DNA from: a bacterium
GTDB taxonomy: Bacteria > Patescibacteriota > Saccharimonadia > Saccharimonadales > UBA4665
NCBI GenBank assembly: GCA_021851735.1
Contig: JAJZCD010000003.1
Span: 1-47,256 of the forward strand
Reading direction: 5' to 3'
DNA length: 47,256 bases
Within the stretch, counting starts at the first letter, position 1. Every line of letters begins with the position of its first letter. The notes under the pieces were generated by a model. It was given only the letters and a program-made list of their open reading frames with translations, was not told the DNA's origin and made no database searches. This document shows, piece after piece, positions 1 to 47,256 of the stretch. The translations under genes were made by a program, and so were the position numbers.

Positions 1-87
1 TCCGATCTTTATTTGCTTCGCTTCGTAGCTGCCGGTATGCCGTATCGCCGATACACGGTTCACGTGCGTATTATCAACCTGTCTTAG
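1..87 (+). CDS. C-terminal end of an unidentified protein (partial)
   Basis: An open frame enters from the left edge and stops at TAG 85-87, giving 28 residues that end in VRIINLS. The stop lies 16 nt before the uvrA start. uvrA has a Shine-Dalgarno sequence and no -10 box close to its ATG, which fits a downstream operon gene. I do not recognise the fragment. The frame could be open by chance. Confidence 0.35.
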   Translation, partial: SDLYLLRFVAAGMPYRRYTVHVRIINLS

Positions 88-103
88 ATGAGGAACGAAT
101 CCT

Positions 104-2938
<2,835 letters not shown>

Positions 2939-2958
2939 ATTTGAGACGATAGGGCGTC

Positions 2959-3582
2959 CTAGCTGGGCGTCTTACGAAATTTGCGGGCTATAGCGCTGCG
3001 GATTTTGGGGTCTTTCAATATATGAAAGAGCGTTGGCAAGAGAAATACCAAAACGATGCCAATGAGGAGCGGCCCGATCAGCTTCTCAATACCCGGAATT
3101 TTGCTACCAATAAAAAAGCCGGAAAGTGTTACGACAAGCGTCCAGGCGCTGTCGCCAATCGCATCAAATAGCATAAATTTTTTGAGTGGCATGTTGCCTG
3201 CGCCGGCGGTAACGGGAGCGAACGTACGGATGATCGGTATGAAATGGGCGATCAGCATGGTTTTGCTGCCGTATGACGCATAAAACTTTTCGGCACGTAC
3301 GATGTACTCATGACGGAATACCAGGCTGTTCTTGTTGAATAGCTTTGGACCCAAACGGTTGCCTATATGGTACCCGACATTATCGCCAAGGATGGCAGCA
3401 ACCGCGATAACGGCAAGAACCTCGGGTAACGGCAACGCACCGCTAGCCGCCAAAATACCCGCCGAAAAAAGCAGTGTGTCACCCGGAAAGAGAAATCCGA
3501 CCATCATACCGGACTCGGCGAATATGACAGCAGCTATTAGCAGCAAGCCGCCTGTCTCAATGAGATGTGTGACGCCAAACAT
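2959..3582 (-). CDS. DedA family membrane protein
   Basis: Polytopic inner-membrane protein of the DedA/SNARE-associated (VTT) family, whose members act in lipid scrambling and membrane homeostasis. The 207 residues show the family pattern: an N-terminal re-entrant segment with E-S and FLFPGDTLLFSAG (residues 23-42), GDNVGYHIGNRLG, the arginine motif HFIPIIRTFAPVTAG and a terminal hydrophobic helix. It converges on uvrA (20 nt gap) and diverges from the L25 gene. Its promoter appears to be TACAAT ending 8 nt before the ATG, with no Shine-Dalgarno, so a leaderless message is inferred. A second DedA gene lies at 19661. Confidence 0.93.
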   Translation of the reverse strand: MFGVTHLIETGGLLLIAAVIFAESGMMVGFLFPGDTLLFSAGILAASGALPLPEVLAVIAVAAILGDNVGYHIGNRLGPKLFNKNSLVFRHEYIVRAEKFYASYGSKTMLIAHFIPIIRTFAPVTAGAGNMPLKKFMLFDAIGDSAWTLVVTLSGFFIGSKIPGIEKLIGPLLIGIVLVFLLPTLFHILKDPKIRSAIARKFRKTPS

Positions 3583-3626
3583 GTAGTAGTATTGTACGAT
3601 ACATTCGCCGTACCGACGAAAGATGC

Positions 3627-3653
3627 TATAATAGTATGACGAATTAAGGAGGT
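3627..3653 (+). promoter_or_regulatory. Promoter and strong Shine-Dalgarno of the L25 gene
   Basis: An extended -10 element, TG-c-TATAAT (TATAAT at 3627-3632), is followed by AAGGAGGT at 3646-3653, 10 nt before the ATG at 3664. This is one of the clearest leadered starts in the window and contrasts with the leaderless genes. The divergent DedA promoter lies within the same 80-nt gap. Confidence 0.8.
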
Positions 3654-3663
3654 AACAACAGAT

Positions 3664-4407
3664 ATGTCTGATCAGATTATGCTTACGGTAGAAAAACGTG
3701 AAACCATTGGCAAGGGTGTGAAGCGCCTACGCCGTGACGGTATTGTACCGGGAGTTATTCATGATCACGGTCGTCCCTCCGTGCACATTCAGGCAGAGTA
3801 CCAGACTTTACAAAAGATGTATGCTGCAGTGGGCAAGCACCGCCCGGTAGTCTTAAGCGCCGATGGAAAAACGTACAACGCTATCGTGAAGACCGTTACG
3901 TTTGACCCGGTCTATAACGCCATGACGCATATTGTTTTTGGGGCGGTCAAAGCTAATGAAACCGTTGACGCCGAAGTGCCGGTACGTCCTGCATATAGCG
4001 GCGATAATGAATCAAGCCCCGCAGAGCGCGCAGGGTTGATCGTCTTGGCTCAAACGACATCCGTAGCAGTTCGCGCCTTACCAAAAGACCTGCCAGATGT
4101 CATAAGCTATGATGCGGAAGCGCTGGTAGCGGTTGGTGACCAAGTAACCGCCGCTGAATTGCAATTACCACATGGTGTTGAACTCGATATCGAGCCGGAA
4201 CATGTGATTGCAACCGTCTTTGAACCGAGTGCGCTTGCAGCTGCCAATGATGACGCCGGTGGTGAGGCGGACGCAGAAGACCAAGCAGATGTGGCGGCCG
4301 CGCATGACAGTGGAGCTGAAGAAAGTGGCCAATCCGACGAGATTCGTCCCGGTGGTAAAGCGCAAAAAGAGTCAAAAGAAGAGGGTCGCAATCCTGAAAA
4401 GCAGTAG
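3664..4407 (+). CDS. rplY: Ribosomal protein L25, TL5/Ctc long form
   Basis: 5S-rRNA-binding protein of the large ribosomal subunit. The N-terminal L25 domain (about residues 1-95, with KRETIGKGVKRLRRDGIVPGVIH) is followed by the beta-rich TL5/Ctc C-terminal domain (about 95-185, with AERAGLIVLA and GVELDIEPEHVIATV). The last 60 residues are an acidic, low-complexity tail rich in Ala, Asp, Glu and Lys that looks disordered. At 247 residues it is longer than the usual 190-220 because of this tail. It has a near-perfect Shine-Dalgarno sequence. It converges on the MFS gene with an 17-nt gap. Confidence 0.95.
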   Translation: MSDQIMLTVEKRETIGKGVKRLRRDGIVPGVIHDHGRPSVHIQAEYQTLQKMYAAVGKHRPVVLSADGKTYNAIVKTVTFDPVYNAMTHIVFGAVKANETVDAEVPVRPAYSGDNESSPAERAGLIVLAQTTSVAVRALPKDLPDVISYDAEALVAVGDQVTAAELQLPHGVELDIEPEHVIATVFEPSALAAANDDAGGEADAEDQADVAAAHDSGAEESGQSDEIRPGGKAQKESKEEGRNPEKQ

Positions 4408-4424
4408 CTGGGCGGGGGATTGGA

Positions 4425-5603
4425 CTATGAGCGGGCGCTGAGTGTGGCGTCCGCTGCCTTTTTGGCCGGAGACGTTATGAGCATACAGCCGAGCGCGACC
4501 ACGGCGCTAACTACAAATATAGTCGTGAAGGCTTGCTGCTCAGACCAGAAAGATAGCGCGGCATAGACGAAGCCCCATAGTGTTACGTACGCTAAATCAC
4601 AGGCTATTTCCATCGACATGATGTAGTGTATGCCTTTTGTCTTCGTGTGTGCATAGTAGGTGCTCGTCCAGGCATTGCCCTGATACGCTAAGACCGTCGA
4701 CCAGGCGATACCTATACCGGTCAAATAGCCGAGTGAAGTGCTCAGTGTTCTGCCGGCGTGTACTATCGCTGAGCCGATTGAGCCTTCGCGCAGCACAAGC
4801 TTCGTCCCGCGCGAATCGGTTCGTTTGCCAGCGATGAGTAGTACTACGGCGGCGACCAATGTACCGATTGCAGTTACGGCGCCAATTTTCGCGGTGCTAT
4901 GGAGAACTACGGCCAGGTAAACTGGCCACACCATAGCCCCGGCTACCGTGTGAAAGTTGAAGGCGAAATTTGCCGCCACGTCACGCCATGGCGCATCGCG
5001 CAGGCTGTAGTGAACCCGTTGGACGGTCTGGTGCCCACCGGCTAGCTTGTCAACCGATCGCAGCCACATCACGCTCGATAGTACTATCCCGAAGGCGAGA
5101 ACCAACAGGCCAGCCTTGCCAATTACGGCGATTACCGTTGCACCGATTGCTGGCGCTATAGCGGTTGCGATTAAGCTGATGGTACTAATACGTGCCAGGT
5201 CGGTGCCGAGGCGTTCGGTTCGTGTGGCTCGTGACATATGCAGGTGCTGTGCGCTAAACTGAAACGCGTTTGTGAAGGCTAGCCATACCGGTAGCGTCCA
5301 AATAACCCAGCGGAGCGACTGGTGTACGGCTAGGGCAAGTCCCAGGAGAAACAGACAATTGGCAACTCGGGCGTAGATCAACCCGATCCTGCTGCCGGAG
5401 CGGTTAATGATCTGTACTACGGGGAGGTTAATGATGAGCTTTACAGCGGCGTAGACCAGGTAGAATAAAGCTACTTGCCGAACACTGAGCCCAAGGCCAA
5501 TGAGAAAGAGTGGCACGAACACTGCGACAAGCGCCGTGCCGAACTGGTTTTGGCTGTTAGCTAGCGTTATACCCCATAGGTCACGATGGATGAACTGTCG
5601 CAT
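4425..5603 (-). CDS. MFS transporter
   Basis: Major facilitator superfamily permease of about 392 residues with roughly 12 hydrophobic segments; the substrate cannot be told from sequence. The frame is open to a TTG at 5624, but the ATG at 5601-5603 is preferred because AGGG lies 5 nt upstream of it and the TTG has no ribosome binding site. It follows the ABC exporter gene by about 30 nt on the same strand, so the two are probably co-transcribed and may form one efflux unit. Confidence 0.85.
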   Translation of the reverse strand: MRQFIHRDLWGITLANSQNQFGTALVAVFVPLFLIGLGLSVRQVALFYLVYAAVKLIINLPVVQIINRSGSRIGLIYARVANCLFLLGLALAVHQSLRWVIWTLPVWLAFTNAFQFSAQHLHMSRATRTERLGTDLARISTISLIATAIAPAIGATVIAVIGKAGLLVLAFGIVLSSVMWLRSVDKLAGGHQTVQRVHYSLRDAPWRDVAANFAFNFHTVAGAMVWPVYLAVVLHSTAKIGAVTAIGTLVAAVVLLIAGKRTDSRGTKLVLREGSIGSAIVHAGRTLSTSLGYLTGIGIAWSTVLAYQGNAWTSTYYAHTKTKGIHYIMSMEIACDLAYVTLWGFVYAALSFWSEQQAFTTIFVVSAVVALGCMLITSPAKKAADATLSARS

Positions 5604-5635
5604 AGTAGCCCTAGTATATCCCAATTAGACGCAAT

Positions 5636-7420
5636 TTAGTCTTCGATGAACCCGCCGCTCTGATGCGCCCATAGCTTGGCGTAGGTACCGTGCTTGCGCG
5701 CAATCAGCTCTTTATGGGTACCTTCTTCTACGATTCGGCCGTCATTAAGCACGATGATGCGATCCATCTTTTGGATGGTACTCAGACGATGGGCAATGAC
5801 GATGGCCGTGCGGCCTTCCATCAGTTTCCAGAGAGCTTCCTGGATGAGGATTTCACTCTCACTATCCAAGGCGCTCGTAGCTTCATCGAGCGCCAAAATC
5901 GGTGCGTTTTTGAGCATGGCCCGGGCGATGGCGATGCGTTGTCGTTGTCCGCCGCTTAACTTAATGCCGCGTTCACCAACGAGCGTGTCATAGCCGTCGG
6001 GCAAGGTGGTAATGAAATCATGCGCACTAGCCATTTTTGCCACCGCCTCTATGGCATCCTGGGGAGCCGATCGATCACCGTAGGCAATGTTTTCACGAAT
6101 ACTGCGGTGAAATAGCATTGGCTCTTGAGGCACATAAGCAATTGACCGGCGCAGGTCATCTTGGCTAATCGCGGCAATATTTTGACCGTCAATAGTTATG
6201 GCGCCGTCTTGTATGTCCGAGAACCGCAAGAGCAAGCGGGTAAGCGTGGTTTTGCCTGAGCCACTGTGGCCTACCAGACCGACTTTTTCGCCGGGTTTTA
6301 TGTGGAGATTGAGCCGGTCAAACAGTGGTTCATTGGAGCCGTTATGTTGGAACACCACGTTGGTAAAGTTAATTGAGCCACGATGTATTTGCGATGGTTC
6401 CGGGCTTGCGGGATCTTGTATATCCGGTTGTGACGCAAGAATCCTGACCATGTCTGCAGCGTCACCAAGCGACCGGTTGTAGTTACGGAGCGCATTGTTA
6501 CCAAAGTTAAACAACTGCTCGCCGACATTCGCGGTGTACGAGAATATCAGGAACACGGTCGCTACGTTTGCGTTAAATACCATAACGCCGATTACTGCCA
6601 TAACAAGTGCAAGCGCGGTAATGGTAGATAGCATACTACCGAAATAGAGTTGCTGTTTTTGGTGGGCGCTGCCGAACTGTAAAAGGCTGCGCTGGGTATT
6701 TCGGGTTGCTGCGCCGAACATACGCTCTTCATAGCCTTGACCGGCAAAGCTTTTTATAGCCAGGGCGTTGGTGACGGCATCTGCTAGGACGCCCGTCTGT
6801 TTACTCTCGATCATGGCATGGCTAGCACCAAGATGCCGGACGCGGCGGGTCACAAATACGGAGCTAATCGAGTAGATCAGCGCGAACGCAAATAACGCGA
6901 CTGCAAAAAACGGTGCGACTTTAGCTAGTACTACTATTGAAAACAGTACGCCAAGAATCATGGGCACTACGCTAAACGTCGTTGTATCGGCAAACCGTAT
7001 GTAGCTGCCCATGAGCTTATTTGTCTGTGACACGAGTGAGCCGGTAAAGTTGTCGGCGTGGAACCTGGCACTCTGGCTGAGCAGGTGTGAGAATACTTCC
7101 CGCGCAATCGAACGTTCAACCTTGCTCTCGATTCGCCATTGCAATGCATCGATAATGCGCCATGAAAAGTTGCCAAAAAATACCATGGCTGTGTATATAA
7201 CAAGTTCCGGCCCGAAGCTTGCCCAAATGTTGTGCGCTATAAACGCATGACGGGATAAACGATTCAAAACGTTCGCCAAAATAATCGGCGGTATGATCTG
7301 ATTGGCCAGTACATTGATGGGCAGCGTTACGGCTATACCTGTAAGATAGCGCCGTTCATGCCAAACCTTGTGTCCAAAGTAGCGGACAACCTGTTTTCCT
7401 GATGTTCTTGTTTGTTGCAT
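5636..7420 (-). CDS. ABC exporter, fused membrane and ATPase domains (MsbA/MDR type)
   Basis: Half-transporter of 594 residues that probably works as a homodimer to export a lipid or drug-like substrate. The N-terminal 320 residues are a six-helix transmembrane domain. The ATPase domain has Walker A GHSGSGKTT, the Q-loop AYVPQEP, signature LSGGQRQRIAIARAML, Walker B ILALDEATSALD and the H-loop IAHRLST. The frame extends to 7486, but the ATG at 7418-7420 is chosen because AGGAGG lies 9 nt upstream. It is first in an operon with the downstream MFS gene. Confidence 0.92.
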   Translation of the reverse strand: MQQTRTSGKQVVRYFGHKVWHERRYLTGIAVTLPINVLANQIIPPIILANVLNRLSRHAFIAHNIWASFGPELVIYTAMVFFGNFSWRIIDALQWRIESKVERSIAREVFSHLLSQSARFHADNFTGSLVSQTNKLMGSYIRFADTTTFSVVPMILGVLFSIVVLAKVAPFFAVALFAFALIYSISSVFVTRRVRHLGASHAMIESKQTGVLADAVTNALAIKSFAGQGYEERMFGAATRNTQRSLLQFGSAHQKQQLYFGSMLSTITALALVMAVIGVMVFNANVATVFLIFSYTANVGEQLFNFGNNALRNYNRSLGDAADMVRILASQPDIQDPASPEPSQIHRGSINFTNVVFQHNGSNEPLFDRLNLHIKPGEKVGLVGHSGSGKTTLTRLLLRFSDIQDGAITIDGQNIAAISQDDLRRSIAYVPQEPMLFHRSIRENIAYGDRSAPQDAIEAVAKMASAHDFITTLPDGYDTLVGERGIKLSGGQRQRIAIARAMLKNAPILALDEATSALDSESEILIQEALWKLMEGRTAIVIAHRLSTIQKMDRIIVLNDGRIVEEGTHKELIARKHGTYAKLWAHQSGGFIED

Positions 7421-7764
7421 GGGTGCGGTCCTCCTTGATGCCGACCAATAGCAGTATTCTGTACGCGCTCGCTCAAAACGAAACACGTCAATATCGCTTT
7501 TATTATTAGTTGCTTATATTTGCTTCCGGCTCACGCTGCCGGTTTGGTTTTAATACGAGATGAAAGATTCGGAGTGGACGACTGGCATAAGCTGTCCGAT
7601 AGGTGTCTGAATTTTCATGAATATTAGTCGCCCTTTCCTTTACAATAAACAATAGGTTTTATTATATCACGATTTGTCAAGCATTTAAAAAAAATATAGA
7701 TCAAAAAATGCTGATTTTATAACAACATATGATACAAAAGGTCGTAAAATGGGTTCGAATCTTG
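7421..7764. other. AT-rich intergenic region between divergent transcription units
   Basis: No gene is seen here. It separates the ABC exporter (leftward) from trhO (rightward). The right half is markedly AT-rich, with an A tract near 7686-7693. At 7639-7648 it contains TTTACAATAA, identical to one 10-nt arm of the palindrome at the Fur-family gene promoter (20326-20348), but the matching second arm is absent. An upstream promoter for the exporter must lie here, though I cannot place its boxes with confidence. Confidence 0.5.
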
Positions 7765-7770
7765 TATAAT
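7765..7770 (+). promoter_or_regulatory. -10 box of trhO, leaderless type
   Basis: A perfect TATAAT ends 7 nt before the trhO ATG (7778). A transcript starting the usual 6-8 nt after the -10 box would begin at the start codon. No Shine-Dalgarno can fit, and no good -35 box is visible. Confidence 0.75.
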
Positions 7771-7777
7771 AAGCACC

Positions 7778-8686
7778 ATGCAAAAAATACTGCTGTATTA
7801 CAAATTCACCCCCATTAAGGATCCGGACATGACGCGGCTATGGCAGCGTGCGCTATGTGAAAAGCTGAACCTTAAGGGTCGTATACTCATTGCTGAACAC
7901 GGCATAAACGGAACCGTGGGCGGCGAGTTAGAAGACCTTAAAACCTATGTTAAAGAAACGAAACAATGGGCCGGCTTTAAGGACACGGTATTTAAGTGGA
8001 GCGACGGCTCACGCGATCATTTTCCAAAGCTACAAGTAAAAGTACGGCCTGAAATTGTATCATTCGGTGCCGGTAGCGAACTGCAAGTTACCGACAACGG
8101 GGTGGTTGATGGCGGCCGTCATCTAAAACCGGCGGAAGTGCATGAATTATATGAACAGTATGGTGATGACGTGGTGTTTTTTGATGGCCGTAATGCCTAT
8201 GAGGCGGCTGTAGGCCGTTTTAAGAACGCAGTGGTCCCGAATACCCGGACGAGCAAGGATTTTATCAGGGAACTGGAAAGCGGCCGCTATGACCACTTGA
8301 AGGACAAGAAAGTTATTACCTATTGCACTGGCGGTATCCGGTGTGAAATTTTAACGCCGCTCATGAAGCACCGTGGGTTTAAGGACGTCTACCAGATGGA
8401 TGGTGGTATTGTTAAATACGGCGAACAGTACGGGGACGATGGTCTATGGGAAGGCAATCTATATGTATTTGATGATCGTATGGGCATAACGTTCAGTGAC
8501 CATGCTAAGGATATTGGCACATGTATTCATTGTGGCGGCGCTACCAGTACGTACGTAAACTGCGCCTTAGCGTCGTGTAACGAGTTGGTACTGATCTGTG
8601 AATCGTGCAAGCAAGATCCGGCCAAACTGTACCATACCAACAATTGCCGAACGACCGTGAAACCCGGCGTTGCAGCGCATGCCTAA
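7778..8686 (+). CDS. trhO: tRNA uridine(34) hydroxylase TrhO (UPF0176, rhodanese domain)
   Basis: Family known to form 5-hydroxyuridine at tRNA wobble position 34 in an oxygen-dependent reaction. The 302 residues show the N-terminal family domain ([24 protein letters not shown]), then a rhodanese domain (about 125-220) with the active-site loop YCTGGIRCE carrying the conserved Cys. A C-terminal Cys-rich segment (CIHCGG...CALASC...CESCKQDP) is probably a zinc site. It heads an operon with def and uvrC (8-nt and 4-nt overlaps). Confidence 0.93.
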
Positions 8687-9224
8687 CGTATTGGACTTGA
8701 AGCGCTTTGGCAATCCTGTATTGCGTCAAACCGCTCGTACACTGTCTATTGATGAGATTTGTAGTGTAGCGACACAGAAACTTATTGCTGATATCCGACA
8801 TACGAACGAGCAAAAGCAATACGGTGTCGGGCTGGCCGCCCCACAGATTGGTGTAAGCGTCGCTCTGAGTGTTATCGGTATAAAACCAACTCCTACGCGG
8901 CCTAATGTACAGCCATTTGAGCGTGTCATTATTAACCCGCGCTATACGGGTGTTGGCCGTCGGGTGCCTTTGTGGGAAGGCTGCCAGAGTTGTGGCACGG
9001 GAAACGATACGCTGTACGCGCAGGTACCACGGTATCGGAAAATTGAGGCGTCTTGGTATGACGAGAAAGGCGGGCTGAACCGTGAAATACTAGAGGATTT
9101 TGTGGCGCATGTATTCCAGCACGAAACTGACCATCTAAACGGTATACTATTTGTCGACAAGGTCCGCGATACCAAGAGCTATATGCTCGTCAGTGAATAC
9201 CGGGAGCGTATACTGAAAGCGTGA
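8679..9224 (+). CDS. def: Peptide deformylase
   Basis: Metal-dependent removal of the formyl group from new proteins. All three motifs are visible: [10 protein letters not shown] (motif I), EGCQSC (motif II, normally EGCLS; its Cys is a metal ligand) and QHETDHLNG (motif III, HExDH with two His ligands and catalytic Glu). The Leu-to-Gln change in motif II is unusual, but all catalytic residues are kept. The frame is open from a TTG at 8670. The ATG at 8679 is preferred and overlaps the trhO end by 8 nt. The stop overlaps the uvrC GTG. Confidence 0.93.
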
Positions 9225-10732
9225 ATAAAGCACTTGAGACTAAGCTGCAAACACTTCCGAAAGAGCCGGGCGTATATTTCCATAAAGACGCGTCAGGCGA
9301 GATTATTTATGTAGGCAAAGCGGCGGTACTGCGCAATCGCGTACGACAGTACTTTCAAGCGTCTCGAAACCGCGACCCGAAGACGGAAGCGCTGGTAGCG
9401 GAGATTACCGACACCGACTGGATGGTTGTTGAAAGTGAACTTGAAGCGCTCTTTTTGGAAGCGGAAATGATTCGTCGTTACATGCCGCGCTATAACATCC
9501 TGCTGCGTGACGATAAAGCGATGAGTTACATACGCATCGATTATGACAGCGACTATCCAACGGTTACAACAACACGGCGTCCGCTCGATGACGGCGCCCG
9601 ATACTTTGGGCCGTATTTTTCGACATATGGCATACGGCAGGCTTTAAAGCTGCTGCGGCGAATATTCCCGTTTGCTACGCGGCGTATCCCGGGGCAAAAA
9701 CGGGCGACGCTTCATTACCACCTTGGGCTTGATCCGGGTTTGGAAGAAGGTAAAACCAGTTTGGAAGATTACCGCAAAAACTTACGGAAATTAATAGCGG
9801 TTATAGAAGGCAAGCGGCCGAGCATACTGAAAGAGATTGAGCGTGATATGCAGCGTGCCGCCAAAGCTCACGAATTTGAGGCGGCCGCGAAACTGCGCAA
9901 TCAGCTGGTGGCGCTTCAGAACCTAGGTAAACAGGTAATTTTTAGTGATAAAGAATTCCTGGATATCTCCAAAGACCACGCCCTTACCGAGTTGGTCGAT
10001 TTACTGAGTTTGGACGGATTTCCAAGACGGATTGAAGGCTATGATATCAGTCATATGCAGGGTACGAACGTAGTGGCCAGTATGGTGGTCTTCACGAATG
10101 GCGTGAGCGATAAGGGCGAGTACCGTAAGTTCAAAACGCGTAAGGAACATAACAATGACTTCTTTAATATGCATGAAACGATTGCACGGCGTTTGAGTGA
10201 AAAACATATACAGGAGTGGGGTAAGCCCAATCTCATAGTTATCGACGGTGGTAAGGGTCAGCTCGATGCTGCCATTCGAGCCCGGAATGAAGTCGGACAA
10301 ACCGCCATCCCGTTTATAGGGCTCGCCAAACGTGAAGAGCAGATTGTCATCCAAAAGGATATGTCCAATGTGTCATTACATATACCAACAATGCATACGC
10401 TCGGTGGTTTCGCGACCGAGTCGGACGATTTTATACTCGTCAATATTCCTCACAGTACCAATGTCATTAAACTACTGCAGCGAATTCGTGATGAGTCGCA
10501 CCGTTTTGCCGTAACGTATCATAGTGTGCTGAAGGTCAAGCAGCAGACGAGCAGCCTGCTTGATGAAATACCAACCATTGGGCCGGCAACACGTAAAAAG
10601 CTGATACGTCAATTTGGCAGCGTGCGCGGCGTAATGCAGGCGTCAGATCGTGAGCTGGAGGCGGCTATAGGGAAAAAGAAGATGCTAGCTATTAAGCAAC
10701 ATCTGCCAGTGGCACAAAAGAATCGAGAATAA
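9221..10732 (+). CDS. uvrC: Excinuclease ABC subunit UvrC, short form
   Basis: Dual-incision nuclease of nucleotide excision repair. Order of parts: GIY-YIG domain for the 3' cut (residues 13-90, with PGVYFHKD and IIYVGKA), a UVR motif that contacts UvrB (about 205-235), an RNase H-like 5'-incision domain (YDISHMQG, VIDGGKGQLDAA) and a single helix-hairpin-helix region (IPTIGPATRKKL). At 503 residues it is shorter than the usual 590-610. It starts with GTG inside GTGA, overlapping the def stop by 4 nt, so translation is probably coupled to def. Confidence 0.95.
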   Translation: MNKALETKLQTLPKEPGVYFHKDASGEIIYVGKAAVLRNRVRQYFQASRNRDPKTEALVAEITDTDWMVVESELEALFLEAEMIRRYMPRYNILLRDDKAMSYIRIDYDSDYPTVTTTRRPLDDGARYFGPYFSTYGIRQALKLLRRIFPFATRRIPGQKRATLHYHLGLDPGLEEGKTSLEDYRKNLRKLIAVIEGKRPSILKEIERDMQRAAKAHEFEAAAKLRNQLVALQNLGKQVIFSDKEFLDISKDHALTELVDLLSLDGFPRRIEGYDISHMQGTNVVASMVVFTNGVSDKGEYRKFKTRKEHNNDFFNMHETIARRLSEKHIQEWGKPNLIVIDGGKGQLDAAIRARNEVGQTAIPFIGLAKREEQIVIQKDMSNVSLHIPTMHTLGGFATESDDFILVNIPHSTNVIKLLQRIRDESHRFAVTYHSVLKVKQQTSSLLDEIPTIGPATRKKLIRQFGSVRGVMQASDRELEAAIGKKKMLAIKQHLPVAQKNRE

Positions 10733-11010
10733 GCCCATTTTTTTTGGATAAAATTGCATCCTGGACATGCGTACTTCATTGCAAGTAGCCCGGGTCGTAC
10801 TTGAGGTATTGGTGGATGGCGTTTGGATGCGCTATAGGCATAGGGGTACTGTTAACACAAATAACCTCGTGATACGAGCTCGTCTACGCATGCTCCGTTT
10901 ATAGACGATGTATGTAAGCACGCAGCACCGAGTACCACAGCAAAAACCCTATACATTGCGACATCGATTAGGCGGTATCAATGGCCAACTTCGTCGATAG
11001 ATGGACTTAG
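10733..11010. other. Intergenic stretch after uvrC
   Basis: No gene or RNA is recognised. A run of eight T residues follows the uvrC stop within 10 nt, but no stable stem precedes it. A weak 6-bp inverted repeat (CGTCTA/TAGACG) occurs near 10882-10908. Confidence 0.4.
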
Positions 11011-11247
11011 CTATAGCTTTGATGCTGCTGTAGCTTGGTGCATGTCTTTCGCACCGGCATTGATTTCGTTGAGCGCCTGGTTAATGAGTGCATTGCTTTG
11101 TTGCGTGCTGCCGATAATACAGTTGCTTGCTCCCTTTGCGCATGCATCTAGGCTCTTCTTCACCAAGCCCGCGATCGCAGGTTTTGGATACGCAGGAATT
11201 GCTTGCATGATAGCAACGTCGCTCTGTAGCTCCTGGCAATCAGTCAT
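11011..11247 (-). CDS. Hypothetical Ala-rich protein, possibly a decayed secreted protein
   Basis: A 78-residue frame from ATG 11247, rich in Ala, Asn and Gln, with two Cys near the middle. The same frame stays open upstream to 11406 but has no start codon there. The 53 extra residues are Ser/Thr-rich and read like the linker of an exported protein that has lost its start and signal peptide. There is no Shine-Dalgarno and no close -10 box. The opposite strand carries a long hydrophobic frame, which I read as its shadow. Function unknown. Confidence 0.35.
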   Translation of the reverse strand: MTDCQELQSDVAIMQAIPAYPKPAIAGLVKKSLDACAKGASNCIIGSTQQSNALINQALNEINAGAKDMHQATAASKL

Positions 11248-11449
11248 AAGGGCTGCGGCATTTCGGTCTGCGGTATCGCTCAGAATCCTTGTACTATCGT
11301 TGGTGATTGCTGTAGTGCCGCTGTCGTATAAGGTGCTGTATATACTAGTCCAGCCGCGTACGGTGCTAGTAGAAACCGATTCTGACGTATTGTTCTGGTG
11401 GGTGCTCTACAGGCTACTTTTTTATGGATCATACGCTACAATACAACGT

Positions 11450-12028
11450 ATGACAGCACGAACGCATGATGTAGCAGCGGCAACTGTTTTGCTGCTGGCA
11501 GTGCTGGCGAATCCACCAGAATCACTACGGCTTTCAACATTGCTCTTAGCGATCTTGGCTAACCAAGTCGGGGGTATTACACCGGATATCGACCAACCAA
11601 CAGCGCCACTTTGGCGTAACTTGCCGGAAGGCCATGTTATTGGAAAGGTATTTGGCAAAATGCTCGGAGGCCACCGATTCATAAGCCATTCGCTTATTGG
11701 TATGGCTTTGTTTGGGTGGTTGAGCTACTTGTTATTGCATGCACTGCAACCGATTATGCCACATGTCGATATACAACTCGTGTGGTATGCATTTCTGCTA
11801 GGCTATGGTAGTCATATTGTTATGGATATGCTGACAAAGGAAGGGGTGCCGTTACTATTACCGTTCACCTTTAAATTTGGGGTTCCACCAGCGAAGGCAC
11901 TTCGCATAACGACTGGTACGTGGGTAGAGACGGCGGTCGTGCTACCGGTGTTAGTGATTTGTGGCGGGTGGCTGTGCTGGAGTCATGCCAATGAGCTCGT
12001 GGGATTGCTACACCGCGTAATCACCTAG
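11450..12028 (+). CDS. YdjM-like membrane-bound metal-dependent hydrolase
   Basis: Membrane protein of 192 residues resembling the YdjM/DUF457 family of predicted metal-dependent hydrolases. Seen are an N-terminal MTARTHDVAAATV with a conserved His, TPDIDQPTAP, the GHRFISHSLIG segment (GHRxxTHS-like) and GYGSHIVMDMLTKEGV, with four to five hydrophobic helices. The open frame reaches back to 11042, but the family starts at the ATG used here, and TACAAT (11437-11442) ends exactly 7 nt before it. The upstream part is probably non-coding. It lies 82 nt before the next gene. Confidence 0.82.
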   Translation: MTARTHDVAAATVLLLAVLANPPESLRLSTLLLAILANQVGGITPDIDQPTAPLWRNLPEGHVIGKVFGKMLGGHRFISHSLIGMALFGWLSYLLLHALQPIMPHVDIQLVWYAFLLGYGSHIVMDMLTKEGVPLLLPFTFKFGVPPAKALRITTGTWVETAVVLPVLVICGGWLCWSHANELVGLLHRVIT

Positions 12029-12109
12029 CCATGTACTGTAACATCCATGCGCAGGCTGTGTAGCGAGCTTACGTGCGCATAGACTATGTCGTGCGATATA
12101 CTGGGTCAG

Positions 12110-12874
12110 ATGCAGAACATCATATGGGAGGGCGATACGCCGCATGAACACTACCAGGTCGTCGATACACTCTATGACGGTCGCCCTGCGCGGGTACTCT
12201 ATAGTGGCAACCAGCAGGCTGCCCAGTCTGGTATTGCGCAAGATACTAATCCTGATTTACTCTTTGACTACAACCAGCGTTTTCTTGAACTGGCGTCCGG
12301 CTTAAAGCCCGAACGAGTTCTGGTAATAGGCGGTGGGGCGTTTACCCTGCCGCAGGCCTTATTACACGCATTACCCAATACATCTATTGATGCCGTAGAG
12401 CTCGATGCTAAACTCGTAGAACTGAGTCGCCGGTATTTTCACCTGCCGGACAGTAGCCGCTTACATATTTATACTAGCGATGGGCGCACATTTCTCCGTG
12501 AGTATCATGTGCAGTATGACATGGTTATCATTGATGCGTTTATGCACACTACAATACCGAGAGAACTCAAAACATTGCAGGCCTTTCTGGCGTATCGAGA
12601 ACACGTGGTTGAGGAGCAGGGAGTAGTCGCAATGAACGTGATCAGTGGATACCACGGCGTTCGGTCGTCGACGTTACGGCAGGTGTATGCGGCCGCACAG
12701 CAGACTTTTGACACAGTTGACGTTATGCTTGCAAGCTATGGTAATAGCCTGTGGTTGCCGCAGAACTTTGTACTGGTCGGACAGAGGGGGCAGAAGCTGC
12801 CGGTGGGTGATTATATGCGGTACGAAGCTGTAAGCCCGCTTACCGTATCACCTGACATAGCGTTACGTGATTAA
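12110..12874 (+). CDS. Spermidine-synthase-fold transferase (aminopropyltransferase or methyltransferase-like)
   Basis: Soluble Rossmann-fold enzyme of 254 residues. The nucleotide-binding core has VLVIGGGAFTLPQAL, the acidic strand end AVELDAKLVELS and DGRTFLRE followed by YDMVIIDAF, the pattern of spermidine synthases and of the looser spermidine-synthase-like methyltransferases. The IIDAF form, in place of a D-[SC]-[ST]-DP motif, argues for the latter, so the substrate is left open. The frame is open from 12086. The ATG at 12110 is chosen because TATACT (12097-12102) ends 7 nt before it. Confidence 0.75.
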   Translation: MQNIIWEGDTPHEHYQVVDTLYDGRPARVLYSGNQQAAQSGIAQDTNPDLLFDYNQRFLELASGLKPERVLVIGGGAFTLPQALLHALPNTSIDAVELDAKLVELSRRYFHLPDSSRLHIYTSDGRTFLREYHVQYDMVIIDAFMHTTIPRELKTLQAFLAYREHVVEEQGVVAMNVISGYHGVRSSTLRQVYAAAQQTFDTVDVMLASYGNSLWLPQNFVLVGQRGQKLPVGDYMRYEAVSPLTVSPDIALRD

Positions 12875-12901
12875 CGGTTTCTGTATGAACTAAAGCAACG
12901 G

Positions 12902-13945
12902 TCAATCTGTTTCAGGCGAAAAGCGGCGCCAAACCTTCGTGACCGCAATGGCTACGACTAGCACTGTGCCAATATCTATCAGCAAGCCAAGCGGGTTAAA
13001 CTGTCCGGTGTGGCCCGTAACGGCAGTTTGCAGCTTGCCATTACACGTACCTTGTTGGGTTGTCGCTGTAGCATAGTTATAGGTAATGGGCGAGCCGAGC
13101 CTCTGAGTGTACCGGGTACTAGCTGTAATATTCTTGAGCGGTGTTACGCAAGCCAATGATGCGTCGCCACTTGACGTGGACTGCGAGGCGGCCGGGAAGT
13201 TTTCAAATGTTTTACCAGGGATAAATGGCGACAGCAATAAGCCTCCCAAGAGTACGAAGACGATGAATCCTATGAGGCCGGCGCGCTTCTTTATACTGTG
13301 ACGCTGTATAGCTTTTGACACAGTAGCGTGTGGTGATATTTGATGTGGTCTGACCTGGGTCGGATGTGCCGGCTGCACCGACGTATTTGGGCTAGTCGGC
13401 ATGCTCTGTGTGCGAGCGGGTGTTGCCTGTGTTTGGCGTGAAATATACGGTGAAGGCGCAGGCTGGGCAGGTGTGGGCTTATTGCCGTGAGTTTGAGAGT
13501 ATCCAGGCATTTGGTTGGGTGTCGGCGCTACAGGTGCCGCCTGAGGGGGGTGTCCGTATGGACTTGCGTGTGGCATAGTGGGATGTGCGCGTACTGTAGA
13601 ACCCTGAGCTTGGACGTGTGTTTGGACTGGCAGTGGCTGAGGTTGTTGCACACGGTACTGTCCGTGCGGATGGTTAGCAACACTCGTGGGCATCTGGGGT
13701 GTCGTAGATTGTGCGTACCCCGGTGTTACGGGGTGACCCATACGGGTAGGCAGTTGTTGTGGCTGCTGAGGCCGTGCTGCGTTCGTCGACGTGCTGGCGC
13801 CTGGCTGCGTGGGTGTATGCACTGGACGTGCGTGCGGGCGAACTGTAATGTCACTGACAAATTGCCGCGGCCGAATAGGAGCAGTTTGCCTCGGTACCGT
13901 TCGTCCGGGGTTTATATCTTGGGGATTACGCCGTATTGGTTCCAT
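12902..13945 (-). CDS. Pro/Gln/Thr-rich membrane protein with two transmembrane helices
   Basis: 347 residues, function unknown. The first 210 or so are low-complexity, rich in Pro, Gln, Thr, His and Ala, with repeated short P-x-Q and H-P-T phrases, and look disordered. A basic stretch (IQRHSIKKR) precedes transmembrane helix 1 (about 218-240). Then comes an 80-residue domain with two Cys (ACVTP and GTCNG, possible disulfide) and helix 2 (about 320-338) followed by VWRRFSPETD. By the positive-inside rule the Pro-rich part is probably cytoplasmic and the Cys domain outside. It converges on the preceding gene. Confidence 0.75.
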   Translation of the reverse strand: MEPIRRNPQDINPGRTVPRQTAPIRPRQFVSDITVRPHARPVHTPTQPGASTSTNAARPQQPQQLPTRMGHPVTPGYAQSTTPQMPTSVANHPHGQYRVQQPQPLPVQTHVQAQGSTVRAHPTMPHASPYGHPPQAAPVAPTPNQMPGYSQTHGNKPTPAQPAPSPYISRQTQATPARTQSMPTSPNTSVQPAHPTQVRPHQISPHATVSKAIQRHSIKKRAGLIGFIVFVLLGGLLLSPFIPGKTFENFPAASQSTSSGDASLACVTPLKNITASTRYTQRLGSPITYNYATATTQQGTCNGKLQTAVTGHTGQFNPLGLLIDIGTVLVVAIAVTKVWRRFSPETD

Positions 13946-14101
13946 ATACCCACCATGTCCTTGTTACGTATAAGTGTAAGCGAAAGCATGACAATTGCCA
14001 AATCATATATCGAGCGTCAATTGTGCCGAGCTATGCGCGCAACGATTAACAGAGGATGACTCCATAATAGGTGGTCTGTCCTGCTGCAAGAACACGAGTA
14101 T

Positions 14102-14602
14102 TTATGCCGGAGTGGTCTTGGGTGGCAGTTTGTGGCGGTCCGCGAAAAGTATGTAGTGGAATATAAAAAAACGAGTTGCGAACGTTATGCAGTTGACTAA
14201 GAAAAAGGCAGCGTCTACGAATACTACGCGGCTGGCATGGCTTAACCCAATGGAAACCGCTAGATCGCTTGCGAAGCGTGTTGTGAGTGTCAAAATAGTT
14301 GCTACGCATGCAGCTATGATCCAGAACGGAAGGGTTTCTTTAAGCAAGTTTGGACGGCCTTTGCGCTCCCACGTCCATCGTGACATGATGTAGCTGGCTG
14401 TAGCGCCGGCAACCCATGCAATAAAACCGGCACGTGTTGGGGATATATGGAATACGCCAAGACATATGGTTAGTGTTGCCTGGCTTGATGCAACGGCAAC
14501 AATGGCGGCCAGTACGAATCGCTTGAAACGTGTACCCGTCTCTCCTTGTAGTTTGCGTTGTAGTACCGTAGTAATACGATTCATGAACCCACGCTGTGAC
14601 AT
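14102..14602 (-). CDS. GtrA-like family membrane protein
   Basis: GtrA-family proteins are four-helix membrane proteins thought to flip or carry lipid-linked sugars for glycosyltransferases. The 166 residues show the pattern: a basic start, KRFVLAAIVAVASSQATL, then SYIMSRWTWERKGRPN (the N-W-W/F-like loop before helix 3) and a terminal helix with ATRFFIFHYILF. A TAGTAT box ends 6 nt before the ATG (14600-14602), so a leaderless message is likely. Nearby genes for a large membrane protein and GT2 enzymes support a role in envelope glycosylation. Confidence 0.85.
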   Translation of the reverse strand: MSQRGFMNRITTVLQRKLQGETGTRFKRFVLAAIVAVASSQATLTICLGVFHISPTRAGFIAWVAGATASYIMSRWTWERKGRPNLLKETLPFWIIAACVATILTLTTRFASDLAVSIGLSHASRVVFVDAAFFLVNCITFATRFFIFHYILFADRHKLPPKTTPA

Positions 14603-14716
14603 GTCCTCATACTAACACGGGCGAGTGGTGGTGTCAGCAATTTTCTCGTGCATTTATGCAGAGTATAGTATCTTCAGGACCGGAGCAATAGGTGGTGTAT
14701 AATTAATCTAGATCTG

Positions 14717-16264
14717 ATGCGAGTATTACTGCAACGTTTTTATATACTCTTACGGTCACGGCGCTTATTTTGGGCAATCCTGGCCGTTTTTATTTGTGAG
14801 TCTGCGTGGATTGCGCTATCCGCCGTCTACCCTCAGGCATTTGATGAAAATTTCCACTTTGGCCTTATTAAGGTGTATTCCCATCACTGGCTGCCTTTTC
14901 TGAGCGGCCAGCCTTCGAACGCTAACGCGTACGGCGCGGTCGCATATGACCCGTCATATCTATATCACTATGTGATGAGCTTTCCGTACCGGATTATTGC
15001 TCTGTTTGCGCATAGCCAGATGATTCAGGTGATCTACCTGAGATTTATCAACATTGCATTGGCTGCAGCCGGACTAGTCTTGTTCTATCGGGTGCTGCTT
15101 CGTGCTCGTGTCTCACGTGCCTTCGCAAATCTTGCAATGGCGCTCTTTATACTCATACCGATTGTTCCGCAGCTTGCCGGCCAGGTAAATTACGATAATA
15201 TGCTGTTCCCGCTTGTCGCCTGGGCATTTCTGCTTGCGATGAAGGCCGCAGACGAGCTGCGTGCTCGAAAGCCGTCAGTGCGCACGTTAGGGACGTTCGT
15301 TATACTGAGCATCTTTGCGGTTATGGTTAAGTATGAGTTTCTACCAATAGCTGCCGGCGTAGTGCTTTTCCTTCTGTATACGGCGCACCGTAGCTTCCGC
15401 TCGCATTGGCGCCAGTTCGGAAGGTCGCTGCGAAGCAGTTGGACCACGCAGTCTCGGCTGGCAAAAGTAGTCTTGGTTGTCCTTTTCGTGATTGGTTTAG
15501 GCCTTTTTATACGTCGTGACGGCAGGAACCTTATCGAGTACCATACGTTTACGCCAAATTGCAGCAAAATATTGAGCGTGCAAGACTGTAAAGCCTATGG
15601 CCCCTGGGCTGCTAGTTATAGGTGGCATAAAGAGGTGGTCGCGGAGAGAGCAGCCGGCCCTATCGACTATGAGAACCCAGTTACATATACCATGTCATGG
15701 ATGTACTGGCTCTGGTACAGATTGTTTTTTGCGGTGAGCGGTCCAGTGCATGATTTCCGAAATTATCCGCCATTACCAGTGCCAGCCGCTGCCGGAGCAT
15801 TTATCTGGATCACCGGCATAGCTGGTGTTATTGTAGTAGCAGTCCGTCGCCGGCTATTTGATGCGTATCCGTATATACCGCTTTTTGGTACTGTTATCGC
15901 GGTGTATCTGATTGCGTTGTGGACGGAAGGCTATCTGCAGTATCACAAAACTGATGTAATGGTGCTTATGAACGGCAGATACCTACTACCAATACTATTT
16001 CCAATTAGCGTGATTGTAGGTCGGGCTTTTTCAGTGATACTACGTCGCCGGCCAGCTCTCAGATCTCTAGCTGCACTTGTGCTACTATTCTGTTTCATAG
16101 CGGGCGGCGGGACAATAAACTTCATTATGCGTAGCGATCATACATGGGATTGGCCTAATCCAACCGTTACGTCAGTAAATGACACTGCGCGCAAGGTGTT
16201 GCGCCCAATTATCGTTCACAATGACAAGTACCGCCCAGAACATCATATTTGGTTCTTCAATTAA
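14717..16264 (+). CDS. Polytopic membrane protein, probable GT-C-like or DUF2142-like glycosyltransferase
   Basis: 515 residues with about 11-12 hydrophobic helices. The long loop after helix 1 contains YPQAFDENFHFGLI, with acidic residues where GT-C glycosyltransferases carry their catalytic Asp/Glu. Near the C-terminus is NGRYLLPILFP, typical of DUF2142-type membrane proteins. I infer transfer of a lipid-linked sugar on the outer face, but the family is not certain. TATAAT (14698-14703) lies 13 nt before the ATG, giving a leader of about 6 nt without a Shine-Dalgarno. Confidence 0.65.
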   Translation: MRVLLQRFYILLRSRRLFWAILAVFICESAWIALSAVYPQAFDENFHFGLIKVYSHHWLPFLSGQPSNANAYGAVAYDPSYLYHYVMSFPYRIIALFAHSQMIQVIYLRFINIALAAAGLVLFYRVLLRARVSRAFANLAMALFILIPIVPQLAGQVNYDNMLFPLVAWAFLLAMKAADELRARKPSVRTLGTFVILSIFAVMVKYEFLPIAAGVVLFLLYTAHRSFRSHWRQFGRSLRSSWTTQSRLAKVVLVVLFVIGLGLFIRRDGRNLIEYHTFTPNCSKILSVQDCKAYGPWAASYRWHKEVVAERAAGPIDYENPVTYTMSWMYWLWYRLFFAVSGPVHDFRNYPPLPVPAAAGAFIWITGIAGVIVVAVRRRLFDAYPYIPLFGTVIAVYLIALWTEGYLQYHKTDVMVLMNGRYLLPILFPISVIVGRAFSVILRRRPALRSLAALVLLFCFIAGGGTINFIMRSDHTWDWPNPTVTSVNDTARKVLRPIIVHNDKYRPEHHIWFFN

Positions 16265-16395
16265 TAAACGGTAGGAATCACCGTCTAGCAGCAGAGAACC
16301 GAACAACCAGGATGTCGCACGCGATAGTATGCATTCCCTTGGATGTGTCATAGGGGTCGTATGGGATACAATAATAGCTGATAATAGGGAGAATT

Positions 16396-17646
16396 ATGAA
16401 CGAGATCATCTGCCCCCATTGTAATAAAGCATTTAAAGTCGACGAAGCAGGCTATGCTACTATCCTCAAGCAAGTACGCGACCATGAGTTTGAACGAGTG
16501 CTCCATGAGCGAGTCGAGCTGCTGGAAAAAGATAAAGAGAGCGCCGTTAAACTTGCAACGGCCAATGCTAAAAACGAGCTTCAAGCACAGGTCTCACAAA
16601 AAGAGACTGAGCTGGCCGAGCTGAGATCACAGCGGGACGCCCTGATGATTGAGCTGCGTGCGGAAAAGGACGCCGAGATTACTCGGTTACAGGCAAAAGT
16701 GGAAGCTGCCGAGATGGAAAAGAAGCTGGCAGTCACGGAGACGGTAAGTAAGATCGAAAAAGAGCGGGATGCGCTAGCTAACGAAGTAAAAAGCAAGGAC
16801 GCCGAGAAACAACTGCTCGAATCGTCATTGAGAGATAAATATGAATCAGAGCTAAAGACCAAAGACGAGATGATTGCGTACTACAAAGACATGAAAGCCA
16901 AGCTTTCTACTAAAATGGTTGGTGAGACACTGGAGCAACATTGCGAGACAGAATTTAACAAACTGCGTGCAACTGGTTTCCAGAACGCGTATTTCGAGAA
17001 AGATAACGATGCAAGGACCGGGAGCAAGGGAGACTATATTTACCGAGAAGCTGACGAAGCGGGAAATGAAATTGTCTCAATCATGTTCGAGATGAAAAAT
17101 GAAGGTGACGAGACAGCCACCAAGCATAAGAATGACGACTTCTTGCGTGAACTCGATAAGGACCGTTCTGAGAAAAAATGCGAGTACGCAGTCCTCGTTA
17201 CACTGCTTGAAGCCGATAGTGAACTGTACAATACCGGCATCGTTGACATGTCGCACAGATATCCCAAGATGTATGTTATTCGCCCGCAGTTTTTTATCCC
17301 TATGATTACCGTACTCCGTAATGCGGCGTTAAACTCATTGAAGTATAAATCGGAACTTGCCATGGTGCGGGCGCAGAACGTTGATATCACCAATTTTGAA
17401 GACAGCATGAATACATTTAAGGAAGGTTTCGCGAAGAACTACGACCTTGCTAGCCGCAAATTTAAAACAGCAATTGAAGAAATAGACAAAACTATCAGCC
17501 ATCTCCAAAAGACTAAAGATGCTTTACTCTCATCGGAGAATAATCTTCGACTGGCAAATAATAAAGCCCAAGATCTCAGCATTAAACGACTTACTCGCGG
17601 TAACCCGACTATGGCAGCTAAGTTTGCTGAACTGCATGATGCGTGA
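16396..17646 (+). CDS. DUF2130 domain protein (coiled coil plus nuclease-like fold)
   Basis: 416 residues. It begins with a small CPHC motif, then a long charged coiled coil (about 35-160), then the conserved DUF2130 domain (about 165-330) with [21 protein letters not shown] and [12 protein letters not shown]. The E-x-K in FEMKNE and the upstream D in GDYIYR resemble a PD-(D/E)xK nuclease core. The family's function is not established, and DNA metabolism is an inference. AGGGAG lies 6 nt before the ATG, with a likely TACAAT promoter about 25 nt further up, so this gene is leadered. Confidence 0.85.
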
Positions 17647-17722
17647 AATTGCCGCAGGTAAGTAATGTACCGAGGCTAAGCCGTAGTGAGCGGATAGGTT
17701 GCGAACGCGTTTTTGTCTGCTC

Positions 17723-18706
17723 TTAGCGACGGCGAGTACGATTTCGTATGCTGTCGCCAAGGCGGTCACGTTTGGTCAACTCGAGGACATCCTCCAGGAG
17801 GAGGCGGTTAATACGGACTAAGTCGGCTACGACGCCTAGCGTGAAAGAAACGAACGAAGCTATTAACAGAACGCTGCCGATGATGAGAGACTGTAAGTGG
17901 TGAGGACCGAATACTATCCTGGTTCTTTGTGTGATAGATAGCCAAAGGAAGTGTGCAAACGGTATTACGCCGAGTACGAGAAATAGGAACCCGAGGGAAA
18001 AGAAAACGGCATAGGGTTTGTACATGATGAACGCTCGAATAATCGTAATGCTGGATCGTCTGACATGTTGCCATGAAGACTTAAATTGCCGTGATTCTCG
18101 AAGCTTCGGATTGGTCTCAATCGACACTACAGCAATGGACTGCTGCTTGTGGGACGCCTGGATGGTTGTTTCGGTGGCCCAGCTATAGTTCGCAACGGGG
18201 TTGAGTTGCATGGCTGCTTCCCGGGTGTATGCTCGGAATCCGCTGATGGCATCTGGTATGTGGGTGTCGGCTGCAAGGTTGAGCACGTGAGTGCCAAATC
18301 GTTGTAAGAGTTTTTTGGCAAGCGAAAAATGTTCAATGCTATGCGTCATACGGTCAGCAATAACTACATCCGCGGCACCGTCCATGATTGGTTGGATGAG
18401 GTCGGGGATCCGCTCTTGTTTGTACTGGTTGTCCCCCTCCGTGTTTACGATAATATCGGCACCCATCTCAAGCGCGCGGACAAGCCCGTGTCGGAATGAC
18501 TTGCTTAATCCCTGATTCCGGCGGTGGTGTAAAAACTCGGTGACACCATACTTTTTGGCGACGGCGACTGTATTATCGGTACATCCGTCGTCAATGATGA
18601 GCGTCTCAATCGTATCGATACCTGGTATCTTTTTTGGTATGGTCTCTAGGACCAAGGGTAATGTCGCTTCCTCGTTCAGACAAGGAATCATAACAACTAA
18701 TTTCAT
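17723..18706 (-). CDS. Family 2 glycosyltransferase with two C-terminal transmembrane helices
   Basis: DPM1/GtrB-like enzyme, 327 residues. The GT-A domain (1-220) shows VVMIPCLNEEATLP, TLIIDDGCTDNT, NQGLSKSFRHG and the metal-binding region VNTEGDNQY; two membrane helices follow (about 240-262 and 280-302) and a basic tail. It probably makes a polyprenyl-phosphate sugar at the cytoplasmic face for the GtrA and membrane transferase products nearby. The frame extends to 18880, but the ATG at 18704-18706 fits the family start; TATAAT (18729-18734, minus strand) and GGAG 6 nt upstream support it. Confidence 0.88.
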   Translation of the reverse strand: MKLVVMIPCLNEEATLPLVLETIPKKIPGIDTIETLIIDDGCTDNTVAVAKKYGVTEFLHHRRNQGLSKSFRHGLVRALEMGADIIVNTEGDNQYKQERIPDLIQPIMDGAADVVIADRMTHSIEHFSLAKKLLQRFGTHVLNLAADTHIPDAISGFRAYTREAAMQLNPVANYSWATETTIQASHKQQSIAVVSIETNPKLRESRQFKSSWQHVRRSSITIIRAFIMYKPYAVFFSLGFLFLVLGVIPFAHFLWLSITQRTRIVFGPHHLQSLIIGSVLLIASFVSFTLGVVADLVRINRLLLEDVLELTKRDRLGDSIRNRTRRR

Positions 18707-18925
18707 TGCATCTCCAAACTTGTGATGTATTATACCGCGCTCGGAAAAAAATCTGAAACGGAGTGGTCTACTCTCCGCAGCTTTCCTGGAGATAGAGCGC
18801 CTAGCATCGTTGCTGTAGACTTGATTACCATCTCTACGGGCTAGATTTAAGGGTAGTGTTATAAGCGGAGATGTGGGCATTTTTAGCGATTTTATGATTT
18901 ATTGACGAAAAATGCAGTTGACTCA

Positions 18926-18969
18926 TTATGCTTATGCCGTGCTATGCTGCTTATGACACATAAGCATAA
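18926..18969 (+). promoter_or_regulatory. Palindromic operator-like site before the 186-residue gene
   Basis: TGCTTATG-ACA-CATAAGCA (18948-18966) is a perfect 8-bp palindrome with a 3-nt spacer. A third copy of the half-site, TTATGCTTATG (18926-18936), pairs over 11 bp with 18959-18969. Possible -35 boxes are TTGACG (18902) and TTGACT (18918), with TATGCT at 18943 as a -10. The array sits between promoter and Shine-Dalgarno (AGAGGA, 18969-18974), so a repressor or an RNA hairpin could act here. Confidence 0.6.
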
Positions 18970-18978
18970 GAGGATACC

Positions 18979-19539
18979 ATGAAACGTGATACTCTGGATC
19001 GTTTGATTTCATCAACAGGTTTAATAGTTGCGGTAGTATTTTTAGCTGCCTCATGTGTGCTGTTCTATGCGCACCATTTTATACATTCGCAGGTGTATGA
19101 CCAGTTGTCGGCGCAACAGATCACCTTCCCGGCAGCTGGTAGTGCCAGCTTAAAGGCGTTGCCGCCAGCCGACCAGGCGGCTATGAGTAAGTACGCCGGC
19201 GAGGAACTGGTTAATGGCGCACAGGCGGAGACATTTGCCGATCACTATATCGCGGTCCACCTTAGCGAGATTGGCGCCGGCAAGACGTATTCGCAGCTCA
19301 GCACTGAGTCACGGGCGAACCCTTCAAATAAGGTACTTGCAGGTAAGGTGAGCACCGTATTCCAGGGCGAAACATTGCGCAGTATGCTGCTCAACGCGTA
19401 TGCCTATGACACTATGGCTGTCGTTGCGAATGCCACTGCGTACGGTGTCTTGATTGCAGGGCTTGTACTGCTTGTACTGTCCGCTCTGGGCTTCTACCAC
19501 GCAGGCCGCGTTAAGACTACGGCTAAGAGTCGCCGCTAG
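18979..19539 (+). CDS. Hypothetical protein with two transmembrane helices
   Basis: 186 residues, family unknown. Helix 1 spans about 11-33, an external domain of about 110 residues (with SAQQITFPA and SKYAGEEL, no Cys) follows, and helix 2 is near 150-175 before a basic tail (KTTAKSRR). The short N-terminus and the tail place both ends inside. It has its own promoter with a palindromic site, AGAGGA 4 nt before the ATG, and a strong terminator, so it is a single-gene unit. Confidence 0.75.
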   Translation: MKRDTLDRLISSTGLIVAVVFLAASCVLFYAHHFIHSQVYDQLSAQQITFPAAGSASLKALPPADQAAMSKYAGEELVNGAQAETFADHYIAVHLSEIGAGKTYSQLSTESRANPSNKVLAGKVSTVFQGETLRSMLLNAYAYDTMAVVANATAYGVLIAGLVLLVLSALGFYHAGRVKTTAKSRR

Positions 19540-19557
19540 TACGAGCGGTTGTATGTA

Positions 19558-19591
19558 CCGGCCCACCCATATAGCGGTGGGCCGGTTTGTT
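19558..19591 (+). terminator. Rho-independent terminator
   Basis: A perfect 10-bp GC-rich stem (CCGGCCCACC at 19558-19567 with GGTGGGCCGG at 19576-19585) and an 8-nt loop are followed by TTTGTT. It lies 18 nt after the stop of the preceding gene. Confidence 0.9.
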
Positions 19592-19660
19592 GCATAGTAG
19601 CAGGAGGATTGCGTTTTTCCTGGAGATACGCTACGGCAAAGTGTGCTACGCTTATGAAAT

Positions 19661-20302
19661 ATGCACCAATTATTACTGTATGCGGCAGCAACGCAGCACA
19701 TTCCGTATATTGTTAAAGCCCTTGAGCCCATCATTAGCCAGTACGGCTACATTGCCGTCGGCGGGCTATTAGTGGTCGAAGACCTCGGGCTACCCGTACC
19801 GGGTGAGACGGTTCTTATCGCCGCTGCCTTTTATGCGGGGCTTGGGCAATTGCAACTTGTCTACGTTATACTAATCGGCATCGTCGGTGCCGTAGTAGGG
19901 GATAATATAGGGTTTGCAATCGGAGAATACGGCGGCCGCCCGCTCATTGAGCGATTCGGAAAATACGTTTTTGTGACCCCGGAGCGACTCAATAAAGCTG
20001 AGCGATTCTTTGCTAGATACGGTGGTAGGGTGGTAGTCGTTGCCCGGTTTATCGACGGTCTGCGTCAGTTGAACGGCATCATAGCCGGACTGTCTGAGAT
20101 GCGGTGGTTAAAATTTATCCTCTTTAATGTAATCGGAGCGACATTGTGGGTTGGTACGTGGGCGACAGTGGGGTATCTGGGTGGCGATCACATTAGTACG
20201 TTCTTGCGCTTCGAAGCGTACCTGACCATTGCGACGATAACGGGTCTTGTCGGCTACGTTAGCTATAACACGCTTAAGAAACGCCGCACAAAACACGAGT
20301 GA
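19661..20302 (+). CDS. DedA family membrane protein
   Basis: Second DedA/VTT protein of the window, 213 residues. Motifs: VVEDLGLPVPGETVLIAAAFYAG (re-entrant region with the conserved Glu), GDNIGFAIGEYGGRPLIERFGK, then RFIDGLRQLNGIIAGLSEM (the conserved Arg segment), with a C-terminal basic tail. Likely role in lipid scrambling or membrane homeostasis, from family knowledge. No Shine-Dalgarno is seen; a poor TACGCT lies 8 nt before the ATG. It is 50 nt upstream of the Fur-family gene but that gene has its own promoter. Confidence 0.92.
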   Translation: MHQLLLYAAATQHIPYIVKALEPIISQYGYIAVGGLLVVEDLGLPVPGETVLIAAAFYAGLGQLQLVYVILIGIVGAVVGDNIGFAIGEYGGRPLIERFGKYVFVTPERLNKAERFFARYGGRVVVVARFIDGLRQLNGIIAGLSEMRWLKFILFNVIGATLWVGTWATVGYLGGDHISTFLRFEAYLTIATITGLVGYVSYNTLKKRRTKHE

Positions 20303-20317
20303 TCGCAGGAGCAGTAC

Positions 20318-20348
20318 TTGCAATGTTATTGTAAACGATTTACAATAA
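20318..20348 (+). promoter_or_regulatory. Promoter with embedded Fur-type palindrome; leaderless start
   Basis: TTGCAA (20318-20323), a 17-nt spacer and TACAAT (20341-20346) make a good promoter whose transcript should start at the ATG at 20353. Over it lies a perfect inverted repeat: arm TTATTGTAAA (20326-20335), spacer CGA, arm TTTACAATAA (20339-20348). The size and AT-rich ends resemble Fur, PerR or Zur boxes. Because the downstream gene encodes a Fur-family protein, self-repression is the likely role. Confidence 0.82.
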
Positions 20349-20352
20349 GGCC

Positions 20353-20745
20353 ATGACGGCAGTCAAAAACACGAGGTATTCAGTAGCTGTTCGGGACTAC
20401 CTACGGCATAGCGGACATGCAACAAACGCCCAGATCCTGCAACACCTGCGGCAGTCTTATCCTGATCTCAGCGCCACTACGGTGCACCGCATAACGACAA
20501 GGTTGCTTGAACGAGGAACTATTGCATGCGCGCCGCTTAGTAAGGATCATGCAATCCGTTTTGATACTAACCTCGAGCCGCATGACCACTTTCAGTGTAC
20601 GCGGTGCGATCGCATTCAGGATGTAGTTTTACCCAAGGAGCTGTTTGATAGTATCCAGCAGACAATGGGCGGCTGTAAGCTGAGTGGGCGGCTGACGGTG
20701 CAGGGAGCTTGTAAAAAATGTGTAATGCATACGGAGGAAATATGA
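20353..20745 (+). CDS. Fur-family metal or peroxide-responsive repressor
   Basis: 130 residues. The N-terminal winged helix (about 1-80) contains TNAQILQHLRQ and LSATTVHRITTRLLERG. The C-terminal part has HDHFQ-like HFQCTRC and a second CKKC, the two CxxC pairs of a structural zinc site. PerR, Zur and Fur cannot be separated by eye. The co-transcribed glutaredoxin and rhodanese favour an oxidative-stress role (inference). A palindrome overlaps its promoter. Its stop overlaps the next start (ATGA). Confidence 0.88.
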   Translation: MTAVKNTRYSVAVRDYLRHSGHATNAQILQHLRQSYPDLSATTVHRITTRLLERGTIACAPLSKDHAIRFDTNLEPHDHFQCTRCDRIQDVVLPKELFDSIQQTMGGCKLSGRLTVQGACKKCVMHTEEI

Positions 20746-20993
20746 AGAAAATAACAGTATATAGTACGACGACCTGTCCATACTGCAAAATGCTCGTGGG
20801 GTGGTTGGAGAAGCAAAATCTTGAGTTTACCGAGTATAAAGTAGACAGGAACCCAGCAGCAGCACAGAACATGATACGGCTCAGCGGCCAGATGGGCGTG
20901 CCATTCACGACCATTGAGGATGAGAGCGGGTCAGTCGCTAAAGTACTTGGATTTGATGTGCCAAGTATTACAGAAGCATTACAAACAGCGTAA
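20742..20993 (+). CDS. Glutaredoxin/NrdH-like redoxin
   Basis: Small thiol-disulfide oxidoreductase of 83 residues with a thioredoxin fold. KITVYSTTTCPYCK carries the CPYC active site, and VPFTTIEDE holds the conserved cis-Pro. It may reduce the repressor's targets, ribonucleotide reductase or mixed disulfides; the partner is not known. The frame is open from 20718, but the ATG at 20742 overlaps the regulator's stop by 4 nt and has GGAGGAA a few bases upstream. Confidence 0.9.
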   Translation: MKKITVYSTTTCPYCKMLVGWLEKQNLEFTEYKVDRNPAAAQNMIRLSGQMGVPFTTIEDESGSVAKVLGFDVPSITEALQTA

Positions 20994-21011
20994 GAAGAGG
21001 ATTTTTTATAT

Positions 21012-21266
21012 ATGGTTATTATCGACGTTCGTGAGCCGAGTGAATTCATGATGGGGCACGTTAAGGGAGCGCTCAATATCCCGCCGACCCAACTTATGTC
21101 GGGAGCACGGCAGCTTGCTGATGTTCCAAAAGATGAACAACTCATCGTCTACTGCCGCTCGGGTAGCCGATCAAACGTAGCCATGCGCATCTTGCAAAAA
21201 TTGGGATACGCAAACGTTACGAATGGCATCAACCAACAGCAGGTTGAAGCGAAGTACGGCGTATAG
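21012..21266 (+). CDS. Single-domain rhodanese-like protein
   Basis: 84 residues forming one rhodanese domain that lacks most of the first helix. Visible are IIDVREPSEFMMGHVKGALNIP and the active-site loop IVYCRSGSRS with the catalytic Cys, followed by LQKLGYANVTNG. Likely a sulfur carrier or sulfurtransferase acting with the glutaredoxin. It is third in the operon, 18 nt after the previous stop, with AAGAGGA as ribosome binding site. A hairpin follows. Confidence 0.9.
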   Translation: MVIIDVREPSEFMMGHVKGALNIPPTQLMSGARQLADVPKDEQLIVYCRSGSRSNVAMRILQKLGYANVTNGINQQQVEAKYGV

Positions 21267-21286
21267 GCGCCCACTTCTTGTCGTGT

Positions 21287-21321
21287 ATGTAGCCTACGCC
21301 TTCGACAGGTGTAGGCTACAT
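21287..21321 (+). terminator. Hairpin after the redox operon
   Basis: ATGTAGCCTAC (21287-21297) pairs perfectly with GTAGGCTACAT (21311-21321). Three more pairs (one G-T) leave a 7-nt loop, TTCGACA. There is no T-run after it, so it may be a weak terminator or an RNA-stabilising element. Confidence 0.6.
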
Positions 21322-21488
21322 TGGTAGTTGGCTCCATGATAAGCGATATCGATATGTGGTGGTCGTTCTTGCGGTATGTTGCGCTGGGATACTTCAGTTA
21401 CGAGCCCCATGAAACAGACAAGAAGGCACGGAGTAAAAAAGTGGCATGTTTGTGGGAATACAGAGCATGAGTATTGTAAGCTAAAAGT

Positions 21489-22112
21489 ATGCGCAAGAAA
21501 TCTAATCAGCCAGACATACAACGCGTCATAGAGCTTCAAGAGCTTTTATTGGCGTTTCATGCAGTAGACAGAAAAGTATTTATACCACCTAGCATTGATA
21601 AGGCTGAGAATGATATAGCCCATAGCTTCTCCCTGGCAATGCTGGCGTGGTTTCTCTCGCCGCATTTTCCCAACTTGGATGTCGGCAGGATGGTCCAACT
21701 CTGCCTGGCGCACGATATCGTAGAGGTATACGCCGGCGACACCTTCTCGTATGACGGCCAGGCGGCTTCGAGCCAAAAGGAGCGTGAAAGCCAAGCACTC
21801 GCCAGACTTGAAGAGGAGTGGGCAGATTTTCCAGGGCTCATTAATGCCATAAAGGAATATGAGACCCTACAGAGCGAGGAAGCAAAGTTCGTATACGCGC
21901 TGGACAAACTACAACCCGCTATTATGGATTATCTGAACGAGGGTCGAATTTGGCGTAAACTGAATATAACGTTCGCGAAATTCATCGCTGAAAAAGAGAA
22001 GAAGATACCAGTGTCACCTGAAATTTATGACTACTATCAACAATTGCTAGCAATTTTGAAAGAAAACCTCCATCTTTTCCCACAAGACCAAAAGCTTGAG
22101 CGGGTAAGGTAA
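21489..22112 (+). CDS. HD-domain hydrolase, YfbR/HDDC2-like
   Basis: 207 residues. The metal-binding pattern is NDIAHSFSLAMLA (first His), LAHDIVEVYAGD (HD) and FVYALDKLQP (final Asp), as in the YfbR/HDDC2 group of deoxynucleoside-5'-monophosphatases. Nucleotide-pool control is thus the likely role. A weak TAAGCT lies 6 nt before the ATG and there is no Shine-Dalgarno. Confidence 0.82.
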   Translation: MRKKSNQPDIQRVIELQELLLAFHAVDRKVFIPPSIDKAENDIAHSFSLAMLAWFLSPHFPNLDVGRMVQLCLAHDIVEVYAGDTFSYDGQAASSQKERESQALARLEEEWADFPGLINAIKEYETLQSEEAKFVYALDKLQPAIMDYLNEGRIWRKLNITFAKFIAEKEKKIPVSPEIYDYYQQLLAILKENLHLFPQDQKLERVR

Positions 22113-22263
22113 TTACCGATGAGCAAGAGAGCTCAAATCCTTTAGTGCGCATAGCCTGTGATCAGGCAAAAACAGTATTGTCTTTAGAGCTATACCGTCT
22201 GTTCAGACTGGGTGTAAAGTATTGCGATGGCTGGAGATAGGCATGAGGGGCTTAGGCTATGGT

Positions 22264-22788
22264 TTACGAGCTTAGATCTATCCGGTTAAGGATCGACTTT
22301 TCTAACGTCTCAAAGATTTCACTGCTTACTACTAGGCCCGGTAGGCGACTAGTGTCCAGCGATTCAAACCTTTCGTGCATCTTTTTCACGCGTTCCATAG
22401 GCATGGGCTTGTATAATTTATCATCAGTCAACTTCCGTGTTACCGCGCGCTCAAGTGCTATTTCCTTAGGGGTGTCAAGATATACGAATAATACTTGCCC
22501 CAGTGGGTCAAAGAGATTCAATGCTTCTTCGCGATCATCGTTTGTGATAAGGTTGCCGTCAAAAATTACATTCTTACCTTTCCTTAGTGCCTCAGATATC
22601 AAGTCGTTCATTTTGGCGTATACCTTAATTCGTTCTTCGGGGGTAAAGGTCGGGTCGACGAAATACTTCATGCGCACTTGGTCGCTATTAATGTGCAGAA
22701 AGCCGTGCTGTTGACTGAAGCGTTCAGCAAAATGAGTTTTACCCGATCCGGGCGGTCCGACGAGAATAAGTAGCCAAGGTTTATCCAT
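22264..22788 (-). CDS. P-loop kinase, zeta-toxin/AAA-like
   Basis: 174 residues with Walker A LVGPPGSGKTHFAE, NSDQVRMKYF (substrate-site region with Asp), a lid-like basic segment and VIFDGNLIT and YLDTPKEIALERA typical of small phosphotransferases. It belongs to the broad predicted-kinase group that includes zeta toxins and polynucleotide kinases; the substrate is unknown. The frame is open from 22800, but TATGAT (22796-22801 on the minus strand) ends 7 nt before the ATG at 22788, so this start is preferred. No antitoxin is seen beside it. Confidence 0.75.
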   Translation of the reverse strand: MDKPWLLILVGPPGSGKTHFAERFSQQHGFLHINSDQVRMKYFVDPTFTPEERIKVYAKMNDLISEALRKGKNVIFDGNLITNDDREEALNLFDPLGQVLFVYLDTPKEIALERAVTRKLTDDKLYKPMPMERVKKMHERFESLDTSRLPGLVVSSEIFETLEKSILNRIDLSS

Positions 22789-22810
22789 CAAAATGATCAT
22801 AGCACGTCAA

Positions 22811-22995
22811 TCAGCTCCGGGAACAGTACTTACCAAGTTCTCCGTCTGGTGCTGGTGAGTCTGCGAGTAACTTTTCAGTCTGGTCCTCCGCGATGTCGCA
22901 GTAGATGGTGAAGAAAACACATCCGACAAGAGCTAGAAGACCATGCTAATGGCGACAAAGCCATTAAACCGCAAAAGAAATTCAGCTTGGTACAC
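22811..22995 (-). pseudogene. Frameshifted small membrane protein remnant
   Basis: From GTG 22995 a frame of 20 codons ends at TAG. One base out of frame, a continuous reading (LLALVGCVFFTIYC, then a polar, acidic tail ending GKYCSRS) runs to TGA at 22811. Joined by restoring one base near 22936, the two parts form one protein of about 60 residues: hydrophobic helix plus soluble tail. I infer a single-base deletion. The family is unknown, and the first half could be chance. Confidence 0.35.
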
Positions 22996-23083
22996 CTTGC
23001 CTGATATGTTCAGAAATAAGTATTACCAAGTAATCATTGGTTTTACTAAAGAGATACTTGTGTCAAAACAATACCTGACACAA

Positions 23084-23305
23084 TTAGAGGTATTTGATTA
23101 AATCCTCAACTGAAATACCTAGAGGGTTGAGGATACCTTTCTTTAGGGTCCCAGGCTTGATAGCCTTATGGTTTGGAATAATGGCGGTTCTACCTCTGCC
23201 ATCTTTCAGCTTGATATGACTGCCTTTTTGGGCAACTTTACTAAAGCCCATCTTCTGGAGGGCTTTAACCAATTCAGTTGCAGATACAACAGGTTGCTTA
23301 GGCAT
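23084..23305 (-). CDS. hicA: HicA-type mRNA interferase toxin
   Basis: 73 residues with the dsRBD-like HicA fold. SATELVKALQKMGF, then QKGSHIKLKD with the catalytic His (GSH), and TAIIPNHKAIKPGTLKKGIL are family hallmarks. The toxin cuts mRNA when freed from HicB. It overlaps hicB by 8 nt, downstream of it, so the antitoxin is made first. The base composition is AT-richer than the flanking chromosome, which suggests transfer. Confidence 0.95.
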   Translation of the reverse strand: MPKQPVVSATELVKALQKMGFSKVAQKGSHIKLKDGRGRTAIIPNHKAIKPGTLKKGILNPLGISVEDLIKYL

Positions 23306-23543
23306 GAGCCAATCGAACTGGGACTACAAACTGACGTTTGTAATTATAGTCATCAGTTGCTTCAAAAGATGGTCTATCTTCTAGATACAGTTCGATAGCT
23401 TCTTTTATATTCTCAAGGGCTTCTTCTAAAGTTTCGCCTTGGGAAGCACAGCCAGGTAAATCAGGAACCCAGACAGAGAAACCACCATCTTTCTCTTCCT
23501 GAAAGACAGCTTGGTACTCAACTAATGAGTTGTTATTTTTCAT
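23298..23543 (-). CDS. hicB: HicB-type antitoxin
   Basis: 81 residues. The degenerate RNase H-like HicB domain shows YQAVFQEEKDGGFSVWVPDLPGCASQGETLEEALENIKEAIELYL. No extra DNA-binding domain follows, so it is the short form. It neutralises the HicA encoded just downstream. TATAAT (23551-23556, minus strand) ends exactly 7 nt before the ATG, making a leaderless message likely. It diverges from the next gene pair. Confidence 0.95.
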   Translation of the reverse strand: MKNNNSLVEYQAVFQEEKDGGFSVWVPDLPGCASQGETLEEALENIKEAIELYLEDRPSFEATDDYNYKRQFVVPVRLAHA

Positions 23544-23550
23544 AATTTAT

Positions 23551-23556
23551 ATTATA
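23551..23556 (-). promoter_or_regulatory. -10 box of hicBA, leaderless type
   Basis: TATAAT read on the minus strand, then 7 nt, then the hicB ATG. A second TATAAT on the plus strand at 23587-23592 can serve the divergent gene at 23668, with a leader of about 70 nt. Confidence 0.7.
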
Positions 23557-23667
23557 AGGTTTTTGGTTCGTGGATACCAGTTTTTGTATAATAGCTTAGG
23601 AGTGAAATTTGCTAACGTCTAATCAACAAGTCGATTTTATTAGAGATAATATATTGAGGGGACATAG

Positions 23668-24078
23668 TTGAACTACGAAGGTGTAATCATTGAAGAAAGC
23701 CTAAAAGATAAAGATGTATTAAAACTGGTTAAAATTGTATCAACGAAAGTCGAGCCAGTTACCAAAGAACATAAAACACCATGGCTAAAACAATGGACAC
23801 TACATACTATTGCAATTCCTGAAAGCAAAGTTGATGAGGTTAGTGAAGCTTTAAGTAAGGCGCTTGAGTCTAACTATTGGTATGCTGACTTTAAGAACAA
23901 AGACCATCACTACATAATCTTTCCAAACAAAGTCTTCAAAGTAGAAAGAAGAATGCCTGAGCAATACAAACAAGTTACTAAATATGGATTGGGCTTAGGC
24001 ATACCTGATTACCAGTTAGACTTTTCGCCAGCAATAAAGCAGTGGGAGAGGCCAAAAGACAAAACAAATGGCATTTGA
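23668..24078 (+). CDS. Conserved hypothetical protein, AT-rich island
   Basis: 136 residues with no recognised domain: mixed alpha/beta, Lys/Glu-rich, with WTLHTIAIPESKVDEV, SNYWYADFKNKDHHYIIFPNKVFKV and a C-terminal Lys-rich tail. I do not recognise it with certainty. The start is TTG, with GAGGGG 7 nt upstream; no ATG fits. Arginine is often coded by AGA, unlike the surrounding genes. It overlaps the kinase gene downstream by 11 nt, so both are probably translated together. Confidence 0.75.
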   Translation: MNYEGVIIEESLKDKDVLKLVKIVSTKVEPVTKEHKTPWLKQWTLHTIAIPESKVDEVSEALSKALESNYWYADFKNKDHHYIIFPNKVFKVERRMPEQYKQVTKYGLGLGIPDYQLDFSPAIKQWERPKDKTNGI

Positions 24079-24643
24079 TGAAACATTAATCAATCAGGCT
24101 ATCGATAGAATCAAAGCAATAAAAAAGCCCATAAAACCAATAATTATTGGCATTGAAGGTTTTGGTGGTTCTGGTAAATCTACACTAGCCAATAAGCTAA
24201 AAGGAAAACTAAATATCGGTGAGGTTATTAATATTGATTCTTTCATCATTAAAGAGAATGCAAAGCAAGCTAAACCCCAGGAAGAAACTTTTGATATAGG
24301 CAGATTGGAAGACCAGGTGCTAAAGCCAGCCAGCAGAGGCGAGCAAATATGCTACCAAGTTCTCGATTGGGCAAGCAATACTTTAGGTGAAAGAATAGAG
24401 TTACCTGGAGTAGATTACTTAATAATAGAAGGCATCACTTCATATCACCCCAATATTGAGCATTATTATGACTTTAAGATTTGGGTGGATACGCCCATTG
24501 AAGTAGCTAAGAACAGGGGTCAATTAAGAGATAAAGGCAATGAGAATGAAGTCATGTGGGATAAATGGGCAAAATGTGACTTGGCCTATAAAGATTCATA
24601 TCACCCAGAAAGTAGAGCTAATTTAGTTATCGATAACCCCTAG
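24068..24643 (+). CDS. Uridine-kinase-like P-loop kinase
   Basis: 191 residues. Walker A GIEGFGGSGKSTLANKL, INIDSFIIKE (the substrate Asp after strand 2), YLIIEGITSYHP and IWVDTPIEVAKNRGQLRDKG match the uridine kinase/phosphoribulokinase-like group. The exact substrate is unknown. It overlaps the preceding unknown gene by 11 nt, a pairing that suggests a shared task. AT-rich like its neighbours. It ends 60 nt before the tRNA-Arg 3' end. Confidence 0.8.
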   Translation: MAFDETLINQAIDRIKAIKKPIKPIIIGIEGFGGSGKSTLANKLKGKLNIGEVINIDSFIIKENAKQAKPQEETFDIGRLEDQVLKPASRGEQICYQVLDWASNTLGERIELPGVDYLIIEGITSYHPNIEHYYDFKIWVDTPIEVAKNRGQLRDKGNENEVMWDKWAKCDLAYKDSYHPESRANLVIDNP

Positions 24644-24703
24644 AGGATTAGAACAGATTAAAGCTATATTTTAGGAGTACTTTTAGCAGGGTAGTTGTTC
24701 AAG

Positions 24704-24780
24704 TGGTACCCCGCACAGGACTCGAACCTGCAACCTTTGGTACCGGAAACCAACGCTCTATCCAATTGAGCTAACGGGGC
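24704..24780 (-). tRNA. tRNA-Arg (anticodon CCG)
   Basis: Full cloverleaf on the minus strand: acceptor GCCCCGU with GCGGGGU (first pair G-U), D stem GCUC/GAGC, anticodon stem UUGGU/ACCAA around the loop UUCCGGU (anticodon CCG, reads CGG), T arm with GGUUCGAGUCC, discriminator A and an encoded CCA. The 3' end points left toward the AT-rich HicBA patch, the usual geometry for integrated DNA. Confidence 0.96.
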
Positions 24781-24816
24781 TTATTTCGCTGCGTTAGAGT
24801 GTGTCGGTGCGTAAAT

Positions 24817-24844
24817 TTGTTACGTTTCAGTAATTTTGTAACAA
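24817..24844. repeat. Inverted repeat beside tRNA-Arg(CCG)
   Basis: TTGTTAC (24817-24823) and GTAACAA (24838-24844) are perfect 7-bp arms with 14 nt between them. It sits 37 nt upstream of the tRNA 5' end, on the side of its expected promoter. It may be a protein site or chance. Confidence 0.4.
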
Positions 24845-24989
24845 TCCTACAGCAACTTTTGAGTAATGCAATGTCCGGTAACTTGCATCCTAACCAAGCG
24901 GTTTTATTATACCAGCCTGTCTTTTTGGCGCCAACAACGTGGGCAAATAGAGGAAACGCACAACTATAATCTCGGGGTATACTGGTTAT

Positions 24990-25637
24990 ATGCAGAAGTC
25001 AAAGCGTGTCTATTTTGTACGTCATGGGCAGAGTCTAGAGAATGTTGCTCCAGTCTTTCAGTCTGATGACGCCCCTCTGAGCGAGGTAGGTAAGGAACAG
25101 TCAAGGTTGGTTGCTAAGCGACTACAGCAGATTACGTTTGATGTTGCTATAACAAGCCCGCTAAAGCGTACCGTGCAGACAGCCAATATCATTACGCATG
25201 CGACCGGGCATCAGTTCGTTACGTCAGACCTTTTGGTTGAAAGAAAAAAGCCGATGAGTATACAGGGGAAGCCATACACGGATGCGCGGGCAAGTAAGGT
25301 TCAAAGGGCCTGGATTAATGGTTTCTATACATCAGAAGGTCATATTGAGGACGGTGACAATTATAAAGATCTAATAGATAGGGCTGATAAGGTACTTGCA
25401 TATCTTCAAGCGCGAGACGAAAGCTCAATTCTGGTAGTGTCTCACCATTACTTTATAGCGACAGTCTTGGCGCGGGTACTCTGTGGCGACGCACTAACCG
25501 GCGAATTGCTAAAGCAATTTCACCAGCGGGTTTTAGGAGGGAACGCTAGTATCACGGTACTTCGCTATGAGGATGCCTTCGAGCAGGATTTTTGTTGGCG
25601 TCTGCTGACGTACAACGATCACGCGCACTTACTATAG
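24990..25637 (+). CDS. Histidine phosphatase family protein (phosphoglycerate-mutase-like)
   Basis: 215 residues. VYFVRHGQSLENV carries the phospho-accepting His in the RHG motif, TSPLKRTVQTA the Arg of the phosphate pocket, and ILVVSHHYFI the second catalytic His. These define a branch-1 histidine phosphatase; the substrate could be a phosphosugar, nucleotide or protein. TATACT (24978-24983) ends 6 nt before the ATG, so the message is likely leaderless. Confidence 0.9.
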   Translation: MQKSKRVYFVRHGQSLENVAPVFQSDDAPLSEVGKEQSRLVAKRLQQITFDVAITSPLKRTVQTANIITHATGHQFVTSDLLVERKKPMSIQGKPYTDARASKVQRAWINGFYTSEGHIEDGDNYKDLIDRADKVLAYLQARDESSILVVSHHYFIATVLARVLCGDALTGELLKQFHQRVLGGNASITVLRYEDAFEQDFCWRLLTYNDHAHLL

Positions 25638-25831
25638 TGTGTCGCATGCGTGATAGATTGGCAGATGTTTCCTACGAACACGGGTGTTGCTGCAAAGACA
25701 CCTGCTACTGCAATCAGACTGAGAGGTGGTACATTGACCGCCATGACAAGATGGCCGCTCGCGTAGCTATCACTATAATGGTCAGCGAAATGGGCAACCT
25801 TACCGCAATTCCTGCAGTGGCCGGCGTACAA
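25619..25831 (-). CDS. Possible small Cys/His protein with a transmembrane helix
   Basis: 70 residues from TTG 25831. The start has HCRNCGKVAHFADH, which could bind zinc, followed by a hydrophobic stretch (about 28-55). TATACT ends 5 nt before the TTG. The end overlaps the phosphatase gene by 19 nt. The opposite strand carries an equally long frame (25592-25843) rich in Cys, so either or neither may be real. No family is recognised. Confidence 0.3.
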   Translation of the reverse strand: MYAGHCRNCGKVAHFADHYSDSYASGHLVMAVNVPPLSLIAVAGVFAATPVFVGNICQSITHATHYSKCA

Positions 25832-25843
25832 ACACCAGTATAG

Positions 25844-26112
25844 ATGTACGCGTACAATAATAGTTGGCGTCAGAACGACATCGAGCGGGGTACCTATAGT
25901 GCGAACGTTACAGAGTCCATATACGGTAACGTAGCATCTCCGTTAGTTTACCTCGTTCTCGGCAAGTACTAAGCGTGAGCTGCTCCTATAACCGTAGGTG
26001 TCGTTAGACAGGCAGTGAGTATTGAGAGGCTTACTATGAAGAACGATATAGCGAAATACGTTGTAACGAAAAACGTAATATAACAGAGACGAACTTGTGT
26101 ATATCTACTGTA
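25844..26112. other. Intergenic stretch with no recognised content
   Basis: No gene, RNA or clear repeat is seen between the phosphatase region and the leftward glycosyltransferase. It follows the weak ORFs near 25.6-25.8 kb. Confidence 0.4.
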
Positions 26113-26997
26113 TTACAACTTGTGCTTAACTGCGGTGATGGTTTCGTAGGATTGTTGCATTACGCTGTCGTGACCGGGGAGATGTGCTATCAATATTAAG
26201 ACGACTATAGCACTGATAAAGATGAACTTGTATACAAAAGTTAGCTGAGCATCTGGCGAGTCAACCGTTCGATATGCCGGTGCCGTCCCTATGACAGTTC
26301 GACCCGATAACCGATTGACGTTGTAGGCGACGAAGTAGTACATGAAAAAGGTTATAAAGATATTATGGAGCAACCCTTTCGTTAACCGTCTGCCGGACGT
26401 GTAAACCGGGTTTGCGTTATTAAACACCACCGTACCCTTCTTCCTTAGGTCGTGGAGTAGTGCGAGCTCATCGCCACCCTGTGTCAGGACTGTATGGTAC
26501 TGCGACCATGCTGACTTTTTAAACGCTATGTTTGTAGCGGTGACATAGAATGGTCTGCCGATGACTCGAGAAACGATGCTCACCATACCGAATAGGATTT
26601 TTGGGTATTGTCGTCCCCACCATGGGCCGTCACTATAGATGCATGGGCCAGTGACGGCAACGCAATGTGTGTGACGTTTGAATGAGTCGTCAATGTTCTG
26701 AAGCCAATGCTCAGGCTGGACTGTGTCGGCGTCGGTGGATATTACAATCTCGCCACGGGCGGCTTCTGTACCAGCCTGACGCGCCCAGCATACGCCGGGA
26801 TTGCTTTCTGTTACAACTCGTACGCCGTATGATTTTGCGATCGCGACTGTCTCGTCGGTGCAATTGTTATCGACGACGATAATCTCATAGCTACCCGAAT
26901 ATTGTTGTTTCTGCAGGGATTCAAGCGTTCGACTAATAAACTTCGCTTCGTTATAGCAGGGGACAACGACACTAAAACGGAGCTCCTCATGGTTCAT
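26113..26997 (-). CDS. Family 2 glycosyltransferase, membrane-associated
   Basis: 294 residues. GT-A motifs: SVVVPCYNEAKFISRTLESL, IIVVDNNCTDETV, PGVCWARQAGTEAARGEIVISTDADT (the DxD metal site) and GGDELALLHDLRK as a possible catalytic-base region. Two hydrophobic helices follow (about 205-222 and 255-273). It diverges from a PIG-L deacetylase gene 90 nt away; together they could make or trim an N-acetylated glycoconjugate (inference). No Shine-Dalgarno precedes the ATG, and the -10 box is unclear. Confidence 0.88.
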   Translation of the reverse strand: MNHEELRFSVVVPCYNEAKFISRTLESLQKQQYSGSYEIIVVDNNCTDETVAIAKSYGVRVVTESNPGVCWARQAGTEAARGEIVISTDADTVQPEHWLQNIDDSFKRHTHCVAVTGPCIYSDGPWWGRQYPKILFGMVSIVSRVIGRPFYVTATNIAFKKSAWSQYHTVLTQGGDELALLHDLRKKGTVVFNNANPVYTSGRRLTKGLLHNIFITFFMYYFVAYNVNRLSGRTVIGTAPAYRTVDSPDAQLTFVYKFIFISAIVVLILIAHLPGHDSVMQQSYETITAVKHKL

Positions 26998-27087
26998 CAG
27001 TAATAATTATTGCACAATCAAAGCAAAAGCTACAGATTTTTTCGTTCCTGACCCCAGAAAATTTGCGCATCTGCTACTATTAAGACT

Positions 27088-27786
27088 ATGGCAACAACCG
27101 TTATACTTTCGCCGCATCTTGATGATGCTGTTTTCAGCTGTTGGCATCTTGTGACGCAGCCTGGAACGTGCGTTATCACAGTCTTTTCCGGAGTGCCAGC
27201 AAAAGGAACAACCACCGTATGGGACAGATTATGCGGCGAGGCGGATAGCGTCACCATGATGCGCACGCGAATACTGGAAAATGAGGGTATTCTCAAAGCC
27301 GTAGGTGCCACATGTTACAACCTCCCCTTTATGGACCGGCAATATCCATCGTCGCGACACGATGCCTCCGACATTGCTAAGGCTGTGCTTACTCATGTGG
27401 GTGCTGATGCTGTGTTTTTTGTGCCGTTAGCCGAGGGCACGCTATGGCGTCACCCTGATCACGTGCTGGTGCGAGAGGTGGGCATATCACTATTCCACAA
27501 AGGGAGAGACGTCTCATTCTATGCAGATGTACCGTATATGAGTATGCCCCGCAAAATACGTGGGCGCTACAAGAAACATATTGCGCGGCGGGCAAGTAAC
27601 AGTGTAGGCACTGCTGTTTCGGTCGACGTATATGAGTTACCGCCAGATGAACGGATCCGTAAAAGGGAAGCGATGCGACAATACAAGAGTCAGTACAGTA
27701 TGACTAATATCGCGTCCTTAGGCATGCTTGGTCGGAAGGCGAATACTACGTGGGAAGTAGTTTGTACGCCTACTGGTCATAGGTAG
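27088..27786 (+). CDS. PIG-L/LmbE family deacetylase
   Basis: Zinc-dependent N-acetylglucosaminyl deacetylase family, 232 residues. LSPHLDDAVFSC holds the metal and catalytic residues (the HLDDA form is common in one branch) and WRHPDHVLVRE holds the later His. Likely substrate is an N-acetyl sugar in a glycolipid or small thiol, not determined. TACTAT (27075-27080) ends 7 nt before the ATG. It converges on the next gene with one base between stops. Confidence 0.88.
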   Translation: MATTVILSPHLDDAVFSCWHLVTQPGTCVITVFSGVPAKGTTTVWDRLCGEADSVTMMRTRILENEGILKAVGATCYNLPFMDRQYPSSRHDASDIAKAVLTHVGADAVFFVPLAEGTLWRHPDHVLVREVGISLFHKGRDVSFYADVPYMSMPRKIRGRYKKHIARRASNSVGTAVSVDVYELPPDERIRKREAMRQYKSQYSMTNIASLGMLGRKANTTWEVVCTPTGHR

Positions 27787-27787
27787 T

Positions 27788-28213
27788 TTATTCGCTTGTA
27801 GAGTTCCCGTCGGGTACGGCTAGGTTTTCGAAGCGGTCGTCGGTGTAGGGAGGCTCGCAAATCTCATAGAATTGGAGGTCGCTATTGCGGTCGGCTTTCC
27901 ATTGCATTGTTTGTCCGATAGTAACCGATACTTCAATTTTTCTGTTCTGCTCGCTAAAGTAGTACGTTGTCGTAATACCTTCCAGCGTTTCCACTGTTAA
28001 TGAGCCCTTTCCTGCAAGGTATCCCTCTTTTGTACTGGTACCCTCGAGTACACGCTGTAGTGGAGTCGCGGAGCCGTTACGTACTGTAATTATTCCTAAA
28101 TCTTTCGTAGTATCACCGACAAATGAGTAGACATCACATTGTATGCCGTCATCTATCTGTGTCGTCTCAACAAACGTAACGGGTTCGCCTTTAAATGTTG
28201 TGAGTTTCTTCAT
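27788..28213 (-). CDS. Hypothetical cupin-like protein
   Basis: 141 residues, mostly beta by composition. GYLAGKGSLTVETLEG and the C-terminal YEICEPPYTDDRFENL look like a small cupin-type barrel, but His metal ligands are not evident. Function unknown. The ATG has neither a Shine-Dalgarno sequence nor a convincing close -10 box. The coding frame is convergent with the PIG-L gene. Confidence 0.65.
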   Translation of the reverse strand: MKKLTTFKGEPVTFVETTQIDDGIQCDVYSFVGDTTKDLGIITVRNGSATPLQRVLEGTSTKEGYLAGKGSLTVETLEGITTTYYFSEQNRKIEVSVTIGQTMQWKADRNSDLQFYEICEPPYTDDRFENLAVPDGNSTSE

Positions 28214-28480
28214 GGGGGTAATTGCTGCCTACAGCGTGGGAATGAATCTTATTCCGATATGTTTTGCCTGGTCCTGTTGGATAGGTTCAAGCTTTTGAAA
28301 CTGGTTTATGTCTGTCGGAATGCCGTTACTGGCATCCGTATGTGCGACCTTACATGGCAAGAGTATACCAGACTTGAGCCCACACGCTAAGATATTGGCA
28401 CGGTTGTAGTTATACGATGCCGCATGCCCATATTGTGATCCGAGCTTCTTTCTGGGCGAGGCATAGGGTAAACTGGCAAT

Positions 28481-28894
28481 ATGCAAGGAACACCCTGTAC
28501 GTATCGAATATCAGTAAAAGCAATAATAAAGGACGAGCATGGCAATGTACTGCTTGGCAGAGAACAGAACGGAAATTGGGAACTGCCTGGAGGTGGATTG
28601 GAACATGGCGAAAGCGCCAGAGAAGGTTTGATCCGTGAAATCGCAGAAGAAACCGGATTTGTCGTGGATTGGATGAGTGAGAGTCCCGTGGCTTTCTGGA
28701 GTATTCATAAGGATGTTGATGTACCCGCATTGCAGTGGTTTGCATTTATTGCGTATGAAGTAAGAGTATCTGGAGATTTTCGACCTAGTGCCGATACAAA
28801 CGATGCAGCTCAGGAGATACGGTACGTGAGCCGGCTAGAGGCTAAAACATTACAACTCCACGACAACACGAAACCGTATTTCTTCCAAAACTGA
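28481..28894 (+). CDS. Nudix hydrolase
   Basis: 137 residues with a perfect Nudix box, GGGLEHGESAREGLIREIAEETGF, in a MutT-like fold (IKDEHGNVLLGRE before it). Hydrolyses a nucleoside-diphosphate-linked compound; the substrate is unknown. TAAACT ends 6 nt before the ATG, suggesting a leaderless message. It converges on the MFS gene (17 nt). Confidence 0.92.
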   Translation: MQGTPCTYRISVKAIIKDEHGNVLLGREQNGNWELPGGGLEHGESAREGLIREIAEETGFVVDWMSESPVAFWSIHKDVDVPALQWFAFIAYEVRVSGDFRPSADTNDAAQEIRYVSRLEAKTLQLHDNTKPYFFQN

Positions 28895-28911
28895 GAGTGT
28901 ATACGATCATT

Positions 28912-30093
28912 CTATGTGAGTTTCATACTTTCTATGGTTACGTCTTGAACCGGCCGCACGTACATATGCCTACGCCACAGTAGCCAGATGACAAAGTACA
29001 CTAGGCCAATTAAGGCGAATAGTTGATAGGCAGTGAAGACACTATACCGTTGAGCCAGCGCACCAAAAGCTAGACCGAGGGGGATCATTAAAGCGCTTGT
29101 GCCAAAGTTAATAACCGAAAAGACTGTCGCCCGAAGACTGCTGTTAATATGCTGTTGTGCCAGTGCCTGAGCCTCGTTAAGAACGATACCGTAAGAAAAG
29201 GTAGCAAGAAATATCAGGCCGAGCGGTGTTCGCCAGCTACTCATAATGACAAAAGCTATGAAAAAGAGTGCGATCATCCAGTTGAAGTAGCGAGACATCT
29301 TGGATGCTAAAAATTGACCGATAGCGCCAAATAACCATTTGCCACCGTTTGCCCAGCCACTGCCGATCGCTCCGAAGCCGATCGCTATAAAGTACAAGCC
29401 GGCGTATTCATTGAGCGAGCTCCTCAGCATGCCGGCAACCAGAAGTATACTGCTTACATACATTAAGGTTTTGTTGCTAAAGATCAGCTTTGTGGCTTCT
29501 CTAATATGCTGGTGCAATGTAACACCGGCAGCGAGCTTGTGAAAACTAGGTTCATGCATGCGTAAAATTACGAGCGCATTCACCACACATACGCCAGCGC
29601 TTACATAGTATGTTGCTCGATAGCCAAAACTGTGTGCGATGAGGCCGCCGATGGGCGAAGCGACTGCGATGGCAGCCATAAAGAGGCCATAGCTAATGCC
29701 TTGATGCCTGGCGTACGAGGTTTCTTTGCCAGCTTCTTTGAGGCTGTCGTAGGTTATAGCTTGAAAAGTCCCATTCGTTAGGCAAATGTAGAGACCGTAA
29801 ATTGCCGTGCCGAATGCGTACATAAGAAGATTATGGCTTAACCCCGCAATAAGCGATCCGACGCCTAACGCTAGGATTCCAAGGGCTAAGGTGTATGTAC
29901 GATTCCAGCGGTCAGCAAGAACGCCAAACGGTATATCAAAGATAGAAGTGACAATGACTAATACTACGGCATTTATGCTCACACCGAATGCATGTATCCC
30001 AATGGTGTACATAAAAAGCTTCTCGACGGAATACCAAAACACAAGCCCAGTAAGGAAGTTCGCTATGTAAATTTTTATGATATTACGGGGCAT
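28912..30093 (-). CDS. MFS transporter
   Basis: 393 residues with about 12 hydrophobic segments. The segment TSIFDIPFGVLADRWNRTYTLALG is the loop 2-3 signature of the superfamily. Efflux is likely; the substrate is unknown. The frame is open to 30186, but the ATG at 30091-30093 (MPRNIIKIYIANF) starts directly before the first helix and has TATACT 14 nt upstream, so the leader is about 7 nt. The longer N-terminus would be polar and unlike the family. Confidence 0.87.
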   Translation of the reverse strand: MPRNIIKIYIANFLTGLVFWYSVEKLFMYTIGIHAFGVSINAVVLVIVTSIFDIPFGVLADRWNRTYTLALGILALGVGSLIAGLSHNLLMYAFGTAIYGLYICLTNGTFQAITYDSLKEAGKETSYARHQGISYGLFMAAIAVASPIGGLIAHSFGYRATYYVSAGVCVVNALVILRMHEPSFHKLAAGVTLHQHIREATKLIFSNKTLMYVSSILLVAGMLRSSLNEYAGLYFIAIGFGAIGSGWANGGKWLFGAIGQFLASKMSRYFNWMIALFFIAFVIMSSWRTPLGLIFLATFSYGIVLNEAQALAQQHINSSLRATVFSVINFGTSALMIPLGLAFGALAQRYSVFTAYQLFALIGLVYFVIWLLWRRHMYVRPVQDVTIESMKLT

Positions 30094-30294
30094 GGTGTTC
30101 TTACGAGAGTATAGCAAAATGAGTCTCACTGAGGGCGTGTAAATATGTAGCGTATACGGGTTTAGAGGACTGGATGACTCTACCATCTATCCTGATTACC
30201 CTCGATCATGATCGTACTCAGTAACGTCTCCGTGACGGTTCATTGAAACTATTTGCTATACTCCCAAACCGTCTTTTTTCTGTATACTTGAATT

Positions 30295-30780
30295 ATGAAA
30301 ATGCCTCCAAGACGACAGCTGCCACCGTACTATATGGGCGGTTTGATGGTGCTTATGTTCGTCTATTTTTACTCTGTTGGTTCGTATTTTTTGCTTGCTC
30401 CGTTGCATTGGACGTCCAACCGGCCGCTTGGATATATGTTGTCCGTTGCATTGTTTGTTAGCGGTATATTCGTCTTGACGTTGGTCTTTGACCGGGTATA
30501 CCCAAAGCTCGTGGATAAACGTATTTCGCAAGGTAAGCCGGGATCTCCCGGACTTCTGGTGGTCGTACTAAAAATATGTGCGCTTATATTCGATATAATC
30601 GTATCGGTAGTCGCCGCAGTGCTGGCAACCTTCTACATGTTTGGGCATAAAACTGGCACTGGGTTTAGTATATCGGGCTGGACTGACGTGCTACCGGTTC
30701 TACTCGTCTTTTTTTATTTCTTCCTGATGAACCAATACGCCGGTGGGACGCTTGGCAAGCGCATATTTGGCATTCGCTAA
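30295..30780 (+). CDS. RDD-like membrane protein
   Basis: 161 residues with four hydrophobic helices. The C-terminal GGTLGKRIFGIR matches the end of RDD-family proteins (usually G-x-T-x-GK-x-x-x-G-I-R). The Arg-Asp-Asp motif of helix 1 is not obvious, so the assignment is partial. Function unknown. TATACT (30283-30288) ends 6 nt before the ATG; no Shine-Dalgarno. Confidence 0.7.
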   Translation: MKMPPRRQLPPYYMGGLMVLMFVYFYSVGSYFLLAPLHWTSNRPLGYMLSVALFVSGIFVLTLVFDRVYPKLVDKRISQGKPGSPGLLVVVLKICALIFDIIVSVVAAVLATFYMFGHKTGTGFSISGWTDVLPVLLVFFYFFLMNQYAGGTLGKRIFGIR

Positions 30781-30838
30781 CATGTCCTGCGGAGAAATAG
30801 GTATGGTATCCCAGTCGGACGCACTTCTCTGTCAGACG

Positions 30839-31390
30839 TTAATGAGTTCGGCTAGCGTCTGGCGGCCAGAATACATCGTGCACCCAGGTGAATCCCCATA
30901 CATCGTAGCCAAACAGTGCTAGCACGACTGCCCAGACGGGCTTATGTGTGACAAGCATAGGAATGATCGTCATCAATGAGAGGTAAAAACAGATAGGAAA
31001 AGCAATGTACGCGTGCCACAGCCTGCTCGGCATCAGGAGCTGCCGTCGAGTATATTTGGCCTGAGCGTCGAGCAGCGTAATAATCACAAAGCCACCTATA
31101 AAGACTGTCCAGTTCCACCAAAAGCTCGTATACCATGTCTCATGTGCCGGAAAAGTACGAAGCGTAACGATGCTTGAAGCGATCCCAATTGGCAAAAATA
31201 AGTCGCCGTACAGTGCTGACCACCAGTACACCCGGTCACTCTTACCTAGTGGAGGCCCCCATTTACGTGGCTCTAATCCTTTGAGAACGATCTGTATTAT
31301 CACCCAGTTGATGACGAATGCGAAAAGCCAGATCTGCCACCAGTGCCATTTGAATGCTGGTACGATTGAATGAAGTTTCTCAGCTTGCAT
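30839..31390 (-). CDS. Polytopic membrane protein of unknown function
   Basis: 183 residues with five likely helices and many Trp (WHWWQIW, WWNWTVF, WGFTWVHDVFWPP). I do not recognise the family. TATCAT ends 6 nt before the ATG on the minus strand, supporting this start and a leaderless message. It converges on the RDD-like gene. Confidence 0.7.
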   Translation of the reverse strand: MQAEKLHSIVPAFKWHWWQIWLFAFVINWVIIQIVLKGLEPRKWGPPLGKSDRVYWWSALYGDLFLPIGIASSIVTLRTFPAHETWYTSFWWNWTVFIGGFVIITLLDAQAKYTRRQLLMPSRLWHAYIAFPICFYLSLMTIIPMLVTHKPVWAVVLALFGYDVWGFTWVHDVFWPPDASRTH

Positions 31391-31673
31391 ACCGACATGA
31401 TATCAAACCGTTGGTGTCGTTTTTAGCGTAACAAAAGCTGCTTGATCCGCCGCTTATGTTGTCCCGTGGTCTATTGTGGAGGAAGCACAGTATGACATTA
31501 GCGATATTGGTGGTGCAGATGTGACGATTCTTAGCCACTTTATTGGTTAGCGTGTAAACAACGAGTAGGCTGGCTACAATGACTATTGTACGGAATGTGT
31601 CTGATTTCTACAGAGAGCAAATCGGCTTATACGTTTTTGTGGCGTGAGACGTAGCTATTACGGCTTCCACGCA

Positions 31674-33308
31674 TTAGTGCGTCGCTGTCGCCAGTGCATC
31701 CACGTCTTCCGGTATGCGTGAACGCATGGGGAGCTGCGTGGAGAGTCCAAGCGCAATGATGCCTATGCCAATAGTTGCCAGCATACCGGTACGGACGCCC
31801 TTAATGATGGCGTCATTTTTAATGCGCGTGATCTCTTGCGCAATGAACGGTGACGCTGGTCTGTTTGGCTCAGCACTTGTACCGAGACTCGTCGCCTGGC
31901 TGGCTACATCGGCTGCGACCTGTGGCTTTACGGCGGGCGGGAGGACCTTACTAGACGTGATGTCGGCATGTAGCTGGGACGCTAGCGCGGAAATAAGGAT
32001 GGCGCCTATAAATGCCTGACCAAGACTGGTACCAATTTGCCTGAATGTGTTATTAAGCCCTGATGCCTCACCGGCTTGGTTGACGGAAACTGCGGACAGC
32101 GTCAGGTTGTTCAGCTGTGCGAATGCCAGACCGAAACCGAATGCGAATAAAATCATGCCAGGGATGATGGTGCTGATATGCGCTGTCGTCGAAAATTCGT
32201 GCCACATAAGTATCGTGCCCGTCACCGATATAACGAGTCCTATCTGTATCATGATTTTTGGTGCAATATTGCGTTTGCCGACTAGCACACCGGACAGCGG
32301 CCCGGCAATCATGACGCTCAGCGAAAATGGAAGCAGGGCTAGGCCTGTATGAAACGCATTCTTACCAAGCATCCCTTGTAAAAACACTGGTAGTACAAAT
32401 ATAAGTCCGAACTGCTGCATAGCGACTGCCATGATGACGATAGTTCCTGACATAAACTGGCGGTTTTTAAAGATAGCAAGTGATACTAACGCCATTTTGC
32501 CGCGCTGCTGCAGATTGGCCTGCCGCCACAAAAAAACTACCAAGAGCAGGATACCAATTATAAGCATGTATATACTAATAGATATGCCACCCAGGTGGTA
32601 GACATGGTTAAAGATCTCATAGGGCAGTTTTGCTTTCAGCCAGCCATAGGTTGACGATTCAATAATACCGTACACCAGCGCACCTAGACCGAGTGCTGAC
32701 AATATGATACTGAGGACATCCGGTTTGTGTGGATTGCGCTCATGCGTTTCGTGGAGTACCCGGGAACCAAACAGCAGGGCTAGTACTACTACTGGGTTGA
32801 TCAGATAGTTCCAACGCCAGCTATAATCGGTAGTCAGAAATCCGCCGAGCAACGGTCCGATCGTTGCCGCTGTGCCGGCGACTGCACCGAACATACCAAA
32901 GGCTAGCGCTCGGTCCTTGCCGCGATACTCCGCTAAGATAAGCGCTGCAGTAGAGGGCATCATCATGGCTGCGCCGACGCCCTCGACAAATACGACGCTG
33001 GCAAATAACTCTGGTTGTGTGTGCGCTCGGCTGGCTAGCAGTGAGCCTACGCCAAATACACAGGCACCGATCATGAACATACGTTTACGGCCGAATATGT
33101 CTCCCAGTCGGCCGCCGGTTATCATGAGTGCTGCGAGGATCAACGAGTATCCGGTGATGACCCACTGTACTGCTTTCAGGTTGGTATGCAGGTCGCCGAT
33201 AATTGCTTTCATCGACACGTTGATAATAGTTGTGTCGAGCACAATAATAAATGTCGCTAGCATGATAACCGCTAGCGGTAGCCACTTTTGCAACCCGGTC
33301 TTTTCCAT
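31674..33308 (-). CDS. MFS drug exporter, DHA2 family (EmrB/QacA type, 14 helices)
   Basis: 544 residues with 14 hydrophobic segments. LDTTIINVSMKAI in helix 1, GRLGDIFGRKRMFMIG in loop 2-3 and the antiporter motif C region GPLLGGFL in helix 5 are DHA2 hallmarks. It expels drugs or other hydrophobic compounds using the proton gradient. GGAG lies 7 nt before the ATG, so this is a leadered gene. No TetR or MarR regulator adjoins it. Confidence 0.93.
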   Translation of the reverse strand: MEKTGLQKWLPLAVIMLATFIIVLDTTIINVSMKAIIGDLHTNLKAVQWVITGYSLILAALMITGGRLGDIFGRKRMFMIGACVFGVGSLLASRAHTQPELFASVVFVEGVGAAMMMPSTAALILAEYRGKDRALAFGMFGAVAGTAATIGPLLGGFLTTDYSWRWNYLINPVVVLALLFGSRVLHETHERNPHKPDVLSIILSALGLGALVYGIIESSTYGWLKAKLPYEIFNHVYHLGGISISIYMLIIGILLLVVFLWRQANLQQRGKMALVSLAIFKNRQFMSGTIVIMAVAMQQFGLIFVLPVFLQGMLGKNAFHTGLALLPFSLSVMIAGPLSGVLVGKRNIAPKIMIQIGLVISVTGTILMWHEFSTTAHISTIIPGMILFAFGFGLAFAQLNNLTLSAVSVNQAGEASGLNNTFRQIGTSLGQAFIGAILISALASQLHADITSSKVLPPAVKPQVAADVASQATSLGTSAEPNRPASPFIAQEITRIKNDAIIKGVRTGMLATIGIGIIALGLSTQLPMRSRIPEDVDALATATH

Positions 33309-33429
33309 TATTCTCCAAACGCTAAATGCTTTGACTCGTCTAGTGTACTATGCTCGTTATGTCTGTTCAAACATGACAGGTATGCCATGCTGCAGACATA
33401 TAACTTTTAGGTACGTCAGGCTTGTAGTA

Positions 33430-34692
33430 TTAGACAGTGGTGTTAGATTGTCCGGTCGGTACTTGTTGTGACGCTGCGGAGTTCTGCTGGTCATGTGATC
33501 CGAGATGGATTGTTTGCTGCGTGTGATCAACGAACGTGTCATTGTCGTTAATGATAGCTTGTGCTGGCAATTGTTCTGACCGTGGTGCTATGCCGTCGAT
33601 ACGCGTAACGGCTGTGCCAATCGCGAAGAATTCCACCAGGTTCGCGCCTAACTGGTAGATGTACGTCTTTACACCCATTACCATTTCGGCTCCAACAGCA
33701 CTTGCCTGGTCCTGGATCTTCTTTAACGACTGTTCGCGTGCACCGTAAACCATTTCGGTAAGCGTGTTGACCTGGCCTTTTGCTATACCACGCAAAGCGG
33801 CCTTGATACCGCCGAGCACGCCAAGAGAGTAGACGGATGTACCGATAACCAACCGGACTGGTGTATATCCCATTTTGGCAATACTCCATAACTCTTGAGC
33901 GGTCAAACCACTCGTGACCGGTGTCCCGAGTTGTTGGGCGAGTTGGCTGAGAGAGGGATGGTACGAAGCCGTTCCGACCATGATCATCTCCTGGATTCCC
34001 TTGTTGCCGATCGGAAGGACGGTAGTGCGGATGTTAGTGACGCAATCGGCGTTAAAATCGCTGGCGTGTTTACTAATGCGTTGGATTGCTAAGTTACGGG
34101 TTGTCTCGAAGATATTGCTGTATTCTGGTACTTCACCGTGACCCATTTGCCGTAGGCTGCCGAGTAAGTTGCCGCCCATGCCGATCGAATATGCTACGTT
34201 GCCGAATGCCAGACGGAATGGTTGAAACCCCGCGTCCATCTGACAAAAAAGCTCTTGCCCGTTTGTTGATGAAGTCATAACGCCGGCATCTTGCCCGTTT
34301 GTCTGTCGATGTAGGCTTGTGCCAACTGATAAAAACTCAATGTTTTCAGGGTGAAAGATAATGTCGTTCGTGAGGCCTGTTGCTCCCACGGCGCCGGACT
34401 GTTGCATCTCTTCTTCGAAATGTTCAAGCGCTAAACGGCGCCCTTCTGAAATCATATTTGAGTACTGTGGTATTTCACCACCGATCCCTGAATGGACGTT
34501 AGCCGCTATGTTGCCAAGTGCTCCTAGGGAATAGACGCTATTACCGACTAATATGTTCCCCGGTGTATATCCGCACAGCGCAGTGCAATATAATTCATTG
34601 CCCGATAGGCCGGTTATGATTACTTGCTTACTTGCAAGCAAGTTTGGGCCGGGACCGGTATCGGTGTTGTCGGTGTGGCTGAATAAACCCAT
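33430..34692 (-). CDS. Protein with three tandem YbjQ (UPF0145) domains
   Basis: 420 residues. Three related units of about 110-125 residues are visible, each with a G-[YF]-x-P, then VYS[LI]G-x-x-G-x-[IL], a helix of the type AREQSLKKIQDQASAVGAEMVMGV and a closing beta strand ending VGT or IGTA. The helix-plus-VG-x-x pattern is that of YbjQ/UPF0145, a family of single-domain proteins that assemble as rings; their role is unknown despite the label heavy-metal-binding. A 45-residue polar tail rich in Gln and Asn follows. The frame reaches 34788, but the ATG at 34690-34692 with TACTAT 8 nt upstream is preferred. Confidence 0.8.
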   Translation of the reverse strand: MGLFSHTDNTDTGPGPNLLASKQVIITGLSGNELYCTALCGYTPGNILVGNSVYSLGALGNIAANVHSGIGGEIPQYSNMISEGRRLALEHFEEEMQQSGAVGATGLTNDIIFHPENIEFLSVGTSLHRQTNGQDAGVMTSSTNGQELFCQMDAGFQPFRLAFGNVAYSIGMGGNLLGSLRQMGHGEVPEYSNIFETTRNLAIQRISKHASDFNADCVTNIRTTVLPIGNKGIQEMIMVGTASYHPSLSQLAQQLGTPVTSGLTAQELWSIAKMGYTPVRLVIGTSVYSLGVLGGIKAALRGIAKGQVNTLTEMVYGAREQSLKKIQDQASAVGAEMVMGVKTYIYQLGANLVEFFAIGTAVTRIDGIAPRSEQLPAQAIINDNDTFVDHTQQTIHLGSHDQQNSAASQQVPTGQSNTTV

Positions 34693-34789
34693 TACGTTTA
34701 ATAGTACCCTGGTTTGGTGGAAGCGCAAAACATTATTGTGTATAGCGTACGACAAAGCATGCGGTGCTGTGCGGTAATAGGCACTCATA

Positions 34790-34837
34790 TTCCTATGAAC
34801 ACTAGTCGGGTATGCCTACCAAGCATAGTGTTAGGAA
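34790..34837. repeat. Imperfect inverted repeat upstream of the triple-YbjQ gene
   Basis: TTCCTA-tga-ACACTA (34790-34804) pairs with TAGTGTTAGGAA (34826-34837), except for a 3-nt bulge. About 100 nt upstream of the proposed start; possible regulatory site or hairpin. Confidence 0.45.
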
Positions 34838-35242
34838 CGCCTATGAGTTAAAAAGCGAAGCGGTTCTCTCGGACGAACGGTGTGTACTTTTTATGTTGTC
34901 ACGAACAAAACGAAAAAGCCGTCTACAATGTATTGAGAACTACTGTATCGCTATCTATTGTATGTTTGGCGACTTTTGTCAGCAACTTTAAATCAGATGA
35001 CAGTTAAAACGAGGTTATTCTTCAACGTGCTTGTTGAGCTATCGATCGTTACTGACTGCGCTTTGCTATCGGATATTTGGTTTTGTCCGTGCTCTAAATT
35101 ATACAGAAGGCAATAGCAGTGATGAAGTAATGATAAGGCGTTTGAATCCTGTGAGGAGTAAGACGAAAATAACAGGCAGTCAAAAGCCGTGACCCGCCTT
35201 GCGCATTCTGCTTAGAAGCGTCTCATGAGCTAACCTATACTG
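34838..35242. other. Intergenic region without recognised genes
   Basis: About 400 nt, AT-rich in part, between two leftward units. No ORF with a credible start, no tRNA and no known RNA structure was recognised. It separates the triple-YbjQ gene from the AT-rich TauE/DUF1634 pair. Confidence 0.45.
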
Positions 35243-35272
35243 AGCCTAACACGGCAACTGCCGCGTTAGGCT
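35243..35272. terminator. Strong hairpin after the TauE/DUF1634 pair
   Basis: Arms of 13 nt (35243-35255 and 35260-35272, AGCCTAAC...GTTAGGCT) pair with one A-C mismatch around a 4-nt loop. It lies about 30 nt beyond the DUF1634 stop. The run of T is on the plus strand side (GGGCTTT), so its direction as a terminator is unclear. Confidence 0.5.
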
Positions 35273-35299
35273 AGGGCTTTAACAGCTAGCTTACGGCAC

Positions 35300-35689
35300 C
35301 TATTTTACTGCTATACCTAAAATAAACGAGCTCGCAAGTACTAATAATACGAATAACGTAACAAATGTCATTGGTGTGTCTTTTTGATGTTTAAAAAGCA
35401 AAATTGAAATCGCAACTCTCAGAATTGGTGTGAGTATAAGCAGCAGAACACCAAGTTCTATAAAGCCAACTCCTTCACCGGTTTGAATTGATGTTTTTAG
35501 CGCTGTGAGGCTATGCGGAAATGAATATGCTACTCCTGTTACTTGATGATACGAGGATTGATTTGGATTATCGTGGGCAAAGAATAGGAGTATGCCTGCT
35601 AAAATAATGACCGAGCTAATAGCAACGCCGACCTGCAATACTAAACTAACGATACGTTCAATATTGTTAGATGAGTCTTGTCGATTCAT
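35300..35689 (-). CDS. DUF1634 membrane protein
   Basis: 129 residues with three hydrophobic helices. VQVG-like VLQVGVAISSVIILAGILLF, GVGFIELGVLLLILTPILRVAIS and a last helix match DUF1634, a family regularly encoded next to TauE/SafE permeases. It probably assists that permease. The start overlaps the permease stop as ATGA. AT-rich, as its partner. Confidence 0.87.
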   Translation of the reverse strand: MNRQDSSNNIERIVSLVLQVGVAISSVIILAGILLFFAHDNPNQSSYHQVTGVAYSFPHSLTALKTSIQTGEGVGFIELGVLLLILTPILRVAISILLFKHQKDTPMTFVTLFVLLVLASSFILGIAVK

Positions 35690-36522
35690 GAAAGTCCCCT
35701 TTGCAGCATCTCAACGGATACTACTATTAAAACCAAGATGAATAGAGCCTGTATGTAGCGTGGCGCTACACGGTTTAGCAAGCGAGAACCAATTACAGCT
35801 CCTGTGAGTACTCCAATAGCTATTGGAGCAGCGATAATAGGGTTAATTTGTCCGCGAGCAAAATAAACTCCGGCACTAGCTGCAGCTGTTACGCCGATCA
35901 TAAAGTCACTGGTTGCCGCAGAAGCCTTTATGGGGATGTGCATAGCAATATCCATTGCCGGAACTTTTAATGCTCCTGAGCCAACTCCTAGAAGTGCTGA
36001 AATGATGCCAGCTATATACATTAAAACTAAGCCTACTTTCGTTCCAGCAACTTTGTATGTAACCTCATGGTGTTTACTTTGATCATAGTATGAGCCATGC
36101 AAGTTGAAGTAGTTTGCCAAACGATCATTTGAAGTAGTTAACATTGTATCCTGATTACGCTTTAGAAACATAGAAAGCGCAGAGTAAATGAGCACTGCCG
36201 CAAATAATACAAATAATTCATTGCCTGAAATTAGAGTTGTTACATATGCACCAGTAACGGCACCTATGGTGGTGCCAATCTCGAGAAACATTCCAGCCCG
36301 TAAGTTAGTTAATCTTTCTCTGACATAAGTTACTGCCGCCCCTGAAGATGTAGCTATAACTGATAAAATAGATGCCCCAATAGCTAATCTTATGTCTATG
36401 TGATAAAGAAGCGTCAAAACAGGCACTATAATTATCCCGCCACCAAGTCCGACTAATGAACCAAGCAAACCGGCGGTAACCGAAATGATGCCGAGTGAAA
36501 TGATAAAGTCCAAAGGCGACAT
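35686..36522 (-). CDS. TauE/SafE family anion permease
   Basis: 278 residues, about eight helices in two repeats: GSLVGLGGGIIIVPVL in the first half and SALLGVGSGALKVPAMD in the second are the family signature. Family members move sulfite, sulfonates or other small anions. A soluble loop (about 115-145) separates the halves. TATAAT (36529-36534, minus strand) ends 6 nt before the ATG, so the pair is read from a leaderless start. The region is visibly AT-richer than its surroundings, suggesting transfer. Confidence 0.92.
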   Translation of the reverse strand: MSPLDFIISLGIISVTAGLLGSLVGLGGGIIIVPVLTLLYHIDIRLAIGASILSVIATSSGAAVTYVRERLTNLRAGMFLEIGTTIGAVTGAYVTTLISGNELFVLFAAVLIYSALSMFLKRNQDTMLTTSNDRLANYFNLHGSYYDQSKHHEVTYKVAGTKVGLVLMYIAGIISALLGVGSGALKVPAMDIAMHIPIKASAATSDFMIGVTAAASAGVYFARGQINPIIAAPIAIGVLTGAVIGSRLLNRVAPRYIQALFILVLIVVSVEMLQRGLS

Positions 36523-36742
36523 ATTCTAATTATAACGGTTAAACCCTCAAGCTCTATCAATCTAAAATTATTTTGTCACGTCTGGCTTAAATGATTTTTA
36601 ATACCCTGTCGGATCAAAACCATAACCTTTAGATGGCACGAGCTAATGTCTGTCCCCGGACAATGAGGCGGCATGGTACGAGAGGGCGAGTTCATCATTA
36701 CGATTATATGCAACCAGGAACTTGTCGTGCTAGTATAGCCCT

Positions 36743-37198
36743 ATGATACGCGTTGTAATGCTATGGCTAGTCGATGAGAATAATGAACTTCTTCTAGCCA
36801 AACGTGCTGACCTAAAGAAACGAGACCCTGGGCTATGGGGGCCGAGCGTAACAGGAACAATTGAGCCACAGGAGTCGGTGGAGCAGGCTCTGGCTAGAGA
36901 AACCGAGGAAGAGCTAGGTCTAATCTCAAAGGAATATGACGCCGTATATCTCTTCGAGGTTGATTTTGCCCACCCCGATGGTGAAACGAGACACTTCACC
37001 GTTTATACGGCTAGGGTAGCGAGAGACATTACTGAACATATCGTCCTCGATGAAAATGAAGTTGCACGGGTATGTTGGATGTCGATTGCAGACGTCAGGA
37101 AGCTACTGGAAAGTAAACCTGGCGATAAAGTTGTAGCCTCTGCTTTCGTACTATGGGAGCGGATCTTCAGTGAGTTAAACCAAGCACTACAGCAATAG
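36743..37198 (+). CDS. Nudix hydrolase (IPP-isomerase-like subgroup)
   Basis: 151 residues with a complete Nudix box, GTIEPQESVEQALARETEEELGL. NELLLAKRADLKKRDPGLWGPSV before it resembles the Nudix/isopentenyl-diphosphate isomerase-like branch. Substrate unknown. TAGTAT (36731-36736) ends 6 nt before the ATG. The mini-ORF repeat A begins directly after its stop. Confidence 0.92.
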   Translation: MIRVVMLWLVDENNELLLAKRADLKKRDPGLWGPSVTGTIEPQESVEQALARETEEELGLISKEYDAVYLFEVDFAHPDGETRHFTVYTARVARDITEHIVLDENEVARVCWMSIADVRKLLESKPGDKVVASAFVLWERIFSELNQALQQ

Positions 37199-37218
37199 TA
37201 AACCGAACTGGTCTTAGC

Positions 37219-37359
37219 ACTTGCTTTTGTAAAGAAAATTACTGGGTGACAGTACGCTCAGTGTATAAAAGGTGGAACCATCTCTACCTGGATGCCATTC
37301 GTTTATACGAAGGGTTGAAAGATGCTGGACTTGGTCACTACTTCCCTTTGATAGAGTAG
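37219..37359 (+). repeat. Mini-ORF repeat A (KRW element, degenerate)
   Basis: An open frame ending at TAG 37357-37359 contains VTVRSVYKRWNHLY, related to elements B (38121) and C (38993). The nucleotide match is best over 37250-37276 (GTACGCTCA then GTATAAAAGGTGGAACC). No good start codon is seen except GTG 37246. It overlaps the end of the SDR gene by 22 nt on the other strand. Probably a remnant. Confidence 0.5.
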
Positions 37360-38072
37360 CCTCCATCAGCTAGGAATTCAGAGCCGGTAATATATCTTGC
37401 ACTGTCAGACGCCAGAAACATAACGAGCGGTGCGATTTCGTCCGGTTTAGCGATACGCCCAAGAACAGTGCCGTTGTTGATACGATCAAATGTATCCTGG
37501 TTCCAATCGTTCACCTGGTCAGTCTCGACATAGCCGGGGGCAACTACGTTAAAGCGCACTGTCGGGTAAACCTTTGCCAGTGCCTTAGTGATAGAGATGA
37601 TGCCTGCCTTAGTCGACGCATAGGTGAGCGTACTCATTGTTGCCAAGTTAGAGTAGCCCTTAATGGAACTAATATTTATTACACTGCCATCGCCCACTTC
37701 GAGCATCTTAGGCAGAACGGCCTGGATGCAGTGAAGTGTACCGAGAACGTTTACCTTGTACTCTTCCAAGGCTTTGTCGTCATCAACCTCGGAGACATTC
37801 TTAAGGAAGTTACGTGCAATTCCGGCGTTATTGACAAGTACGTCAATTGTGCCAACCTCAGCAATGAGCTTTGAAATTGCCTCATGCGTAGCAGACTTAT
37901 TAGCTATATCAAAAAAAGTACTTACTGAGCCTTCTAGCTCTTTTTGGAGCTGCCGCAATCCCTGTGAGTCAGTCCTACCGTGGATGATAACCTTGTAACC
38001 CTTTTTATGGGCAAGTACTGCTATAGCCCTACCAATACCTCGGCTGGAGCCTGTAATAAGGATTGTCTTCAT
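37338..38072 (-). CDS. Short-chain dehydrogenase/reductase
   Basis: NAD(P)-dependent oxidoreductase, 244 residues. TGSSRGIGRAIA is the nucleotide site, VNNAGIARN the NNAG motif, and INISSIKG with YASTKAG the Ser-Tyr-Lys catalytic set. It is close in form to FabG-type ketoreductases, but substrate is not predictable. TATACT (38080-38085, minus strand) ends 7 nt before the ATG. The same short AT palindrome reads TATAAT on the plus strand, so it may also serve element B. Confidence 0.93.
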   Translation of the reverse strand: MKTILITGSSRGIGRAIAVLAHKKGYKVIIHGRTDSQGLRQLQKELEGSVSTFFDIANKSATHEAISKLIAEVGTIDVLVNNAGIARNFLKNVSEVDDDKALEEYKVNVLGTLHCIQAVLPKMLEVGDGSVINISSIKGYSNLATMSTLTYASTKAGIISITKALAKVYPTVRFNVVAPGYVETDQVNDWNQDTFDRINNGTVLGRIAKPDEIAPLVMFLASDSARYITGSEFLADGGYSIKGK

Positions 38073-38120
38073 ATAACAAAGTATAATACATTGTCCGAAA
38101 GGATTTGAAGTCTATGAAAC

Positions 38121-38276
38121 ATGTCAGAATTTCAAGACAAAAATAAAAAGGCATATTTTCTGCAGCGCCTTTATCTCTGTAATCTTTGCGTGGTACGCCC
38201 AGCGGATAAAAGATGGAACCGCTTATGGCCAGATATCGTAAGGTATGGAAGGCTACTGGAATTGCTTAACTCGTAA
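38121..38276 (+). CDS. Mini-ORF B, 51 residues (KRW element, intact frame)
   Basis: ATG 38121 to TAA 38276 encodes 51 residues: a polar, charged start (MSEFQDKNKK), a hydrophobic/Cys segment (YLCNLCVV), then RPADKRWNRLWPDIVRYG. It is the only intact one of three related copies (A at 37219, C at 38993). A plus-strand TATAAT lies at 38083-38088, 32 nt upstream; the Shine-Dalgarno is poor. No family is recognised. It could also be part of a larger lost gene. Confidence 0.45.
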   Translation: MSEFQDKNKKAYFLQRLYLCNLCVVRPADKRWNRLWPDIVRYGRLLELLNS

Positions 38277-38291
38277 GTACTTGCTCATAAG

Positions 38292-38330
38292 GTATTACTG
38301 TTGACATACAGTAATACTGCATAATATAAT
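38292..38330 (+). promoter_or_regulatory. Promoter and operator of toxin-antitoxin module 1
   Basis: TTGACA (38301-38306), 18 nt and TATAAT (38325-38330) form a near-consensus promoter ending 7 nt before the ATG at 38338. A perfect 9-bp inverted repeat, GTATTACTG-N8-CAGTAATAC (38292-38317), frames the -35 box exactly, so a bound antitoxin would block RNA polymerase. Confidence 0.85.
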
Positions 38331-38337
38331 CAAGAGT

Positions 38338-38598
38338 ATGACATACAAGACCATACTCACTAGTAAAGGGACGACAACGATTCCAATAGAGATCCGTAAG
38401 CAGCTAGGTATTAAGCCAGGCATGCAGATTACTTTTACAAGAACAAATTCAGGCGAGTACATTATCAAGCGTTCACAAACCATCGAAGAAATCCGTACTA
38501 TGAATAAACAGGCGCTCGCTCGGGCCGCTACAACCAATAAAGAATATAAAAGCGGCGATGGTTTTACGCTCGCAAGCCAAGAGAAATTCGGCCAGTAG
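38338..38598 (+). CDS. vapB: AbrB/MazE-fold (SpoVT domain) antitoxin
   Basis: 86 residues. The N-terminal swapped-hairpin DNA-binding domain shows LTSKGTTTIPIEIRKQLGIKPGMQITF; the C-terminal half (RTMNKQALARAATTNKEYK) should wrap the toxin. It is 2 nt upstream of a PIN-domain toxin gene and has a palindromic operator at its -35 box, so self-repression is expected. Leaderless start. Confidence 0.9.
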   Translation: MTYKTILTSKGTTTIPIEIRKQLGIKPGMQITFTRTNSGEYIIKRSQTIEEIRTMNKQALARAATTNKEYKSGDGFTLASQEKFGQ

Positions 38599-38600
38599 CC

Positions 38601-38987
38601 ATGCTCGATACAAATGTGTTACTCGACTGGTTACTTGACCGAGATGCAAAGCGTACGAAGCTTATTGATAAGCTATTTTCTTCTGTAGGTGGATTGCAAA
38701 TCCCAGATGTCGTAATTGTTGAGCTTACCTTCGCGTTGGAAAAGTTTTATGAGTTGCCGCGTGATGTAGTAACTGAGAACATTAGCAAAGTTGTCGACGA
38801 ACCAATCTTTAATTGTAATCGGGCCCTCTTTCGGAGAGCGCTCATAGACTACAGCAAATATCCTGCGCTTTCCTTTGTCGATTGTTACTTAATACACTAT
38901 GCTGAACTGCAACATGCTACACCAGTGTGGACATTTGATAAAAAGTTAGTCAATCAAAGTAGAGGTAGGGCCAAACCTTTAAGTTGA
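38601..38987 (+). CDS. vapC: PIN-domain toxin (VapC-like ribonuclease)
   Basis: 128 residues. The four acidic positions of the PIN site are present: LDTNVLLD (Asp 3), VIVELTFALEKF (Glu), ALSFVDCYLIHYAE (Asp) and VWTFDKKL (Asp). Expected target is tRNA or rRNA, as for other VapC proteins. It starts 2 nt after the antitoxin stop. Degenerate element C begins 5 nt after its stop. Confidence 0.9.
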   Translation: MLDTNVLLDWLLDRDAKRTKLIDKLFSSVGGLQIPDVVIVELTFALEKFYELPRDVVTENISKVVDEPIFNCNRALFRRALIDYSKYPALSFVDCYLIHYAELQHATPVWTFDKKLVNQSRGRAKPLS

Positions 38988-38992
38988 GTAAT

Positions 38993-39175
38993 GTGTCCGT
39001 TTTCGTAAAGGCAAGTTTGAAGAAAATATTTCTGGCGACGATTTCTGGTCTATTAATTTGACTGGTACGCTCGTTGGATAAAAGGTGGATCCGCTTGTAC
39101 CCCGATACCCTGCATTTAGTGCAGGGATTGGATAGAACTTTAGGGGGTCTCAGCATTTCAACGACTGGTTATTGA
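38993..39175 (+). pseudogene. Mini-ORF C, disrupted copy of the KRW element
   Basis: Reading from GTG 38993, 22 codons (with SLKKIFLATISGLLI) end at TGA 39059-39061. The same frame continues as LVRSLDKRWIRLYPD and stops at TGA 39173-39175. It aligns with B on both sides of the stop (KK...VR-x-x-DKRW-x-RL), so it is a broken homologue. Its end overlaps the -35 box of the next module. Confidence 0.5.
39108..39126 (+). terminator. Small hairpin between the two VapBC modules
   Basis: CCCTGCA (39108-39114), loop TTTAG, TGCAGGG (39120-39126): a perfect 7-bp stem without a T-run. It may stop or stabilise the module 1 transcript. It lies inside element C. Confidence 0.35.
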
Positions 39176-39200
39176 CATTGAATGCTTACTTGTATACAAT
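39172..39200 (+). promoter_or_regulatory. Promoter and operator of toxin-antitoxin module 2
   Basis: TTGACA (39172-39177), exactly 17 nt, TACAAT (39195-39200), then 6 nt to the ATG at 39207: a consensus leaderless promoter. The palindrome TTGTATACAA (39190-39199) overlaps the -10 box and is a likely antitoxin site. Confidence 0.85.
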
Positions 39201-39206
39201 GTAGGC

Positions 39207-39452
39207 ATGAAAAGCATGCAGTATACGATCAGAGCAATCCCTCCCAAGTTAGATACAGCTTTAAGGCGTCGTGCTCAAAAAACTGGCAAAAGTCTTAACG
39301 AGGTGTTGATTGAAACACTTGCGAAAGGAGCCGGTGTTTCACCTGATGCAAATTTCAACGACATGGATTGGTTTATCGGTAATAAAACACTAGACTCGTC
39401 CTTCGACCGGTCCTTGGATTGGCTTGACGCTGTGCCGAAGGATATACAATGA
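39207..39452 (+). CDS. Ribbon-helix-helix antitoxin (FitA/VapB type)
   Basis: 81 residues. QYTIRAIPPKLDTALRRRAQKTGKSLNEVLIETL is a ribbon-helix-helix DNA-binding domain; the acidic, aromatic C-terminal part (FNDMDWFIG, FDRSLDWL) should occupy the toxin. The gene overlaps the PIN toxin by 4 nt (ATGA). The palindrome over its -10 box suggests autoregulation. Leaderless start. Confidence 0.88.
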   Translation: MKSMQYTIRAIPPKLDTALRRRAQKTGKSLNEVLIETLAKGAGVSPDANFNDMDWFIGNKTLDSSFDRSLDWLDAVPKDIQ

Positions 39453-39844
39453 TTCCAAGGCTAGCGTTGGACACTAACGCGTATCGTGCACTTGATGACG
39501 GCGATCCAAAGTTAAGCGATCTCGTACGAACGATACCAGAGGTTGGTTTACCAGTTACTGTTTTGGGTGAAATTTACTACGGAATCTTTCTTGGTAATAG
39601 GCAAGAAGAGAATTTGTCAAACCTAAGCCGATTCCTCGCTTTACCCCGTGTGGAGTTGCTGCACATAGACGAAATAACCGCTAAGTTGTTCGGAGAAATA
39701 GTCACGGAGTTGCGACGGAAGGGTAGGCCTATTCAGCAAGATGATATGTGGATTGCGGCGCTTTGTAAGCAATACGGCTACACACTTGCTACTGCCGACA
39801 AAGGTTTCGACGCCATTACGGGCTTAGAATTGGTCAGATTCTAA
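39449..39844 (+). CDS. vapC: PIN-domain toxin (VapC/FitB type)
   Basis: 131 residues with a complete PIN site: LALDTNAYRAL (Asp), TVLGEIYYGI (Glu), QQDDMWIAAL (Asp) and ATADKGFDAI (Asp). A ribonuclease toxin silenced by the antitoxin just upstream, to which it is translationally coupled by ATGA. It is distinct in sequence from the module 1 toxin, so the two were gained separately. It ends 38 nt before the tRNA-Arg 3' end. Confidence 0.92.
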   Translation: MIPRLALDTNAYRALDDGDPKLSDLVRTIPEVGLPVTVLGEIYYGIFLGNRQEENLSNLSRFLALPRVELLHIDEITAKLFGEIVTELRRKGRPIQQDDMWIAALCKQYGYTLATADKGFDAITGLELVRF

Positions 39845-39882
39845 AATATCTGGGTTTATATATTTATCAAGTAGGCTGTGCG

Positions 39883-39959
39883 TGGTACCCGCGGAGGGAT
39901 TCGAACCCCCGACTTTCTGTTCCGAAGACAGACGCTCTAATCCACTGAGCTACGCGGGC
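39883..39959 (-). tRNA. tRNA-Arg (anticodon UCG)
   Basis: Minus-strand cloverleaf: acceptor GCCCGCG with CGCGGGU (first pair G-U), D stem GCUC/GAGC, anticodon stem UCUGU/ACAGA around CUUCGGA (anticodon UCG, reads CGA), T arm GGGGGUUCGAAUCCCUC, discriminator A and encoded CCA. As with the other tRNA-Arg, the 3' end faces a toxin-antitoxin region. Confidence 0.96.
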
Positions 39960-40103
39960 AAAGTGTCCTTATTTTAACAGATTGAACGTCGGTATAAAAA
40001 TCATTCTTAAACGAGGTACGTGGTAGCGCTGTCCGTGCCAGCCTGAACATCCAAGGACAATAGTAAAAGTGCCAAAGCCGCTGGGTGTCTTGCATGCCTC
40101 TGA

Positions 40104-41144
40104 CTACAATAGGATATCCTCGGTTTTGGCTAGAAACGTCTGTAGCCTTGTATCGAGGTTAGTACACCCCAATATTGCCACGCCAAGCAATACTAACAGC
40201 GGTCCGCTGTTCGGGTCGGTGGCCAGCCCGGTATAGTAACTGCCTACGTTCTGGCCTATGACCCAGAAAATCAAAGACAACACAATGCCTACCCATATAG
40301 CAGCAGCTCTAACACTCCCCTTTACCATCGCACCAATGCATACGAAGAGCATAAGGGCGACTAATAGCGGCACAAACCAACCACCGGGAGACCGCCTTAT
40401 TGGTGTCGATTGGCGCATATGCATCATGGTTGTCGACATGCTCTGACTGGATGTAGTGCCTTGGGTACTAGTGCCAGTTCCGCCAACAAAGTTGGCGGCT
40501 GACTTGTCGACGTGAGTTACCCAAGACGGTGCGTCATTGGCGTTCGCATGTACCATCGCTGCAATGCCCGATGACGTATCCATACCTGGAGTCGTTAATT
40601 GCCAGTAAATGCCGCCAAACCATACTAGGATCCACACAAAAAGCAACCAGAACGCAGCCGGTTGGTCAGAAGTGCCTGACGTACTGGCGCTATCGTTGCG
40701 ATTTGTTTTAACCGGTAGTGACGCTAGAGCTAGAATAACGTAGAGTACGGCGGCTCCGGGTGCGCCCATCAATAACGAGGCGTGGTTACTGAATATGCCT
40801 CCGTACCCTTCGCCAAGCGACCAGACGAATAGCCCCCACAGTATCGAAGCTAGTAAGCCCCACTTGGCGGTCCGTCTCCGGAGTATTAAGCTCCCAATGC
40901 CGATCTGGGAGATGGCGATCAAACTGTCGAATATTGCGGGGTGTGTGAGAAATATATGTGCTGCGAAGTGCATAGGGGTACTAACCCATATAGGTTGTTC
41001 CTGGATCATCGGGTTAATAACCTGCGATATAAAACTGCCTGTAAACATCCGATGTTGTAACTGTAGCATCCCATCGAGAAGCCAGAGGCATCCGAGTGCA
41101 ATCTGTATGTGACGGCGGGTGATAGTATGCGTGAAGATTTTCAT
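40104..41144 (-). CDS. Polytopic membrane protein downstream of heliorhodopsin
   Basis: 346 residues with about eight to nine helices. The start IALGCLWLLDGMLQLQHRMFTG and the later WSLGEGYGGIFSNHASLLMGAPGAA recall a family of membrane proteins I know from Actinobacteria; function unknown. A Ser/Thr/Met-rich loop (about 215-260, with SQSMSTTMMHMRQS) lies between helices. The frame is open to 41306, but the ATG at 41142-41144 sits just before helix 1. TACAAT is about 21 nt upstream. It follows the heliorhodopsin gene by 128 nt on the same strand. Confidence 0.75.
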   Translation of the reverse strand: MKIFTHTITRRHIQIALGCLWLLDGMLQLQHRMFTGSFISQVINPMIQEQPIWVSTPMHFAAHIFLTHPAIFDSLIAISQIGIGSLILRRRTAKWGLLASILWGLFVWSLGEGYGGIFSNHASLLMGAPGAAVLYVILALASLPVKTNRNDSASTSGTSDQPAAFWLLFVWILVWFGGIYWQLTTPGMDTSSGIAAMVHANANDAPSWVTHVDKSAANFVGGTGTSTQGTTSSQSMSTTMMHMRQSTPIRRSPGGWFVPLLVALMLFVCIGAMVKGSVRAAAIWVGIVLSLIFWVIGQNVGSYYTGLATDPNSGPLLVLLGVAILGCTNLDTRLQTFLAKTEDILL

Positions 41145-41272
41145 GTTTGTCTTTCGAAGATTCCAATTGTAGTTGTCTTGACAGGTTGTAAAATGTGCGC
41201 CAAAGGCGTGCTTTCCCACTATACCATGGCACGTCCGCGCAATCTGTAGAACGCTCCAGGCTGTGCTGATGT

Positions 41273-42091
41273 TTAGGGACGGAGCGTACCGGCAAACACT
41301 TGCCAAGCAAGCAGACTTTTTGCAACGAGGCTTAGGAGGATATAGACCCGTTCGCCGTAGAGATAGTCTTTCCAGGGGCCAATTTTTTTATACTGCAGTA
41401 ACATATTAACCGCAAAGCAGCTGAAAAATACAAACAATGATACGAATATCCAGTACACGAACGTCGGTGCTCTGCTCCCATACGTAGCGCCGAGCCATAG
41501 GTAAAGTGCGACGACGCCCCAGGGAAGTGCGCCCGCTAGACATCCTATGTAGTAGCTGGTCCAATTAGTGGCCGGAGTGGTTTGGTTGTGAAGCTCCATC
41601 ATGAGTCCCATCAGGTTCATGATGGCAGTTAGCCCAAATAGCATAAGCAGGCTGGCCAGGTCATATACGCCGACCAGCATGGCGATGGCAACCATCATCA
41701 CGCTCGCCGATAATGAGTATTCCACCCAGCGAGCTTTGTTGATACCGCGACGTAGATTTATGTTGTATCGTTTGTTGTACACGCTGACGATTACGAGGTG
41801 AAAGAAAGCAGATAAAAAGAAAAATAACGCAATAAGCCAGGGTAAATCCACTCTGAAAATGGTGGTGGTCGCAGGTTTGAGCATTCGAGCGGAGCGGCTG
41901 AATTGCAAGTAACTACCAGTGATAGCAATGGTCAGGTGTTGGCTAAGCCAGAGTACTATAATACCTTGAATCAAGTGCAGTATACCGGCGATTAGGCTTA
42001 AGCGCCTCAACTTTTGTAGTTTTTGGGAACGGGCCGCTTCTAGCAGGCGTCTTGTTTGCGAATTGGCGGTGAGGAGATGTGTGGTGTCCAC
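41273..42091 (-). CDS. Heliorhodopsin
   Basis: Seven-helix retinal protein, 272 residues. Helix 7 has LSLVAKSLLAWQVFAGTL with the retinal-binding Lys at 258. Helix 3 has RWVEYSLSAS with the Glu counter-ion (124), and His residues in ILHLIQG (39) and SAFFHL (98) match the conserved His pair of the family. FVYWIFVSLFVFFSCFAVNM and QYKKIGPWKDYLYGERVYI are also typical. Heliorhodopsins are thought to be light sensors with an inverted topology and occur mainly in monoderms. The start is GTG 42091, with a TAG in frame just upstream. No retinal-synthesis gene is in the window. Confidence 0.94.
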   Translation of the reverse strand: MDTTHLLTANSQTRRLLEAARSQKLQKLRRLSLIAGILHLIQGIIVLWLSQHLTIAITGSYLQFSRSARMLKPATTTIFRVDLPWLIALFFFLSAFFHLVIVSVYNKRYNINLRRGINKARWVEYSLSASVMMVAIAMLVGVYDLASLLMLFGLTAIMNLMGLMMELHNQTTPATNWTSYYIGCLAGALPWGVVALYLWLGATYGSRAPTFVYWIFVSLFVFFSCFAVNMLLQYKKIGPWKDYLYGERVYILLSLVAKSLLAWQVFAGTLRP

Positions 42092-42266
42092 CTTTTCGCC
42101 GACCTACTCATTAACGTTTGTTATAGTAGCAGCCACGCTGAGCTCATTGCTAAGTACGTTGTCTTGCCAAGTCGTTGGAGCCATACATTCTCCTTAATGC
42201 GTACGCGGCTTACAGTATGCGTCTTCGTTGGTGTATACACAGTAGCCCTGCTAACTGTCTGTGCGT

Positions 42267-43220
42267 TTATTCGATCGCGCGAGTATGCAATCCAAAACCG
42301 AGCCGGTGCTTCCGATAGATGTCCATGGTAGGCACAGCCTGCCAATGCGGGGTAGCATTATGTATTAGTAAGTGGTCCGTTGCAAACTTCGCAGTTGCGA
42401 TATGCACGAGTAAGCGCGAGGCCTGTCCAGCCGGCGTATCCGTCACGCGATAGTCTAACAGTTTAAATGCATCCGTATAGTGAAACTGACTAGCGAGTTT
42501 CTTTTTCACCGCCTCATACAGTGTTTGTCCCGTTTGCACTGGCAATGTGTAACTTGGTGGTGCTGGGGATCGGTCGAGCAATAGCACGTCAATGGAGTCT
42601 GACTGCTCTGTGTCGCTGCTTGTAAAGAGTGGTGTATAGGTGTATCGGGCTCGAGCAGGATGCGTCGTGTCCGCTAGCATTCTTGCGGTGCTGGTGGTCG
42701 TCGGCATGTTGAACGTCATAGGGTGTAGTAGTTCGGGCGAAACGTTGCTCGGCAATAACACGAACCAGTAGGCGTCTTCATCATAGCTGGCTATGTTAAC
42801 GAACATTTTGTTGTCATAGCCGGCAATGCGCAGGACCTCATGCAGGAGATAATCTGGCTCTTCCTCGCGGTACACGACAGATGCGTGCGTATCACCACGC
42901 CCTAATATGGCGGTCCGATACGCAGACTTTTCAATGTTGTACGGTCTCAGAGTCCGTAGTGTGAAGCGTTCCTCGACAACGCCTACGTCGAGCGGTAAAC
43001 AGCTTGCCGCGCCTGCTAGGACGTCTTCGGCTACGTACCGTTTGTCCAATAAAAAACCGTAGTGTTGCGGCTCAAGCAGATCATAAAAAATATCAGCATC
43101 ATATTTTCTATTCTCCAGAAAATAGCTACTATCCCACTTGATCCGCCAATCAGCGGCTATGCACATGCGCTTTAAATCTGGTTCGTGTAGTTCGCTATAC
43201 ACCGTTGCATATCCTAGCAA
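42267..43220 (-). CDS. Unknown protein upstream of heliorhodopsin
   Basis: 317 residues, no recognised domain. It is soluble and mixed alpha/beta with no signal peptide or helix. Features include SYFLENRKYDADIFYDLLEPQHYGFLLDKRY, DYLLHEVLRIAGYDNKMFVN, a Thr/Ser-rich middle (about 175-205) and a compact C-terminal part (TGQTLYEAVKKKLASQ, HIATAKFATDHLLIH). The start is uncertain: TTG 43220 with TATACC exactly 7 nt upstream, or ATG 43166. It lies 175 nt before the heliorhodopsin on the same strand; a shared role is only a guess. Confidence 0.7.
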   Translation of the reverse strand: MLGYATVYSELHEPDLKRMCIAADWRIKWDSSYFLENRKYDADIFYDLLEPQHYGFLLDKRYVAEDVLAGAASCLPLDVGVVEERFTLRTLRPYNIEKSAYRTAILGRGDTHASVVYREEEPDYLLHEVLRIAGYDNKMFVNIASYDEDAYWFVLLPSNVSPELLHPMTFNMPTTTSTARMLADTTHPARARYTYTPLFTSSDTEQSDSIDVLLLDRSPAPPSYTLPVQTGQTLYEAVKKKLASQFHYTDAFKLLDYRVTDTPAGQASRLLVHIATAKFATDHLLIHNATPHWQAVPTMDIYRKHRLGFGLHTRAIE

Positions 43221-43284
43221 ATAGCTGGGTATAGTGAAGCGAAGTATCTTACAGCGCCTTGCGTATGCAGCTGAACGATCGTTG

Positions 43285-43312
43285 CTTAGCCGTGGAAAGG
43301 AAAACGGCTAAG
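43285..43312 (+). other. Hairpin with a purine loop
   Basis: CTTAGCCGT (43285-43293) and ACGGCTAAG (43304-43312) are perfect 9-bp arms around GGAAAGGAAA. It lies between the divergent unknown gene and the cupredoxin gene. The loop resembles an anti-anti-Shine-Dalgarno stretch; a regulatory or processing role is possible. Confidence 0.45.
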
Positions 43313-43455
43313 GAATATTCGTTACTTGTGGTGTCTGAATCATGTGGCTGCTCGGGCGGGGTAGAGTGTAAATTTCAACTGTGTATTTCGTGGTTGACTA
43401 CCATACTATGTAGTATTAGCACGTACATCTCTTGTGGGGAAAATGGAGGAGTAGC

Positions 43456-44229
43456 ATGAAAAAGATTGTTTTTTCGTTGCTTGTAGCGGTGACATTACTT
43501 CTTAGTAGTACCGCTGCCTTTGCGGGCGGTGTGGCTGACTGGTACGAGCGGGGCGGTCCGACGTATAAGTCGTCACATAACTACAGTGCTAAGCATACCG
43601 TGCCGCCGCCTCGTGCAGCGAATCAATCGTCACGTAACGTTATCATGCAAAATGTGACGACAAAGCCTTCAGATATGACCGTTCCACAGGGAACAACGGT
43701 TACCTGGGTTAACCAAAGTGCCCGCATACAAAATATCGCGAGCAACACATCGAACGGTCCGATGAGCGGTTACATACAGCCCGGCCAGTCATATAGTCGT
43801 GCTTTTAATACGCCGGGATCCTATCCGTATCACTATATGAGATACCCGAATAGACAGGGTACAATTACCGTAACCAAGACGCCACCTGTACCGCCAAATC
43901 CGGGTCCTGTGCCACAGCCGCCAGCCAATAATTCGTCATCGTCTACTGCAACGTCATCTGCCACAGCGACTGTTAATACCTACAATACATACACGGTACC
44001 TCCCAAAACTACGACACAACCTGCATCGTCGGTGGAACCAACCACGGTGCCGGTACAATATACGCCAACCGCTGCCGCTGCACCGGCCAGCGCCACGCTT
44101 CCTGCCGCTGCGCCATCGGCCTTGCCAAACACGGGTGCAGTTGGAGCCGGGGCGGCGTTTATCCTGGCGAGTTCTGTAGGGGCAATCGCATACTATCTAT
44201 ACGCCCGTCACAAAGCTTCTAAGGTATAG
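43456..44229 (+). CDS. Surface-anchored cupredoxin-fold protein lacking copper ligands
   Basis: 257 residues. A signal peptide (1-23, ending TAAFAGG) leads to a plastocyanin-like domain (about 60-140: PSDMTVPQGTTVTWVN, FNTPGSYPYH, QGTITV), a long Pro/Thr/Ser linker, then LPNTG (223-227), a helix and a basic tail: a sortase-type anchor. The usual four copper ligands are all changed: His to Gln 92, Cys to Tyr 127, His to Tyr 130, Met to Arg 133. So it probably binds no copper and serves as a surface adhesin or binding module. The ATG has GGAGGAG 6 nt upstream. No sortase gene is in the window. Confidence 0.87.
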   Translation: MKKIVFSLLVAVTLLLSSTAAFAGGVADWYERGGPTYKSSHNYSAKHTVPPPRAANQSSRNVIMQNVTTKPSDMTVPQGTTVTWVNQSARIQNIASNTSNGPMSGYIQPGQSYSRAFNTPGSYPYHYMRYPNRQGTITVTKTPPVPPNPGPVPQPPANNSSSSTATSSATATVNTYNTYTVPPKTTTQPASSVEPTTVPVQYTPTAAAAPASATLPAAAPSALPNTGAVGAGAAFILASSVGAIAYYLYARHKASKV

Positions 44230-44246
44230 GCGGGTACTGTGTTTCG

Positions 44247-44993
44247 TTAATGTATAAAGTTGTATGTCGTGGCTGCCGATGCAGGCATCGTATGGTGATC
44301 AACAATGTCCAGTCCTATGACATTCATTTCAGATATGCGCCATGAGCCGTTAGGGTTGACGTTCTCTACGAAAGCGACGTGGCCGAGGCCGCCGTCGGAA
44401 TACGGTGTTTGCATAATGGCGCCAGGGCTCGGTGTATGGTTAACAGTATAACCGTCTGCAGCCGCACGTGTTGCCCAAGTGGCTGCGTTTCCCCATGAGT
44501 TGGGTATAGGCTGATGTATCTGTGCGCGTAGGATCGCTACCCACCAGGTGCAATTGCCCCAAGCGTAGGTATTCGTAGTGTGAAAGTGGGGGTGCGCCGG
44601 TGTAGTGTGCACAGCGGCTGCACTACTTGAGAGTTTGACAGACACCGTGTGCTTTACGTGGACGGCCGGTGTTGTCGGGATAACAGCCGATGCAGTAATG
44701 ACTGGTACGGTTGCAGGATCCGATGGGGCTATAAAATGGGGTATGCTCATGGCTTCTACCGTACTGTTTGAGATATGCTGTGCGGTGCTAATAAGCGAGT
44801 GCATATTATGCTGCATGTTCTGTGCAATGTGTGCTGCGTACTCTCGTATGGTATATCCTGAGAGATTAAAATTTGGAGTGGCATCGTTCTGGCCTAACGT
44901 TGTTGACATAATAAGTATGAGAGAACCGGTAACTAATATGCTTACGAATAGGAAAAGTATCTTTTGTGGCAGCGTTTCTCCCGATCCAGTCAT
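44247..44993 (-). CDS. CHAP-domain protein (peptidoglycan amidase/endopeptidase type)
   Basis: 248 residues. An N-terminal helix (about 11-31) anchors or exports it, a Thr/Val/His-rich linker follows, and the CHAP domain occupies the last 110 residues: YAWGNCTWWVA with the catalytic Cys, NSWGNAATW, PGAIMQ and GHVAFVENV with the catalytic His. It should cut peptidoglycan, either the cell's own or a host's. AGGAGGGG precedes the ATG. It converges on the cupredoxin gene (17 nt). Confidence 0.9.
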   Translation of the reverse strand: MTGSGETLPQKILFLFVSILVTGSLILIMSTTLGQNDATPNFNLSGYTIREYAAHIAQNMQHNMHSLISTAQHISNSTVEAMSIPHFIAPSDPATVPVITASAVIPTTPAVHVKHTVSVKLSSSAAAVHTTPAHPHFHTTNTYAWGNCTWWVAILRAQIHQPIPNSWGNAATWATRAAADGYTVNHTPSPGAIMQTPYSDGGLGHVAFVENVNPNGSWRISEMNVIGLDIVDHHTMPASAATTYNFIH

Positions 44994-45250
44994 TAGCCCC
45001 TCCTATCGGTACTACGTACACTCACACATGCCTTGTTAAGTGCGCAGTAAGAATCTATACCCAACAATACATACAGCGTACCATATAGGTTGCCTACCGG
45101 TATTGGCCAAAGTCGCGCCTGTAGGCTGCCGGTGATCATACGTTGTTGTATGGGTAGGATCTACTAGATAACAAGTAGCACTATACTACCCGCGCATGGT
45201 GATGAATAACTCGTTATATCTGATACCATGCTTAGTATGATTAGCCCAGT

Positions 45251-45757
45251 CTAGGATAGGATTGTGCTAACTATTGCGGCAACTGGCTTTCGAGCGTCAA
45301 TAATGGTAGCGCCTGCAGCTATAGCCTTATTTTGGAAATCTTCGTAATAACTCAATATGGCTGCTATGTCGCCGGGCAGCTTTCCATAATTGTGCTTGCG
45401 CGAGTCGCCGCGTACGCGTGCTTGTATGAGCGGTGGGTCCATCTTTAATAAATATATTTTGTCAAACATGTGATAAAATTTTTCCTGATTATTTGCGCTG
45501 CCGCAGAAAAAGGCATCAGGCTTTTCGTTCAGTAATGCTGTAAGGGTTTTTTCGTTCCAGAACCAGCCATATTGTTTTGCCCAGTCGGGAATAGTTTCAC
45601 GCTTAAAATTTGGCACCGGCTCTCCGGTTGCTATGGTTGCCCAGAAACATAGTCCCGCTACAGAATCTGTCTCACAGACAGTATGGTTTCGTTGCTCGAG
45701 TTCGGCAGCGATGGTTGTTTTGCCGGAGCCTGCCACACCAGTAATAAGCGTATGCAT
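45251..45757 (-). CDS. Small P-loop kinase-like ATPase
   Basis: 168 residues. Walker A LITGVAGSGKTTIAAEL, CETDSVAGLCFW after strand 2, KIYLLKMDPPLIQARVR as a lid region. It resembles shikimate or adenylate kinase-type proteins but the substrate is unknown. TACTCT ends 6 nt before the ATG on the minus strand, so a leaderless start is likely. Confidence 0.75.
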   Translation of the reverse strand: MHTLITGVAGSGKTTIAAELEQRNHTVCETDSVAGLCFWATIATGEPVPNFKRETIPDWAKQYGWFWNEKTLTALLNEKPDAFFCGSANNQEKFYHMFDKIYLLKMDPPLIQARVRGDSRKHNYGKLPGDIAAILSYYEDFQNKAIAAGATIIDARKPVAAIVSTILS

Positions 45758-45849
45758 AGGTACAGAGTACCAAAATGTCCTCAGCTATGAAACGGGGGAT
45801 GCTGACCTAATATGTAATCCACGCTGTAGACGCGTGGTTTGAGCTATAG

Positions 45850-46491
45850 TCAGATAGCTTTCAGGATCTCACGAAAATCGGACACGGTATACGTAGGGTT
45901 TAGTTGATGCAATGCATCTATGTCATAAAACTTCTGATGCTCAGGTGGGTAGAATAGTATTGAATCGATGCCCGCATTTGTTGCCGCTCCTAAGTCCTTG
46001 TCTGAGTCACCTACCATAACGGCTAGTTTTTTATCTTGTACTCCGAGGTGGTCAAGGGCCATTTCAAGTGACTCTGGATGGGGTTTGTGATGTTGTACGT
46101 CATCACCTGCAATTACTACGTCAAAGAAATCATTAACGTGGTGCTTCTCTAGCAAGTGCTCAATGTTTTCGTGAATAGAAGTAGTGATAAGCGCCATTTT
46201 TTTATTGGCAGCTTTTAGTCCTTCTAGCACTTCTAAGGCATCAGGGTATAATGCGACATCCGGAAGTTTCTGCTTTGCTAGTTTATCCATTTCATCGATG
46301 GTGGACGCTATGTCCTTTACACCCCAACGGGTAAGGTATTCGGTAACGGCACCAAAAGATGCCGCTATCTCTCCGTCGGTCAAGCGTAGCCCGTTTCTTT
46401 CGTAGGCAGCCCTACATGCTTCAAGCCAAATGTCGAGCGTTTTTGCGAGGTTACCATCCCAATCGAGCAGAAAATATTCGTATTGCTTCAT
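45850..46491 (-). CDS. HAD-family hydrolase (phosphoglycolate-phosphatase-like)
   Basis: 213 residues. FLLDWDGNLAKTL is motif I (DxDG, with Asn where Thr is usual), MALITTSI motif II, the Lys of HHKPHPES motif III and VMVGDSDKDLGAATNAG motif IV. The helical cap between motifs I and II marks subfamily I. A phosphatase on a small metabolite is likely. The frame is open to 46527, but the ATG at 46489-46491 with TATCAT 6 nt upstream is chosen. Confidence 0.9.
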   Translation of the reverse strand: MKQYEYFLLDWDGNLAKTLDIWLEACRAAYERNGLRLTDGEIAASFGAVTEYLTRWGVKDIASTIDEMDKLAKQKLPDVALYPDALEVLEGLKAANKKMALITTSIHENIEHLLEKHHVNDFFDVVIAGDDVQHHKPHPESLEMALDHLGVQDKKLAVMVGDSDKDLGAATNAGIDSILFYPPEHQKFYDIDALHQLNPTYTVSDFREILKAI

Positions 46492-46711
46492 GGTGGCATG
46501 ATACCATCCGTGACGTATACCTCTCAAGATGCTGCCGTTTCTTTGTGTATGGCTGTTGTTCGTGCGTATTTTCGTGATTTTTGCTGTTTACGCCGGGATG
46601 CGTTATAGGGATCTTGATAAACAAATTGAGCACCATGCCAGCTATAAACTGCAAGGCGTAGCCAATAAGAAGGCCGGCAGTTTGTCTGTATAAGTGGTTG
46701 TGACTGTCCAT
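46451..46711 (-). CDS. Small single-helix membrane protein
   Basis: 86 residues. A hydrophobic segment (TAGLLIGYALQFIAGMVLNLFI) is followed by PITHPG and a highly polar tail rich in His, Lys, Arg and Gln. Family unknown. CATATT ends 6 nt before the ATG. Its last 41 nt overlap the HAD gene start in another frame, so a shorter real product or a chance tail cannot be excluded. Confidence 0.5.
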   Translation of the reverse strand: MDSHNHLYRQTAGLLIGYALQFIAGMVLNLFIKIPITHPGVNSKNHENTHEQQPYTKKRQHLERYTSRMVSCHHEAIRIFSARLGW

Positions 46712-46902
46712 AGTTCAAATATGCAAAAAAAATGTAAGCTGATACATTATGCTCATGACGAGGTATTTTGTATGGTATTGTTGAGCGCTGGCCTATAACC
46801 TAGAGGTAAAACTGCGCGGGTTGTTTTTCTATTGTGCGAAGAAGACTAAAGTGAATAGATGAAACTCTATGAGCGAATGCTATTGTAGTATACTCTGTTG
46901 AT

Positions 46903-47160
46903 ATGTCGTCGACGTTTACTACTCGAGATCGCGAGGCTGCCCGTGCTACCCATAAACTTTTCTGGAAAGCGACGATCGTGGACTTGCCAACGTTTGTCAT
47001 TTGGCTGTTTACTCGCCCCCTGGCATTGCTCATATATAACGTACTAATTCCATTTGCGGTGGCGTATGGTCTACAAGCCATAATTACGCGACATTTCACG
47101 AGCGTAGGACATTATGCGTTGATTGCGCTTTCCCCCACTCAAACACCTAACGCAACATAA
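46903..47160 (+). CDS. Small membrane protein
   Basis: 85 residues with a charged N-terminus (TTRDREAARATHK) and one or two hydrophobic helices (about 24-60). Function unknown. TATACT (46889-46894) ends 8 nt before the ATG. It lies 29 nt before the transposase start. Confidence 0.6.
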   Translation: MSSTFTTRDREAARATHKLFWKATIVDLPTFVIWLFTRPLALLIYNVLIPFAVAYGLQAIITRHFTSVGHYALIALSPTQTPNAT

Positions 47161-47189
47161 GTAGTTTCACCTGGTACACTGTACCCACC

Positions 47190-47256
47190 ATGAGCTACAC
47201 CAGATTAACCCTTGCGGAACGAGAAGAGATCAGTCGTGGCTTTGCCGTTGGCAAAA
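47190..47256 (+). mobile_element. IS30-family transposase, N-terminal end only
   Basis: The frame from ATG 47190 runs off the right edge. The 22 residues visible, with SYTRLTLAEREEISRG, match the start of the helix-turn-helix region of IS30-family transposases. The left inverted repeat cannot be fixed from this fragment. TACACT 9 nt before the ATG may be the promoter. Confidence 0.85.

Follow-up and report, generated by a model that had tools for sequence, protein, structure and literature searches.

Introduction

A sensory rather than a pumping role has been inferred for heliorhodopsins in the literature (PMC8612252). Among the described members, TaHeR of a Thermoplasmatales archaeon (PDB 6is6) is 54.5% identical to the protein reported here over 244 residues, and the two are alike in the SxxxK motif, the counterion glutamate and a full alignment of the seven transmembrane helices. 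The 48C12 type (6su3; 9ljj in our tree) belongs to the same family, our protein being about 42% identical to 9ljj. Lysine-bearing heliorhodopsins of the same family and class as ours have also been described from Saccharimonadia (Chiriac 2022, PMC9166423; Bulzu 2021, PMC8612252).

Here we describe a heliorhodopsin gene in a window of 47,256 nucleotides, the whole stretch of DNA that was analysed. Unlike archaeal TaHeR, its product is bacterial, is encoded in a reduced Saccharibacterial genome, falls into a separate clade and is known from sequence alone. It lies on a branch other than that of the 48C12 type, although this type is also found in the window's bacterial family. The initial annotation had implied that such a gene is rare in Patescibacteria, which does not agree with the 80 occurrences published from Saccharimonadia (PMC9166423): the window gene is an ordinary heliorhodopsin in a host group where heliorhodopsins have already been reported.

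The heliorhodopsin gene and its host

The reading frame of the gene is intact. The gene and the codons of its diagnostic residues are located as follows:

41273..42091, minus strand: heliorhodopsin gene of lineage A1, GTG start, 272 aa
41318..41320, minus strand: Lys258 codon (AAA), retinal Schiff-base lysine according to the alignment
41330-41332, minus strand: Ser254 codon, SxxxK motif
41720..41722, minus strand: Glu124 codon (GAA), counterion of the Schiff base, corresponding to E108 of TaHeR in the alignment
41798..41800, minus strand: His98 codon (CAC)
41975..41977, minus strand: His39 codon (CAC)

In a profile search, residues 28-270 matched PF18761 (Heliorhodopsin) at 7.2e-95 and 317.4 bits against a cut-off of 26.7, and the NCBIfam model HeR (NF038020) was matched with 321.1 bits against a cut-off of 100. 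TaHeR was the best solved relative (9.5e-81), and the window protein aligns in full to solved heliorhodopsins. The counterion Glu124 in TM3, the conserved His39 and His98 and the Schiff-base lysine Lys258 in TM7 are all present; these four hallmarks had been named correctly in the initial annotation, and Ser254 completes the SxxxK motif. Hydropathy resolves six segments in the window protein, TM3 and TM4 being merged, and seven in its 71%-identical relative L031, while the N-terminal segment carries seven K/R versus two D/E, as expected for an N terminus inside the cell. Judged by these matches and residues, the product of 41273-42091 is beyond doubt a genuine and complete heliorhodopsin (type-3 rhodopsin), and its competence to bind retinal is supported. 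That the gene might be a decaying or retinal-free remnant is suggested by six relatives at another locus that lack the retinal lysine (see below), but in the window copy the frame is intact, the branch is short and neither the lysine nor the counterion nor either histidine is missing, which makes this reading barely credible.

In a tree of 101 heliorhodopsins, the window protein falls into a clade of 21 (support 100/93) whose members bear the lysine and are nearly all from Saccharibacteria. Its sister (L058 1356-2120, plus strand; support 100/97) stems from a metagenome-assembled genome labelled as Actinomycetes, HSP2.bin23. The genes around it (for TetR, an ABC exporter, cupin-like and alpha/beta-hydrolase-like proteins) do not look Saccharibacterial, which may be due to mis-binning of the contig or to gene transfer between the lineages of symbiont and host. 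Two further heliorhodopsin lineages occur in the window's bacterial family, namely 48C12-like copies (L033-L035, L037-L039, L041, L047) and a lineage bound to a housekeeping locus.

The host is a Saccharibacterium with a small genome (1.13 Mb in 53 contigs, 97.7% complete and thus missing about 2%) that groups with Saccharibacteria MAGs, so that the earlier guess of a Patescibacterium was right. The window gene is the sole heliorhodopsin in this genome.

Retinal supply

No RPE65-type dioxygenase was found in the whole genome by a profile search whose controls worked. Searches for Blh/BCD gave no match in the window genome and 16 other heliorhodopsin-bearing genomes, the control genomes being silent as well. 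The earlier statement that no retinal-synthesis gene is seen thus extends genome-wide for RPE65, whereas for Blh the negative result comes with a silent control. A search of the whole genome for type-1 rhodopsins, run without a control, gave no match either. Since no retinal-making dioxygenase was found, retinal is probably scavenged rather than made by the host cell, and the supply from outside considered in the initial annotation is the most likely one. Scavenging is also the best reading because Saccharibacterial type-1 rhodopsins without blh take up added retinal quickly: they bind it within 30 s, at a rate comparable to that of heliorhodopsin (PMC9296517).

Adjacent genes

As the initial annotation described, the heliorhodopsin gene has a same-strand neighbour on either side:

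42267..43220, minus strand: upstream neighbour, orphan soluble protein of 317 aa, no Pfam/NCBIfam match
42092..42266, minus strand: gap between the 317-aa reading frame and the heliorhodopsin gene, 175 bp, wide for an operon junction
41145..41272, minus strand: gap between the heliorhodopsin gene and the downstream gene, 128 bp
40104..41144, minus strand: downstream neighbour, multi-helix membrane protein of 346 aa from an unnamed family, ATG start, no Pfam/NCBIfam match

Both neighbours had been proposed as candidate partners, and their position next to the heliorhodopsin gene on the same strand would fit a dedicated partner in a light-controlled membrane module. Co-transcription has been defined in Bulzu 2021 by a distance of <10 bp (PMC8612252); a signalling operon of that type, with a same-strand partner within 10 bp, is not present here, the gaps being 128 and 175 bp. 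The 317-aa protein is an orphan: a second copy was absent from 93 same-family genomes, and one weak partial match was obtained among 393 genomes of the class. The family of the 346-aa protein is present in 38 of the 93 same-family genomes, but without any link to heliorhodopsin (10/24 genomes with versus 28/69 without it; Fisher p=1.0), and in none of nine other genomes carrying both do a homologue and a heliorhodopsin share a contig. Across the 102 distinct heliorhodopsin loci compared, neither of these two same-strand genes turns up again. Linkage with either gene is therefore not conserved in relatives, the very finding that had been named in advance as speaking against the proposal. We consider the partner reading of the two neighbours unsupported because the gaps are wide, the distribution is unlinked and the neighbours do not recur across loci; synteny and distribution speak strongly against both candidates, and they are best seen as chance neighbours.

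In relatives, homologues of the 346-aa protein adjoin a VKOR-like gene (L142 814-1422, minus strand) and subunits of COX2-type oxidases (L139 1-366 and L154 3-647, both minus strand), which suggests that this family has its own context in redox or respiratory functions. A light-controlled redox function would fit the idea that heliorhodopsins act in oxidative stress, but against the gaps and the distribution described above a dedicated partnership of either neighbour remains quite improbable. The predicted structure of the 346-aa protein (pLDDT 80) had no significant PDB match; a weak match to NACHO/TMEM35A (E 1.9) was not used as evidence, and neither were the promoters and terminators scanned for near the heliorhodopsin gene, which were consensus matches only. 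A comparison with two same-genus genomes returned short scattered matches, so that no empty site could be defined.

Elsewhere in the window, 43432-44229 (plus strand) encodes a protein with a signal peptide, a cupredoxin/amicyanin-like domain and, at its C terminus, an LPNTG-like anchor, and two toxin-antitoxin-like pairs with PIN-type toxins lie at 38338-38987 and 39207-39844 (both plus strand). Homologues of the former pair are found just upstream of the heliorhodopsin gene in L043.

The genes next to the nearest relatives encode TetR (L058, L060), NmrA-like proteins (L030, L031), DUF1295 and DUF2177 proteins (L031, L075), a PAP2 phosphatase (L063), a ClpB-type ATPase (L065) and a photolyase (L069). 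Six loci of Saccharibacteria and Chloroflexota (L031 7220-7999, minus strand; L041 7037-7852, minus strand; L075 9147-9941, plus strand; L120; L130; L132) have a DUF1295 gene in the first to third position behind the heliorhodopsin, and in L075 the DUF2177 gene lies between the two. Chiriac 2022 and Bulzu 2021 infer function from the neighbourhood, whereas the neighbourhood of the window gene was found to be unconserved. As neighbours vary from genome to genome, a position next to a heliorhodopsin gene is by itself an unreliable sign of partnership.

Possible partners and proposed working

The partner could be encoded elsewhere in the genome; candidates are known clients, among them glutamine synthetase and class II photolyases, and also two-component kinases. 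TfHeR binds and stimulates a class II photolyase (PMC9769723), glutamine synthetase is a published heliorhodopsin partner as cited in PMC10308929, and histidine kinases have been found near Patescibacterial heliorhodopsins (PMC8612252) and also lie beside the heliorhodopsin of L032. In two relatives a photolyase gene stands divergently beside the heliorhodopsin gene (L037 of genome G085, 3-755 on the minus strand with 822-1589 on the plus strand; L069, 6600-8018 on the minus strand with 7989-8810 on the plus strand). On the other hand, homologues of photolyase, DUF1295 and DUF2177 proteins are absent from the 47-kb window, PF03441 detected no photolyase in the genome, and across the 93 genomes PF03441 photolyases showed no association with heliorhodopsin (p=0.5). 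The photolyase of L069 matches PF00875 only, and PF03441 was silent on that of G085. Absence of a photolyase by PF03441 is unsafe because this profile missed the one beside the G085 heliorhodopsin, and the same holds for the co-occurrence test, by which an association was not supported. Overall, a known client appears unlikely, though less so than a partnership with the adjacent genes.

A role in moving ions in the light is conceivable since proton-transporting heliorhodopsins of giant viruses exist (Hososhima 2022, as cited in PMC10308929). But the window protein belongs to a Saccharibacterial clade, its closest characterised relative here is TaHeR, and no ion pumping by a heliorhodopsin had been shown as of PMC8612252; we regard this role as highly improbable.

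We favour, with a probability of roughly 70%, a retinal-binding type-3 rhodopsin that uses scavenged retinal and acts as a sensor on an unlinked partner, the adjacent genes being there by chance. The uptake of retinal, the sensory output and the unlinked partner are what we infer for the window protein. All-trans retinal would be scavenged from co-living retinal producers and would be bound to Lys258 as a Schiff base, whose counterion by homology is Glu124. Light would isomerise the retinal to give a long-lived photoproduct, which could alter the cytoplasmic face of the inverted seven-helix bundle (N terminus inside). The changed face may in turn modulate the activity of a protein whose gene lies in another part of the genome.

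A second lineage at a housekeeping locus

In 13 of the 93 family genomes, a heliorhodopsin gene lies between msrA/LysRS and a HAD phosphatase gene (L040, L044-L046, L048-L057). The order is GreA-LysRS-(MsrA)-[heliorhodopsin]-HAD-(TrmA)-PD-(D/E)XK-SerRS-HPF-SecA, the names being read from the sequences rather than from a profile-library run for each gene. The PD-(D/E)XK gene belongs to the core, being present in 85/93 genomes, and much the same gene order was seen in 40 examined genomes that have no heliorhodopsin there (L219-L258), the window's own genome (L219) among them. At these heliorhodopsin-free loci, a search for highly diverged heliorhodopsins between msrA and HAD with two profiles at full sensitivity gave nothing below E=0.6.

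MsrA was at first suggestive as a functional partner. The gene is present at 7/13 loci with heliorhodopsin versus 22/40 without; being equally frequent where heliorhodopsin is missing, its adjacency is background at an old housekeeping locus, and MsrA was ruled out.

Heliorhodopsins without the retinal lysine

The more surprising result, and the part worth following, concerns not the window gene but this second lineage. Six of the 13 housekeeping-locus heliorhodopsins carry another residue in place of the retinal lysine (A and E twice each, Q and W once each):

L051 (genome G007), 8034-9170, minus strand: A at the lysine position, full-length
L052 (G024), 8084-8896, minus strand: E at the lysine position, full-length
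L053 (G075), 8012-8827, minus strand: A at the lysine position, full-length
L054 (G065), 8049-8957, minus strand: E at the lysine position, full-length
L055 (G006, with L057), 5559-5927, minus strand: Q at the lysine position, C-terminal piece at a contig end
L056 (G011), 7986-8807, minus strand: W at the lysine position, full-length

None of the six has an alternative lysine in that TM7 helix, and the counterion glutamate is missing in four of the five full-length copies. Still, the full-length members score 100-206 bits with PF18761, far above the cut-off, and their seven-helix frames and structural residues persist. We took as reference the 48 positions at which at least 95% of the lysine-bearing heliorhodopsins agree and counted a position as kept if at least four of the five lysine-less copies retain it. 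By this measure 18 positions are kept, mostly Trp, Gly, Pro, Tyr and Leu together with Arg121, Glu166 and Glu247, and 30 are lost, including His39, His98, Glu124, Ser254 and Lys258. For the copy of L053, which sits in a single-contig genome, structure prediction points to a retained heliorhodopsin fold: the model (pLDDT 83) comprises seven long helices, with a beta hairpin following TM1, and it matches 6is6 (3e-12; TM-scores 0.79/0.86), lysine-bearing relatives in the underlying alignment helping the fold. By profile, tree and fold (the latter from one model), L051-L056 can be classified as heliorhodopsins without the TM7 lysine.

The five full-length copies make up one side of a single branch (99/98 in a tree of 38 rows), so one loss of the lysine is enough to explain them, while three very long branches leave the details within the group unsure. 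Identity among the members is 25-38%, and reading frames that stay open over such distances argue against decay. Genome G011 holds both a lysine-bearing 48C12-like heliorhodopsin (L041) and a lysine-less one (L056).

We found no lysine-less heliorhodopsin in the open-access literature, in which lysine-less type-1 rhodopsins do occur (PMC10308929). Three surveys screened on the TM7 lysine and would have filtered out such proteins: Bulzu 2021 retained SxxxK sequences alone (PMC8612252), Bulzu 2022 retained only sequences with the TM7 lysine, and Chiriac 2022 examined its candidates for the SxxxK motif (PMC9166423). The nearest parallel described in PMC10308929 is provided by Rh-noK (Becker 2016) and the freshwater FArhodopsins, which likewise show an opsin fold minus the retinal lysine. 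These are type-1 rhodopsins whereas the six proteins here are heliorhodopsins, and the parallel does not include the window gene.

Implications

Taken together, we find it fairly likely that the housekeeping-locus lineage gave rise a single time to a lysine-less clade that shed most of the retinal site, retained the seven-helix heliorhodopsin fold and is kept as a retinal-independent membrane protein, be it a receptor, a scaffold or a regulator. If true, heliorhodopsins would have a light-independent function worth keeping; the window gene, which bears the lysine, is unaffected by this. The lysine-less relatives, if confirmed, would separate the light-independent from the retinal part of heliorhodopsin function, and the 18 of 48 positions that survive without retinal would point to the role of the rest of the protein.
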